Origin: Hexactinellida sp. DTS-2022
Taxonomy: Eukaryota; Porifera; Hexactinellida
Assembly (NCBI GenBank): GCA_028753945.1
Contig: JAPNXP010000002.1
Coordinates: forward strand, 7,564,001 to 7,628,000
Length of the DNA stretch: 64,000 bases
Reading direction: 5' to 3'
Below the pieces are notes generated by a model. It was given only the letters and a program-made list of their open reading frames with translations. It was not told the origin of the DNA and searched no databases. Within the stretch, counting starts at the first letter, position 1; the number at the start of each line of letters is the position of its first letter. The position numbers and the translations under genes were made by a program. Of the stretch, positions 1-64,000 are shown one piece after another.

Positions 1-171
1 GATGACAACCCTGAATCCTGCAATGTAATAAGTCCCCAAGGCAAACCAATGCAGATTCCAAAATGCATGGTTGACCCTCAAGGGGCTTACATTAACGTTG
101 TTGGATCCCGCGTTGGCGATCCGAGGCAATCCTTTTCGTCACAAACCAGGAAGCATAAAAACTACCGCTGA
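1..171 (+). CDS. 3' end of an unrecognised reading frame cut by the window edge
   Basis: Frame 1 is open from the first base to a TGA at 169-171, giving 56 residues with repeated PQG tripeptides (SPQGKPMQIP, later VDPQGAYINVVG). The C terminus is basic and Ser/Gln/Arg-rich. No domain is recognised. The stretch is less AT-rich than the DNA after it, which fits coding sequence, but the start lies outside the window. It could be the last exon of a host gene or part of a transposon ORF. The stretch from 172 to 540 shows nothing further recognisable. Confidence 0.35.
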   Translation, partial: DDNPESCNVISPQGKPMQIPKCMVDPQGAYINVVGSRVGDPRQSFSSQTRKHKNYR

Positions 172-540
172 TGGCAGAAGCAGGGAGGAAGGGATATGCA
201 GAGAAGAGTGCCATACAGTTTGGTTAGAGAGCTCTGGAATGGGTCTATACGACTAATATTGTATATCGGGAAGTATTTAACAGCTAAGCTGCAACCCGTA
301 GCATTGTAAGAGGCTATAATTTGGGGTCGAAACCCAACTGTTTATGCCGACTAATTCGTCGCAAGGCGACGGGTCACTTGGCTAGTGAAATGAAGAGATC
401 TTGCTCAATGTGAAACCGTAAAATGGGTGTCTTTGTTCCTGAGAGGTGATTTGTACTCAAAACATTTTTATGACATGTATTCATAGAATCCGGTACACGT
501 ATAATATTTAATTGCGTTATTTGAGAATTGCATTCAAATC

Positions 541-1639
541 TTTATTATTAAATCTCGATTGTTGTTTGTTTGTTTGTGTGTGTGTGTGTTTGTTTGTCCG
601 GATTATATTAAAGTGATGGGGGAATAGAAACCGCAATTAATATTGGGATATAAACTAACTTTCAAATGTTATAATAGGTAAACAAATGTTATAATAGGTA
701 AACAAGTATGCCGAACACGAATTTCGCGTTTATAAATTTCCCATATTAATATTTGTTGTTGTTGTTTACACAAAATAGGTAAACAAATTAATGAAAATTC
801 AAAATCAACCTAGAAGTTAGCTTCCAACGGATATTATAGGTAAACAAGTATGCTGAACACGAATTTCGCATTTACAAATTTATGATATGAATATTTATTG
901 TTGTTGTTTACACAAAATAGGTAAACAAATTTATGAAAATTCAAAATCAACCTAGAAGTTAGCTTTCAACGAGTATTATAGGTAAACAAGTATGCTGAAC
1001 ACGAATTTCGCATTTATAAATTTATAATATGAATATTTGTTGTTGTTGTTTACACAAAATAGGTAAACAAATTAATGAAAATTCAAAATCAACCTAGAAG
1101 TTAGCTTTCAACGAGTATTATAGGTAAACAATATGCTGAACACGATTTTCGTGGTTAAAATTTTCTAATATGAATATTTGTTGTTGTTGTTTACACAAAA
1201 TAGGTAACAAATTAATGAAAATTCAAAATCAACCTAGAAGTTAGCTTTCAATGGGTATTATAGGTAAACATGTATGCTGAACACGATTTTCGCCTTTAAA
1301 TTTTCTAATATGAATATTTGTTGTTGTTGTTGTTGTTTACTCAAAATAGCTAAACAATTTAATTAAAATTCAAAATCAACCTAGAATTTAGCTTGCAATG
1401 GATATTATAAGTAAACAAGTGTGCTGAACACGAATTTCGCATTTATAAAATTCTAATATGAGTATTTGCTGTTGTTGTTTACACAAATAGGTAAATAAAT
1501 TAATGAAATTCAAAATCATAACGTCCCTTTCTACCATTTACATTGTAGAAAATGTGAGGAGTAAGGCCGCACAGCGGCCGTTAACTTGAGGTGCGTAGTA
1601 CCGATCTGTCGCAAAGCGACCGAGACCGAAGGGCTCGTA
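541..1639 (+). mobile_element. Family A Helitron-like nonautonomous repeat, copy A1
   Basis: The left end reads ATTATTAAATCTCGATTG, followed by a (GTTT)n/(GT)n tract and TGTTTGTCCGGA. The middle holds about six tandem units of 140-150 bp, each with TTGTTGTTGTTTACAC, GTAAACAA repeats, ACCTAGAAGTTAGC and CTGAACACGAATTTCGC. The right end has three hairpins: TACCATTTACATTGTAGAAA, GGCCGCACAGCGGCC and GTCGCAAAGCGAC, then CGAGACCGAAGGGCTCGTA. There is no terminal inverted repeat and no obvious target duplication. Those traits, with an internal minisatellite and 3' hairpins, resemble nonautonomous Helitron/Helentron elements. The canonical CTRR terminus is absent, so the class is inferred. Confidence 0.7.
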
Positions 1640-1864
1640 TTTATTAAATGTGAATTGTGAATTAATTATCGGATTTTATTGTTGTCAAGTCCTAAATATG
1701 GGAGCCGCACATTTGCGTACATCACATTTGCGTACAATGTTTGTCATTCACAGTTGCGTACATCACAGTTGCGTACAAAAGAAATATACAATATACGTAT
1801 ACTAATTAGTTCAGTAAGTTGTGAAAAGTATACAAGCAGCAATCAACTATTTCTATTCAATTTG

Positions 1865-2361
1865 GACATTAACCCTAGTGAAAGGGTGCTTTTTCATCTC
1901 TCACAGTCAGTTTTTAGGAAACTTCAATCTCTTGGGCTGCAGTCAGAATACCATACTGATCCGGAATTTGCATTAACCATGCGTATGCTACCTGCTCTAG
2001 CATTCGTACCACCAGAGCTAGTCAGCTGGTCTTTCCAACAACTGGTCATGATTTTCCCTGAAAATGCATCTCCTCTCTAGAGATATTTTGAGGAAAATTA
2101 CATAGGCCTTCTAAGCTTGAATGGGGAAAGGAATGCTCCTCTCTTTATCCCTTTGGAACAATTTTCATCTTGTTCCACAAGGACTGCCGAGAAGTACAAA
2201 CTTATTAGAAGCATGGCATCGTGGATTTCTAAGCACATGTGGTTGTCACCACCCTACAGTTTGGAAATTTATACGTTGCCTTAAAACAGAACAGGGTAAT
2301 GTCGAGTTAAAACAATTGAAATTTACCCATGGTGAAGACCCCAAAAACGAAAAAATCGATT
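1865..2361 (+). pseudogene. MULE-type transposase C-terminal remnant
   Basis: Two reading frames together encode the C-terminal part typical of MULE-domain proteins: VLFHLSQSVFRKLQSLGL, MLPALAFVPPEL and YFEENYIG, then, after a frame change near 2143, LPRSTNLLEAWHRGF and HHPTVWKFI. The order H..QSV..K, PALAFVP, LPRTNN.EAWH, H..IWKF is well known from MULE transposases of animals. An in-frame TAG at about 2078 and the frame change make it nonfunctional. The N-terminal DDE part is missing. It sits just inside the left end of the 1700-9951 element and may be what is left of its own transposase. Confidence 0.8.
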
Positions 2362-2524
2362 GATAATGAAAAAGCAATTATAACCTTAGTAAATTCATTT
2401 TTTCACAGGCCTGTATTAGTGTTCTTAAGAGGCTTGCTTTTAGAACCATATTTTAATAAATTATTTACGAGTGTTATCTTAGCAGCGGATTCAAAAACCA
2501 TGCTTTCAGGCTTATAACTCAAAA

Positions 2525-2712
2525 AGTCCACTGGATTCCACTGGATTCCACTAGATTCCACCATTCACCCTATATTCCACTGGATTCCACTGGATTCCAC
2601 TAGGTTCCACCATTCACCCTATATTCCACTGGATTCCACTGGATTCCACTAGGTTCCACTAGATTCCACTAGATTCCACTGGATTCCACTGGATTCCACT
2701 AGATTCAACTAT
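2525..2712. repeat. 10-bp minisatellite (ATTCCACTGG)
   Basis: About eighteen units of ATTCCACTGG or ATTCCACTAG, interrupted twice by the spacer CACCATTCACCCTAT. It begins exactly where the inner inverted-repeat arm ends. Confidence 0.9.
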
Positions 2713-2772
2713 TCAGTCAGCCCCCTCATTCTTTGCTGTATTGCATGTATTGTACAAACAAGCCAAATTTAG

Positions 2773-3292
2773 TTGATATTCAAAAGACTACTTTTACTAT
2801 TTACAATTATTCTTAAAATTTTATCAATCGTTATTACTCAATTTATTTGTTTTTCTTTCTACTTTTTTGATCGATTTTTAAATCTTGCCTACTCTTTCGA
2901 CTTCACCTTCGACCTTACTTTTGAATTTATCTTCTTCACCTTCGACTTCCCTTTCGTCAACATTATAACAGGTGAGTAAATTTTATTTTCTACTTGCAAG
3001 GCACAATAAAATAATATTTAATTAGTTCAACCTTATAGTAATTGACTGTGTTTAATTTATTAATTTAGCAATGGCATCTATTGAGCAATTCGTACAGGCT
3101 CTTCTCAAACTCGGTTATGCTAATTTTCAAATAATCAAGGCTGCCTTGGATATGGGAGATAGACACATTGACAAAGCCAAATCAATCTGGGGAAAGTTGT
3201 CCATAACTGTATTTGGAAAGAACAAAGCTTGTAAGCGTGAATCTCTACTTGAAATGGAGACTGAACCGCGGGAATTTTCAACAACTGGTTAA
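2773..3292 (+). CDS. Unknown two-exon ORF with very hydrophobic, Phe-rich first exon
   Basis: Exon 1 (2773-2971) encodes 66 residues that are extremely rich in Phe, Leu and Ile. It starts with a possible signal/membrane segment (RLLLLFTIILKILSIVI). A GT-AG intron fits at 2972-3068 (donor GTGAGT, acceptor TTTAG). The phase is kept, so exon 2 continues with MASIEQFVQALLKLGYANFQ to a stop at 3292. A different frame is open from 3213 to 3458, so a frameshift near 3240 probably truncated the protein. No family is recognised. It lies upstream of the DDE-like/OTU gene in the same element and could be its companion gene. Confidence 0.4.
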
Positions 3293-3743
3293 GGACATGA
3301 CTAAAGGTAACATACGTAAGTCATTTAACTATAGTGATATACCCATGTTGGCCGTCGAACACATCAGCCCCAGGTTACAATCAGCTAGTTTTTATCATAA
3401 TAACTCGGAGCTTAGTGTTTGTACTTTTAGTGATTACGATTTGAGGCAGATAGTTTAGAGCGACAAATAATGAATGACAAACTCCTTGCTTTGTGGGCAT
3501 CTGGTTGCGAAGAGCCTGAATTATATAATTTAGTGTCCTCCATCGCTTCTTCCCTCCCCATACCGGAGCAACAATACGCATTTTTGGACCTACTTAAACT
3601 GCGATAATATTGTGTGGCTAGATGCTCTTAAATTTTTTAGCATTGAGTGTCCATGTACTAGTGGAGCATGGAGAATACATTCTCTTAAATGAAGCACTCT
3701 ATAAAGAATCTGCTAGATTTAGCAAATTTATAATGGACAGATT

Positions 3744-4011
3744 CAGTGGCGTATCCAGGATTATCGTGAGAGGGGTGCTGTGGAGCGAGCTTAGCGAGCG
3801 ATGGTAAGGGGGGGTCTGCGGGGCATCCCCCCAGAATTTTTTTTGAATCTTAGACGCTCAAACATCGATGTACAGCTATTCTTGTCACATAGTAGGAGGA
3901 GTGTAATATTGTGCAGTTGTACCAAATTATAAATAACAACATATCCCTTTTGGAAACCAGTTATGAGGGGGATGTTTGACCACCCAAATCCCCCCCCAGG
4001 ATACGCCACTG
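3744..4011. mobile_element. hAT-like MITE with 5-bp target duplication, copy 1
   Basis: 268 bp. Terminal inverted repeats are CAGTGGCGTATCCAGG and CCAGGATACGCCACTG, and AGATT flanks both sides (3739-3743, 4012-4016). The interior contains GAGCGAGCTTAGCGAGCGAT and a C-tract. A longer sister copy at 15885-16282 also has a 5-bp duplication, supporting that length for the family. It inserts into ORF-like sequence (reading through KFIMDRF). Confidence 0.88.
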
Positions 4012-4120
4012 AGATTTCATTCTGTTAGATTAGTAAAGAGAGAGGCTAGTTTAATAGAAGCATGGGTGTTGGTGGAAAATATCAAGTGTCAAGTACTAGA
4101 AATATTTGATAATTCCTATA

Positions 4121-4645
4121 CAGTGGAACCCCGCGTATCGGGGCACCTCCGTCCAAGCGCTCAGCGCCTTGATACGAGGGAGTGCCCCGATACGCGGGGT
4201 TCTAAGAGAACTCCAATATGTTTGGTTAAAACAATTAAATTAGCACCTACACAATAAATCATACACATATAGTCAAAACCTAGAGTTAAGGCTGATATCT
4301 AAGCAGTACTACACATTACAATTTCACATTATACTTTACCTACACTAGGAGTCACAAATCCATGATATTCACGATTTAAAAAAAAAAAACACCCTCGATT
4401 ACCTCAGCACGAGTCTCTAGCGTGAGTGGCTGCGCTTAGCGGCCATGACAAAGAATACTAAGCTGCTCAAAAGTTAAAAAAATGTTACTCAAGAGAAAAT
4501 AATCTTCGGTGGAGTGCCCCGATAAGTGAATGGTGCCCCGATACGCGGGATTATTTTTAATGGGAAAAAAACAAATTCCCAACCTACTGCCCCGATACGA
4601 GGGGTGCCCCGATACGCGAGTGCCCCGATACGCGGGGTTCCACTG
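4121..4645. mobile_element. TA-flanked pogo/mariner-type MITE
   Basis: 525 bp. Inverted ends CAGTGGAACCCCGCGTATCG are bounded by TA on both sides (4119-4120, 4646-4647). The motif CCCCGATACG is repeated inside near both ends. A decayed fragment of the same family lies at 52323-52446. Confidence 0.88.
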
Positions 4646-5315
4646 TATTGCATTTACAGTTCAACAGCTAGAAGTATTTATTCAATTTATTTTAACTAGT
4701 CGTTAGAATTTAGGAATACTAAACTCATTTCATTCATCTTTATCCGAAAAATTCAAAATTATCTTCTCTTCAAGTCTGCCACAAACCTCAGTATTAATAA
4801 CCACAAAACCTCAGTCTCTCGATGGACTTCGAACAGATAATCTCGTAATTCCGACTCAATCTTATTCGGATGTATTAGTGGCACCGATAGATGATGATAC
4901 TCTAGGTAATGAACTAACTGTTGATCCATTTATGGATAAAGAAGAGATAAGAGGCGAATTTTTGACTAGTGTAATGGAATGGTATTACTCTAATGCAGGA
5001 AAATGTAATCAAATTTTCGAACGATTGGACCAACTTATTTAGTACAAAAATGGTGAGTATTTTTGTATGTGTACTTTGTTTTAAATACAAAAAATAAACA
5101 AGGAAATTAGTAGAAAACAAAATACTTATTATTTTAGAGCAAAATCAGTTTGTAAATTTAATAATTGTTTAGAATTTACATTCTTAATCAAGAAGGGGCT
5201 GGATGATTTAAAGAGTAATGATACTATTATTGATTTATTGTAGAGTATAGCTTCTGGTGCCTTATCTGAGCAACATTCAGATAATAAAACTGTTCATTCA
5301 AGGAATTTATCTAAT
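4646..5315. other. Stretch without a convincing gene
   Basis: AT-rich DNA between the MITE and the decayed transposase gene. Short open stretches such as TVDPFMDKEEI and IRSCIIMEW may be upstream remnants of the same transposase gene, but no frame stays open long enough to assign. Confidence 0.4.
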
Positions 5316-7632
5316 TTGCAAAGAACTGAAGTTGCAAAAGAACTAACTGATACATCTGTGAATAGGTATTTCTATAATCAATTCGAGTCATCCGAAAACA
5401 CTGACTTGGCACTTAATTATGGCAATTTAAATAAAATTCGAAGTTCTTCAGTCTTACGGAAAGCGAAATTTGATTTATCTAGCTTACAAAGATATTATAA
5501 TGACAATTGAACTGAATTAATTAGTCTACAACAGTATTATCAGAGCATTAACATAGGTGGTCATGTTACCGGTTACATTCAATCTTTAGGACATAATCCA
5601 TTTATTATTCATCTATACAGTGAAGATCAAATTCGAATTTTAACATCTTTCAAAGAAACAAGCGTAATCCTTCACTTATACTCCACTGGTTCTATAATTA
5701 GAAAAATTGAACCATCACAAAAGAAAGTATTTTATTATGCCCTTACAGTAAGACATCCTACATACACAACTAGTCCAGTTCCGCTAGCAGAGATGATTAG
5801 TTCCGGACACACAAGCGCTGAAATCACTTATTTTTTACACAAATGGTCCCTAGATGCAAAGAAAATACTAGGGAGTAATCTTAATATTTCACAAATTCGA
5901 AATAGACTTCAGCTGGGCTTTAATTCACAGTACATCCAATGTTTTTCTTAGGTGCGATATGGATTCTTATCTTGATAAGTGTTGGAGTAGAGTAGTAAAC
6001 AATGTGGAAGAAACAGAAATCCAAGTAGTTTTGCACTTATGTTCAGCCCATTTAATGCATAGTGTAGCTTATCATATAAATAAGAAATTCAATTTAAATA
6101 AGGATGTAAAAAAGCTATTTTTACATTCTTTTGGATTCATTGTGCGCTGTACCGACATCTCTGATATAAATATATTATTTAGTTCTTTGTGTTATGTTTT
6201 TAAGAGTAGATCATTAAGTTCAAAGGTGAAAACTCATATGAATACATTAGAATCATATATACGTCATGAATACCATAACTTAACCGAGGTTAGCCACAAT
6301 CTAGAAGAAGAAGATTTCAATAATTCGATTGCTACCACAGTAAAACCTTTAAGGAAAGATCTCCATTTGGGAGACATTTTGTTAGCATTGCCAAACTTTG
6401 CGAAAATGATATTAATAATAATGCTTCAAAAAGTATACTAAATCCCAATCCTTGCTATAATCCAGATCTTATAGAATACTTGTTAATTTATTACTTGCCA
6501 ATTTTACCTTTATGGAGTGGTATCATATTAGGATTGAAAAGTATTTCAGTAGGTTCAAATTATGCTCATTGTAGTAATGCTGTCGTAGAGAATTGGATGC
6601 GTATTGTAAAGTTAAATATTTGGGCTCTGAAACTAATTTAAGACCTGGAGATCTTATTAAAAAATTGTATTCTGGTATAGTAAGTAGGATTCGTGCATTT
6701 CGGTTCGCCTTTCATCCGAGAGCTAATAAAGTTTTTAAAGGTCATAAACGATTGAGAGATAATTCGGAAGAGCAAAGTATTGAAGAGTGGTCAAGGAAAG
6801 TAAACAAACATGTGGCTATTTAAAACCTAAAATTTATGAATTTCCTATGATGAAAAAAATCAAAGTTGATAATAAAGCTCATAAAATTAAAGACAAATTT
6901 GTCCCTCGAAAATATGAAAAATTATCTGCCTTACATAAGGATTGTAGATTACCAGAAGTTAAAGTAGCTTCCATCATAACTGATGAAGATTTGGTAGAAA
7001 CGGGTATTATCGTTATAGTTTACCAAACTTTCGTCCACCTCACATTGAGTGGCAAATTGAAACTTGTAAAAAATGGAATTTGCAATTTTGTCAGCAGGTG
7101 GCACACTCCTTTTCTGATATCTTACCGAACAAGGAAGGTTTGTTTATTTATGATCCACATTTGATGGAATATATAGTAGGAGATGGAATATATAGTAGGA
7201 GATGGAAATTGCTACTTTTCTACTATTTCATACCTTATAATCGGAAGTAAAGGATATCATTTAGATATACGAACCCTAATAGTTGAAAATATGCTTGGAA
7301 AATTAAGCATGAGCTGTAATAAATATTTGCGTACAAAGTATGTGTACACTCAGGGTAATTATAGAAATGTGCAGGACTGGGTTAACAAAATGGGAATGAA
7401 TAAGAATGGGAAATGGGCTACGGACCTGGAGGTTTTCGCAACTGCACTGCTGTTTAACATTGATATTTGGATATATTTGGGTCCTCTTGGAACACGTTGG
7501 GCAAGCTTTTCAGGAAATGGATCAAGTTTTGATCAGCTAATAAAGACACCAACATCAAATGGTTTGTATATACAGAATTTGGCTAATCATTATGAGCCAA
7601 TTCTTTCTGTTAAGTTAGGAAATCATACTTAG
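5316..7632 (+). pseudogene. Decayed DDE-like transposase with C-terminal OTU protease domain
   Basis: A row of plus-strand frames forms one broken gene. Frame 5316-5948 has one internal TGA (about 5508) and reads GHVTGYIQSLGHNPF, VILHLYSTGSIIRK, KVFYYALTVRH, VPLAEMISSGHTSAEI. I recall this order from invertebrate transposon proteins whose first block is usually HLDATG; here the Asp is Tyr, so catalysis is probably lost. Frame 5959-6441 gives CSAHLMHSVAYHINKK. The next frame gives YYLPILPLWSGIILG and AVVENWMRIVKLNI, with a putative catalytic Glu. Frames 6593-6823 and 6787-7164 follow, then the OTU domain. At least four frame breaks are visible. One is a 19-bp tandem duplication (unit GATGGAATATATAGTAGGA) at about 7163-7201, exactly at the OTU active-site start. 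The superfamily name is uncertain. Confidence 0.65.
7183..7632 (+). CDS. OTU-like cysteine protease domain (3' part of the broken gene)
   Basis: 149 residues. The Asp-Cys box GDGNCYFSTISYLI contains the catalytic Asp and Cys of OTU deubiquitinases, and near the end NHYEPIL supplies the catalytic His region. Between them FATALLFNIDIWIY matches the helical/strand middle of OTU folds. Unlike the upstream transposase part, this domain is uninterrupted to its stop. The ATG at 7183 lies within the second copy of a 19-bp duplication and is probably not the original start; the domain was fused to the transposase. An OTU activity would remove ubiquitin or act as a polyprotein protease. The function in the element is unknown. 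Confidence 0.75.
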   Translation: MEYIVGDGNCYFSTISYLIIGSKGYHLDIRTLIVENMLGKLSMSCNKYLRTKYVYTQGNYRNVQDWVNKMGMNKNGKWATDLEVFATALLFNIDIWIYLGPLGTRWASFSGNGSSFDQLIKTPTSNGLYIQNLANHYEPILSVKLGNHT

Positions 7633-7639
7633 AAGTAAT

Positions 7640-9130
7640 TCTCAATATTGTATTATTTAATTAATTAAATTCATGTCAAATAAATACTTGTTTATCATCC
7701 CACCTTTCTCAATATTATTCTCCATAGCATCTACTATAACATCGCAATGTAAAGTTCTCCTCAGTATTAATATCTTGTATTTAACATTAACAGTAACAAT
7801 CTAATGAATGAATACAGACATGTTATCAAAGAAACTATCCACTTTAGTCTATTTTATGAAAGTAGATGAATGTAATTTATTGTTGATACTACTTAGGCGG
7901 ATGATGATATAGTCCAAAAGTAAACAACATACGTACATACTACTTTATCATTACGTAATTAGTTCTACCTCATCCCTGTCAACAATTAGTTCTCTCTTTT
8001 TCCTAGTTAAATTAGTTTTCTCTAATTCGAGTTCTCTCTTCTAATTAAATTATACTGTCACTATTTTAATGACTTATTTATTACTAAACACTGGGCAAAC
8101 TTTAATCTAGTTCTCTATTAGTGGTGACTAATATGAATATTGCATGTTTGGAGAGATCAAATTGACAATTAATCGAAAACCATCAAAGTCGATCAATTTA
8201 AAATCTTGAAATCAATGGATTGCAAATAAAATTTCATATTAATTAATGTCAAACCAGTGTTATCTAAAGTCGCTGAATTATTACGCTCTCGTTGTAAGTT
8301 ATATTCTTTATAAATATTTTTCAGAAAAATAGGTATGAGATTTATCCTCTAGTTCTCTAACAGAGCAGATACGAATATTTGATGAGATATGAAAATCGGC
8401 TGAATTAAGAACGTACCAAAAGCAGTCGGAGTCGTTAGAAGTTAATCAAATTATTATATGGAAATGAAATTTGGATAACCTAGTTGGAGTTGGTAAAAAG
8501 CAACTTCAATCATAGTAACAAGAATAGTTATTTGTGTATTGATGTGTATTATTAAGAAAGATTGTATTCTAATTATTTGATTTGTTTGTACAATTATGTG
8601 AAGTATCAAAACAATGTATTACGTATTGATGAATAAGTGTTTAGATAAACTCAATAGAATGGGAACTAAAAGGAGAAGGATGAATCGTACCGAAAGTATA
8701 ATTAATAATCTTTGATGTTATGAAATGTTGGTGAAGGCTTTAATTAAAATTATGAAGAGATCCAAATTGCAAAGATAATAATTTTGAGGAGTTTACACAA
8801 CGATTAGTTTAGTAGTAGCATAACGAAGAATGACATCCTTATTACTAATCATTTAAATTTGTACTTTTTCGGTACAAAAACGAGAATAAAATTAATACTA
8901 TTTACTGAGTATAAATTGATAAGAAATGCTTATGTGTACAGTATGAAAAATGTGTTAATTAATTAACTGACTTAATTAATTATCAAGCTCTAATACACAC
9001 AAGCTGCTCGTCCCCCTATATAGCAAATATTAGACATACTGTCCCAGTCCCATTGACCGTGAAACAAATTTTGAGATCTTGTGGACCCCTACTGCCGTCC
9101 GGGAACCCCAGGTGGACCACTGAGCTAAAG
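7640..9130. other. Noncoding AT-rich stretch
   Basis: No reading frame of note on either strand. It contains scattered TTAATTAA palindromes and AT-rich sequence and probably represents the subterminal noncoding part of the 1700-9951 element. At 9105-9125 the complement reads TAGCTCAGTGGTCCA, which resembles a tRNA A box, but no matching B box was found. Confidence 0.5.
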
Positions 9131-9133
9131 AAT

Positions 9134-9262
9134 AAAATCCCCTCGCAGACGAATGGGAGTGTGTTTCTTCTGGTTGCGCAGGTCGTACCCAATGTTTGAT
9201 TTAAATATTATTTCAATATTTCAAATTACATTTCATCTTAATTTAATATAATTTAATTAATG
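9134..9262. repeat. Dispersed repeat, copy 1 (second copy at 16454-16575)
   Basis: Shares CCCTCGCAGACG..ATGGGA, TTCTGGTTGCGCAGG and CGTACCCAATGTTT, and ends in ATTTCATCTTAATTTAATAT, with the copy at 16454-16575. Possibly SINE-derived; not identified. Confidence 0.6.
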
Positions 9263-9956
9263 TTTGAATTGTAAAGACTTCAAATAAGAATCGTCTTTAA
9301 TTAATTAATTAAAGTAAGATTAGTTATTATAAATAGAAATAGGAATCCGTGGAGTATTTACGTTACTATTTTGAATAATAGAATTGACATTATCAACAAT
9401 GTAACAAACAACTAGCATCATCATAATAACATATAGTATGTAATATTCTATAGTATCAGTATACTTGAGTATACATATGGAGAATAAAATGCAAATTTGG
9501 TCAAAAATGAATATTTGTATTTAAAAATTGAACCATAAAATGTATCAAGTGAGATATAAACGTTGTTAAAAGGAAATATCTCTATAATAAATATTTGTCG
9601 AGTTATTAACCAAAAACCAAGGTCAAAATTATATTGAGTTTTGCTAACTCATCATGACGATTTTGGTATTATTAAAATGTAATATGAAATGTACCAAGTT
9701 TGTTCTTTCGAATGATATAACTATTTCTTATACTGGACTTTTTGAGTTATAAGCCTGAAAGCATGGTTTTTGAATCCGCTGCTAAGATAACACTCGTAAA
9801 TTATTTCCTATAATTATTATGCTTGTTATTTTCTGTTATACTCATTAAATTTTCATTCCTGTTTTTAAATTAATTAGATAAATCAATTTGAATAGTCTGC
9901 AAATAATAATGTATTGTACGCAAGTGAGATGTACGCAAATGTGCTAGACCCCCTAA

Positions 9957-10753
9957 ATCTATATTATTAAATCTCGATTGTTGTTTGTTTGTTTGTTTGT
10001 TTGTGTGTTTGTCCGGATTGTATTAAAGTGACGGGGGGATAGAAACCGCATTAATATATGAGATACTCACTAACTTTCAAATGTTATAATGGGTAAACAA
10101 GTATGCTGAACACGAATTTCGCGTTTATAAATTTATCATATTAATATTTGTTGTTGTTGTTTACACAAAATAGATAAACAAATTAATGAAAATTCAAAAC
10201 ATACCTAGAAGTCAGCTTTCAACGGGTATTATAGGTAAACAAGTATGCTGAACACGAATTTCGCGTTTATAAATTTCTCATATTAATATTTGTTGTTGTT
10301 GTTTACACAAAATAGGTAAACAAATTAATGAAAATTCAAAATATACCTAGAAGTCAGCTTTCAACGGGTATTATAGGTAAACAAGTATGCTGAACACGAA
10401 TTTCGCGTTTATAAATTTATAATATGAATATTTGTTGTTGTTGTTTACACAAAATAGGTAAACAAATTAATGAAAATTCAAAATCAACCAAGAAGTTAGC
10501 TTTCAACGGGTATTATAAGTAAACAAGTATGCTGAACACGAATTTCGCATTTATAAAATTCTAATATGAGTATTTGTTGTTGTTGTTGTTTACACAAATA
10601 GGTAAACAAATTAAATGAAAATTCAAAATCATAACGTCCCTTTCTACCATTTTCCATGGCAGATCGGGTGAGGAGTAAGGCCGCATAGCGGCCGTTAACT
10701 TGAGGTGCGTAGCACCGATCTGTCGCAAAGCGACCGAGACCGAAGGGCTCGTA
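9957..10753 (+). mobile_element. Family A repeat, copy A2
   Basis: Same organisation as A1: AATCTATATTATTAAATCTC at the left, GT-rich tract, TGTTTGTCCGGATTG, about four internal units, hairpin GGCCGCATAGCGGCC, and CGAGACCGAAGGGCTCGTAT at the right. Its left end overlaps the right 9-bp duplication of the 1700-9951 element. Confidence 0.75.
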
Positions 10754-10894
10754 TACAAATAATTACTGTTGGCATGTTTTGAGAAACTCAATTAGGAGAA
10801 TTTATATCTTGTTTATTATTATATAATCTATAATTGTAACTGTACAGTTCCAAATTACGTATGGTTCTGTTTGTTATTAATCATTGTCACGAAA

Positions 10895-11040
10895 ACTATA
10901 AATATAAAGAATAGGCATTCGCATTCGAGTTCTTCTCTCCAACTTTTTGAAAACAACTAAAACTCTAATTTGCTACACTTAGAAAATATAACAGAAATGC
11001 TAATAATATCGAAACTTGGCATCGAAGGAAACAAGAAAAC
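10895..11040 (+). promoter_or_regulatory. Possible promoter and first exon of the tandem-exon gene
   Basis: CTATAAATATAAAG at about 10898-10911 resembles a TATA box. About 85 bp further an ATG (10996) opens a 44-nt frame (MLIISKLGIEGNKK) ending at GTAAGAAG, a good splice donor. It is 430 bp upstream of the first in-frame exon of the gene at 11468. The link is inference. Confidence 0.3.
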
Positions 11041-11084
11041 GTAAGAAGTGCTGATTCGGAGAGCGTAACTTCTCTTGAAACTCC

Positions 11085-11230
11085 AGACTCGGTGTTTAAC
11101 TCAAGATTCTCTTAGCCAGAAACCTAGGGAGTGGATGGGGATGGGCGCGGAACCCCAAACTTTGCAGCGTGAAATTATGGGACTATACAAGTGTTGAATT
11201 ATGGGATAAGTGTGAAATTATTGAAGTACT
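11085..11230. repeat. 146-bp duplicated segment (also at 24362-24500)
   Basis: Starts AACTCAAGATTCTCTTAGCC, contains GGGATGGGCGCGGAACCCC and AAATTATGGGACTATACAAG, and is nearly identical to 24362-24500. In both places it leads directly into a MITE end CAGTGGAACTCGCTTAGT, so the repeat and the MITE left end form one dispersed unit. Confidence 0.8.
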
Positions 11231-11437
11231 ACAGTGGAACTCGCTTAGTTCGGCTTAATTAATGGATATACGAATAATCGGGACAAACGGCTAAGAAACG
11301 GATTTTTCCATAGCTGTCCCGTAATAACCATAAATACCAGTGCTCGACAAATTAGGTGGTTTGGAGGCGTTAGCCACCAAGGATCTTTCTTAAGCCACAA
11401 AATTTTGCCTTTGGTCGCTTAAGCGGCTTCCACTAGT
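11229..11437. mobile_element. MITE with CAGTGGAA-type ends
   Basis: Left CAGTGGAACTCGCTTAGTTC, right GCTTAAGCGGCTTCCACTAG. The outer TA at each side is compatible with a pogo/mariner-type insertion. The interior carries ATTAGGTGGTTTGGAGGCG. Confidence 0.55.
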
Positions 11438-11467
11438 ATATTAATAATACATGTTATTGGGAATTAG

Positions 11468-13735
11468 ATGCATAATGAACGGGACCGTGCAGTCCTCGGA
11501 CTCATCAAACAGTTGGTAGGTGTTTATAATAGTGAAATTTGGTTAAGAAATTATCTAAATTGTTAAACACAATTATTTTAGACTCAAATGCTTGAACGTA
11601 GAGGGTCTAGCCCATCGGCCCCATCCCGGCGACGGCGGGATGGAGATGAATTCAGGTGAGTATATTGTTTGCAAGCAGAGACTTTGGTTTACTTACTGTC
11701 TGATATAGAAACCTTGAACGTAGAGGGTCTAGCCCATCGGCACCATCCCGGCGACGGCGGGATGTTGATGAATTCAGGTGAGTATATTGTTTGCAAGCAG
11801 AGACTTTGGTTTACTTACTGTCTGATATAGAAACCTTGAACGTAGAGGGTCTAGCCCATCGGCACCATCCCGGCGACGGCGGGATGGTGATGAATTCAGG
11901 TGAGTATATTGTTTGCAAGCAGAGACTTTGGTTTACTTACTGTCTGATATAGAAACCTTGAACGTAGAGGGTCTAGCCCATCGGCACCATCCCGGCGACG
12001 GCGGGATGTTGATGAACTCAGGTGAGTATATTGTTTGCAAGCAGAGACTTTGGTTTACTTACTGTCTGATATAGAAACCTTGAACGTAGAGGGTCTAGCC
12101 CATCGGCACCATCCCGGCGACGGCGGGATGTTGATGAACTCAGGTGAGTATATTGTTTGCAAGCAGAGACTTTGGTTTACTTACTGTCTGATATAGAAAC
12201 CTTGAACGTAGAGGGTCTAGCCCATCGGCCCCATCCCGGCGGGATGGTGATGGACACCGGTGAGTATATTGTTTGCAAGCAGAGACTTTGGTTTACTTAA
12301 TGAATTATTTAGTAACGAAATAATCAAACTCCTAGTAGGGAGAAAAATGGAGAGGGAAAGCCCGTGAGTTATTGTTTTGCAAGCTGAGACTTTGGTTTAC
12401 TTAATGTCTGATATATAAACTATATACGCACAGAGCTCCGAATGGGCAAAAGGGAGAAATTCCTATTTTTATTTTATATTCATCTACTAAAATTATTTAC
12501 TCGCCTTAATTTTTATATTTTGCTTTTATTATTTATCATACTTTCTTAAATTAAAAAATTTTTTATACAAAGTAAAAATTAAGGCGGGTAAGTACGTATA
12601 TTGATCATTCGCGGCGCCAGGTTTTTCGAACTGGGTGGACAGAGGGGAGGCAACCAATTTTTCAGGGGGCAGCTTTTTAATATGTGAAATTTATCTGAAA
12701 ACAAGGCAGATTCGATGAACTTGTCATACTTACAAACTATCCAGGAATATAGGGACTTCATCGAAAATCCAGGAAATTTTTTGAAATTATATTTGCTTAT
12801 ATTCTCATTACTAAATAAGCATTATATTACAAATAATGTTATTCTTGAAGATAATAATCATCACAAATAGTGTTAATAAATTTTTATTTGCTACTTTGGC
12901 GGTGCGGCGATGCTACTAATCGAGATATAGGGTAATAATGTGTGTTCTGAATGAAAAGCGAGCGAGCTAAATTTTTAGACATTCGAGCCTCTAGAAATGT
13001 GTTCAGGGGAATGAGTAAATTCCAGGGCATTGTTGGCATGAGTCCAGGGATTAGCCTGGGCGAAGTTATGACATAAGATTTTAACTTGAGAATACCCTAA
13101 ATCCTGCCCCCCCCCCTTCCACCCTCTGGCGCCGCGCCTGATATTGATAGCAAGCTGAGACTATGGTTCACTATATTCTCTGATATAGTTACTCTAATTC
13201 AAAGAAAAAAAGAATTGTAAGTATATTGTTTGTCAGGTTACACATTGGTTAGCTCTAATTATGCGGATTTCTCTGATATAGTTAGTTGAAGAAAAATCAA
13301 CTTTCCCAGGAGGAGAGGTGGCAAAAAAAAATCTTGTAAGTATATTGTTTGTCAGGGTACACATTGTTTGCATATCTTATCGTATTCTATTCTCTGATGT
13401 AGATGGAAAGAAGCCGCCAATTACAGCAAGTAAGTATATTGTTTGTCAGGTTACACATTGGTTAGCTCTAATTATACGGGGGGGGGGGGAGAAATTCTTG
13501 TAAGTATATTGTTTGTCAGGGTACACTTTGTTTACATATCTTGTCGTATTCTATTCTCTGATGTAGATGAAAAGCCACACGCGGCCACGAGTACGGCAAG
13601 TAAGTTTTTACTTTTAGACATTGTCCAATTTTTTCCATAATATTTTTCTTTATTGACCATAAATCGAAAAATTGAGGTAATAATTTATTTCCATTTCTAT
13701 TTTCATCTTAGAGACAGAAGAAAAAGATAAATTAG
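11468..13735 (+). CDS. Spliced gene made of tandem exon-intron modules; basic Arg/Ser-rich repeat protein
   Basis: Exons follow one frame with consistent phases: 11468-11515 (MHNERDRAVLGLIKQL), 11582-11655, 11709-11777, 11831-11899, 11953-12021, 12075-12143, 12197-12259, 12313-12363 (NEIIKLLVGRKMERESP), 13189-13216, 13282-13335, 13403-13429, 13567-13599 and 13712-13735, which ends in TAG. Five near-identical 69-nt exons (first and last slightly changed) each encode 23 residues with core RRGSSPSAPSRRRRD. The intervening introns are 53 nt with donor GTGAGT and acceptor CTGATATAG. Later introns use GTAAGTATATTG and TCTCTGATRTAG. The intron 12364-13188 was enlarged by a hAT MITE. The C terminus is Lys/Arg-rich (RQKKKIN). 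The protein is strongly basic, possibly nucleic-acid binding. No family is recognised. The in-frame TAG before 11468 doubles as an acceptor AG, so upstream exons are possible. The splicing model is derived from sequence only. Confidence 0.7.
11590..12312 (+). repeat. Tandem 122-bp exon+intron module, six copies
   Basis: Exact 122-bp period: exon starts are at 11709, 11831, 11953, 12075 and 12197. Differences between copies are few and mostly in-frame: GAAGAT/GTTGAT/GGTGAT near the exon end, AATTCAG versus AACTCAG, and a 6-nt deletion in copy 6. Introns 1-5 look identical, implying recent duplication or homogenisation. Confidence 0.95.
12606..13140. mobile_element. hAT MITE inside an intron of the tandem-exon gene
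   Basis: 535 bp. Ends CATTCGCGGCGCCAGG and CTGGCGCCGCGCCTG; perfect 8-bp duplication ATATTGAT at 12598-12605 and 13141-13148. Removing it restores a short intron ending AGCAAGCTGAGACTATGG..CTGATATAG, like its neighbours. Confidence 0.9.
13217..13599 (+). repeat. Second exon-intron duplication in the same gene (213-bp unit, second copy degraded)
   Basis: Introns starting at 13217 and 13430 share GTAAGTATATTGTTTGTCAG and TTACACATTGGTTAGCTC. Introns starting at 13336 and about 13500 share CAGGGTACAC and CGTATTCTATTCTCTGATGT. In the second copy the 54-nt exon and its acceptor are replaced by a G-tract, so one exon appears lost. Confidence 0.8.
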
Positions 13736-13739
13736 TACG

Positions 13740-14505
13740 TTAATTCCATTCTTTACTTCAGGCTTTCTTAATTAACCTGGGTTAATTTGGCCATTGTTGG
13801 GGGGGGGGGGGGGGGTGGTGGATTAGTTACAGTAAACTCCCATGATAATGATATCGAAGCCGGATATAACGAAATATGTACCCGTTTATAACGAAATGTG
13901 AAATTCTTAATTTAACGAGTGTAATTTGAATTGAAATCACTTTAAGAATCCAAAAATTGTATTCGTACTAACCAGAAATTCGTATTATTCGAGTTTAATG
14001 AGGTTCTGCTAAACGCCATATAATATTCCTCTAGGTTATTAATAAACAAGGAGCTCTTTACATCAACGATAAAAATATAATTCATAGTTAGTAGTTGCTA
14101 TAAAATGTTGATAATTATCATAATAATTTCATTTGTTTCTTACTCAAAACGAATGTAGTTTGGAATAAGTCTTTTAAAGCATTTCAATTGATAACCTGGG
14201 CGTCTATACAGGTGTTGCTAATATTAGCTATGATTTACTGTTACAATTTTCAGCCCCCTAAAATATATTTGTTACAGAAGCCACAGCCCTCATGTACTTC
14301 GTCAGGGGAAAATGGACTTTGCTCACTGTTGGCCAGGGGGTAAATGGTGCAAAAAAGTTTAAGAACCCATGTTTAGATAAACTTGGCTCAATACGAGTTT
14401 TACAAATCTCATCTCTTCTAGATTAGAATGTTTAGAAATGGATGGCTGGAGGGGGAGTAGAGGAGGTTCTTCTTAGTTATTAGCTAATTATGATTAATAA
14501 TAACT
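13740..14505. other. Noncoding stretch with a possible MITE end
   Basis: Contains a G-tract at about 13799-13815 and ACAGTAAACTCCCATGATAA with ATATAACGAAA at about 13833, resembling the end of a TA-type MITE whose other end is not clear. Nothing else was recognised. Confidence 0.4.
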
Positions 14506-14652
14506 ATATAGAGCTCAGCTCGTAGAGTTCAGTTTTTCAGTATGTGTATTCAAGCACTGAGAAAGGTCAGTTTTCCAGGGTTTGAAATTGGCCTTTAGAA
14601 AGTTAGTATGGGAAAAAATCTGAACTCTACTAGAGCTCAGCTCTATATATAA
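14506..14652 (+). mobile_element. MITE with AGAGCTCAGCTC ends, copy 1
   Basis: Left TAGAGCTCAGCTCGTAGAGT and right ACTCTACTAGAGCTCAGCTC are inverted. A second copy in opposite orientation is at 17073-17240 and shares the interior TTTTTCAGTATGTGTATTCA. Confidence 0.8.
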
Positions 14653-15325
14653 GCATTCTCATATTATTATGTTAGTTATTAGCTTAGTATTTTGCTTTTA
14701 TTCACTTTAAGGGATAAGTGGGATACCAAATTCTGTAAATAAATATTTTGCGAACGAATTTCTGAAAATTTCTAAATAAACCTTAGGATATCTATCTAAA
14801 TCTAGATAGATTGATAGATAGATAGATACAGGGAGCGGGAACAATCTTACGTAGGAGTGGTCAGGCTATTAACTTGATGGCTTCCTCCGGCTCTGAACAT
14901 TCTCTTAATTCCGAGAGATATATAATCCCTCCTAAAACTGGAGGAATATACAATTTTTTGTGAATTCTCTTCATTATAATTTTTATAATTTATGTATTTT
15001 AAATTTTTAATACGTATACGTATATATATTTTGAATACATTTTTAAATCGTCGAAGGCTCCTAATCTAACGGTGCTATCTGTGGGATAATCCTGGTACAG
15101 ATAGTTAGCTGGTTTTCCAGCGTAAACCCTCCAGGGGATCAGGATGCCGGCCTGTTAATTGGCCAAGGGATTTTTTGGGGTTTTGGGGGGATGTTTGTAT
15201 TCTGTTTTGTTTTTTGTATTTTTATAATTTTTTTTTTGTAAGTGCAATTTAGCCTACGGGCTACTAATTAAACCTTTTCTTTCTTTCTATCTTTCTTTCC
15301 TATCTACGATGTATATACTAATATT

Positions 15326-15669
15326 ACGAGCCCTTCGGTCTCGTTCGCTTCGCGACGGATCACTCTCTCACAAAGGCCGCTTCGCGACCTTTGTTCGTTC
15401 GTGGTAGACACTATGTAATACAAATAACGGAAGCTTCGCGGCCTTACCCACCGAGAGGTAAAACAGAATAGAGAAAAGATTTAAATAGGAATTTATAGAA
15501 ACACTTATTCATATCTAAATATCTAAACTTATGCATTTCTGTATGCTATTAATAAATCACTAATAGAACTAACTAAACTGTATACATGCAGGTGGAGACA
15601 GCAGGTAATAACCAAACCTTAATATGTGGAGTGAATTTAATATGTGAATATGTGCAATGAATTTAAAGC

Positions 15670-15709
<40 letters not shown>

Positions 15710-16404
15710 TCCCACGTGACGTCATAAACCCATAAATCGGTATACGTGTGTCTCATTTCATGTTATCTTGCCATCTAAAATTGTGGGTGATCCGGATAAG
15801 AACTGAAAGAGTTATTCCCAAATAAGTGCCTTTATTTTGTCTCTTCCCGTTATTTTGTTTCAAAAACCAATAGATCGTTGTCGCCAGTGGCGTATACAGG
15901 AACATCGTGATGGGGGTGATATTATAGAGCGAGCGACGGTAAGGAGAGGTCCAGATTTAGCCCCCAGAATTTTTTTTAAATCTTAGACGCTCAAATATCG
16001 ATGTACAGCTATTCGTGTCACATAGTAGTAAGAGTGTAATATTGTTCAGTTGTACCAAGATGTTTAGATGTTTAGGTGTTTAGGTGTTTAGATGTTTATG
16101 TTTCTATAACATGATACCTTTGTTACATAATTTTATTAATACTATTTAGGAAAATCGAATTATAAATAACAACATATCCCTATTCTGGAAAATTGAATTA
16201 TAAATAACAACATATCCCTCTTGGAAACAATTTATGAGGGGGGTGTTTGAACACCCAAATCCTCCCCCTGGGTACGCCACTGGTCTCAGTACAAAATTAC
16301 CCTAGGATATAAATTTTCAGCTTTCTGGGACTCATAGTCTTTCCAATCAATTCTGGACAAACACACAAACACACAAAACATTCCTCTTTTAATATATAGA
16401 TAGA
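15326..16404 (-). mobile_element. Family B Helitron-like repeat, copy B0 (diverged, split)
   Basis: Reverse orientation: ACGAGCCCTTCGGTCTCG at the left, hairpin arms GTCGC/GCGAC and GGCCGC-like blocks, and at the right TTCTGGACAAACACACAAAC and ATTCCTCTTTTAATATATAG. The central part is unlike other B copies and carries an (AAT)n tract at about 15669-15707. The 5' quarter is split by the MITE at 15885-16282. Confidence 0.7.
15885..16282. mobile_element. hAT-like MITE with 5-bp target duplication, copy 2
   Basis: 398 bp. Ends CAGTGGCGTATACAGG and GGGTACGCCACTG; flanks GTCGC (15880-15884) and GTCTC (16283-16287). Other family B copies read CGTTGTCGCAGTACAAAA without a gap, giving an empty site that confirms the 5-bp duplication. 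Inside, a (TGTTTAGA)n tract and a duplicated AATTATAAATAACAACATAT block make it longer than copy 1. Confidence 0.9.
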
Positions 16405-16453
16405 TTAGCTATATTTAAGTCTACATAATAATTCTAACTAGGAATACATATTT

Positions 16454-16575
16454 CAAAAACCCTCACAGACGGGATGAGATTGTGCTTCTGGTTGCACAGG
16501 CCGCACCCAATGTTTCATTTTAATATAATTTCAATGTTCAAATTACATTTCATCTTAATTTAATATATAATCTAT
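16454..16575. repeat. Dispersed repeat, copy 2 (see 9134-9262)
   Basis: Matches 9134-9262 over about 120 bp, ending where a palindromic MITE begins. Confidence 0.6.
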
Positions 16576-17052
16576 ATATGTTATCTCGATTTTGTCAAAT
16601 GTTGATTTTACAAAATCAACATGAATCAACGGAACTAAAACAAGTGTTCGACTTTGGCTATATTACTCGGATAAGCCTTAGTTTTATTGCATTTTGTTCA
16701 GAATTCGCTTCATCCAAGTGTATACCGACTTGTATGAATGAATTTTTTACCAAAAGGATTTTTTTTTACTAGAATGAAAAAATATTCCAGGATGATTTTG
16801 AAAAATTAACGAATAAAATATGTTTATTTTATAAAATCAACATTTTTTATTAGTTGATTTTGTAAAATCGACATTTCGAATTAGTTGATTTTGTAAAATC
16901 GACATTCTGAAATGTCGATTTTACAAAATAAACTAATTAAAAATGTCTATTTTTTAAATCAACTACGTGTTTTACAAATTAAACTTAAGTTTGTATGTTG
17001 ATTTTACAAAATCGACATTTTCGATGTTGATTTTGTAAAATCGACGTAACAT
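16572..17052. mobile_element. MITE built of repeated TTGATTTTACAAAATCGACA palindromes
   Basis: Both ends are ATATATGTTA-like (left ATATATGTTATCTCGATTTT, right complement ATATATGTTACGTCGATTTT). Within, the palindrome GATTTTGTAAAATC recurs at least eight times in both orientations, so the element can fold into several alternative hairpins. A 64-aa frame inside looks accidental. Confidence 0.75.
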
Positions 17053-17072
17053 ATATATTAAGAGAATGCTTA

Positions 17073-17240
17073 GATAGAGCTGAGCTCTAGTAGAGTTCAG
17101 ATTTTTTCCCATACTAAAACCCCAGGCTTACTTTATAAAGGTCAATTTTAAACCCTGGGAAAAACTGACCTTTCTCAGTGCCTGAATACACATACTGAAA
17201 AACTGAACTCTACTAGAGCTGACTGAGCTCTACGTATATA
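17073..17240 (-). mobile_element. MITE with AGAGCTCAGCTC ends, copy 2
   Basis: Inverted relative to 14506-14652; ends AGAGCTGAGCTCTAGTAGAG and CTCTACTAGAGCTG. It is followed by a (CTAT)n tract. Confidence 0.8.
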
Positions 17241-17280
17241 AGTTATCCATCTATCTATCTATCTATCTAATCTATCTAAC

Positions 17281-17862
17281 TATATATTAATAGAGGAATT
17301 GTTGTGTGTTTGTTTGTTTGTGTGTTTGTTTGTTTGTTTGTTTGTTTGTTTGTTTGTGTGTTTGTCCAGAATTAATTGGAAAGACTACGAGTCCCAGAAA
17401 GCTGAAAATTTGTATACAGGGGTAATTTTGTACTGCGACAACGATCTATTGGTTTTTGAAGAGAAATATTTACATTTGAAGGTGACAAAATATGCTAGCC
17501 CATTAAATTCGAGGGTTTATTAGTATGGATTAGCAGATTTCTTCAATTAGTATAAATAGATTGTGCATAATAGTAATATTTTCTGAGGCTCCAATTTGAT
17601 TGATTGAAAATAAATTCATTTAACCAATCAATCATTTGTCTATTCTATTGCCTGTTTTTCTTTTAGTATTATTTTGATTCGAGCTTTCTTATCGTGCAAC
17701 TGAAATTTATTGAGCTATTAAAACTCATTATTAATGTGATTGCTTTTGGGAGTGAAATGCCGCGAAGTGGCCGCTAATTGTATCGCGTAGTGCCTAACAT
17801 GAACGAACAAAAGTCGCTTCGAGAGTGATCCGTCGCTAAGCGACCGAGACCGAAGGGCTCGT
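17281..17862 (+). mobile_element. Family B repeat, copy B1
   Basis: Begins TATATTAATAGAGGAATTGT with (TTTG)n and TGTTTGTCCAGAATTAATTG. Body motifs are GACTACGAGTCCCAGAAAGC, GATCTATTGGTTTTTGAA and TTCATTTAACCAATCAATCA. Ends CGAGACCGAAGGGCTCGT after hairpin GTCGCTAAGCGAC. It contains the uninterrupted version of the site into which the 18180-20579 hAT inserted in copy B2. Confidence 0.85.
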
Positions 17863-18179
17863 CTATCTATCTCTATATTAAAAGCGGAATTGTTGTGTGT
17901 TTGTTTGTGTGTGTGTTTGTCCAGAATTGATTGGAAAGACTACGAGTCCCAGAAAGCTGAAAATTTGTATACAGGGATAATTTTGTACTGCGACAACGAT
18001 CTATTGGTTTTTGAAAAGAAATATTCACATTTAAAGGTGACAAAATATGTTAGCCAATAAAATTCGAGGGTTTGTTAGTATGGATTAGCAGATTTCATCA
18101 ATTAGTATAAATAGATTGTGCATAAAAGAAATATTTTCTGAGGCTCCAATTGATTGATTGAAAATTAATTCATTTAACC

Positions 18180-20579
18180 CAGTGGTTCTCAACCTTTTTC
18201 GGGCTGTGTACCCTTTTACCTCAAGACGAGGCCTCACGTACCCCACATTAGAGAAAGAGTCTAGTACTCTAGTAACTCTAGGCGAGATTCATTAAAAGAA
18301 TTTTTTTGTAAAATTGGAAGAATATATCATTATTTAATGGGGAAATTATAAAATACTCAAGTTTATCAGAACATTACAAAAAGTTTCTTGACTTTCAATG
18401 GGAGGGCTGTGCTTGCTTAGCTTCCACCAGTGCTTCAATTCTGGGTTCAGTTTTAGACAAAGCGATACGAAGATCAGGCTCTACGCTTAACCGAGAACGA
18501 AATCTGTTTTTTATAAAGAAAAGTGCAGAGAATCCTTGTTCACATAGATAAGTACTCGGAAACATCAACAACCCACTCACAGCTATAGTACATACACTAG
18601 AGTAGTACGCACTCATTTTAGACCAGAACTTAATCAGTGGTAAGGTCTCAAATGCATCTTTTGCTGTTGAATTATTAACGAATTCCACGAATTCTTCTTG
18701 CCCCTCGCCGGGTAGTGAACAGACTTCTACAATGAACGGATTTCGAATTAATGTAACATTCATTTCACTCAGATCTGGAAAGTAAGATTGAAACTCTTCC
18801 CGCAAGGAGGACAGGTGGGCTTTCACTAGTTTTATGTTCTCTGCATCAAGTTTCTTACTCCCAACTGCCGCTGTAAGATTCTCAAAAATATCTAGGTTCC
18901 CATCCATAGCCTTTCCTTCCCATAAGTCCAACTTCATGATGAAAGCTCTGATTTTATCTATGAAATCAACAACAGTTGTAAATCGCCCTTGAAGTGATTT
19001 GTTTAGTAAATTTAAGCGTGTAAAAATGTCATCCAAGTAAGAAAGTCTAATAACCCACTCTTTATCCAACAACTTAATACTAAAATCTCTTGACTTGCCT
19101 CGGAAACTATTGCGCTCAAAGAATTCTACCATCTCATTTCTCAGTGAATTGACTCTAGACAACATATTACCACGAGAAAGCCAACTAACTTCGGTGTGAA
19201 AGAGCAACGCCTCCTGGTCATCATCAAATTCTTGGCACAACAATCGGAAGAGCCGAGTATTGAGGGCGCTAGATTTTATACAATTTACCATGTGGATTAC
19301 ATCTTCAAGGGTTGCTTTGAGCTCAGGTGGTAGTGTCTTAGATGCCAGAGCATATCGATGGATCATGCAATGGATATGTTTTGTATTAGGATTCACTGCT
19401 TTCACTCGTGCCCGAAATCCAGAGCGATTTCCAAGCATGGCAGGAGCACCATCAGTAGTGCACGCACTAACATTATCCCAAGAAAGTCCCCTTTTCCGAA
19501 AATATTCAGAAACTTCATTGAAAACATCCTCTCCCCTCGTAGTGGATTCCAAACAATGGCAAAACAGGAATTCTTCCTTGAAATCTCCATCCTTAATGTA
19601 TCTTGCGAAAACAAGTAGCTGAGCACAACTAGCAACATCCGTTGACTCATCCAACTGAATTGCAAACTTATTAAGCGGTGCTCCGCGTATTTCAGCTACT
19701 ACTTGTTGCTCAATATCGTCTGCAATATCATAAATTCGTCTTTGAACTGTGTCGTTTGAGAGAGGCACACAATTGAGCTTCTTTTCCTCAACATCTCCAA
19801 TTAAGCAGCGAACAATGTCCTTACAACAGGGTAGTATAAGCTTCTCTGCGATTGTGTGAGGGAATTTTTCTTTGGCGATCCTCAGAGCAACCATGTATGA
19901 GGCGCGAAGAGCTGCTTGATTTCGTTTATTTACATGACCACTCTTATCCAATCGAACTCGTTTCAATCCTATTTCTTTCTGCTTGAAGAATTCAACATCT
20001 TTATCTAATAACTCCGGATGGCAACCGCTAAGGTGCCTCTTGAGCAGGCTTGGCTTCATTGAATGCTCAGAAAGCACTTTAAAACACTCCACGCACTGTG
20101 GATGTTCGCATCCTTTTTCCAGTATGGTTGTGAATCCATATCGAATATAATTATCATTATATTTTCGTTTTTTCCCCGATTCCTTGATTGATGAATATGC
20201 CATCTGATTAATACTGTAATGATATATTATAGTATGTAAATAAAGTTTAAAGAGCTTTTATACAAATTTAACAGATTTAGTTACCATACGAGTAGCAACT
20301 ATGCGAGACCGCCAGTCAGTGTCAAAAGTAAACCACTATTGTCTGATAATTAGGATACAATAATGTATCAATATCATTTTAATTGTCACAGGATGCCAAT
20401 TACAATTGTTTACTTTAGACGAATCTATATCAAAAGGTTAATAAAACTTCGGTAGTGGTACTATTGATCTGACAATTATTTTTTATGATTTCTATAACTT
20501 TTCGAAATCTCTCGGCGTACCCCTGAAAAACATCTCGCGTACCCCTAGGGGTACGCGTACCCCAGGTTGAGAAACGCTG
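18180..20579 (-). mobile_element. Apparently complete hAT transposon (ZBED5-like)
   Basis: 2,400 bp with ends CAGTGGTTCTCAACCT and AGGTTGAGAAACGCTG, and a perfect 8-bp duplication ATTTAACC at 18172-18179 and 20580-20587. The empty site AATTCATTTAACCAATCAAT exists in B1. Intact ends, identical duplications and an unbroken transposase point to a recent insertion. Confidence 0.95.
18395..20203 (-). CDS. hAT transposase, BED zinc finger, intact, 602 aa
   Basis: This single-exon frame encodes a full hAT transposase that should cut and rejoin the element at its CAGTGGTTCTC ends in the nucleus. A BED-type zinc finger lies at residues 37-62 (C37, C40, H57, H62). The RNase-H-like catalytic core follows: D185 in AIQLDESTDVAS, D251 in TTDGAPAMLG, the C..H motif HCMIHRYA (C279, H282), and W341 in EVSWLSRG. 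Catalytic Glu is E555 in TYLCEQGFSAL, within the C-terminal dimerisation region, followed by KNRFRSRLSVEPDLR. The layout matches ZBED5/SCAND3-like hAT proteins of animals, of similar length. The ATG at 20203 is followed at once by the basic stretch KKRK, a plausible nuclear signal. No stops, shifts or missing catalytic residues are seen. Bases 20204-20579 and 18180-18394 are untranslated ends. Confidence 0.93.
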   Translation of the reverse strand: MAYSSIKESGKKRKYNDNYIRYGFTTILEKGCEHPQCVECFKVLSEHSMKPSLLKRHLSGCHPELLDKDVEFFKQKEIGLKRVRLDKSGHVNKRNQAALRASYMVALRIAKEKFPHTIAEKLILPCCKDIVRCLIGDVEEKKLNCVPLSNDTVQRRIYDIADDIEQQVVAEIRGAPLNKFAIQLDESTDVASCAQLLVFARYIKDGDFKEEFLFCHCLESTTRGEDVFNEVSEYFRKRGLSWDNVSACTTDGAPAMLGNRSGFRARVKAVNPNTKHIHCMIHRYALASKTLPPELKATLEDVIHMVNCIKSSALNTRLFRLLCQEFDDDQEALLFHTEVSWLSRGNMLSRVNSLRNEMVEFFERNSFRGKSRDFSIKLLDKEWVIRLSYLDDIFTRLNLLNKSLQGRFTTVVDFIDKIRAFIMKLDLWEGKAMDGNLDIFENLTAAVGSKKLDAENIKLVKAHLSSLREEFQSYFPDLSEMNVTLIRNPFIVEVCSLPGEGQEEFVEFVNNSTAKDAFETLPLIKFWSKMSAYYSSVCTIAVSGLLMFPSTYLCEQGFSALFFIKNRFRSRLSVEPDLRIALSKTEPRIEALVEAKQAQPSH

Positions 20580-20837
20580 ATTTAACCAATGAATCATTTG
20601 TTTATTCTATTGCCTGTTTTTCTTTTAGTATTATTTTGATTCGAGCTTTCTTATCGTGCAACTGAAATTTATTGAGCTATTAAAACTCATTATTAATGTA
20701 ATTGTTTTGGGGAGGGAAAGGCCGCGAAGCGGCCGTTAATTGTATCGCGTAGTGCCTAACACAAACGAACAAAAGTCGCGAAGCGACTTTTGTGAGAGAG
20801 TGATCCGTCGCGAAGCGACCGAGACCGAAGGGCTCGT

Positions 20838-21245
20838 ATATTAAAAGCGCAATTGTTGTGTGTTTGTGTGTTTGTTCGTGTGTTTGTTTGTCCAGAATTA
20901 ATTGGAAAGACTACGAGTTCCAGAAACCTGAAAATCTGTATACAGGGGTAATTTTGTACTGCGAAAACGATCTATTGGTTTTTGAAGAGAAATGTTTACA
21001 TTTGAAGGTGACAAAATATGTTAGCCAATAAAATTCGAGGGATTGTTAGCATGGATTAGCAGATTTCATCAATTAGTATAAATAGCCTGTGCGTAATAGA
21101 AAGATTTTCTGAGGCTGCAATTTGATTGATTGAAGATAAATTCATCTAACCAAATCAATAATTTGTCTATTATATTGCATGTTTTTCTTTTAATATTAAT
21201 TTGATTCGAGCTTCCTTATCGTGCAACTGAAATTTATTAAGCTAC
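20838..21245 (+). mobile_element. Family B repeat, copy B3 (3' truncated)
   Basis: Begins TATTAAAAGCGCAATTGTTG directly after B2 and follows the B consensus up to ACTGAAATTTATTAAGCTAC. The 3' hairpins are missing. Confidence 0.8.
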
Positions 21246-21347
21246 TAATGGGAGGATTTGAATTTCCCGAACAAATTAAATGTGTAGCATTATATTAAGG
21301 GACTTTATGAGAATATATTTAATACACCACATGTATAATTATAAATG

Positions 21348-21870
21348 ACGAGCCCTTCGGTCTCGGTCGCTTTGCGACAGATCGGTGCTACGCACCTCAA
21401 GTTAACGGCCGTCATGCGGCCTTACTCCTCACACTTTCTACCATGAAAATGTTAGAAAGGGACGTTATGATTTTGAATTTTCATTAATTTTTGTTTACCT
21501 TTTTGTGTAAACAACAACAACAAATATTCATATTATAAATCTTTATAAATTTTTAAACGCGAAATTCGTGTTCAGAATACTTGTTTACCTATAATACCCG
21601 TTGAAAGCTAACATCTAGGTCGATTTTGAATTTTCATTAATTTGTTTACCTTTTTGTGTAAACAACAACAAATATTCTTATTAGAAATTTATAAATGCGA
21701 AATTCGTGTTCAGCATAATAGTTTACCTATTATAGCATCTGTTTACCTATTATAACATTTGGAAGTTAGTTTATATCTCACATATAAATGCGGTTTCTAT
21801 TCCCCCATCACTTTAATACAATCCGGACAAACAAACAAACAAACACACAACAATCGAGATTTAATAATAT
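21348..21870 (-). mobile_element. Family A repeat, copy A3
   Basis: Reverse orientation: ACGAGCCCTTCGGTCTCGGT, about two internal units, ends CAATCGAGATTTAATAATAT. Followed at 21890-22000 by imperfect repeats of GGCCGTCAACTG. Confidence 0.8.
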
Positions 21871-22004
21871 AGATTAGTTTCAAGGCGTAGTAAGGCCGCT
21901 GGCCTCGCAGCGGCCGTCAACTGATATCAGAAACGCAGCAGCCGTCAACGGCCGTCAACCGTCAACTGTCAACTGAGCGGCCGTCAACTGATATCAGAAA
22001 CTGG

Positions 22005-23585
22005 TAAATCCGAAATTCAGAATTAGCATACTTGTTTACAAGCATCAACTTCTGATGAATAATCTCTTTTTTATTAAAGTGCATCATCGCACTTGGGCTC
22101 GAAACTTGTTTTGGTTTCTATATCAGACAATATTGTCAACCGTGTAAAAATCTCTTAAGATCACATTATAATAAGTATAAGCTTAAAGATCCTATTTCAT
22201 CCTCTTATTTATTGAATTGTATTCTTGAAATAAAATTCAATAAATATTATGCCTTACAGTTCAAATAATAAATTTAAAAATTATATAATACAAGTTATTT
22301 GAAATGATTCATAGATATTTAAATAATTTTAGTTTTTTTGAAGTTTAAAGAGTGGTAGTACCAGCCCCATGTGAATTTGAGAAGATCATACATAAAGAAA
22401 AAGTTTCATTAAATATTAATGGGTCGTTAAAAAGTTAAAACTGTTTAAATCATATCCAAAGTTCCAAACTATCTAAATACATCTGTGCTGAGAGCATGTT
22501 CCTTTGAAAGCACAGTCTTTTGGTGGTTGGTTATTTGATAGTTCCTCCAAACGAACATGCCTTCGGCAAAGCTATAATTTAGACCTTTTTGTAACCTCAT
22601 TGTAATAATAAAGGTGCTAATTCATTTCAGAGTGGTATTTCGGACGGAAACGAGTCAAACGACCCTTAGCGTGTTGGAAGTTTCTTTTTAGCTAACTTCA
22701 TTTCAGAGATATTCTAGTTTCAGTAAATTTGTCATAGTTATATACATTCCTTTCCATCAATTTCCAAAACTTGTTTCCTACAATACCCGTTGAAGCTAGA
22801 CTCTAAATTCATTTTTCATTTTTAATAATTTACATACCAATTTTTTGTAAACAAGAGCAATAAATATTTCAAATTCAACCCAGAAGTTAGCTTTCAACGG
22901 GTATTATAAGTATATATAACTATGACAAATATTTACTAACTATGTAATCAATTGTTTAGTACAGGGTGGGAAAAAAAGGTTCTGTTTCGGGCCGTTGTGA
23001 AATTTTAGGCTAACTTAGCGGGCCGCAAAAATTTGAGGGTATATTCTGCTACTTTATACATTTAAAGTCTAGTATTTAAACTTTGTAGATGATTTTTATC
23101 TTTTGTTTCTCAGTTTATTATAAAAACCACTACTACCTAACACTCAGTCTGGTCATCTTTCGGAACATTTATTAATAAAATGAAAAATAAGTAGTATATC
23201 TAATCACATATTTATACAAATAAAATCGACCCAACTTTAACGGAAGAAAGACTTCATTACAAGTTACAACCAATTAATCGTAGGTAACAATTGATTATAA
23301 ACTATTCAATCACGAACTATTCATTGTAGTAGGTGATAATAGATGATAAATTTAGCATGTCTGAACACTTATTGAGTTTAGAATCTAACATGATTGGATA
23401 AAGGGAAAACAGATATGTGATTACACGATTACGGATTTACATTTGCATAGTTGACCAAATTATCCCGATTTGATTTGTAATAGCAAGAATTTTTAACTAC
23501 CCATAATATTTAGTAAAACAACTTTTATAAGTAAGTTCAATTTACCCTACAACCCAAATTCCAAACAAACATTGCCTTTTTGGCT
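22005..23585. other. Noncoding stretch with repeat remnants
   Basis: Contains a hairpin related to the MITE at 63377-63494 (22495-22568: GCATGTTCCTTTG..CGAACATGC) and a family A remnant at about 22870-22910 (CAGAAGTTAGCTTTCAACGG). On the minus strand at 22104-22135, TGTCTGATATAGAAACC matches the intron/exon boundary of the tandem-exon gene. No gene is seen. Confidence 0.5.
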
Positions 23586-23586
23586 C

Positions 23587-23625
23587 CTAGTTTGTTTTGG
23601 TTTCTATATCAGGCAGTAAGTTGCC
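23587..23625 (-). other. Copy of the tandem-exon gene's intron 3' end and exon start
   Basis: The complement reads ACTTACTGCCTGATATAG then AAACC, matching the 3' splice region of the 122-bp module with one difference. The following sequence (AAAACAAACTAGG) is shared with the site at 22104-22135, not with the gene's exon. It may be a relative of the gene or a dispersed element that supplied its introns. Confidence 0.45.
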
Positions 23626-23948
23626 CTTTCCCACCCCCTCGCCCACCAAAGGGGGCTTCTTAATTAGTAATACAAATTTTCCTGAAATTTTTCACCCTCA
23701 GGCAACTAAGAAATTATTCCATACTTTAATGTATTCCACTTCAATCCCGTATTTCAAAGGTCCACACTATTTCAATACTTCTTTTTTCGTGCGTTCCAAC
23801 GATTTCTCCCGAATGCTCTCTGACTGTTTGTGACATCTGCCATCTTCGTCACCACTATGTTCACATTGACTTTTATCTATAGCATATTTTATCACTTGCA
23901 AGTTTATAATATAAAGATTTATTGTTGTTTGTAAATAATAAATAAATA

Positions 23949-24133
23949 CAGTCGACTCCGCTTAATAGAGCCACCTCGGAACCAGGTTGTTTTGACCCGA
24001 TTAAGCGGAGAAACCGATTAACCGAAAATATTGTAAGCCAAACTGTAATTTTGTCCTATAAATCCTGTGAAATTTTGACCCGATTAAGCGGAGAAACCGA
24101 TTAACCGGTGGCTCTATTAAGCGGAGTTGACTG
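23949..24133. mobile_element. TA-flanked MITE, ends CAGTCGACTCCGCTTAATAG
   Basis: Ends CAGTCGACTCCGCTTAATAG and CTATTAAGCGGAGTTGACTG, bounded by TA. Internal direct repeat GACCCGATTAAGCGGAGAAA. Decayed relatives are at 57318-57483 and 59567-59764. Confidence 0.85.
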
Positions 24134-24361
24134 TAGGTCAATGTTCAAATGAATCCCGAGATTAGCTTCCAACGAGTATTATAGGTATTAGATTTTGGAA
24201 AACCTGGGGCGGCAATTACTAATTCTTCTCCCAGCTACAATTATACATCTGAAACATAAATTGGCATATGACGGTGAACACTAGGAAATAGGAACATATA
24301 AGCAACATCTTATCTATAGTTTATAGTAAATTATTACCCTAAAGTTTGTGTCAAGAATAAC

Positions 24362-24700
24362 AATTAACTCAAGATTCTCTTAGCCAGAAACCTAGGGAGT
24401 GGATGGGGATGGGCGCGGAACCCCAAATTTTGCAGTGTGAAATTATGGGACTATACAAGTGTTGAATTATGGGATAAGTGTGAAATTATGGAAGTACAGT
24501 GGAACTCGCTTAGTACGTACTCGGATATTACGTACTGTTCTCTAATAACTGATTTTTCCTCCTATCTGACCCATTATAATGATTCGGTTAATACGTACTC
24601 GGATAAGACGTACCAATTTATATTCGCAAGTAAACAAAATGTATGTATTTTAATTCGGTTAGTACGTACTATAGAAAAGTATCAGCAGAACTGGTTATTA
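24362..24700. mobile_element. Dispersed repeat plus CAGTGGAACTCGCTTAGT element
   Basis: The first 139 bp duplicate 11085-11230. From about 24493 it differs from the first copy: repeated TACGTACTCGGAT and TTCGGTTAGTACGTACTA. The segment at about 24650-24692 is the complement of 60273-60331 (ACTTTTCTA..GAACTAACCGAATT), so this is the same MITE family as 60069-60330. Confidence 0.65.
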
Positions 24701-25231
24701 TTTGGTTTAACTTGCTTACGTTTGTATTATTTTAACACCAAACAATCGCTTTTATCATAAATGCATTCATCGAGTGATTCGAGTCACATTTTGACAACTT
24801 TCCACATTGTGATATGGATTCGCACAAATGGGTTTCGCTCAAGTGGGGACAAATCGTTCGTTATACTCCGTTCGGACAGCTGGTGGGCGGCCCCCGCGTG
24901 TTTTTGTTTATGCAAATAAAATAAATTTGTACATAATTCCTTCATTTATTATAAAAGAAACTGTAGATTTAAGTAAATTTAAGTGTTCCTGCGTAAATAA
25001 CAAACACAATTGATGCAAATGAAATCAAAATCAAATACACATTGACCATTGAATGCATTTTAGTAACAAATTAGATGACACGTTAATCGACAAATAATTA
25101 CTTTATACTCTCATAAGATAGTTAAGTGAGAGGGGAGTAGAAACACCATGCACAACTTATACCAAAAAAAGATAGGATTGCGAGTGAAATGTTATTATAG
25201 ATAAACAAGTTTGCTGATTCCGAATTTCTAA

Positions 25232-25894
25232 TACGAGCCCTTCGGTCTCGGTCGCTTTGCGACAGATCGGTGCTACACACCTCAAGTTAACGGCCGCTGT
25301 GCGGCCTTACTCCTCACACTTTCTACCATGGAAATGGTAGAAAGGGACGTTATGATTTTGAATTTTCATTAAATAGTTTACCTATTTGTGTAAACAACAA
25401 CAACAAATATTTATATTAGAAATTTGTAAATGCGAAATTCGTGTTCAGCATACTTGTTTACCAATAATACCCGTTGAAAGCTAACTTCTAGGTTGATTTT
25501 GAATTTTCATAAATTTGTTTACCTATTTTGTGTAAACAACAACAACAAATATTTATATTAGAAATTTGTAAATGCGAAATTCGTGTTCAGCATACTTGTT
25601 TACCAATAATACCCGTTGAAAGCTAACTTCTAGGTTGATTTTGAATTTTCATTAATTTGTTTACCTATTTTGTGTAAACAACAACAACAAATATTAATAT
25701 GGGAAATTTATAAACGCGAAATTCGTGTTCGGCATACTTGTTTACCTATTATAACATTTGTTTACCTATTATAACATTTGAAAGTTAGTTTATATCCCAA
25801 TATTAATTGCGGTTTCTATTCCCCCATCACTTTAATATAATCCGGACAAACACACAAATACACACACACACAAACAACAATCGAGATTTAATAA
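25232..25894 (-). mobile_element. Family A repeat, copy A4
   Basis: Reverse orientation, about three internal units, ends CAATCGAGATTTAATAAT directly against the first base of B5 (ACGAGCCC). First member of a three-element array. Confidence 0.85.
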
Positions 25895-25895
25895 T

Positions 25896-26334
25896 ACGAG
25901 CCCTTCGGTCTCGGTCGCTTTGCGACGGATCACTCTCTCACAAAAGTCGCTTCGCGACTTTTGTTCGTTCGTGTTAGGCACTACGCAATACAATTAACGG
26001 CCGCTTCGCGGCCTTTCCCTCCCAAAAAAGCAATCACATTAATAATGAGTTTTAATAGCTCATTAAATTCTGTTGCACGATAAGAAAGCTCTAATCAAAT
26101 GAAACCAAATGAAAAACAGGCAATAGAATAGACAAATGATTGATTGGTTAAACGAATCTGCTAATCCATACTAATAAACCCTCGAATTTAATTGGCTACC
26201 AAATTTTGTCACCTTCAAATGTGAATATTTCTCTTCAAAAACCAATAGATCGATGTCGCAGTACAAAATAAGCACTGTATACAAATTTTCAGCTTTCTGG
26301 GACTCGTAGTCTTTCCAATCAATTCTGGACAAAC

Positions 26335-26365
<31 letters not shown>

Positions 26366-26392
26366 AACAAACAACAATTCCTCTTTTTATAT
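25896..26392 (-). mobile_element. Family B repeat, copy B5
   Basis: Reverse orientation with 3' hairpins GTCGCTTTGCGAC, AAAGTCGCTTCGCGACTTTT and GGCCGCTTCGCGGCC. Ends AACAATTCCTCTTTTTATAT directly against B6. Confidence 0.85.
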
Positions 26393-26972
26393 ACGAGCCC
26401 TTCGGTCTCGGTCGCTTCGCGACGGATCACTCTCTCACAAAAGTCGCTTCGCGACTTTTGTTCGTTCGTATTAAGCACTAAGCGATCCAATTAACGGCCG
26501 CTTCGCGGCTTTCCCTCCCAAAAGCGATCCCATTAATAATAGAGTTTTAATAGCTCAATAAATTTCAGTTGCACGATAAGAAAGCTCGAATCAAAATAAT
26601 ACTGAAAGAAAAACAGGCAATAGAATAGACAAATGATTGATTGGATAAATTAATTTATTTTCAATCAATCAAATTGGAGCCTCAGAAAATATTTCTATTA
26701 TGCACAATCTATTTATACTGATTGATTAAATCTGATAATCCATACTAACAAGCCCTCGAATTTAATTGGCTAACAAATTTTGACACCTTCAAATGTGAAT
26801 ATTTCTCTTCAAAAACCAATAGATCGTTGTCGCAGTACAAAATTACCCATGTATACAAATTTTCAGCTTTCTGGGACTCGTAGTCTTTCCAATCAATTCT
26901 GGACAAACACACAAACAAACACACAAACAAACAAACAAACAAACACACAACAATTCCTCTTTTAATATATAG
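26393..26972 (-). mobile_element. Family B repeat, copy B6
   Basis: Reverse orientation, full structure, ends ATTCCTCTTTTAATATATAG. Apparent proteins such as CLFVCLFVCLFVC in the B copies are only translations of the (TTTG)n tract. Confidence 0.85.
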
Positions 26973-26984
26973 ATAGATGAATAG

Positions 26985-27172
26985 TTGTTGTTATTGTTTA
27001 CATAATGAGTAAACAAATTGATGAAAATTCAAAATGAACCTAGAGACTAGCTTCCAACAACTTTAATAGTTAAACAAGTAAGTGCATTTCTAATTTGACA
27101 TTAAAAATATACAATATGATATTTACTGTTGTTGTTGTTTTCAAATGATAAAAACGAGACCGAAGGGCTCGT
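26985..27172 (+). mobile_element. Old, degraded family A remnant
   Basis: Retains TTGTTGTTATTGTTTACATA, AAACAAATTGATGAAAATTC, CCTAGAGACTAGCTTCCAAC and the terminal ACGAGACCGAAGGGCTCGTA. Confidence 0.65.
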
Positions 27173-27490
27173 AAGCTATTAATTAAGTTAATAAGTTGCA
27201 TAGTTATTTCAGTTATATAATATGATACCCTTGTACCACGAAGGGGTAGAAGCATAAATAAAAAATAACCAACACTTAAATTGATGCCATTTCAATTAAA
27301 ATCAATTTTCACTTTCATTTACAGTTTACGTAGTCTGTAATGGGCTTAGACATAATGAAGACTCATATTTATGTGAAATACTCGAACAAATCCATCATAA
27401 GAATTTAATGAAATTACTTACATAGTCCTTGATCTCTCGAAACATGTTAGACCAATAGTACTTTTGCTTGATGATGCTATAAGTTCCATG

Positions 27491-28057
27491 CAGGGGTTTA
27501 TCTAGGTGCCGGACAGGCACCTATAGGTGCCATTCCAGGATCGGCCGAGGACCCAGGGTGCCTGCATTTAAATTCGATTTAGGTGCCATGTCGGCACTTA
27601 ATTTAGGTGCCGGGTTGGCACTTAATTCGATGCTGGGTATCTGGCCAGAAATTCTGCATAAACAAATTTACCTCCTTCAAATATTGCCGCATCATTGAAT
27701 TACACCGATCATGTATTATGGCTAACACCTTTTGTGTGCCTTAAAAAAAATTACCTCTATAATAAGGGAATACTTATCCACCGATTATCGGCGTTTGTAT
27801 TAAAAACCTCGTTACTTTCTACCGATGATGTTTTAATAAATACATAAAAAAACAATCGGTAGAAAGTAGCGAGGTTTTTTAATACAAACGCCGATGATCG
27901 GTGCTACCGATGATCGGTGGATAAGTATTCCCCTATAATAAAGTGCCTGTCAAGAAATTTCTAGATAAACTCCTGCATGAACAGTTAATTTTGGGTGCCG
28001 GCCAGATTTTTTATGCTTCAAAAAGTTCCAGTCCAAAAATAGCTGGATAAAGCCCTG
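27491..28057. mobile_element. hAT MITE hosting a Mutator-type MITE
   Basis: 567 bp. Ends CAGGGGTTTATCTAG and CTGGATAAAGCCCTG; perfect 8-bp duplication GTTCCATG at 27483-27490 and 28058-28065. The interior repeats AGGTGCC and GGCAC motifs. Confidence 0.9.
27766..27932. mobile_element. Mutator-type MITE nested in the hAT MITE
   Basis: 167 bp with long inverted arms starting GGGAATACTTATCCACCGAT. The right arm carries an extra 16-bp GATCGGTGCTACC-type insertion. Perfect 9-bp duplication CTATAATAA at 27757-27765 and 27933-27941. Confidence 0.92.
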
Positions 28058-28065
28058 GTTCCATG

Positions 28066-28952
28066 TATCCCCCTGTGTCGCCCAATATCATCGTGACACT
28101 CCTTCGGTATGTTTGGTACTTGGTTACGTTTGATTACCAAAACATCAATTTTCCCTTCTTTTTGTATAGTACACAGTTTTTCAATGACAAATTTGTGCAA
28201 TTCCTCCTGATCTTTTGTTTAACAGCCTCAGAAAGAGAAGGTGGTTAGGACTTGGAAGTGAGACACTGGACGAAATTCATATAAAATTCATCGTCCATCT
28301 GTGAATAAAGATAAAATACTCTGGTATACAATGAAGTAGAATTCACAATTGTCAATTAATGCTCTTTATTTATATGTCACCAAATTGTGCATCTTCAAAG
28401 GTTATGTAATCAGAAGTCGTTAAAAGATAATGATGAACACAATTATTGCGAAGTACTATTATTGATTAAAATCTATTTCTATTTGTTTCAGTCATTTTGT
28501 TACAAAACATAGTAGTCAATATTAAAATTGATCTATTATATCAGTCATGCAGACAGTCATTTTGTTACGAAACAGTACTATATAACGTTTTTTACTAGAA
28601 GAAGCACAGTAAAGATTTCAGTGCTCAAGCGAGCATTTATTGTTAATTCTGTTCTACTAGCAAGCTCACCTTTAGTAAGCAAATTTCGTATAAACACTTC
28701 TATTTTATATGCACCCATATTGACAGTATGCAAGTTGTTGTGAGTATAAATAGTTTCTTTTGTTTATAAAATTATCTAGCTTTGGCTAGTCAGTGTATGA
28801 CGAACGCTCTACTCTACATAAGCTAACTTCCAAACATCGAAAACCAATGTCAAATCGCTCGAACAGCCATATTGTGTTGGTTAAGATCGTTGGACAGCTA
28901 GGCTAAACTTTTTGGATAAAATTATAATCTTGGTCTAATTATATTCCTAATA
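28066..28952. other. Stretch without a recognised feature
   Basis: AT-rich; only short accidental frames on both strands, and no clear repeat. Confidence 0.5.
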
Positions 28953-28954
28953 CA

Positions 28955-29053
28955 GGTAAACCTCTCAAAGCGGCACCCATCGGGAGAATGATTTTGTGCC
29001 GCTTCTCGGAGGTTGCCGCTACTCGGAGGTGCCGCTTTGGGAGGTTTTACTGT
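28955..29053. mobile_element. Short TA-flanked MITE
   Basis: About 100 bp, ends CAGGTAAACCTCTCAAAGCG and CGCTTTGGGAGGTTTTACTG, flanked by TA. The interior has two more copies of the GCCGCTTCTCGGAGG-type motif. The bases from 29054 to 29444 show no feature. Confidence 0.8.
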
Positions 29054-29444
29054 ACTACATAAGTTATTTATTGTATTTCAGATAAAGTGAATCCCAACTT
29101 TAATTTCAATACAGGATCTTTGAAACGTTTCCTAGGGGGTGTGACATACATTTTATATTATACACACAGATTTAAAAAACGAATCTAAAACACTAAAATT
29201 TTAAGAATATGGAAAACTATGTTATCAGAATAGGGGCTAGGAACCTTAGACCCCGCCAGGCCCCCCGAATATCCGGGCCGGGGGACAGGGCGCCTCTGCT
29301 TACGTATATGAGTAGCAGAGCAATAATATATAATATTTGATTCGGAATTATTTTGAATAGAGGTTCAAAACAAAAGACAATGTACATAATTATGCTTTCA
29401 CAATCATACATACATACTATCTATTACAGCAGAGCGGGTGTGGG

Positions 29445-29743
29445 CAGTGGCGGCGCGAGGGGGGGGGGGCGGGAACTCGCTTGTCTGCTATAGGATTACT
29501 TAATGTTAATGCGGAAATGCCTTACGCCCTGGACAAGGATTCCATAATTAGCTGTTTTGCTGAGATGCCCCACCGTATACTATTATTGGAGTATTTAGCT
29601 AAATTTGTCATTAAAAATATCGATTTTGGTTTGTATGTGAATTTTGGAATGTTTACAACTATTGGGTTTGCCCCTCAAGTGCATTGGTCCGCCCCCTTTC
29701 GCCCCCCCCCCCCCCCAAGGGGGCTGTGCTGGCGCCGCCCCTG
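29445..29743. mobile_element. hAT MITE with G/C tracts
   Basis: 299 bp, ends CAGTGGCGGCGCGAGG and GGCGCCGCCCCTG; 8-bp duplication GGTGTGGG/GGTTTGGG (one mismatch). The open frame across it is accidental. Confidence 0.85.
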
Positions 29744-30305
29744 GGTTTGGGACCCGCGTAGAGCTCTAGCGAACTCCGATTTCCGCTTGCGAAATTTCAA
29801 ACGAGAACCCTAAGCTAGATTAGTCTATTATTAGCACAAATGGAGTTCTCTATACAAGGAAATGTATCAACTGAAAACTTTCTAGCTTTGCGGTATATTT
29901 ATATTGAGACTGACTTTTACCATTCAATTACGGTAGTTATTTTTAAAATATTCAAAATTTTAACAAGTCATCGGCTTAGCATCGAATTGAAAGTTGATGT
30001 CACCTTAGAAAACTCATAGGTCACAATGTATAGAAGTATTCTAAATAGCCAAACTCACTTTGATTACAAGCCAATTCGCTGAAACGTTGAATAGCAATTT
30101 TCAATTCACCGTATACATATCGTATTACAAATATATAATAGTTCCAGTTTCACAAATAATTCTATAATAAGAAAAGTATAAGGCTAGAGACTAGAGTCGA
30201 TTCCTTTTCGACTATTTATAGCTAATACATTAAACTAACTAATGAAATGCACTATAATCAATTGAACTATTTGATTCACCGGGAACATCTAGCCATTTAT
30301 ATAAT

Positions 30306-30364
<59 letters not shown>

Positions 30365-30940
30365 ATTAATTAATTAAAATTAAGACTTATCTTAGACCAT
30401 TTCCTACCTAAGCAAATTTACTGAATTATAGATAACCCATAATAAAAAAATAAAAAATAAAAAATCATACAATACTTCAAGATAATATTTAACATTTGTG
30501 GTTATTTAACAATGCTTATTGGTTTTGAACCATGGATATATAAATACACACATTAATTTTGTGGTGATCTTAAACAAAAGCACCAACCTGGCGATATATA
30601 TAGACTTTTGAGATAAATATCACTTAAATTTATAGTTCTTGTATTAATCAATAATAATTATTGGTCAGAGTATTTTTCCGAAAATCTGATTTTGTGAACG
30701 AATTGTTTCTAATTTCTGAGCTTTTTGTCCTTAACGCCTCCATCAAAATATGAATTCGAAAACTTTGTTGTTTTTATTATACTTTACACAGCGTTACATG
30801 TAAATAGATATCTGCTACTTCGTCCATTATAGTTTACTCTACGACTATAGCTAATGACAATTATATATAATAGTTAATCAATTAATTATCAATATATTTA
30901 ACTATGTTTTTTGCTCATTTAGTGCCAAAAACAAGAAACT
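29744..30940. other. Noncoding AT-rich stretch upstream of the KDZ gene
   Basis: Includes a long (AT)n tract at about 30306-30362. It may contain the promoter and 5' exons of the KDZ transposase gene; none could be assigned. Confidence 0.5.
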
Positions 30941-31682
30941 TAGAAGGATGGGTAGAAAGAACACTTTCAAATACCACATAGTGCACCATGCTTGGAATTC
31001 TTATTTATGAATGGTGGATATCGACTATTATTCACATTACACCTGTCCCCAGTGTAAACATGAACCAGAAGTGATCATTTTGGACGGAATAGCTATGGGG
31101 ACAATGAAAGCGCTTCCTGTTGTCGGTCCAAATATTGATCATAATCAGATCTACCCTTTAATTACTTTATCAGATAGAGTATTCATTTCTGACTCAACTG
31201 TCGGAGCAAACTCTTCGACTATTGTTTCAAGGTCTAACGGGAGATATATTAGAGGAGCTGCTAGATTCACTCAATAATCAAGAATTCGCGAACTACATTT
31301 TATTCAGTTCCTATAGAAGCCAGAATTGGGTGACAATAAATGAAGAGTTTTGTAATGTGAAGAAGGTGATTCAACTCCTCTCTCGAACGGAACCAATTTA
31401 CAGATTATTCCAGGTCTCTATTCTGGATAAAAATGAAAGAAAAACCGTAGCTCTTTTATCCAATGGGGAGTCTACAAAAGCAGAGAGCTTATCAAACATT
31501 TTCCAAAAAATGCATACTTTAGAATACTTGCTCATGTCAATCAATCCAGAAACCAGTACAGGACTTCCCACATTACATCCAGCAGTTTATGCACTATTAA
31601 AATGCATTCTTACAAAAATTGAATGCCTTTTCAAGAACCCATCAAGAAAACTAGTTGAATTCTTCAATGAAATCAGCGAATA

Positions 31683-31855
31683 CAGTGGAAGCCGCTTAAT
31701 CGGGAGACGGTTGATCGGGAAATTCGGTTATTCGGGACGAGGCTTTGGAAACCAATTCGTATCAATAGTATAAAGTATATCGGTTAATCGGGAAAACCGG
31801 ATAAACGGGACTAAATTCCTACTCCCGAGGCGTCCCGATTAAGCGGCTTCCACTG
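31683..31855. mobile_element. TA-flanked MITE inserted in a KDZ exon
   Basis: 173 bp, ends CAGTGGAAGCCGCTTAATCG and CGATTAAGCGGCTTCCACTG, TA on both sides. Skipping it rejoins the reading frame as EFFNEISEY-YNYFPTF. Confidence 0.9.
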
Positions 31856-32688
31856 TACTACAATTATTTCCCAACATTTGCAACAAATTATAAGTAAGTG
31901 CTACTATTTTGAAATTGTGCAGGTTAACGAATTTATCCTATTAATTGTCACTTAGATTACCGCTCTACGAAAATTAAAAGGAGGAAACGATTGGAAAGTG
32001 TTCTAAGGTTTTCCTGAAACACCACAAATTTTCTCCAGGAATTATAGCTATCTCTTGTAAGCACAGAATATGTTACGGCTTTCTGGTCTTTGGACAACAC
32101 GAGTCCACCGTTTTAATTTATAATTTGTTACTAACCATTTTTAAAGTGCAGCCAAATGTTATCATTTACGATAACGCTTGCAACTTACACAAGACCTGCA
32201 TGAAAAGGTAAGGATACAAACCTGGAAATTTTTGGTGTATACAAATACACTGCTGTTTCTACATATATATTATTAACTAGCCGGGTGCCCGCGCTTCGCC
32301 GCGGAATTCAAATTCACGGGATGTCTTATAATGAGTTTATGATTTGAAATATGACGGATGTGTAATATGACGGATATGACAGAAGTTAACAATATTGTAA
32401 ACAGTTGTATTAATATTACGGGGACCATAAGAATGAGACTATTGACAACTCTATGCAAGCTGAAATTTTATTGGTTAAATCATGTCAGCTATAGCAAGGG
32501 ACATTCAATTGTTGTTTTCTTTCATACACAATTGACCCATTGAATTATAGACCAATAAAACTCGAGTCAGAATAATGTGAAAACTCTGCAATCTGATGGG
32601 TCAAGGTCGGTACCCTCGCAAAGTGTGAAAAATATGCATATGTTAAATTGCAAATTATGCATTATACTTTAAAATATCACGAGCCCTT

Positions 32689-34300
32689 CGGTCTCGGTCG
32701 CTTTGCGACAGATCGGTGTTACGCACCTCAAGTTAACGGCCGCTGAGCGGCCTTACTCCTAACATTTTCTACCATGGAAATGGTAGATAGCTATCTAATT
32801 TTCATAAATTTGTTTACCTATTTGTGTAAACAACAACAACAACAAATACTCATATTAGAATTTTATAAATGCGAAATTCGTGTTCAGCACACTTGTTTAC
32901 TTATAATACCTATTGAAAGTTAACTTCTAGGTTGATTTTGAATTTTCATTAAATTGTTTAGCTATTTTGAGTAAACAACAACAACAACGACAACAACAAC
33001 AAATATTCATATTAGAAAATTTAAACGCTAAATTCGTGTTCAGCATACTTGTTTACCTATAATACTCGTTGAAAGCTAACTTCTAGGTTGATTTAGAATT
33101 TTCATTAATTTGTTTACCTATTTTGTGTAAACAACAACAAAAAATATTCATATGAGAAAATTTTAACCGCGAAATTCGTGTTCAGCATACTTGTTTACCT
33201 ATAAAACCCGTTGAAAGCAAACTTCTAGGTTGATTTTGAATTTCATTAATTTGTTTACCTATTTGTGTAAACAACAACAACAAATATTCATATCATAAAT
33301 TTGTAAATGCGAAATTCGTGTTTAGCATACTTGTTTACCTATAATACTCGTTGAAAGCTAACTTCTAGGTTGATTTAGAATTTTCATTAATTTGTTTACC
33401 TATTTTGTGTAAACAACAACAACAAATATTCATATGAGAAAATTTTAACCGCGAAAATCGTGTTCAGCATACTTGTTTACCTATAAAACCCGTTGAAAGC
33501 AAACTTCTAGGTTGATTTTGAATTTCATTAATTTGTTTACCTATTTTGTGTAAACAACAACAACAAATATTCATATCATAAATTTGTAAATGCGAAATTC
33601 GTGTTTAGCATACTTGTTTACCTATAATACCCGTTGAAAGCTAACTTCTAGGTTGATTTTGAATTTTCATAAATTTGTTTACCTATTTTGTGTCAACAAC
33701 AACAACAAATATTTATATTATATATTTATAAATGCGAAATTCGTGTTCAGCATACTTGTTTACCTATAATACCCGTTGAAAGCTAACTTCTAGGTTGACT
33801 TTGAATTTTCATAAATTTGTTTACCTATTTTGTGTAAACAACAACAACAAATATTTATATTATATATTTATAAATGCGAAATTCGTGTTTAGCATACTTG
33901 TTTACCTATAATACCCGTTGAAAGCTAACTTCTAGGTTGATTTTGAATTTTCATAAATTTGTTTACCTATTTTGTGTAAACAACAACAATAAATATTCAT
34001 ATCATAAATTTGTAAATGCGAAATTCGTGTTCAGCATACTTGTTTACCTATAATACCCGTTGGAAGCTAACTTCTAGGTTGATTTTGAATTTCATTAATT
34101 TGTTTACCTATTTTGTGTAAACAACAACAATAAATATTCATATCATAAATTTGTAAATGCGAAATTCGTGTTCAGCATACTTGTTTACCCCTTATAACTT
34201 TTGTTTACCAATTATAACATTTGAAAGTTAGTTTATATCTCATATATAAATGCGGTTTCTATTCCCCCATCACTTTAATACATCCGGACAAACAAACAAA

Positions 34301-34339
<39 letters not shown>

Positions 34340-34363
34340 AACAATCGAGATTTAATAATATAG
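32689..34363 (-). mobile_element. Family A repeat, copy A5, longest array, inside the KDZ intron
   Basis: Reverse orientation. About eleven internal units of roughly 141-147 bp, ending in (CA)n and CAATCGAGATTTAATAATAT. It fills most of the KDZ intron, leaving both splice sites untouched. Confidence 0.9.
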
Positions 34364-37300
34364 ATTTACTCATTTTAGAGATCCAAGAGTTTTTCGAAAT
34401 ACGACCTTTCTTGTTGATAGATTCCATTCAACCAGTCACACATGTAATCCGTCGTATTCTATGAGAAATATCCACACAGAAGAAATGAAACAAATTAATT
34501 CACAAGTGTGTGAGCAACTCTTCTCCTTGTTAATAAGAACGGCTATTCAGATCGCATACATGCGGGTTGGAAACGTTTTCTTCACTACAAGATATTTCTT
34601 AGCTTGTGTAAACAAAGATAATATAGTCAAAGCTAATACAAATTAGTTTCCTTTATTCGTATATCTAGTTGATAAATACTGTATTTGTGTATTTAAAAAT
34701 AAATAGTATGTCTGTACATAGACACCTATAATAATCTTATTGAAGTGAGTGTCGAGTGATGACTCGAGTCATCAGGTTGTCTCTACATCGGTGGCAACAG
34801 AAAGTAGCGATAACTTCTTCAGTGTCTACAAATCCCACACAGGGTTTATGGAACCAGTTAAGGCAATTAGGGCATTCCACCATGTTATTTAACTCAAAAG
34901 AGGGTAGATAACAAACACACCATAACTGTATCGTATGACATGATGATAACTTGTTGTTTATACGAGGTTCAAAGATAAATCCGTTGTGGGAAACTGTGTC
35001 AATATTTCGTTTTTCAAACACTCGCTGAGGTGAGTTCTCTCCGATTCTGTTTCCATCGAATTGTGGCTGGATCTACTCCTGTAGCTAAGGCTGGACAGAC
35101 TGCTTCTGCAAATAATCCGCAATCAGCACCGCCCCTTTGTTGCTGAATCGGACCAAATGTGAGTTTCAGGTCTCCGATGCCATCTCCGTAGAGGAGGGAT
35201 AACTGCACATCAAGCTCTTCAGTAGTTTTCCCGGTCATAAGCGAGTCGTAAAGGGTTACCTGCCCTTCTGCATAAATGCTAGAACAAACCCAGTGCAGAG
35301 CTCCATCGTGATGAATCTGCATACTTGGGCGAGGGGCCTTATCGAATTGACGATTCTATAATTATAACTATATATTATATAACTAACTTTAACATAAATA
35401 AACGTTATACAGTGGTGTTCGTCTCATAGCAATAGTTGAACTCTAAAAGCAAGTTTTTCCATTAGCAAGGAAATATGACTTAATATTACGCGAACCCCAC
35501 TGTGTAATTGTGTATTCACGAGTAATACTTACTCTTGAGAGAATAGTATCATGGAGTCCCTCAACATGAGGATAGTTGTTCTGTAAGAGTACCTGTAATA
35601 TTTAGTATAGGTAAAGGATAACTTATTGTAATTAAGCTACAATAGGCGCATTAGATTAATGTTGTAACAGAACTCACGCAAAAAGCGTTTAGAGACATAT
35701 CTGTTAGAAATGTATTGTTTCGTGAAAATTCCCCAAGAGATTGATTTCAAACATTCTGTGAAAGGATAGGAGTAAATTCAAAAATGGGTGTAATAGGCTT
35801 CGCACCAACTAAAGTAGCCAAACTAGGTGTAGGAACTTGAGGCTCCAGTTGAGTGTAAGTGTTTTCGGGTTGCAACTCTGGAAAAAATGTTTCACTGCTG
35901 GTATCGATACCAGAGAGCTCCATTGGTGGGTTGGAAAATTGATCACCGGAAACTTCGTCTTTTACTAACATTGTAGAATGTCTTAAATTATCCATCTGGC
36001 GTTCAGTTCTCGTAGGAGATCAATGAAGAGAACGATCACGATAACTAGCACTAGCTTCGCCTTCATTTTCACTGTTTAAATAAGCTTGAATAATTTTACA
36101 CAATGATTTTCTTACTCGTACGTCCAAAGGCCAAAAGGAGGGCTGAGTAGATGGATCACTCCACAAAGCCATATTCTTGCCTAATATAACAAAGGTTAGA
36201 GTTAATTTGAAAATTTAGACTAGAGGCTATACACATTTAAAGTTGAAGCAGAATACCATACCTACTGATTGTTTTGTTATCCATGAAACAAGCCTCCGCA
36301 AGGTTGGAACATTATAGCTATTGAGGTCCCATCTAATAGGCCGCGGATATCTTGATCATGCGCAGGTTTGGTAGAATCTATAGATTTGCTAGTGGTCAAA
36401 GGTGGGCACAGTTAATCAAAAAGTTAACTTCGTTAATCGTTAATCCGTTAACCAAAAAGTTAACTTCATTAACCGTCAATCCGTTAATTCGCTAAAAATG
36501 TAACGGAAGTTAACGTTAATCCGTTAACGTTAATCTATATTATATAAAAACAACAAAATAGGTTTATTGCTCTAAAAACACCTAGAAGGTGCTAAAACTA
36601 TAAAATGAGCCTTTATTGGTCTTTTAAGCTAAAATATATCCTGGCACGACGTTGATTTTGTGTAATCAGCAAATAATCAGGGAAATACATTGTTTAAGTG
36701 ATCTCATAAGCGAAACATGATTTTATTGACAAATTTACATCAATTACATGTAACGCATGTTGACCTTCATAAAAATCAACATGTTGAAGTTCTCATCAGA
36801 CAGAGATGATCTCTTGGCCCTTAGGATGTCCTTGCCCATTGAGAACAAACGCTCCACTGCAGCACTGGAGGGGATAGCTGTGTTGAACTTGATAAACAAG
36901 TCCACCAATACTTGCTCACCCAAGAAGGCAGCATCTGTCAGCAAGTCCTTGGAACTGGTCTCTATCCAGGTCCTGACCAAGTTCTGGGCCTTTCCCTTGA
37001 GTGACCTGTGGCTCCTACATCTCTCTTTTTGCTCGGTGACAGCACTGAAGAAGTCATCCTCCTCGTTGTTGCTGATTCCACTGTTACTGTCAACTTCGTA
37101 GGCTTGCTGCCTCATGTCCTCCTCTACTTTACACTCCGTGCTTTTTCTCACTCTGGCTACCTTAGCATTGTTGTACTTATCCAACCAGATTAGGCGAAAC
37201 CTGGGATGGAATGCAGTAGCCAGCTGGCATTCCTCATCCTCCAAGAGGGACCCAAACCTTTTGTCGATGCCTGCCAAAAGCGCTTCGACCAAGGGGCTGC

Positions 37301-37567
37301 AGTAAACTAAGTCCTTGGAATTCAATTCATTGAGCCTTAAGATCGTCGCAGCAACTGTTGGTAGAAGAATCCCAAGGTAGGCTTGGTCCTCTCCCTGGAT
37401 CTTGTCGAGCGCTTTGGCCACAGGTGACATGACCTAGAAATAAACAATTGAGAATTAGTCTATAACTAAATATTTGAAATATATATTGTATGAAAACAGC
37501 TAACAGACTAGTAAAGAACATACTTATTGTCAATTAAAATGTCAATAGTAACTAATAATTTAGTATT

Positions 37568-38273
37568 GGCTCGACCCGCACAGCGAAAATTTTTACTCAT
37601 GATAAATCCATAGTTATATCAGTAAAAGCCTACACTATACTGATAACAAATCCACCATCAGAATTGATATCGAATAATATTCACTCGAGTGATTGAATAT
37701 AGTTCCATATTGCGTAATATTAAATTCCTATACCAGACTGAAACATGTCCGCCCTTGTAACAATTAAACAACAGAAGATTAAGCGCTGATCCAGCATTAT
37801 TTATTCAATAGATATACTAGTGTATAAGACATACCTCTAATACTCTCAAGTTTATGCATATTCAATGAATTATTAGTCTTCAAAGTGAAACCTAGTCAAT
37901 GACTCATGGTTATTTTGCATTTTCTTGATTCAAATTCTTATAACAATTCTTTTAAGGTTTTGAAACGTTATTTGGAGCTTTCTCTTATGTACAAGTATAC
38001 ACTGAATAATGCTAAATCCAGAAAACATGTTATACTTGATGGGATTTTTTTCTAGACCGGCACATGTTCATCACTTTGATTGAAAATTCATTTTTAAAAT
38101 CTTTAACAATAATATGGAGAAGAATGTACATCAAGTGTTGATATTTCCCAAAGTATTCGGAATTTCTGACTGAAATTTAAGTGAATACTCTAGACATATA
38201 AAGCTTGCTAAATATGCACTAACATTAAATTTGACTGTTTTGAAAATATTTTTCTGGCTGTGCGACTCGAGCC
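37568..38273. mobile_element. 706-bp TIR element flanked by a 34-bp direct repeat
   Basis: Ends GGCTCGACCCGCACAGCGA and complement GGCTCGAGTCGCACAGCCA. The flanks 37534-37567 and 38274-38307 match at 33 of 34 bases (both start TTAAAATGTCAATAG). It lies in an intron of the hAT pseudogene. A duplication this long is unusual for a TIR element. Confidence 0.8.
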
Positions 38274-39281
38274 TTAAAATGTCAATAGTAACTACTAATT
38301 TAGTATTATTCATTTATTACCTTTACTCTTTCAATAATTCGGCATCCTGGTCATTGAAGCTGTTGACCTTCAGCTGGGTCATGACTCTGTGGAGAGCGGG
38401 CCTCTTAGTCTCAAGGATGGTGTTGAGGACCAGCACAGAGTCATAGGTAGAGTTCCACCTCGTCGTGTTGGGGACAACCAGCCTCCTCCCCACCTCAGCG
38501 TAGATGCTGTCTGCTGCCACAGTGCTACGATTCTGCAGGTTCCATAGGGCTTGTGCCTTGGCCATGGCTGCCCTGTAGGGCCCCTTGAACACTCCCCTCT
38601 GCAGTGCAGCATCTGCATCCTTGCTGGCCACTAGGTTAAATTTGTGGGCAGCACACCTCATGTGGGGTGGCAGGTTAATAGGATTGCCAAGAATGGTATC
38701 GACATCGTCAGGTTCAGCCACGGGTACAGTCAGGTAGTCTGCCAGGGAGACATACTCTAACTCCCGCTCGTCCACGGATCCAGCCAACAGAGCATCCACA
38801 TCATCATCAACATCAAGGTCGGCGTCCATATCCTGAACAACTGGAAGTTCTGGCAGCGTGTTAGCCTCATCCCCAAACTGGACAAAGGCCTTCACAAAGT
38901 TGCTGCCATTGTCCGTGGTAGTCCTAGAATATAAAAATTCTAACTTGTTTATTAATTACAATTATTAATTGAAGTTAATAGAACTAATCAAATAATAGTT
39001 TATTTAATATTAATAATACAAAATTAACTATCAAAATAAATCAGTAACCTGGTAACTTTATTCTCAATGTGGAATTCATAGTGGACGTTAACCATCGCCT
39101 GCGCAAAGCACATCATAAGTATGATGGCGTATCAGCCTGATGCACGCGAGCACAGCTTGCTGCCTCTGCCTGGTGGTGTGGTCCAACCAAGGACAGTCAT
39201 GCCCAGGTAGCCTTTCCTGTGAGCAGACCAGCAGTCAGCTGTGGTGGCCACCCACTGAACATCGCCGAGAATTCCAATAAA

Positions 39282-40474
39282 TCTATATTATTAAATCTCA
39301 ATTGTTGGTTGTGTGTTTGTCCGGATGTATTAAAGTGGTGGGGGTATAGAAACCGCATTTATATATGAGATATAAACTAACTTTCAAATGTTATAATAGG
39401 TAAACAAGTATGCTAAACACGAATTTCGCGTTTATAAATTTCTCATATTAATATTTGTTGTTGTTGTTGACACAAAATAGGTAAACAAATTAATAAAATT
39501 CAAAATCAACCTAGAAGTTAGCTTTCAACGGGTATTATAGGTAAACAAGTATGCTGAACACTAATTTCGCATCTATAAATTTATAATATGATATTTGTTG
39601 TTGTTGCTGACTAGTTTTGTAAATCAAATCAAATATTTCAAATATTTGATTTGATTTGATTTGATTTGATTTAAGAGAATTTGAAATCTCAAATGATTTG
39701 ATTTGATTTGATTTGAAATTATTTGAATCCTCAAATGATTTGATTTGATTTAATTTGAAAATATTTGAATTCTCAAATGATTTGATTTGATTTGATTTGT
39801 AATTATTTCAAATCATTTTCAAATAATATTCTTTAATTAAATCATTTTCAAATCGTTCAAAATCGCTTTAATATAATTTCACGTCATTTTCAATTAAATT
39901 TCAATTATCTAAGATCATTTTCAAAGTTTCTATACGTTTTGACAGTGATTCGGAAATGATTTGAAAGTTTCAAATATTTCAAATATTTGATTTGATTTGA
40001 TTTGAAATGATTTGAAATTTCAAATATTTGATTTGATTTGATTTGAAATGATTTGAAATCTCAAATGATTTGAAATGATTTGATTTGAAATAATTTTAAC
40101 CTAAAATGATTTGATTTGATTTGATTTGAGAAAAATAAAATGATTTATTTACAACCCTGTTGCTGACACAAATAAGTAAACAAATTAATTAAAATTCAAA
40201 ATCAACCTAGAAGTTAGCTTGCAACGGGTATTAGAGGTAAACAATTATGCTGAACACGAATTTCGCATTTATAAATTTATAATATGAATATTTGTTGTTG
40301 TTGTTGTTGTTGTTTACACAAATTGGTCAACAAATTAATGAAAATTGAAAACCATAACGTCCCTTTCTACCATTTCCATGGTAGAAAATGTGAGGAGTAA
40401 GGCCGCACAGCGGCCGCTAACTTAGGTGCGTAGCACCGATCTGTCGCAAAGCGACCGATACCGAAGTGCTCGTA
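39282..40474 (+). mobile_element. Family A repeat, copy A6, inside the hAT element
   Basis: Left ATCTATATTATTAAATCTCA, right hairpin GGCCGCACAGCGGCC and CGATACCGAAGTGCTCGTA. Only a few internal units; split by the MITE at 39612-40159. Confidence 0.85.
39612..40159. mobile_element. ATTTG-rich hAT-type MITE inside A6
   Basis: 548 bp, mostly (TTTGA)n. Ends TAGTTTTGTAAATCA and TGATTTATTTACAACCCTG; 8-bp duplication TTGCTGAC at 39604-39611 and 40160-40167. The innermost of four nested layers. Confidence 0.85.
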
Positions 40475-41589
40475 CTAGGTATAAATTTGAATTTTGAATT
40501 AACTCAAGTATAATAATAATTAAAAGTATGTCAATTAACTAATCAAGTACTGCTTCAAATTAGTAAACGAATGAACGATTCGCCTGCCCAGTGTCCTCCT
40601 CGAGATGGAGCTCTTGCTGGGGTTCAGCGTCCTGATCAGCCTCTGGAACGTGTCAAACTCTACAACGTGGAGTGGCAGCATGTTGGCTACGAACAGGTCC
40701 ACAATCCTTTGATCCACAGTAGCTTGGGGTACACTACTGACAGTAGTACCGATGCTAAAGGACTCGCCTATGGTTTGCTGGCGTTCTTTCTTGGCAGAGG
40801 GAGGGGAAAACGAACTCAATACTACCAAAGTGCTGCTGCCGCTGCTCGAACCAGAATAAAAGCACTGCTTGCCTTTTCCACGAACAGAACCTGCCTTGAG
40901 CTTTTACTCAAACTGCATGAGATTAACTGGATGTGTTCTCTTGATGTCCTGCTTGAGGTTGTTGAGGCTTGTCATGTGCCCCTTGATTAGCAGTCTTGGG
41001 TAGGCACACCTGACATTGGAAAATCCATTTGTCACCTACACCTGACTTTAACAAGAATTAGTCGTTCAAGTGTGGCAAGGGGCTTTGTTCCAGCTGAGGT
41101 CCAGTTGTACATGCACTTTCAATCTCCAAGATGTCCATAGAATCAAATTCTTGAGAAGCCATATTGACTAATAAATGTATAAAATGCAAAATCACATTAG
41201 TGTTTGTATTGATAATCTCAAAATATTAGAAACTTAAAAAAACTTTTTACGTTAACGGACTTGTAAAGTTAACGGAAGTTAATTAAGTCCGTTAACGATT
41301 TCAAAGTTAACTTAAAGTTAATCGTTAACGGAAAAATTAACTTCCGTTAATTAACGATTAACGGATTAGCGGATTAGTGCCCAGCTTTGCTAGTGGTAGT
41401 AGTTGTCAGTGACTTCCAAGTATCGTCTGTAATTCCAATTAATAGATCCTGGAAATTTTCAGGTCCTATTGTTGCTAATTTACCATGCCATGTAAAAACG
41501 GCTCCGATACCCTGTCCAGTTAAGAGACGGAATCTTTTAAGAGTGTTTGCAAGTATCTCCTTTGCATTTGATTTAGTCATCTTAGGCAT

Positions 41590-42030
41590 TTATTACAAAT
41601 GTACAATGATAATATATTCTTAATTGGAATATCAAAAGGAAAAAAATTTCAGGATGAGGATTTTTTTAAGGCCGATCTTGGTGTAAAATTTGCAGCAAGA
41701 TTTTTTTAGTTACACCACGGTTCGGGTCGGCCGCTGCAGTGTTGAGCATAGGCGTCGTAAATGCAATGTTCAATCCATCGGGCCGCCCGGAAATTCCGGG
41801 TAATGTCCGGGTAAACTCCGGATATAGTATTAGTAGCATAGGGGCAACCCTTCCGGCCGCCCGGATATTTCCGGGCACCCGGGCGGGTTACGATGCCCAT
41901 GGACTGTTGAGTTACACCAAGACCGAAGCTGAGTAACAGCAAGGAATCAACCTTTAAAAAAAACCTGTTCAGGAAACTTTAATTGGATTAATTAACTAAA
42001 ATGTTTCAAACAATTCGACTGGACATTCAA
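41590..42030. other. Noncoding stretch with CCGGGCGGCC palindromes
   Basis: At 41745-41900 short GC-rich inverted motifs (GGCCGCCCGGAAATTCCGGG, GGCCGCCCGGATATTTCCGG) recur. The flanks share GAGTTACACCA-like sequence in inverted order (TTAGTTACACCACGG, TTGAGTTACACCAAG). Not assigned. Confidence 0.45.
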
Positions 42031-42031
42031 G

Positions 42032-43412
42032 CGGTGTCCCTTATAGGGAAAAATCGGAAATTTCGCTCCAAAAGACAAAATGAACTATTTTTTTTGTAAC
42101 AAACACTGCCAATGGACCATAACTAACGTTTGTATATGGTTTTGAGCCACGTCACGAGTATTTACAGAGTTATGAGCTATTTTGTACAGCGGATCACTGG
42201 TTTCTCCACTTTGAACTATTATCAGTACTGTATTCCTCAACAATGGTAAGATTGGTGGTATCATTACTCTATCCTAGCATTCAATGACGAAAATAAACAA
42301 CAATTGATCAAAAAAAATTCGCAAAAAGTGAAAATCTAAACATTTATGGTCTATAATCTCATTCGAGGGTACGTATTCTTGTCCATTTTCTTTCTCAGGC
42401 ACCCGAGCAGCTAGAATCAACCATGCGTCTCAAAATGCTCGCAATACCCGACTTCCTATAGGTTCATAATACATTTTGGGACCCTAACACCCTCCGTTTT
42501 CAAAATGATCCCTATATGGGCATGTAATGTGCCCAATTTAGAAGACACTGCAAAATTTATATCAACGAAAGTATAAAATCTAGAGCTTAGATTTAACCAT
42601 CTATTCACATCAATATCCTACTACAAACTCATTTGAAGTACAAATGAGACTCGTAACCAAATGGTCACTATTCTATAAATTTGCATACCCATATATGGTG
42701 GTGTCATTTCAGAACTGAAACCATGAACTTTATAATTAAATAATAAGCTAGAGCTTAGTTCCAACTTCCTGGTAACATCAATAATCCATTTTAAGTTAGA
42801 TGGTATAGTTATCGAATACTACTTCGCCAATTTAATCGTCTGGGGATTCTTTGCGGCCTTTTTCTCAATATAATATAAATGCCGGTGTTTGGGGGATAAT
42901 GTCGCGGAGTGTGACGAAATCAATATAGGTTAAGAGCTCAATTTTTTTCTAGAAGTTCTATACCACTAACATTTAAAAACAAATGATTGAATATGAAAAA
43001 AACACCAAACTTCTACTAATAAGAGAGAAAGAATCTCAAAATAAATAAACAATCACAAATCCTTACCTTTGGACGCTCTCCCCTTTATATTCGTTGATGG
43101 AATTTCGAAATCACATGTTGTTGGGCACTGGTTGGAAAGATTAGGCCTTTATATAGTTGAATTGAGCTAGAGAACATTCTAGAACAATTAGAAACTAAGT
43201 AGATGCTTGACATTGCCTATATTATATTGAATAGACGCACATAACTGTATATTTAAAGAATCCATACCTAGACAAAACAATTCAATATGCACTTGAATGA
43301 ATAAATTATTCGCTATTTTTATCCAGGTCAAGTTCTGAGGTTACTTAGAAGTATTCAGAGAATCTATAGACATGTTCTATAGTGATTTATCAGTTTCTTA
43401 TAAGGGACACCG
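42032..43412. mobile_element. 1.38-kb element with CGGTGTCCCTTATA inverted ends
   Basis: Ends CGGTGTCCCTTATAGGGA and TTATAAGGGACACCG. No coding sequence. The complement of about 42440-42600 is related to 51330-51560 (TTAGGGTC, AAAATGTATTATG, CGGGTATTGCGAGCA), so a diverged copy lies at about 50790-51900. Confidence 0.65.
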
Positions 43413-43479
43413 TTATGAACATTCAAACCTTTGTAATAAATTTATAAGCCTATACACCCGTAAAGTAACATTCCTGGCA

Positions 43480-44640
43480 AATTGAGTAGCGCATGCGCTA
43501 AAGGAAGAGTAGCGCAAGCGCTAAGGGAAGAGTAATTCTATTATTCCAATAATCTGTAAGAATGCTAATTGGAAAAACGAACTGCACAAGTGAATAACGA
43601 ACCTATTATTCAATCATTGTTGTGTAATTCTATTAGTCCAATAATCTGTAAAGCATATTGTTTCGAATAACGAACTTCATTTGTGAATAACGAACTAATT
43701 TATCATTCATTGTTGTGTAATTCTATTATTCCAAAAATTTGAAAAGGATGCTTATTCGAATAACGAACTGCACAAAGTGAATAACGAACTAATTTATCAT
43801 TCATTGTCAAGTTATTTCATTATTCCAATAATTTGTTAATGCATACTAATTCGAATAACGAACTTCATTTGTGAATAACGTAGTTTATTATTCAATGTTG
43901 TGTAATTCTATTATTCCAATAATCTGTAAAGAATGTTAATTGGAAAAACGAACTGCACAAGTGAATAACGAACATATTATTCAATCATTGTTGTGTAATT
44001 CTATTAGTCCAATGATCTGTAAAGCATATTGATTCGAATAACGAACTTCATTAGCGAATAACGAACTCATTATTTATATTCATTGTTATGTAATTCTCTT
44101 TGTCCTTTAATTTTTAAGGGATGCTGATTCGAATAACGAACTGCACAAGTGAAAAACGAAGTAATTAATTATTTATTGTTCCATAATTCTTTTAGTCCAA
44201 TAATCGATAAAGAGAAGCTGATTCGAATAACTAACTGCAGGAGTGAATAACGAACTTATTTATTATTCATGGTTGTGCAATTCTCTTATTCCAAAAATCT
44301 GAAAAGGATGCTTATTCGAATAACGAACTGCACAAGTGAATAACGAACCAATTTATAATTCATTGTTGTGTAATTATAATATAGTCCAATTATCTGTAAA
44401 GCATATTAATTCGAATAACGAACTTCATTAGATTATAAGGAACTAATTTATCATTCATTGTTGTGTAACTATATCAGTCCAATAATCTGTAAATCATACT
44501 GGTTCGAATAACGAACTGCACAAGTGAATAACGTATTATTTAATTATTCATTGTTATGTAATTATATTATTCCAATAATCTGTAATGGAAGCTTATTCGA
44601 ATAACGAACTGTAAGAGTGAATAACGAATTAATTTATTAC
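43480..44640. repeat. Satellite-like array, about 100-bp units
   Basis: About eleven units with GTGAATAACGAACT, TTATTCATTGTTGTGTAATT, CTATTATTCCAATAATCTGT and TTCGAATAACGAACTGCACA. Divergence between units is moderate. Confidence 0.9.
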
Positions 44641-44695
44641 TGTGCGGACTATACTATAGTATAGTGGCCCAGTATTGGTCGTAGTGCTTTGGTTA

Positions 44696-44736
<41 letters not shown>

Positions 44737-44830
44737 CCTTCCGTATCCTCTCCCAGAACAGAGTTATATTTACTAAGAACTGAAATTTTCAGGACAGGTG
44801 TTTCATGGGTTACAGATATGCACCTGGGGT
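44641..44830. repeat. Dispersed repeat, copy 1 (copy 2 at 59275-59410)
   Basis: Starts TACTGTGCGGACTATACTAT, contains GTGGCCCAGT, an (ATT)n tract at 44699-44736, CCTTCCGTA and ACAGAACAGAGTT. The second copy lacks the long (ATT)n tract. Confidence 0.7.
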
Positions 44831-45028
44831 CACGATCTTTTATAACATTTTTTTGACACATTTTTAAACCTGTTTAATATTAGAAAAGGAACAATAATTG
44901 GAGCCCGAATATTTAATTTATTTGCATTCTATAGAGAATTAAATTCTACACCTTTTCTCAGTGCAGGTATTTTCAAACTGGGCTTCGTTTGTGCCACCAT
45001 TGAGTTGCAAATTTCCTTTGTTTATTAA

Positions 45029-45748
45029 GGTTAAATTACGGCAGATTCATGTAAAAAAACACATAAATTTCGTTTTGAAGTAAGATGTTTAATTTTCACA
45101 TATATAATAGAAGACATTATAGCTATATCGAAACTGAAAACGAAATCGAATTATTTTGAATAAATTCGATTTTATGGGGCGTGCAGTTTTATGGTAATAC
45201 AAAAGTCCCATAGGGGGATTTCTTCAGACTCCACCTGATAAGTGTGTCGATCTCAAGATCATTATTAGCTAAAGACATATTATGTGCGATATATCACATA
45301 GATCATCGTTATATGCTGTAGGTGACTGGTTTAGAATTTTGATTTGACCTAAATAAAAAAAGTTGCGACCTTTTGAACTAAAGAAATCATTAAAAAGGTC
45401 ATGTTTTTTATGAGATATTTGATAAAATGTTTGAAAAATAATTTCAGAGTCATAATTCAAAAATGTAAACCGACTACCAACTCCGTACGCTTATAATCTT
45501 TCAATATTGATTCTGATAACAAACATTGATGGCCGCATTGCCAAATTACACTATAATATCGACCACCACTTTTTGAAATCGCCCTATGGGAGATTTGTAT
45601 TAGCCAAATATTGAAACCGACAAAAAATAAAAAGTATAATATATTGAGACATTTTCTTTTTTGTTTATTGCTTTGTATCGTACCTTGATCTATTTCTAAC
45701 AATTACAGATTAATACAAGAGATTTCATTCCCGTGGGGTAATTTAACC
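45029..45748. mobile_element. TTAA-flanked 720-bp element, copy 1
   Basis: Ends GGTTAAATTACGGCAGATTC and GTGGGGTAATTTAACC between TTAA sites (45025-45028, 45749-45752). Noncoding; short minus-strand frames inside are accidental. TTAA targeting recalls piggyBac or Kolobok elements. Confidence 0.85.
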
Positions 45749-45884
45749 TTAACACTTCAGTTCTATTAAAAGTGTTAAATCTAATTCCATTGTTTCAACT
45801 TGTAATAATTATATTGATTTAACTTGTTAAATCTTACTCTTTTGTTTCAACTTGCGATAAATATATTGATTTAACTTATACATT

Positions 45885-46000
45885 CCAGCTGGTTTCTATT
45901 TAATTGTAGTATTACTATACAATGGATTAAATTAAATAAAATAATATATGGAATTTGTTGACTTTACTCAACTCACCGTGGATAACATTGCTAAAATAAA
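45885..46000 (+). repeat. Dispersed repeat (inverted copy at 63668-63790)
   Basis: CCAGCTGGTTTCTATTTAAT, ACAATGGATT and TCACCGTGGATAACATTG match the complement of 63668-63790. Confidence 0.8.
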
Positions 46001-46050
46001 TAACTGATAATATAATTTATTATCAATACATAATGAATGAATAGCATTAA

Positions 46051-46770
46051 GGTTAAATTACGGCAGATTCACCCCAAAAAACACATGAATTTAGTTTTGA
46101 TGGTGGGAGTTTGAATTTCACATATATGATGGAAGTCATTATAGCTATATCGAAACTGAAAACGAAATCTAATTATCTTCTATAAATTCGAAATTATTGG
46201 GCTTGCAGTATTATGCTAATACAAAAGTCCCATAGGGGGATTTTTTCAGACTCCACCTGATAAGTGTGTAGTTTGCAAGATCATTATTTGCTAAAGACCT
46301 GTACTGTGTGATCTATCAGAAAGATCATCGTTATGGGCGGTTGGTGAGTGGTTTAGAATTTTGATAAGATCTAAATAAAAAATATTGCGACCTTTTGAAA
46401 CCAAAAAATGAATAAAAAGGTCATCTTTTCATGCGAAATTTGATAAAATGCTTGATAAAAATTATTCCAAGTCATAATTTAAAAATGTAAACCGTCTACC
46501 AACTCCTTACGCTTATAATCTTTAAATATTGATTCTGATAACAAACATTGATGGCCGCATTGCCAAATTACCGCATAATATCTACCACCACTTTTGGAAA
46601 TCGCCCTATGGGAGATTTGTATTAGCCAAATTTTGAAACCGACAAAAAATAAAAAGTATAATAGATAGGGACATTTTCTTTTTGGTTTATTGATTTGTAT
46701 CGTATAGGTATATATTTCTCACAATTACAGATTAATACAAGAACTTTCATTCACGTGGGGTAATTTAACC
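46051..46770. mobile_element. TTAA-flanked 720-bp element, copy 2
   Basis: Same length and orientation as copy 1, TTAA at 46047-46050 and 46771-46774. The two copies differ by scattered substitutions. Confidence 0.88.
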
Positions 46771-46774
46771 TTAA

Positions 46775-47770
46775 ACTAAAGATGGTTTATGGAGAAACAA
46801 ACTTCAAATTTATCCACCGTTCCTTGTGACTCGGACCAATTAACAAATAATGATGATACACGGAAAATTAAAAAGTTCAAATCGAATCGGTTGACCAAAT
46901 AGTATTATTCGGTTTACCGAATAGTACAATTTGTCAACCGAATACTAACATATATTCAACAAAATATCATTATCAGGTGAATCAAATACTTGTATTTGTA
47001 GACATGGATATATGTTCGTTCCAAAATGACAAATAATACTGAGTTACGGTAAGCTACCGATTCTTAGCTGATCGGCAAGCAACTATTCGGTCAACTATTC
47101 GGTATCAACCTTGCAAATTTCTAATATGAATGTTTATTGTTGTTGTTTATATAATAGGAAACAAATAAATAATACACATTATAATAGTGAGTATATAACT
47201 AATCTTTTTTAATTCGTACTTCTTCTAAATTGGGTCTGTCTAAAATCTGCACTAACGACCGGCCAGCTAAGCTAGATAAAATACCGCCCGCTATAAACCA
47301 AATGTATCTCCCGTATGACATGCCCACCGGCATTGTTGTCACTTGGTAAAAAGTTTGTTGTACTGCCGGATTATTTTCACTCTACTCCTCTTTGTTTTAC
47401 GTACCGCGATTTCGTAGTCTATCTCTTTTCCAATAGGTGTTTTTATGATAAATAGTTCTATTCCGATACTAAATAGGAAACAAAGTGTATATGCTCTTCT
47501 TACGCAGGCGGTCTCCCAATTGCTCATATAATATACAATCTAGCTATAGGGATACAGAAACAGGGGATGCCGGTTATAAAAATAATTTCTGTAAAACGGT
47601 TATATTGAATAGTAGGGAATAATAACTAACAATCAAAAATTGATACTATAAATAAATTTATCTAAGTAGAATAACCTAACAAAACTATCAAAAGATTACA
47701 AGTACTACAATAATGTATTATATAAATGATTTAACAAAAATCTACTTTTACACATACAAAAATACAATAA
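46775..47770. other. Stretch with one short unrecognised minus-strand frame
   Basis: Contains the palindrome-rich GTTGACCAAATAG/CTATTCGGT motifs near 46900-47110, a family A remnant at about 47125-47165 and a 62-aa minus-strand frame (47527-47339) with a hydrophobic segment that I cannot assign. Confidence 0.4.
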
Positions 47771-49071
47771 CAAAGTGACTAAGAACAATTACACCCGGGG
47801 CATATCCACAAATCATCTACTCCATAACAAACTATAATAACATTGATGTTCCTCAAACATTGGTCATGGTACCAACCATCACAAATATCACAACATAGCC
47901 ATTCCACAAATACACTAACATCTTTAAAAAACACTACCACCCGCATTGTTTAATATACCACTTTCTTCAGTACCTCCACTAATTTTACATTGTACATCCA
48001 TATCCGGTGTCACTCTTGTTGCTATGGAATAGGCCCCGCTCTTATAGGTTACGCCCACGCTTTCGGGAGCGTTTGGCTTGTTTCAGAGCCCACCTAGGCT
48101 TCGTATTCTTTTCACAACTTATACTATTATAAATTCTCGCATTATCAAACTCTTTTACTAATTTATCTATTAAAATATAGCTGTTCAGTCCTAAATAATC
48201 GATTATACTTTCAATGCCAGCTACTCCTTCGTTGAAACGAAGGATACCTAAACTACAACCCAAATTCATCAAACTCAATTCAACCGGCTTTGTTTTGCTT
48301 ATACACTCCCAAATCATCCCATTAAGGTTCTCATTTAGATTTGAGGTGTTTCCACCTTGAACTTTCTCGAAAAATGAAACCGCAAAGTATGGACCTAAGA
48401 TATCTAAAATACGATCCTTACAGGCTGTACTGATGCACCTGGGATGTTTTGGGATTATATCTTTCAAAGCTAAGGCTTTCTGATACATGCAAAAGGATTC
48501 AGCACCCTTATTCCAGTATTTATGCATATCATGACAATTATCATCATTAGCAGCTGAATGATAAACAATTCCCAACAATGCATCACGGAATCAATTAGAT
48601 CACCACCAATTCACATCTTTACAACAACCACATAAAAAGAACTTTTCTTATCAATTATGTTATCTGGTAGAAGATTTATTTCAATAGTTAAATCTCCAAT
48701 ATCTTCACTATTCCCCCAACTAACTCTCCCTTTTTTCAAATCCCTAAGCGTAGATGGGCGATATTGTTCACTAACGGTTTTATCTGCGCTTCCGTTTTAC
48801 ATTGTCCTAATTCGTGCTGCAATAAGGTTTTTTGAGATGCAATAAATTATTTTTGTTTCTCTACTAAATGTATTCTTACACGCTTCTGAACATGGCTCAG
48901 ACATTCCTCCCGCCTTATTATTATATTAAATTCTCCATAAATATTATTTTCTGCTAATATATTTATACTTTTATCGTCCCCATCGGCAATGACTGTGGAA
49001 TAAATTAATTTTTGTTCAATTGACTTCCTAAAATAACTGGTGCTGATTTTGACTCCAGCGAAACTGAACTA

Positions 49072-49331
49072 CCGTATTTTCCCGAATAAAAGCCCCGGCA
49101 CTTATTGTTTTCGTGGGACAAAATTGACCTGAAATTTTTGTGAAAAATCCAGAATATATTATCTAGGTCGGTTCTAATGGTTTCTTCCAACAGTATACCT
49201 ACCGAAATTGCCAAAATCAATGGAATTACATTACAGTGATCAACTAATGTATATAAATTTTATCATACCAATCTCATTTTTATTGTCCCGGCGCTTATTC
49301 AAGCCCCCGGCGCTTATTCGGGAAAATACGG
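49072..49331. mobile_element. TA-flanked MITE in the Mutator-like pseudogene
   Basis: 260 bp, ends CCGTATTTTCCCGAATAAAA and complement CCGTATTTTCCCGAATAAGC, TA on both sides. The GGCGCTTATT motif repeats inside. Confidence 0.9.
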
Positions 49332-49820
49332 TATATTTGCCATACTCTTTGGCCTGGCATTTAGATTCATGGATTTCCTACCATATTTTATATTCAGCTA
49401 AATCTATTCGGTTTTCCCTAAGAGCTTGTTGCTTCTCAATACACTTTTTACAATTATTGCATGCAATTTCATAGTTAGTACTTTCCCATTTCCGACGGAA
49501 ATAGCTCGAGCTACGCAGTATCTAGAAAATCCCCCGCCCGATTTGCCCCCCTTTTTTGATAGGCACCGTCATATGATACTGTAACCTCTAAAAATTCTGA
49601 TTCGGGCGTATTGTGTATACTTCTCAGCTCTAGGGCTGCCCGCATACAACTAGCTTGTGCTATATCCGTGCAAACTTTAGATAAATAATCCTGAACCTTG
49701 TAAAATGCTCTATTTGACAACGTCGAAGGTATACCAATGAATGTATTTAAGAAATCAAGTCCCGACTTACCAATGCCAACTAATCTATCACCTAAATTTT
49801 GTAAATATTATTGCCATACT

Positions 49821-50741
49821 TTATTGTATTATCTGTGTCGGGATGGGGACTATTCTGAGGGAGAGTATAGAAAGGGACAGCTTCAAAACATTCATCACAG
49901 ACAATAAAATAATGCAAGGCCAGTCCATGACTATACGACGTTCGATGAAAGATAGCCGACTTTTACCACAAAACTTACAAACATAAATATCTGCTAGTGC
50001 TCCCTCCAAAATACCTATATCCACTAATCCATTCCCTACTACCTTAGATAAATTTTGATTTTCAGCCCTATACTTTCCGACAACAAAAATTTGAATTTCT
50101 TCAAAAGAAAGGTCTTCAACGATGACCCGGGAGATTTTTGATTGGGCCGTTGTAAACTTAGGCTGATCTTCCGGAAACGGAGTACCTTGATGTTCTTGGC
50201 TATCCAAAAATGATGTAATCTCGTTTTGGGTCACCTCAGAAACTCTGGGGACCTTAGCGGATAGCTCAAGAACATCTAGTGACTCCGTTACACTAGTTTG
50301 GCTGCTACTGGTTAGAACGGGAGGGTACTCAGGAGCTAAGGCCGCCTTTTCGCGATTTATGTGTACACCGAATTTACGAGGACACTTTTTATAGCCAACA
50401 AGAACTCTACGCTTATATTTTTTATGTAAGGGAGTGGCAGGCGATGAAAAGACAAAGTTACCTTCACTAGTAGCTCCAAAATCAAAGCTCTTCGGCAGTT
50501 CTAAATCTTCATCAGAACTAGAATTCAAATCCTTTAATGGAGGTCCCGGGTTTATCTCGACTCCACCAACAATCAATAACAGAATTATCACTGCCGCTAT
50601 AAGAATTGTGGATATGCCCCACAAGATGTCCAATGTCTGAACAACACTTACATTCATCTTTGGAAAAGAAATATTTGAAGACAACTTCACTGTTCCACTC
50701 CAATTTCCAATCCGGCCTCGCCAAGCCTCGAGTGAAATCAT
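49821..50741 (-). CDS. N-terminal 306-aa frame with transmembrane segment and 2A-like NPGP motif
   Basis: The 5' open part of the Mutator-like pseudogene. Residues 34-58 are strongly hydrophobic (ILIAAVIILLLIV) and run straight into GGVEINPGP (N64, P65, G66, P67), which matches the 2A ribosome-skipping consensus D-[VI]-E-x-N-P-G-P except that the Asp is Gly. A second ATG at residue 29 would make the hydrophobic segment N-terminal, as in signal-like 2A leaders known from sea urchin and other invertebrate proteins. The rest is acidic, Ser-rich and apparently unstructured (SSSDEDLELP), then a CxxC pair (CKFC). The last 30 residues are a frameshift product. If skipping worked, the leader would separate from the transposase. 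This is inferred from motif only. Confidence 0.6.
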   Translation of the reverse strand: MISLEAWRGRIGNWSGTVKLSSNISFPKMNVSVVQTLDILWGISTILIAAVIILLLIVGGVEINPGPPLKDLNSSSDEDLELPKSFDFGATSEGNFVFSSPATPLHKKYKRRVLVGYKKCPRKFGVHINREKAALAPEYPPVLTSSSQTSVTESLDVLELSAKVPRVSEVTQNEITSFLDSQEHQGTPFPEDQPKFTTAQSKISRVIVEDLSFEEIQIFVVGKYRAENQNLSKVVGNGLVDIGILEGALADIYVCKFCGKSRLSFIERRIVMDWPCIILLSVMNVLKLSLSILSLRIVPIPTQIIQ

Positions 50742-50789
50742 TATCAGTTGTTCAAATAGAATAAGGCCCCACTATACTCAAGAATGAAA

Positions 50790-51900
50790 TTGAGATTAGT
50801 GCGTCTTTGGATAGTAACCTGTAAAGTACACCAGTGTACAAAACTTCAGGTGAATCAGAACAATAATTTTATTGTAGCGACCATTTTAGAGATTAGGAAT
50901 GTGTACATCATCATCAAAAGGTCAATTTTAAAACGTCGTCCAATGTTCTTTAGTCTAGATTTTGTAAATTTGTTCCAAATTGGTTAGAACCAAGTGGAGA
51001 TAACAGAGTACATATCTGGTTTTAGAGAAACACGAATATCTAACATTTTGGATAAAAACCTTCGGAGTTACAACACTTTGAAGTCAAAATTCAACCTCAA
51101 AACGTCAATAATTCGTAATTTGGGAGTCGAGGTGTGACTTCAAAGGGATGTAACTCTGAAGGTTTCCAAGTGAAGTCTTAGTTTTTCGTGTTTCAATAAA
51201 ACTACATATGATATCAGTTGTTTACACTTGGTTTCAACCAAATTGGAGTAAAATTGCGAAATCTAGACTAAAGAACATTTACTTTTTATTCACATTTCCC
51301 ACTATTTTGAATAAAATCAGGCAAATTTATAGGATTGCAACCATTAGGATAATTGATTCAATAATTCTGCATATGACATTGTAATAATATGGAGATGTGT
51401 TTAGGAATTTAGTGCTAAGCTCTAGAGTTTATGGTTCTCGAGATATAAATTTGCTAAATCATCAAAAATGGGCACATTTTATGCCCATATATGGTCATTT
51501 GAAAAACTTTGCGAGTTAGGGTCATAAAATGTATTATGGAGGGATAGGAAACCGGGTATTGCGAGCATTTTGCAATAAAAATTTGCTTTATTGGTCAACG
51601 GGTTTCTGAGATTCAAAATTGAAATGTGAAAGGACCACCCAATGAGCTTAAGGTCAGAAAGGTATAATTGCTAGAGCTTTCACAGTTTTTATCCAAATTG
51701 TTTGAAACAAAGTGTAAACTAATGAATATATATTTAATTTGGGAATGACACTTGATCTAAACTTTACAATATGTACTTTCAGAGTTCCAGCCCTTTGAAG
51801 TCAGACTTGGCACATTACCAGTACAAAACTGACTGCAAATGACAATAAATCGGAATTTTTATATTTAAATGTTGAAAATTTTGTTTTACACCCTAAATAT
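50790..51900 (-). mobile_element. Diverged relative of the 42032-43412 element
   Basis: Noncoding. The segment 51330-51560 matches the complement of 42440-42600 at about two thirds of positions by eye. Ends are not resolved. Confidence 0.45.
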
Positions 51901-52322
51901 ATATGAAAATATACTAATGTAGGAATAACAATGAAATTGAACTAACAATATGGCTGTGCCAGCCTACAAACTTTTAAACCCATCTGAAAATGTCACCCTC
52001 CATGATGTCCATCACATTCCCGGATCTTATAAAGGTCGCTACAGCAAAACTATTGCTCAGATTCACTTGAAATTTGAAATTTAGGTATACTTTAGGAGGT
52101 ACTATCCAAAAACAATCAGATCTCAATTTATCTGACAACCATTGTGGGGCCGTAATTTAAACTTTCGTCCGAAATTGGCTATATAACAGAGAATTCCTGG
52201 TTTACAGAGCCCTACTGACTTCAAATCTACTCAGAATTCAAAAAAAATTTGTCAGATTATCTTCCAGTGTGAAACAAACACGAAAACGTATTTAACTCAA
52301 TTTCCCATTTGCAGTATAGTGC

Positions 52323-52446
52323 GGCCTTTTAATTGTTTTACCCAAACATATTGGAGTTCTCTTAGAACCTCCGCATATCGGGGCACTCCCTCGTTTCGGT
52401 GCTCTGAGCGCTTGGACGGATGTGCGCCGATACACGGGTATCCACA
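52323..52446 (-). mobile_element. Fragment of the 4121-4645 MITE family
   Basis: The complement gives CATCCGTCCAAGCGCTCAGA, AACGAGGGAGTGCCCCGATA and TTCTAAGAGAACTCCAATAT, as in the left 110 bp of 4121-4645. Confidence 0.75.
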
Positions 52447-52484
52447 ATAGTGTTAATGGTGCGGACATCTGATTTGAGGCCAAA

Positions 52485-52870
52485 TTATCACTATATCCAA
52501 TATATCACTATACCCATTATATCACTATATCCACTGGATCACCGCATCTAATATATGACTGTATACATTGTCACTACTTATATTCTGAAAAGAATAAACA
52601 AATTCCTTTTCAAATTCAAGTGTTAACGATATTTATACTGTAAAATATGAAATAATGGGGCCCAAGGCAGGTCTAAATTCCAATATTGTTGTGTAATCTG
52701 TACACAAATTATCACTACGTATATCCAATAATGATATCACTATAACCAATAAAATTTGTATGGGATTTGCTCGGGGAAGTACATAATGCTGCAAAATTAT
52801 CACTATAACATCCAATATATCATTATATCCAATATCACTATATACAATATCACTATATCTATTTTGTACT
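52485..52870. repeat. Loose minisatellite TATCACTATATCCAA
   Basis: The motif TATCACTATATCCAAT and variants recur in two clusters (52485-52560, 52790-52865) with a less regular middle. The stretch 52871-53500 shows no feature. Confidence 0.6.
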
Positions 52871-53501
52871 GTATAATCTAATTACTGTGGTAATGTCATT
52901 ACAGTGTCAGCTAATTTCGCCAGCATGTTACCGAAATCTTCAATCTCTGGATTAAATTTCTTTACCGCATCATTCAAAGACTATACTCCAATATTTGTTT
53001 AGACTGTGAATTCAGGCTTTTCTTCAACAATCCACCTTAGATTTCAATAATATGGAACAGAGAATGATACTGGAGATTGATGAAGTCCATGTGAAATCGG
53101 AGTATACCTATAAAGATGGAAAGATTATCGGATCATCTATGCAACCAGACAATCTTACGAAAACAGTTTTCGCGATAATCGTTTTGCTACTTCCTGATTA
53201 GTGAACTACTATAACGACTAGTAAACAAAGAACACAATTGAGGATATTAGAAATATAAAGTAATACAAACGCTAGGTGAATTACTAACACTGTCACCTAA
53301 AGTAGTATATATAAGTGAACTGTATTAATTATAGCTAATCCTATATAACTAGCTCCTAAGGTGAACTAACTGGGAGGTGAATAACTCATAACATAAACTA
53401 CACCTTATCAGGAGCGTGTCAAGGACTGTCTTCTGATATGTTAAGTTCAAACTTTGCAAAGGTTTAAAGAGTAATTGCAAAAAAAATGATCAACTCATTT
53501 A

Positions 53502-54607
53502 TCAAGAACACTTGTCACAGGTGAAAGAACCAGCTGACACAGTATCGTAGTCTACATCAGCAAAGTAGCAATGTAGCCAGTCTGAGCAGACATCACAGCA
53601 TACCCATTTCGACTCTATCTTCTTCCCATATCGTCTGAGTGCTACTGGGTCCGGCTCTCTCTTATTGCATATGACACATAGTGTTGTCGACTCATCTGCA
53701 CTACTAGAAGCATCACCAGAAGACTGACTAGAGCCAGAAGGTGTACTACGTTCATTGAGTTTTCTCTTCCCGCCTGTAGAAACTCCTCTCGCCTGTCTAT
53801 CCCGTTCTCGGGTGCGCCCACGCATCTTGCCTTGTGTGTTCTAAGCTCCATAACGTCCTCCTCTATAGCTACCCCCGCCTTCTGATTTCAGCAGTGCCTT
53901 CTCTCAGTACTGCTTGACTAGCTTCATTCTTCTCTTTCGTCGTTGGAAATATGACTTCCTCTTTAGAGGTGCGGGAAGATTCCAGCTTATGTACTCGATT
54001 GGAAATAGACTTGTAGACCTGAAGAGAAGCAGCCAGTCCAAGGTCATACATTATACTGAAGAGGGATAGTTCCCCCTCGTTAAAGTTTAGGACAGAGATG
54101 ACAGTGCTTATCCTGATAGATTGAGGAGACACATAGTTTTTCTTGGAACAAAGACACCATATCATGTTGTGCAGGGATTCGTTTGCATTTTGAGTTATAC
54201 CTAGCGTCAGATGGCTACAGAATTCAGTCGTACCATAAGTATTGGGGCTTCTTGTACCTTCTGGATGTCCATGGTTGTGAAGGTAGTCAAAGTAGCCGGT
54301 GTTGTGGAGGTAGATGGTTTAATCCATCGACACGATGTGTTCTCCGGACAGCCAGAATGATTTCCTGCAGCATAATCGAGGAGAAGGCGTAGAGCTCGTG
54401 ATAGGTTATCAGGTGTTGTCCCACGATTCTGTAAGATAACAGTAGAATAGTTCGCGGCGATATAGTCAGCTTTCCATTCGGGGAGCTTGTGATGTATATA
54501 AGTTTTTTCTTTGTATTAGACTTCAATTTCTTTAGGTTCCTCTTCAGACGTTTGGCAACATGCGTTAGACAATTTTCTTTCTGTACTTTCATAAGGGGAT
54601 ATATCAT
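53502..54607 (-). pseudogene. Second Mutator-like transposase remnant with C-terminal PHD finger
   Basis: Minus-strand frames: 54607-54287 starts with VQKENCLTHVAKRLKRNLKK, corresponding to C.GHVQKR. A shifted frame carries TPDNLSRALRLLLDYAAGNH, and GITQNANESLHNMIWCLC leads into frame 54165-53869 (IRISTVISVLNFNEGELSLF, IMYDLGL). This is the C-terminal half of the Mutator-like transposase domain, with its NANES box intact. Another shift leads to the frame 53825-53502, basic and Ser-rich, ending in a full PHD-type pattern: LCVICNKRE, then WVCCDVCSDWLH, then FTCDKCS. The N-terminal half with the DG.WQKRG box is absent. The arrangement transposase then PHD parallels the copy at 47779-50741, though sequence similarity is low. 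Confidence 0.8.
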
Positions 54608-54893
54608 AGTGGCTTGACAAGTGGAAAGAAGGCAATTTTTATATTTCTCAATTCAATCGTAAAGTACTTTCACGCTCTTCAGTACAACTGAAAACCTAGA
54701 AATCTGTAGTTTCGTGGTTAAATTCCATTGTGTTATATAAAATTACATCATTGTATGCATGACTCATTGAATTGGGAGGCATAAATTCTTGTTGTGAATT
54801 CATCACGCTATAGCACTTCTCAGTATTCATAAGAAACATTGAAATGACATTTTAAATTTTAATACTCGTTGGTAGGAATATATATATGTTTAT

Positions 54894-55605
54894 GGCTCTA
54901 CATAGCTCGTCGGGCCAAAATTGACGGATTGCTCATGAGAATTTTATTCTATCCATTAAAATGCTATATTTTGCTGTATATCAAGTTTCAGGAGTAACGC
55001 ATCACTAATTTTCAAGTTACAGACATTTTAAAAGTCGATCCTATATAGTCATTAATGTTAGCTTTCCATTAATGGAGATTTTAGCGGAAATCTAGCGAAA
55101 AAAGAATTTTCGGTAAGACCGTTTGAAGTCAATTTGATTCGAAATCGAGCCAACTCAATTGCAATAGTTAGTAATACTATAGAAACATAATCTCATGCAG
55201 AATAGTGAATTTTCATAGTAAACTCTTTATAATAATAGAATCCAAATTATAAGAAAGGTCAAAATATTAAGGAATTTCTAACTATAGCACGAAGACAAAG
55301 GTAAATATAGAAATTAAACACAATATATATGCGTCCGTGGTAGAGAGGATACCTAATACATTATAATAATTGCAGAAACTAGTGTTGATAAGAATGGATA
55401 ACAATTGAGTATGCTAGGTCTTACATAAATTGTGGTTAGATAAGAATCCATATTGAATAGGCTGTAATACTGAATAATTTCTTAAAATAGCTACAGTTAC
55501 ATTTCTATGATTCATAATCAATTGAAAATTGACAGTACGTAGATAACACTGTAAGAATACATAATAAAATGTTATCTCGAATCCCATGACGAGCTATGTA
55601 GAGCC
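54894..55605. mobile_element. 712-bp TIR element with 4-bp TTAT flanks
   Basis: Ends GGCTCTACATAGCTCGTC and GACGAGCTATGTAGAGCC, flanked by TTAT (54890-54893, 55606-55609). No coding sequence. The segment 54608-54893 upstream shows no feature. Confidence 0.82.
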
Positions 55606-55609
55606 TTAT

Positions 55610-56545
55610 AAGGAACTGGAATTCCCTAAATAGCTATTCTTTTCAATTTGTGATTCAAATTATCAGGAGAATTTCGGACCGGAAAATGAGTCCTTTTTAA
55701 ATTTAGTGTGGAAACTTAATGTGGGCAGTCGTGGGCAGATGTTTTGAATAATTTTATTTGTTCCTCTATATTTAATTTTTTTTGTTTTTTCGATCTATAG
55801 ACAATTACTACCAGCCCCGAGGACGTGTCTGCAATGCACAGTGGCTAGACACGGGAAATAGGCTTGATTTTCAAGTTGTACAAATCTATTCAATAATAAG
55901 CAAATTCAATGTGCACAAAGATTTGGTAACGTGACTCTTAAGAGACAGATAGATTCTTATGGATTAGTAGTTTGGCTCAAGTTAAACTACGTATATTTAT
56001 GTATTTAGTGATTATATTCCCTTAATATTCTAAATGTTGGTAATCATTTCAATTTTTTTAACCCAAATTAATAAGAAAGTTGGGAATGGGATTTAGTATG
56101 CTAAATATTAAAATTAGATTTTACTGGTTCAATTGAAAATTTTAGCTGATTTGTATTTATTTTAAGATTATTAGACAATTTAAAGCTTATGATACACTTG
56201 ACACTACAATTTATTTATTGATGCTATTTTAGTTAGAAGAGAACAAAATTAAAAGATACCTCATTGAAGATTAGTTACAGTTGCTGGCTGATAATGGTAT
56301 TAAAAATTTGAAGGTATAGTTTTGTATCTTTCATAGATTATGGCAAATATGGCAAATCCTGTTCATTCTGCGGGTTCCTCCATAAGGCCGTAATATACAT
56401 TCTAAGTTCCTTTGGAATATCTACCTCCGCCCGTGGATTCCAGTGGAGAAATCAGTTTCTATTAAATTAGTATCATTTAAAAGAACTTATGTTAGCTGAT
56501 TATTGGGGACTGTAGTAGCCTTTTCTACTAGACTGTTAAACTTCA
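55610..56545. other. Stretch without a recognised gene
   Basis: AT-rich; no sustained frame, no repeat family recognised. Confidence 0.5.
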
Positions 56546-56551
56546 AATTCA

Positions 56552-56559
56552 TATAAATA
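56552..56559 (+). promoter_or_regulatory. Possible TATA box of the small proline-rich ORF
   Basis: TATAAATA 50 bp before the ATG at 56609, in otherwise AT-rich sequence, so chance occurrence is possible. Confidence 0.3.
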
Positions 56560-56608
56560 CCTTGATTAGTGAGGTTATAAACTTATCAATTTTTATTTTT
56601 ATTCTATC

Positions 56609-56764
56609 ATGGATGATAACGAACCAAACCCTAACCCACCAGAGAAGCCGAACCCACCAGAGAAGCCTAACCCACCAGAGGATCCAAACCCACCAGAGGA
56701 TCCAAACCCACCAGAGGATCCAAACCCATCAAAGGATAGAAAAAGGGGGAAAAGAGGCGGCTAA
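56609..56764 (+). CDS. Small proline-rich repeat protein, 51 aa
   Basis: ATG at 56609 to TAA at 56762-56764. The product starts MDDNEPNPNPPEKP and has five six-residue repeats (NPPEKP twice, NPPEDP three times), each from an 18-bp DNA unit, then a basic tail SKDRKRGKRGG. TATAAATA at 56552-56559 lies 50 bp upstream, and AATAAA at about 56803 lies 40 bp downstream, so it has the outline of a very small gene. The repeat is acidic and proline-rich, the tail strongly basic. No family is recognised. It may be only a first exon, or an accidental frame over a minisatellite; the flanking signals raise the odds somewhat. Confidence 0.45.
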   Translation: MDDNEPNPNPPEKPNPPEKPNPPEDPNPPEDPNPPEDPNPSKDRKRGKRGG

Positions 56765-57317
56765 AAGAGGGGGGCTGCTGAGACCGCCCTCCAATTTAAA
56801 AAAATAAAGATTTTAGATGACATTCTACAGGTATGGTTCTGCATATTGTGCATTATGATAATTTTTATGTTAATTTGAACATTTTTAGGGTAATACTCAA
56901 ATTAAAAATTTGAAACTTAGTGGCATTTAGTGTTTCAAGTAAGTTTAACATTCAATTATTGTTCATTATAAATAATAACCAAACCTTTCTAATGTAAATT
57001 TCGTCTATATAGCTTAATCAAAAACAAGACCGCCAAGAGAGATCCTGTCTGTACAGCTGTTGTGTTAATTAATTGTATTATACATAGGTTATTCGTTTAA
57101 TTAATTGTTTGTATATGTTATTGTACAATTAATTAATTGTTTGTTTATGTTATTGTACTATTAATTAATAGTTTGTTTATGTTATCGTACTTTATTTATT
57201 AATAAATTACTAATTACTCTCATTTATTAATAAATCACTAATTACTCTCACTTGAATTTAAGTGGCAATTACTTCTCAGTAATCGTTTATGATTAAGTTT
57301 GACAAAGTATATAGAAA

Positions 57318-57483
57318 TTCAGTATACTCCGCTTAATAGAGCCACAGTTAATAGATTACTCCGCTTAATGGGGTCAAATTTCACAGGATTTATAGGACGG
57401 AATTATAGTTTGACTTGGAAAAAATTTCGGGTAATAGATATCTCCGCTAAATCGGGTCAAACTACCATGGTCCCGAGGTGACT
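57318..57483. mobile_element. Degraded MITE related to 23949-24133
   Basis: CAGTATACTCCGCTTAATAG at the left; inside, CACAGGATTTATAGGACGGA and ATCGGGTCAAAC match the complement of the intact copy. The stretch 57484-58315 shows no feature. Confidence 0.7.
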
Positions 57484-58368
57484 ATTCTAAAATACCAAAG
57501 TTAGCAGAACGAATCTATCTTAAGGTTCAGGTATACTCTACAAAATTCGAAAATTTAAATAAAATCCAAATCATTGTATATCTCTCTTTTATTGCATTTT
57601 TGGATTGTATTAATACCAATAAGTACTCACAAGAGATTTCTAAGAAGAATTCCTATTATTTTTCCAGTTTAACACACTTTGGTCACCTCAATCTAGGAAT
57701 AATTGATGTAATTTTTTTTTCAAAACCCGCTATCGCAAAACTAACATTTTCAGATTTGTGTAGATAAGAAACTTTTTCAGTTTTGCACGTAGAATCGAAA
57801 TCTCAACGGTTTCGGATAGATCTCGTCTAGATCCATCCTGTATCGTTTGCGATTTATTAAATTAGAAATATTTGCAGAGCTTTGCGGATTTTGGATAGGA
57901 AAATTTCGATTAAAAAGTTGACATCACGTAATAATCAAGAAAATTAAAAATATATTAAATTTGAACAATCCCAGACGATGCAGGATAAACAAGATATAGA
58001 TAAACGCATTTAAACAGTATTTACTATTGTAAGGTTCATTATTACTAAAAAATCTCTTACACAAATGAGTAAAATTTGAAAAACTAAAATTTCACAGTTA
58101 CTTGCCATTGAAATATTATTGCATTTTTGCAAATAGAAGGATGATTCAAATCCGCTGTAAAAATTTCAAGTAAATGAGTTAAATATTTTTGGTGGAAGTG
58201 CTCTAGAGTATACCTGAACCTTAAGAAATATATCCAAAGTATTCCAAAATAAAAATCAATAATACAGTATTATAATGTGGAAAAAGGTACTAGAAGGATG
58301 TTTCTAATTATAACAAACTAGCCAGTGACCCGTATTGGTCACGAATTGGTCGCCATAAATCAATATCA

Positions 58369-58602
58369 TTATGTGTTCGAATATTTCGGAAAAACGGGAA
58401 TGATACGACCCACCATAGGTTTAGTGAGGGGTAAGGCCGCACAGCGGCTGTTAATAAATTGTGTGAACTGACTATTGGCTAGAATTGAAAGGCCACCTTC
58501 CCATGTAAATACCACTGCTATCCTTTGACCTGATACTTTCTTGAAACGTGTTAATACGCGTTGCAATATTTCCCTTGCGTTAATTTTCGTCATTTCCGTC
58601 AT
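58369..58602 (-). pseudogene. Fragment related to the N terminus of the Ulp1-PHD gene
   Basis: The minus-strand frame from M at 58602 reads MTKINAREILQRVLTRFKK and IAVVFTWEGGLSI, aligning with MTKSNAKEILANTLKRF and IGAVFTWHGKLATI of the gene at 41589. About half the residues match over 50 positions. No protease or PHD part follows, so this is an isolated first-exon remnant of a second element. Confidence 0.7.
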
Positions 58603-58759
58603 AACTAATTTACAAATGTTATAACTTGAATGTAAATCGAAAAACTTGTTTGCCAACAAAATAAATACAACAATACAAGGAATATTTATATATTCTAGGA
58701 AAAACTGATATGCATATTTCAAAAAAGTTGACTATCCGGGGTCACGTGACTCTCCTGTC

Positions 58760-58868
58760 CTCGCTTTCACGTGACTTCCCGCCTCACCCGACATTTTATT
58801 ATGCGTATGCTCACTGGACCCTATGAGCATGCTCACTGGACCCTAAGAGCATGCTCACTGGACCCTAA
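58760..58868. repeat. 24-bp tandem repeat GCATGCTCACTGGACCCTAA
   Basis: Four units of ATGCTCACTGGACCCTAAGA. Followed at about 58925-59110 by an irregular repeat of GTAACTGAATTAAAATT. Confidence 0.85.
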
Positions 58869-59274
58869 GAGCATGCTCACTTGACTTTTCGTGTTATGAA
58901 CTATGTAGAAATTGTACTGACTGTGGTAAAACTTTAACTGAAATGTAAATTGGAACTGAAATGAAAACTGTAACTGAATTATAACTGTAACTGAATTAAA
59001 ATTGTAACTGAATTAAAATTATAACTGAATTTAAACTGTAACTTAAATGAAAATTGTAACTGTAACTGTAATAAAATGTAACTAAAATGAAACTAATACT
59101 GTAACTGAATTGAATCAAATTTAATTTCAGTTCGCAGCACTACGTTTAACTCAGCTCCAAATAAGTAAATCAATTTTATGAAAATAAACAACACATAATG
59201 GAACACCTTTGTGAAAATTATCAATTATGCGAACTTACATAGCGAAAGTTATTTGGTTAAATTTGTCCTATTAT

Positions 59275-59410
59275 TACTGTGCCCACTATACTATAGTATT
59301 GTGGCCCAGTTCTAATCTTAATGCTCTGGTATATTATTTTCCTTCCGTAGATCGTCCACAGAACAGAGTTTAATTAACTAAGAACCCAAAATTTCAGGAT
59401 ATGTGTCTCA
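59275..59410. repeat. Dispersed repeat, copy 2 (see 44641-44830)
   Basis: TACTGTGCCCACTATACTAT, GTGGCCCAGTTC and ACAGAACAGAGTTTAATTAA match copy 1. Confidence 0.7.
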
Positions 59411-59566
59411 TGCATTGGCGGCGTAAGTACTGCGAGCACTGCGAGCATGCTCGCACCTACAATTTCTCAGAAATTAAGCGCCTAACTATTTTTAAGGGCA
59501 TCAACCTGCATTTATAACATCAGTGATCATAATATTCAGATATTCTAAATGGGTTTAATAATAGAT

Positions 59567-59764
59567 ACATTAGACTCCACTTAATAGAGGAACTGGTTAT
59601 TCGGATAACCTCACTAATTGGCTCACTTGTTAGATATAGAAACTTATAAATTATGTCCAATTACTCCGGTTTTCAAGCAATACAACTTTATCCCGATTAA
59701 TCGGCTCAAAATGGCTTGCTCCCGACTCTAGATATGATCGTATTAATTAAGCGGAGTAAACTGT
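59567..59764. mobile_element. Degraded MITE related to 23949-24133
   Basis: ATTAGACTCCACTTAATAGA at the left and ATTAAGCGGAGTAAACTGTA at the right; CCCGATTAATCGGCTC inside. Confidence 0.7.
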
Positions 59765-60068
59765 AAAACTCTGTAATTACAATATTAATAGTCACTCATG
59801 CAGATATTATTTGGGTCTATCTTTTGTTTACAATAGATTTTGCACATTAGAATGTTTTAAATGAAATTATCGCAAAGAAGAGTTACCGGTCACAATTTGT
59901 TTGCGAATTTCTAATTGTATTGATCATGGATATATTATTAATTATATACCTATTTTTACAACTCTTACTGTGTGTTTCGTGTAATATAAAATTTGAATTA
60001 CAAAATCTGTATTACAAAATTTGAAATATATTGGATTGATTAATAAAGAAAATTAATTTAAATTACAG

Positions 60069-60330
60069 TAGAACTTAAGACGTGTGAGACAAGAAAAGGT
60101 ACGCACTGACCGAGGTACGTCTAATCAGTAAACATAATCAACAAGTCGAAATACTGCCTTTTTCAATGATATGGTAACGATATGGTTTATAAGTATACGT
60201 GTATAACATACTTAACGATATGATTAATGTATTTACTTGTCATCGACTCACTTGAACAAAATAATAATTGAGTTCTGCTGTTACTTTTCTAGAGCACGAA
60301 CTAACCGAATTAAAATACAGTAATACCTCG
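60069..60330. mobile_element. MITE related to 24493-24700
   Basis: Begins CAGTAGAACTTAAGACGTGT and has GAGTTCTGCTGTTACTTTTC near the right; shares GAACTAACCGAATTAAAATA with the complement of about 24650-24692. Confidence 0.6.
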
Positions 60331-61053
60331 TTTACGCGGTTTTTTTACGCGTTCTCGTTTACGCGGAACAATCTTTTATAACAAAAACTTTTGTTACGGG
60401 ATCCTCAAATCGTTTACGCAGTTTATCTATGATTTTCATACAATGAATTCTCTTTTTTATGGAGATTTTAGATAATTTTTAATATTACTTGTAACAAGCG
60501 ATTCTACATTTCCTAAAAACAAAAAATGATGATTTATAGATAGCAGATAGTCAGCGATATGTATTTGTCATATAGAAAGTTCATCCAAATATATTATTGG
60601 TCAAATGAATACATATTTGCTTCACTATACACACTAAAGTTACCCGGTTGTGGGAGGTAGCCGATGGTGTGGGGTTGCGGTGTGAAGGGAGTTTTAATTC
60701 CCTTCACAACACAATTCTCTTTCTATTGAAATTCCCAAGTATTCTCACAAGTTGGGTTCTATCAGGATTACCATAGGTTAAGATAATTTCCATTCCAATC
60801 CCAATTTGAAATCCCATGGGAATTCCCATGGGATTAACATACACACGGAAACCTTGGCTATCTGAGAGTTCCGGATGTTGGAGGTTTGAGTGTTTAAACA
60901 CCCGGCAGTAAAAAATTATTTGATGTTGATAATATTTGGAAACGCAACTATTGGTTTAATATTTGTTACTATGAGAATAGACCGTTTTTTTCCGCGATTT
61001 CGTTTACGCGGCATTCAAGGAACGCATCTACCGCGTAAAAGAGGGACACCTGT
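60331..61053. mobile_element. MITE with CGTTTACGCGG motifs, containing other repeats
   Basis: Left CAGTAATACCTCGTTTACGC, right CGCGTAAAAGAGGGACACCTG, TA at both outer edges. The interior includes a (GGGAATTCCCAT)n cluster at 60785-60835. Confidence 0.65.
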
Positions 61054-61149
61054 ACATACATTATATTCACTTGGGAATATAAATTGGTACGTATTATCCG
61101 TGTACGTATTAATAACCGATTCATTTATAATGTATCAGTTACAGGCTTG

Positions 61150-61272
61150 TGGCTGATTACGATTACAATCGTAATCGATTGTAATCGATTACAACTTTCC
61201 TGTAGTCGTAATCGTAATCATAATCAAGCTTTTTTGAAGGATGTAATCGTAATCGTAATCACCCACTAGTAT
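61150..61272. repeat. AATCGTAATCG-rich repeat, copy 1 (copy 2 at 61700-61832)
   Basis: TCGATTGTAATCGATTACAA, CATAATCAAGCTTTTT and GAAGGATGTAATCGTAATCG occur in both, ending CACTAGTA.TCAG.C. Palindromic TAATCGATTA units can fold on themselves. Confidence 0.85.
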
Positions 61273-61699
61273 TCAGCCCGAGGTATGGCACCAGACCTCC
61301 AAATTTTCACTCGGACCCCCAAATTATCCACAATAACTTTAAATAAGGATATAGTTTAAGGGTTCACTGATTTCATTGCACCCCCAAAGATATATCCGGA
61401 ATTCTACAAATAATTCTTGGTGGCAACCAGGGTATATTATAAGCTCATTTTTTTATTCCTAGCCCATTTTTTTATTCCTATTTTCATTTTATTACTCCCT
61501 TGAATAGTGAGTTTTTATCGTCTGATATCCATTTCAAGATTCCATTTCTACCGAAAATCCATTTTTTTATTCCACGAAAACAATAAAAAACATTTTTTAT
61601 TCCTTATAAAATACACTGGTGGCAACCCCCATGCATCCGAGCCTTATTTTTCGAGCGCATGAAACTCCGGGGCTTAATCAGTACGATTGTATTGCATCG

Positions 61700-61832
61700 T
61701 AAAGAAAATGAAATTGTAATCAATTGTAATCGATTACAACATTTCGTGTAATCGTAATCGTAATCATAATCAAGCTTTTTCTGAAGGATGTAATCGTAAT
61801 TGTAATCGTAATCACTCACTAGTAATCAGCTC
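61700..61832. repeat. AATCGTAATCG-rich repeat, copy 2
   Basis: Direct copy of 61150-61272, about 550 bp downstream and slightly diverged. Confidence 0.85.
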
Positions 61833-61854
61833 CAGGTCCGGTGATGGGTGATAT

Positions 61855-62212
61855 CGTTTTGAAGACTATATCCAATGACATCCAAAAGACTGGTATTACT
61901 CTTTGCTTGCAGATGAAACCAAAGACATCTAGCGGAAGGAGCAACTTTCAATTGTCTTACACTCTTTTAACAATGGCAGAGTTTATGAGCGTTTCGTTGG
62001 ATATACTCATGTTGAACAATTGGATGCAGAATCACTCTATAAGTAAATGTGTAATGTGATTCAGAGCTGCAACCTATTTCCATAAAACTGTGGATGTCAA
62101 TGCTACGACGGAGCATCTGTTATGAGCGACAGGTGTTCAGGTGTCCAGGCGCGATTTAAAGTTTCTGCTCAAATGGCACTATATATACATTGTTGTGCCC
62201 ATCGCTAGATCT
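61855..62212 (+). pseudogene. hAT transposase fragment (DUF4371/ZMYM-like)
   Basis: Overlapping frames spell LLADETKDI then a stop, RKEQLSIVLHSFNNGRVYER, FVGYTHVEQLDAESLY, then CYDGASVMS and CSGVQARFKVSAQMALYIHC-CAHR. These are the first Asp (ADETKD), the second Asp (GYDGASVMSG in relatives) and the C..H box of the ZMYM/DUF4371 hAT branch. At least two in-frame stops and one shift are present, and both ends are missing. It is cut on the right by a GGGAATTCCC repeat cluster. Confidence 0.82.
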
Positions 62213-62274
62213 TGTTCTTCTCGACTCCATAAGGGGTATACCTATAGCTCAGGTCTTTTTCTCGCTATTGTAAC

Positions 62275-62525
62275 AGGGTTGCCGTGGGAATGGGAGTCGT
62301 ATTTATCATATGGGAATTCCCACAGGTTTTCCCTTGGGAATTCCCATATGGGAATCTTGAAATTCCTTATGGATTCCCATGGGAATTCCCACAGGTTTCC
62401 CATGGGAATTCCCACAGTTTTTCACATGGGAATTCCCACAGATTTTCCCATGGGAATCTTTAAATTCCTTATGGATTCCCATGTGGGAATCCTAAGAGTT
62501 TTCCCATGGGAATTCCATGGGTTTA
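62275..62525. repeat. GGGAATTCCCATGGG palindrome cluster
   Basis: Many overlapping copies of CCCATGGGAATTCCCA with CACAGGTTTT and TTGAAATTCC spacers. The smaller cluster at 60785-60835 is related. Confidence 0.88.
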
Positions 62526-63370
62526 TAATATATTTTATATGGAAAGACAGAACACTATCTGATAGGAATATTCGTAATAATATTAATTTGGAGTGTTACA
62601 AATTTCTCCCTAGCTAACTGTGTACTACAGCCTACACACACCGAAATTAACTAAACTTGGCTACAATAATAACGAACGTCTTAATCTAAACTCTAATAGA
62701 AGCAAATCCATGTTCTATACGCTCTCATCATCATCACTGGCGTCATCTTGACTTTCAACAATCATGTTTTCTACTAACTCTAACGTATCATCTTCAGGTA
62801 GGCCAGTTGGACGAAGATCTTTGTACAAGTCTGAGTACATGGAAGCAGGGCCGGATTAAGACTGTGCGGGGCCCTAGGCTATACAATTTTGGGGGCCCCC
62901 TAGGACTAAATACATATTAATGATTATAAATTTATTATGTATTATTTTCTTAGACACATGAATCATTACATATCCATCAAATCAACTTTTTTCAAGCTTT
63001 TATTCTTGCTAAGTAATCAATGATATCCGAGCGATGACTGCATGTCTAACTAGTTAAACTTATATTACGTACTACACATAATACGTTGCCACTTCGAGAC
63101 ATAATTATCAAATATTCAGATCACATTAATGATTGATGAAATGTCAAACCAGTCAAAGTTTCCAAACGAAAACTATCATTTAATAATTTAGATGTATAAA
63201 AATCAATCTAACTTCTATTACAAGGTAATATTTTGTATAGAAATAGGTTCTCAACATTAGTAGTCCAACAGTAGAACTTCAAATAACACAACATATATTT
63301 ATAATACTTATTACAAATAAGTGCTCATTGAGAAAATTTTTATAATACTTATTACAAATAAGTGCTCATT
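62526..63370. other. Stretch with one hAT-like MITE end
   Basis: CAGGGCCGGATTAAGACTGT at about 62848 followed by GGGGCCCTAGGC looks like one end of a hAT-type element. No opposite end was found in the window. A 48-bp tandem duplication (ATAATACTTATTACAAATAA, twice) lies at about 63300-63379. Confidence 0.4.
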
Positions 63371-63376
63371 GAGAAA

Positions 63377-63494
63377 ATTCAAATTTGCAGCCTGTGCCGA
63401 CGCATGTTCCTTTGGTGGCACTATATTTTGTTGGTGGTTTATTGATAGTGCCTCCAAAGGAACATGCTGTCAGCTCAGGCTGCAAATTTGGATT
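63377..63494. mobile_element. Hairpin MITE with long arms
   Basis: Arms ATTTGCAGCCTGTGCCGACG and complement ATTTGCAGCCTGAGCTGACA continue through GCATGTTCCTTTGG.GGCACTA, leaving a short loop. A weaker relative is at 22495-22568. Confidence 0.85.
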
Positions 63495-63667
63495 TTTTTT
63501 AGCCATGTCATGAACGCGTCAAGGTGTTTAGTTAGACTCAACTAACAAGTTGTTACAGGACAAAGGAAGGATTGATAAATTTGAATTTGTTTAAACCATC
63601 TTAAACCATCTTGACTCTTGAGTATATTGCCTTTCATTAATTATGTAAAGATAACAAATAATATTAA

Positions 63668-63790
63668 TAGTTAACTATTTTCGCAATGTTATCCACGGTG
63701 TGTTGAGTTGAGTCAACAAATTCCTCATGTTATTTATTATAATTCAATCCATTGTATATTCTACAATTAAATAGAAGCCAGCTGGAATTT
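63668..63790 (-). repeat. Dispersed repeat, inverted copy of 45885-46000
   Basis: The complement of CAATGTTATCCACGGTG and AAATAGAAGCCAGCTGG matches the first copy across about 115 bp. Confidence 0.8.
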
Positions 63791-63892
63791 TTTTGTTAAA
63801 ATACTTGCCTGAGACTTATTTTTATACAGTACTTCCATTGCAATTTATGATTTTTCACCACTGTTTTAGAAGAATATTTTGGTTTCTCCTGT

Positions 63893-63950
63893 TCGGATTA
63901 GCGAGGATTCGGATTAGCGGGATTCGGATTAGCGAGGGTGTACTGTATTT
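63893..63950. mobile_element. Right end of a TA-type MITE
   Basis: Three GGATTAGCGAGGATTC-type repeats ending GGTGTACTGTA, the typical CAGTACACC end of TA-flanked MITEs in this window. The left end is not located. Confidence 0.55.
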
Positions 63951-64000
63951 ACTTCTATCAATGGGCCCAATGTGTTGTTGCATTTGCAACTCCAAAACAT

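Follow-up and report, generated by a model that had tools for sequence, protein, structure and literature searches.

A predicted gene with a tandem exon–intron array and its dispersed, unevenly diverging family in a hexactinellid sponge

The six-unit array and the predicted gene

The window, that is, the whole stretch of 64,000 nucleotides analyzed here (C11:7564001-7628000), carries on its forward strand a predicted gene at positions 11468-13735. An earlier note on this DNA had claimed six tandem units of about 122 bp, each composed of an exon and an intron, and this arrangement was confirmed at 11582-12312 by the comparison of the introns and by Tandem Repeats Finder, which detected a period of 122 at 11591-12299 with 5.9 copies and 97% matches. 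Exon 1 (11468-11515; start codon, MHNERDRAVLGLIKQL), open in the joined frame, is followed by intron 1 (66 nt, 11516-11581) and by exon 2, which forms a single fused exon of 74 nt with the first exon of the array (11582-11655). Introns and exons then alternate in the joined frame through 11656-12259, with five introns of 53 nt and identical sequence (11656-11708, 11778-11830, 11900-11952, 12022-12074, and 12144-12196), four exons of 69 nt (11709-11777, 11831-11899, 11953-12021, and 12075-12143), and one of 63 nt (12197-12259), giving array exon lengths of 74, 69, 69, 69, 69, and 63 nt in order. The 69-nt exons vary at two positions only, and the first and sixth exons diverge more. The splice sites had been described as alike in all units; this holds for the donor, also in the sixth unit, and for the acceptor CTGATATAG in five of the six, since the sixth A-type intron (12260-12312) ends in the altered acceptor AATTATTTAG and the final array period is 116 bp.

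Downstream of the array, the last A-type exon (51 nt, phase 2-2, 12313-12363) precedes a predicted intron of 825 nt (12364-13188), whose ends (12364-12420 and 13140-13188) are those of an A intron with inserted DNA between them. A bridge exon of 28 nt (13189-13216) shifts the frame from phase 2, in which the array modules begin and end, to phase 0, the phase of the B and C exons. It is followed by a B intron (65 nt, 13217-13281), a B exon (54 nt, phase 0-0, 13282-13335), a C intron (67 nt, 13336-13402), and the first C exon (27 nt, 13403-13429). The subsequent predicted intron of 137 nt (13430-13566) corresponds to a truncated second B unit, in which the start of a B intron (13430-13478) is fused to the end of a B exon and succeeded by the second C intron (13500-13566). 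The second C exon (33 nt, MKSHTRPRVRQ, 13567-13599), a last intron of 112 nt (13600-13711), and a terminal exon with the stop (RQKKKIN, 13712-13735) complete the model, all on the plus strand.

The claim that the flanking exons remain in the same frame up to the stop at 13735 also stood, with 13 exons and 678 nt containing a single stop, and the downstream joins depend on the 825-nt intron with its inserted DNA and on the 137-nt intron with its truncated unit. The exons measure 24-74 nt, and 11 of the 12 introns 53-137 nt. All 12 predicted introns have GT-AG ends, and the remaining two frames of the joined exons hold 7 and 33 stops. When the exons were shuffled with dinucleotides preserved and array copies kept alike, 7 of 5000 shuffles remained open. 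Judged from the sequence, the gene is presumably transcribed and spliced, and the predicted protein of 225 aa would contain 51 Arg and have a pI of 11.7. Neither this protein nor that predicted for the related locus L051 contains cysteine. By eye, the predicted starts MHNERDRAVLG and MKRNKRRGRGG have no hydrophobic start or signal peptide, and a further upstream exon is possible. Three proteins matched no Pfam family at E ≤ 10, the search of PDB sequences with the window protein was empty, and window 11000-14500 had no Rfam match at E ≤ 1.

A dispersed family grown from exon–intron units

The genome searched comprises 112 Mb in 18 contigs. A query with a Hox-type homeodomain yielded just three matches, of 45-46%, which are presumably Msx-, NK-, and Bar/Bsh-like. 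The donor pattern, allowing up to one mismatch, was found at 46 places and a control pattern at none. Fourteen stretches of 9,901 bases were fetched (GC 0.364), which together with the window cover all 46 places. Family units were present in 13 of these 14 stretches, across seven contigs, and accounted for 45 of the 46 donor-pattern places; the exception, L047, holds only a 33-nt fragment. A DNA search with exon 1 and intron 1 gave 12 places, one of which (C11:5955094) lies outside the fetched stretches, and intron 1 aligned at 12 places in eight loci with a mean column identity of 89%. L051, on contig C17, has its own fully open model of eight exons and 108 aa, the ends of which match the window gene; with its exons shuffled, the frame stayed open in 51 of 5000 cases. 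Other copies are damaged: L039 contains one in-frame TAG and one exon of 56 nt, L041 and L046 are shifted in frame near the end exons, and parts of L040 and L049 are missing. The terminal exon of the window gene resembles the lysine-rich ends of L051, L039, and L041, and the bridge exon measures 28 nt in the window and L051 and 61 nt in L039 and L041.

The duplication of whole exon–intron units, proposed from the window alone, was borne out, as adjacent units are alike in both exon and intron and the introns of the A, B, and C types are homologous. The A (53-54 nt), B (65 nt), and C (67 nt) introns can be aligned over their length, and with the splice sites excluded none of 2000 shuffles exceeded the A-B, the A-C, or the B-C score. 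For intron 1 and the last intron, homology to the module introns did not rise above shuffles (I1-A and I1-B were at shuffle level). Between the A, B, and C exons, mutual resemblance has been lost. Because the three intron types are homologous, much of the gene body would derive from one exon–intron unit, and it looks like a stack of unit copies of different age. Of 41 same-type units, 37 had an exon length that is a multiple of three; one unit comparison left out 13 of 54 units on account of length, type, or a stop.

Arrays were likewise found in other copies: in L039, glutamine/glycine-rich A exons and A exons of a second kind occur six times each, alongside five B exons; L041 carries four B exons, and the arrays of L040 and L043 consist of A-type exons. 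These separate A- and B-type arrays show that the kind of event seen in the window was repeated on different units. The window has six array exons, with exon 2 fused to an A-type exon, and L051 has exon 2 and one A exon, so on this comparison unit number is labile between near-identical copies.

Individual loci displayed further features. The A-type array of L043 (4555-5015, oriented locus coordinates) lacks exon 1, and an open frame approximately 1 kb from it presumably encodes an AMPK beta subunit. In L039 (4655-5276, oriented locus coordinates), two insertions interrupt the array, one within an intron and the second at an exon–intron border; at this border the donor is GTGCAT, and the insertion has an apparent flanking repeat of 8 bp, CCTAGGTG. 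A 142-bp tandem repeat forms separate arrays on both strands of the window (690-1518, 10074-10633, 25353-25753, and 32990-34189) and also flanks L051. At 18395-20257 of the window, on the minus strand, a 620-residue open frame resembles a ZBED/hAT-type transposase by eye and matched no Pfam family at E ≤ 0.01, and at 7180-7632, on the plus strand, an OTU-like cysteine protease domain (PF02338, 8.4e-6) lies within sequence that is missing at the matching place of L051. Mutator-like transposase remnants, some of them with PHD-finger-like ends, occupy the minus strand at 48042-49693 and 53502-54318 of the window and at 7626-9901 of L039, and at least 116 matches were detected genome-wide, many on C11. 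Additionally, a short element whose ends resemble CAGTGGAA..CGCTTAA / TTAAGCGGCTTCCACTG lies at 11220-11440 of the window and upstream of exon 1 in L040, L050, and L051; placed before exon 1, it might provide the 5' untranslated region.

Divergence of exons and introns between copies

Exons usually outlast introns. In this family, the predicted exons are the fast-changing part, a point absent from the earlier note. All divergence comparisons were made among paralogues within one assembly of one species. Unit against unit, the exons were more distant than the introns in 76 of 79 group comparisons, as in the B units of L039 and L041 (exon 0.222, intron 0.023). What is new here is best illustrated by the window and L051, which share collinear blocks (window 1-546, 1986-2466, 9797-9943, and 13855-14391) of 97.0-98.8% identity and thus form a young segmental duplication, broken up by insertions, in which single-copy exons far outpace introns. 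Over the whole alignment of the pair, 59 of 324 exon sites, 10 of 522 intron sites, and 35 of 1794 remaining sites differ, an exon count that includes exon 2 (partly non-homologous) and the array exons (perhaps not orthologous). Restricted to single-copy sequence, 17 of 178 exon sites differ, against 6 of 404 in introns (P = 1.6e-5) and 48 of 3142 (1.5%) in flanks (P = 2.3e-8), and introns do not differ from flanks (P = 1.00). The inserted DNA of the 825-nt intron, common to both copies, differs at 10 of 719 sites, and exon 1 differs at 3 of 45 aligned sites and the adjoining intron 1 at 0 of 66.

The exons changed faster than the introns in three of four single-copy pairs. Between L039 and L046, 33 of 251 exon sites differ, against 16 of 271 in introns (P = 0.0064) and 25 of 540 in flanks (P = 5e-5). 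Between L051 and L048, the exons (10/122) exceed the introns (5/228, P = 0.012), and the comparison with the short flanks (4/116) is not significant (P = 0.17). In the remaining pair, L039 and L041, for which the test was limited to exon 2, C, and the terminal exons, the exons (7/143) were not significantly faster than the introns (8/272, P = 0.41) and exceeded the flanks (51/2380) weakly (P = 0.043). Some exons are slow, namely exon 2 (0/29 between L051 and L048) and the terminal exons (1/24, 1/29, and 1/30). Since the introns diverge like the flanks, they are not specially conserved, and it is some of the exons that are fast. Base composition does not explain the contrast, as the sites involving G or C differ at 25 of 108 positions in exons and at 26 of 772 in noncoding sequence. 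Plain alignment inflates the exon difference (the A exon of L051 and L048 differs at 15 of 60 sites under a high gap cost and at 5 of 54 in a codon alignment), and we therefore relied on alignment by codon against the unit that matched best, on single-change codons, and on single-copy exons. In the group II pairs the exon spectrum is tilted toward A-G (51/145), from which nothing was drawn because these pairs overlap and the exons are purine-rich.

The silent sites are raised as well. In the codon alignment of the window and L051, with the closest array unit, silent changes amounted to 15.5 of 63.8 sites, replacement changes to 28.5 of 218.2, and intron changes to 9 of 522, part of the silent excess being contributed by array exons that are possibly paralogous. 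Silent sites exceeded introns at P < 0.05 in seven of nine pairs, and in six of seven when only single-change codons were used; loci recur among the pairs, which are not independent, and the P values are rough because sites within one exon are not independent either. In exon 1, the codon comparison of the window and L051 gave four silent changes and no replacement. Selection on the protein alone does not account for this raised silent change. Turnover of units may account for it in the arrays, and less easily in exon 1.

Explanations and comparison with known gene families

The modules, the joined frame, the family, and the exon–intron contrast can be read directly from the DNA, and we consider their likely source to be a protein-coding, spliced gene of a dispersed, fast-diversifying family that has grown by exon–intron duplication and whose introns are neutral. 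Such a gene would begin with a short leucine-containing segment (exon 1 and the first part of exon 2) and end in a lysine/arginine-rich tail; between them, a variable middle of small symmetric exons would have grown by repeated copying of one exon with its intron. The A, B, and C types would have arisen first, the local arrays later, and the six units of the window latest. The units were probably multiplied through unequal recombination between introns of nearly the same sequence, as short identical introns would offer a foothold by which units are gained or lost with the frame intact. Whole genes would also have been dispersed through segmental duplication, after which introns and flanks would drift neutrally and several exons would change several times faster, via substitutions and frame-keeping indels in multiples of three. 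The pattern may be likened to that of arms-race or reproductive protein families, with selection favoring change in the central part of a basic protein whose ends are conserved and with gain and loss of array units adding to the difference between copies. Selection is the presumed cause of the fast exons, and the product, very basic and by eye without a hydrophobic start, would be intracellular, disordered, and probably nucleic-acid-binding.

It is unlikely, although less so than the other alternatives, that the contrast is mostly apparent, with unit turnover causing paralogous exons to be compared, gene conversion keeping the introns alike, and the exons being older. Introns are indeed identical within one array although its exons differ, and in L051 the B exon is similar to the window's truncated second B unit, so that some of the contrast seen in arrays may stem from comparing units that are not orthologous; the prevalence of silent changes in some exons, such as exon 1, would also fit old constrained sequence. 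However, single-copy exons lacking a sister unit (exon 1, the last A exon, the bridge, and C) differ too, and distant flanks and the inserted DNA are as alike as the introns, which makes an intron-only homogenization unnecessary. Moreover, the fetched loci contain no near-identical donor exon, the best exon matches reaching 0.67-0.94 of the length against 0.96-1.00 for introns.

We regard it as improbable that the family is an accessory gene of a Mutator-like transposon and was spread by it. A Mutator-like transposase adjoins two family copies for certain, as an ORF (PF20700, 7.9e-24) that lies upstream with the same orientation in L039 and as a fragment between two copies in L049, but element ends were not found around the copies, and the resemblance in L040 and L042 was seen by eye only, with no tblastn hit in either. 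The family has about 20 copies against the far more numerous Mutator matches counted above, and contig C14, which holds the best Mutator match, is without any donor-pattern place.

Very improbable, in our judgment, is a rewriting restricted to exons, in which spliced RNA would be reverse-transcribed (as an error-prone or diverged copy) and converted back into the exons. The pattern points to it, as the contrast starts at the predicted exon edges and covers silent sites, and introns and flanks are equal in divergence; unlikely as it is, such rewriting would explain the silent excess directly. Conversion by cDNA, however, would tend to delete introns, and no intronless copy was found (two exon-junction patterns, up to three mismatches, 0 places); the fast change does not extend to exon 2 or the terminal exon, and here too the fetched loci yielded no donor exon. 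There is equally little to favor a tandem repeat or small-RNA array in place of a gene, in which the 53-67-nt elements would be conserved and the "exons" would be spacers, since the broken state of several family copies has to be set against open frames, indels in threes, GT-AG at every junction, a phase-changing bridge exon held at 28 or 61 nt, and the empty Rfam search. Mobile introns (introners) inserted many times would account for the many short near-identical introns, but are scarcely credible given that the exons were copied along with them and that all donor-pattern places except the L047 fragment lie in units of one family.

The favored reading, a spliced and duplicating gene family, has partial parallels elsewhere. 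Viperid three-finger toxin genes, as outlined in PMC2474615, likewise comprise paralogues with near-alike introns and some strongly different exon segments (ASSET), the origin of the new segments being unresolved in that account; they are described with three exons, secreted cysteine-rich products, and no tandem exon–intron modules, and their ten conserved cysteines contrast with the cysteine-free predicted proteins of the window and L051 and with the empty Pfam search. Schistosome micro-exon genes, in the features summarized in PMC10526429 and PMC4350168, share with the window family many short exons, mostly multiples of three, fast evolution, and transposon-rich surroundings, but have a signal peptide and introns of 100 to almost 5000 bp, whereas the window introns measure 53-137 nt save the one of 825 nt and no hydrophobic start was seen by eye. 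Aphid bicycle genes, according to the account in PMC9168663, resemble the window family in their many small internal exons of one phase, a structure that outlives the protein sequence; they encode secreted proteins with cysteine motifs (CYC-type), unlike the window and L051, and raised silent sites, a feature of the window family, are not among the bicycle-gene features compared from that account. Conotoxin genes, in the genome described in PMC10561478, have more diverged coding regions and transposon-rich introns. As no testable defining protein feature is held in common, the window family is like toxin, micro-exon, and bicycle genes in behavior and is not a member of any.

The arrays would represent a clear instance of protein lengthening through the joint copying of exon and intron, at several time depths within one gene. 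About a tenth of the exon sequence has changed, silent sites included, while the introns and flanks of the duplicates remain 98.5% alike, and if this is true in orthologous single-copy exons, it would imply either very strong and unusual selection or a mutation or conversion process restricted to exons. Rewriting confined to exons, if true, would be a DNA-level generator of diversity in an animal, with the exon–intron structure serving as the address. The short near-identical introns make the question easily testable by the sequencing of alleles.
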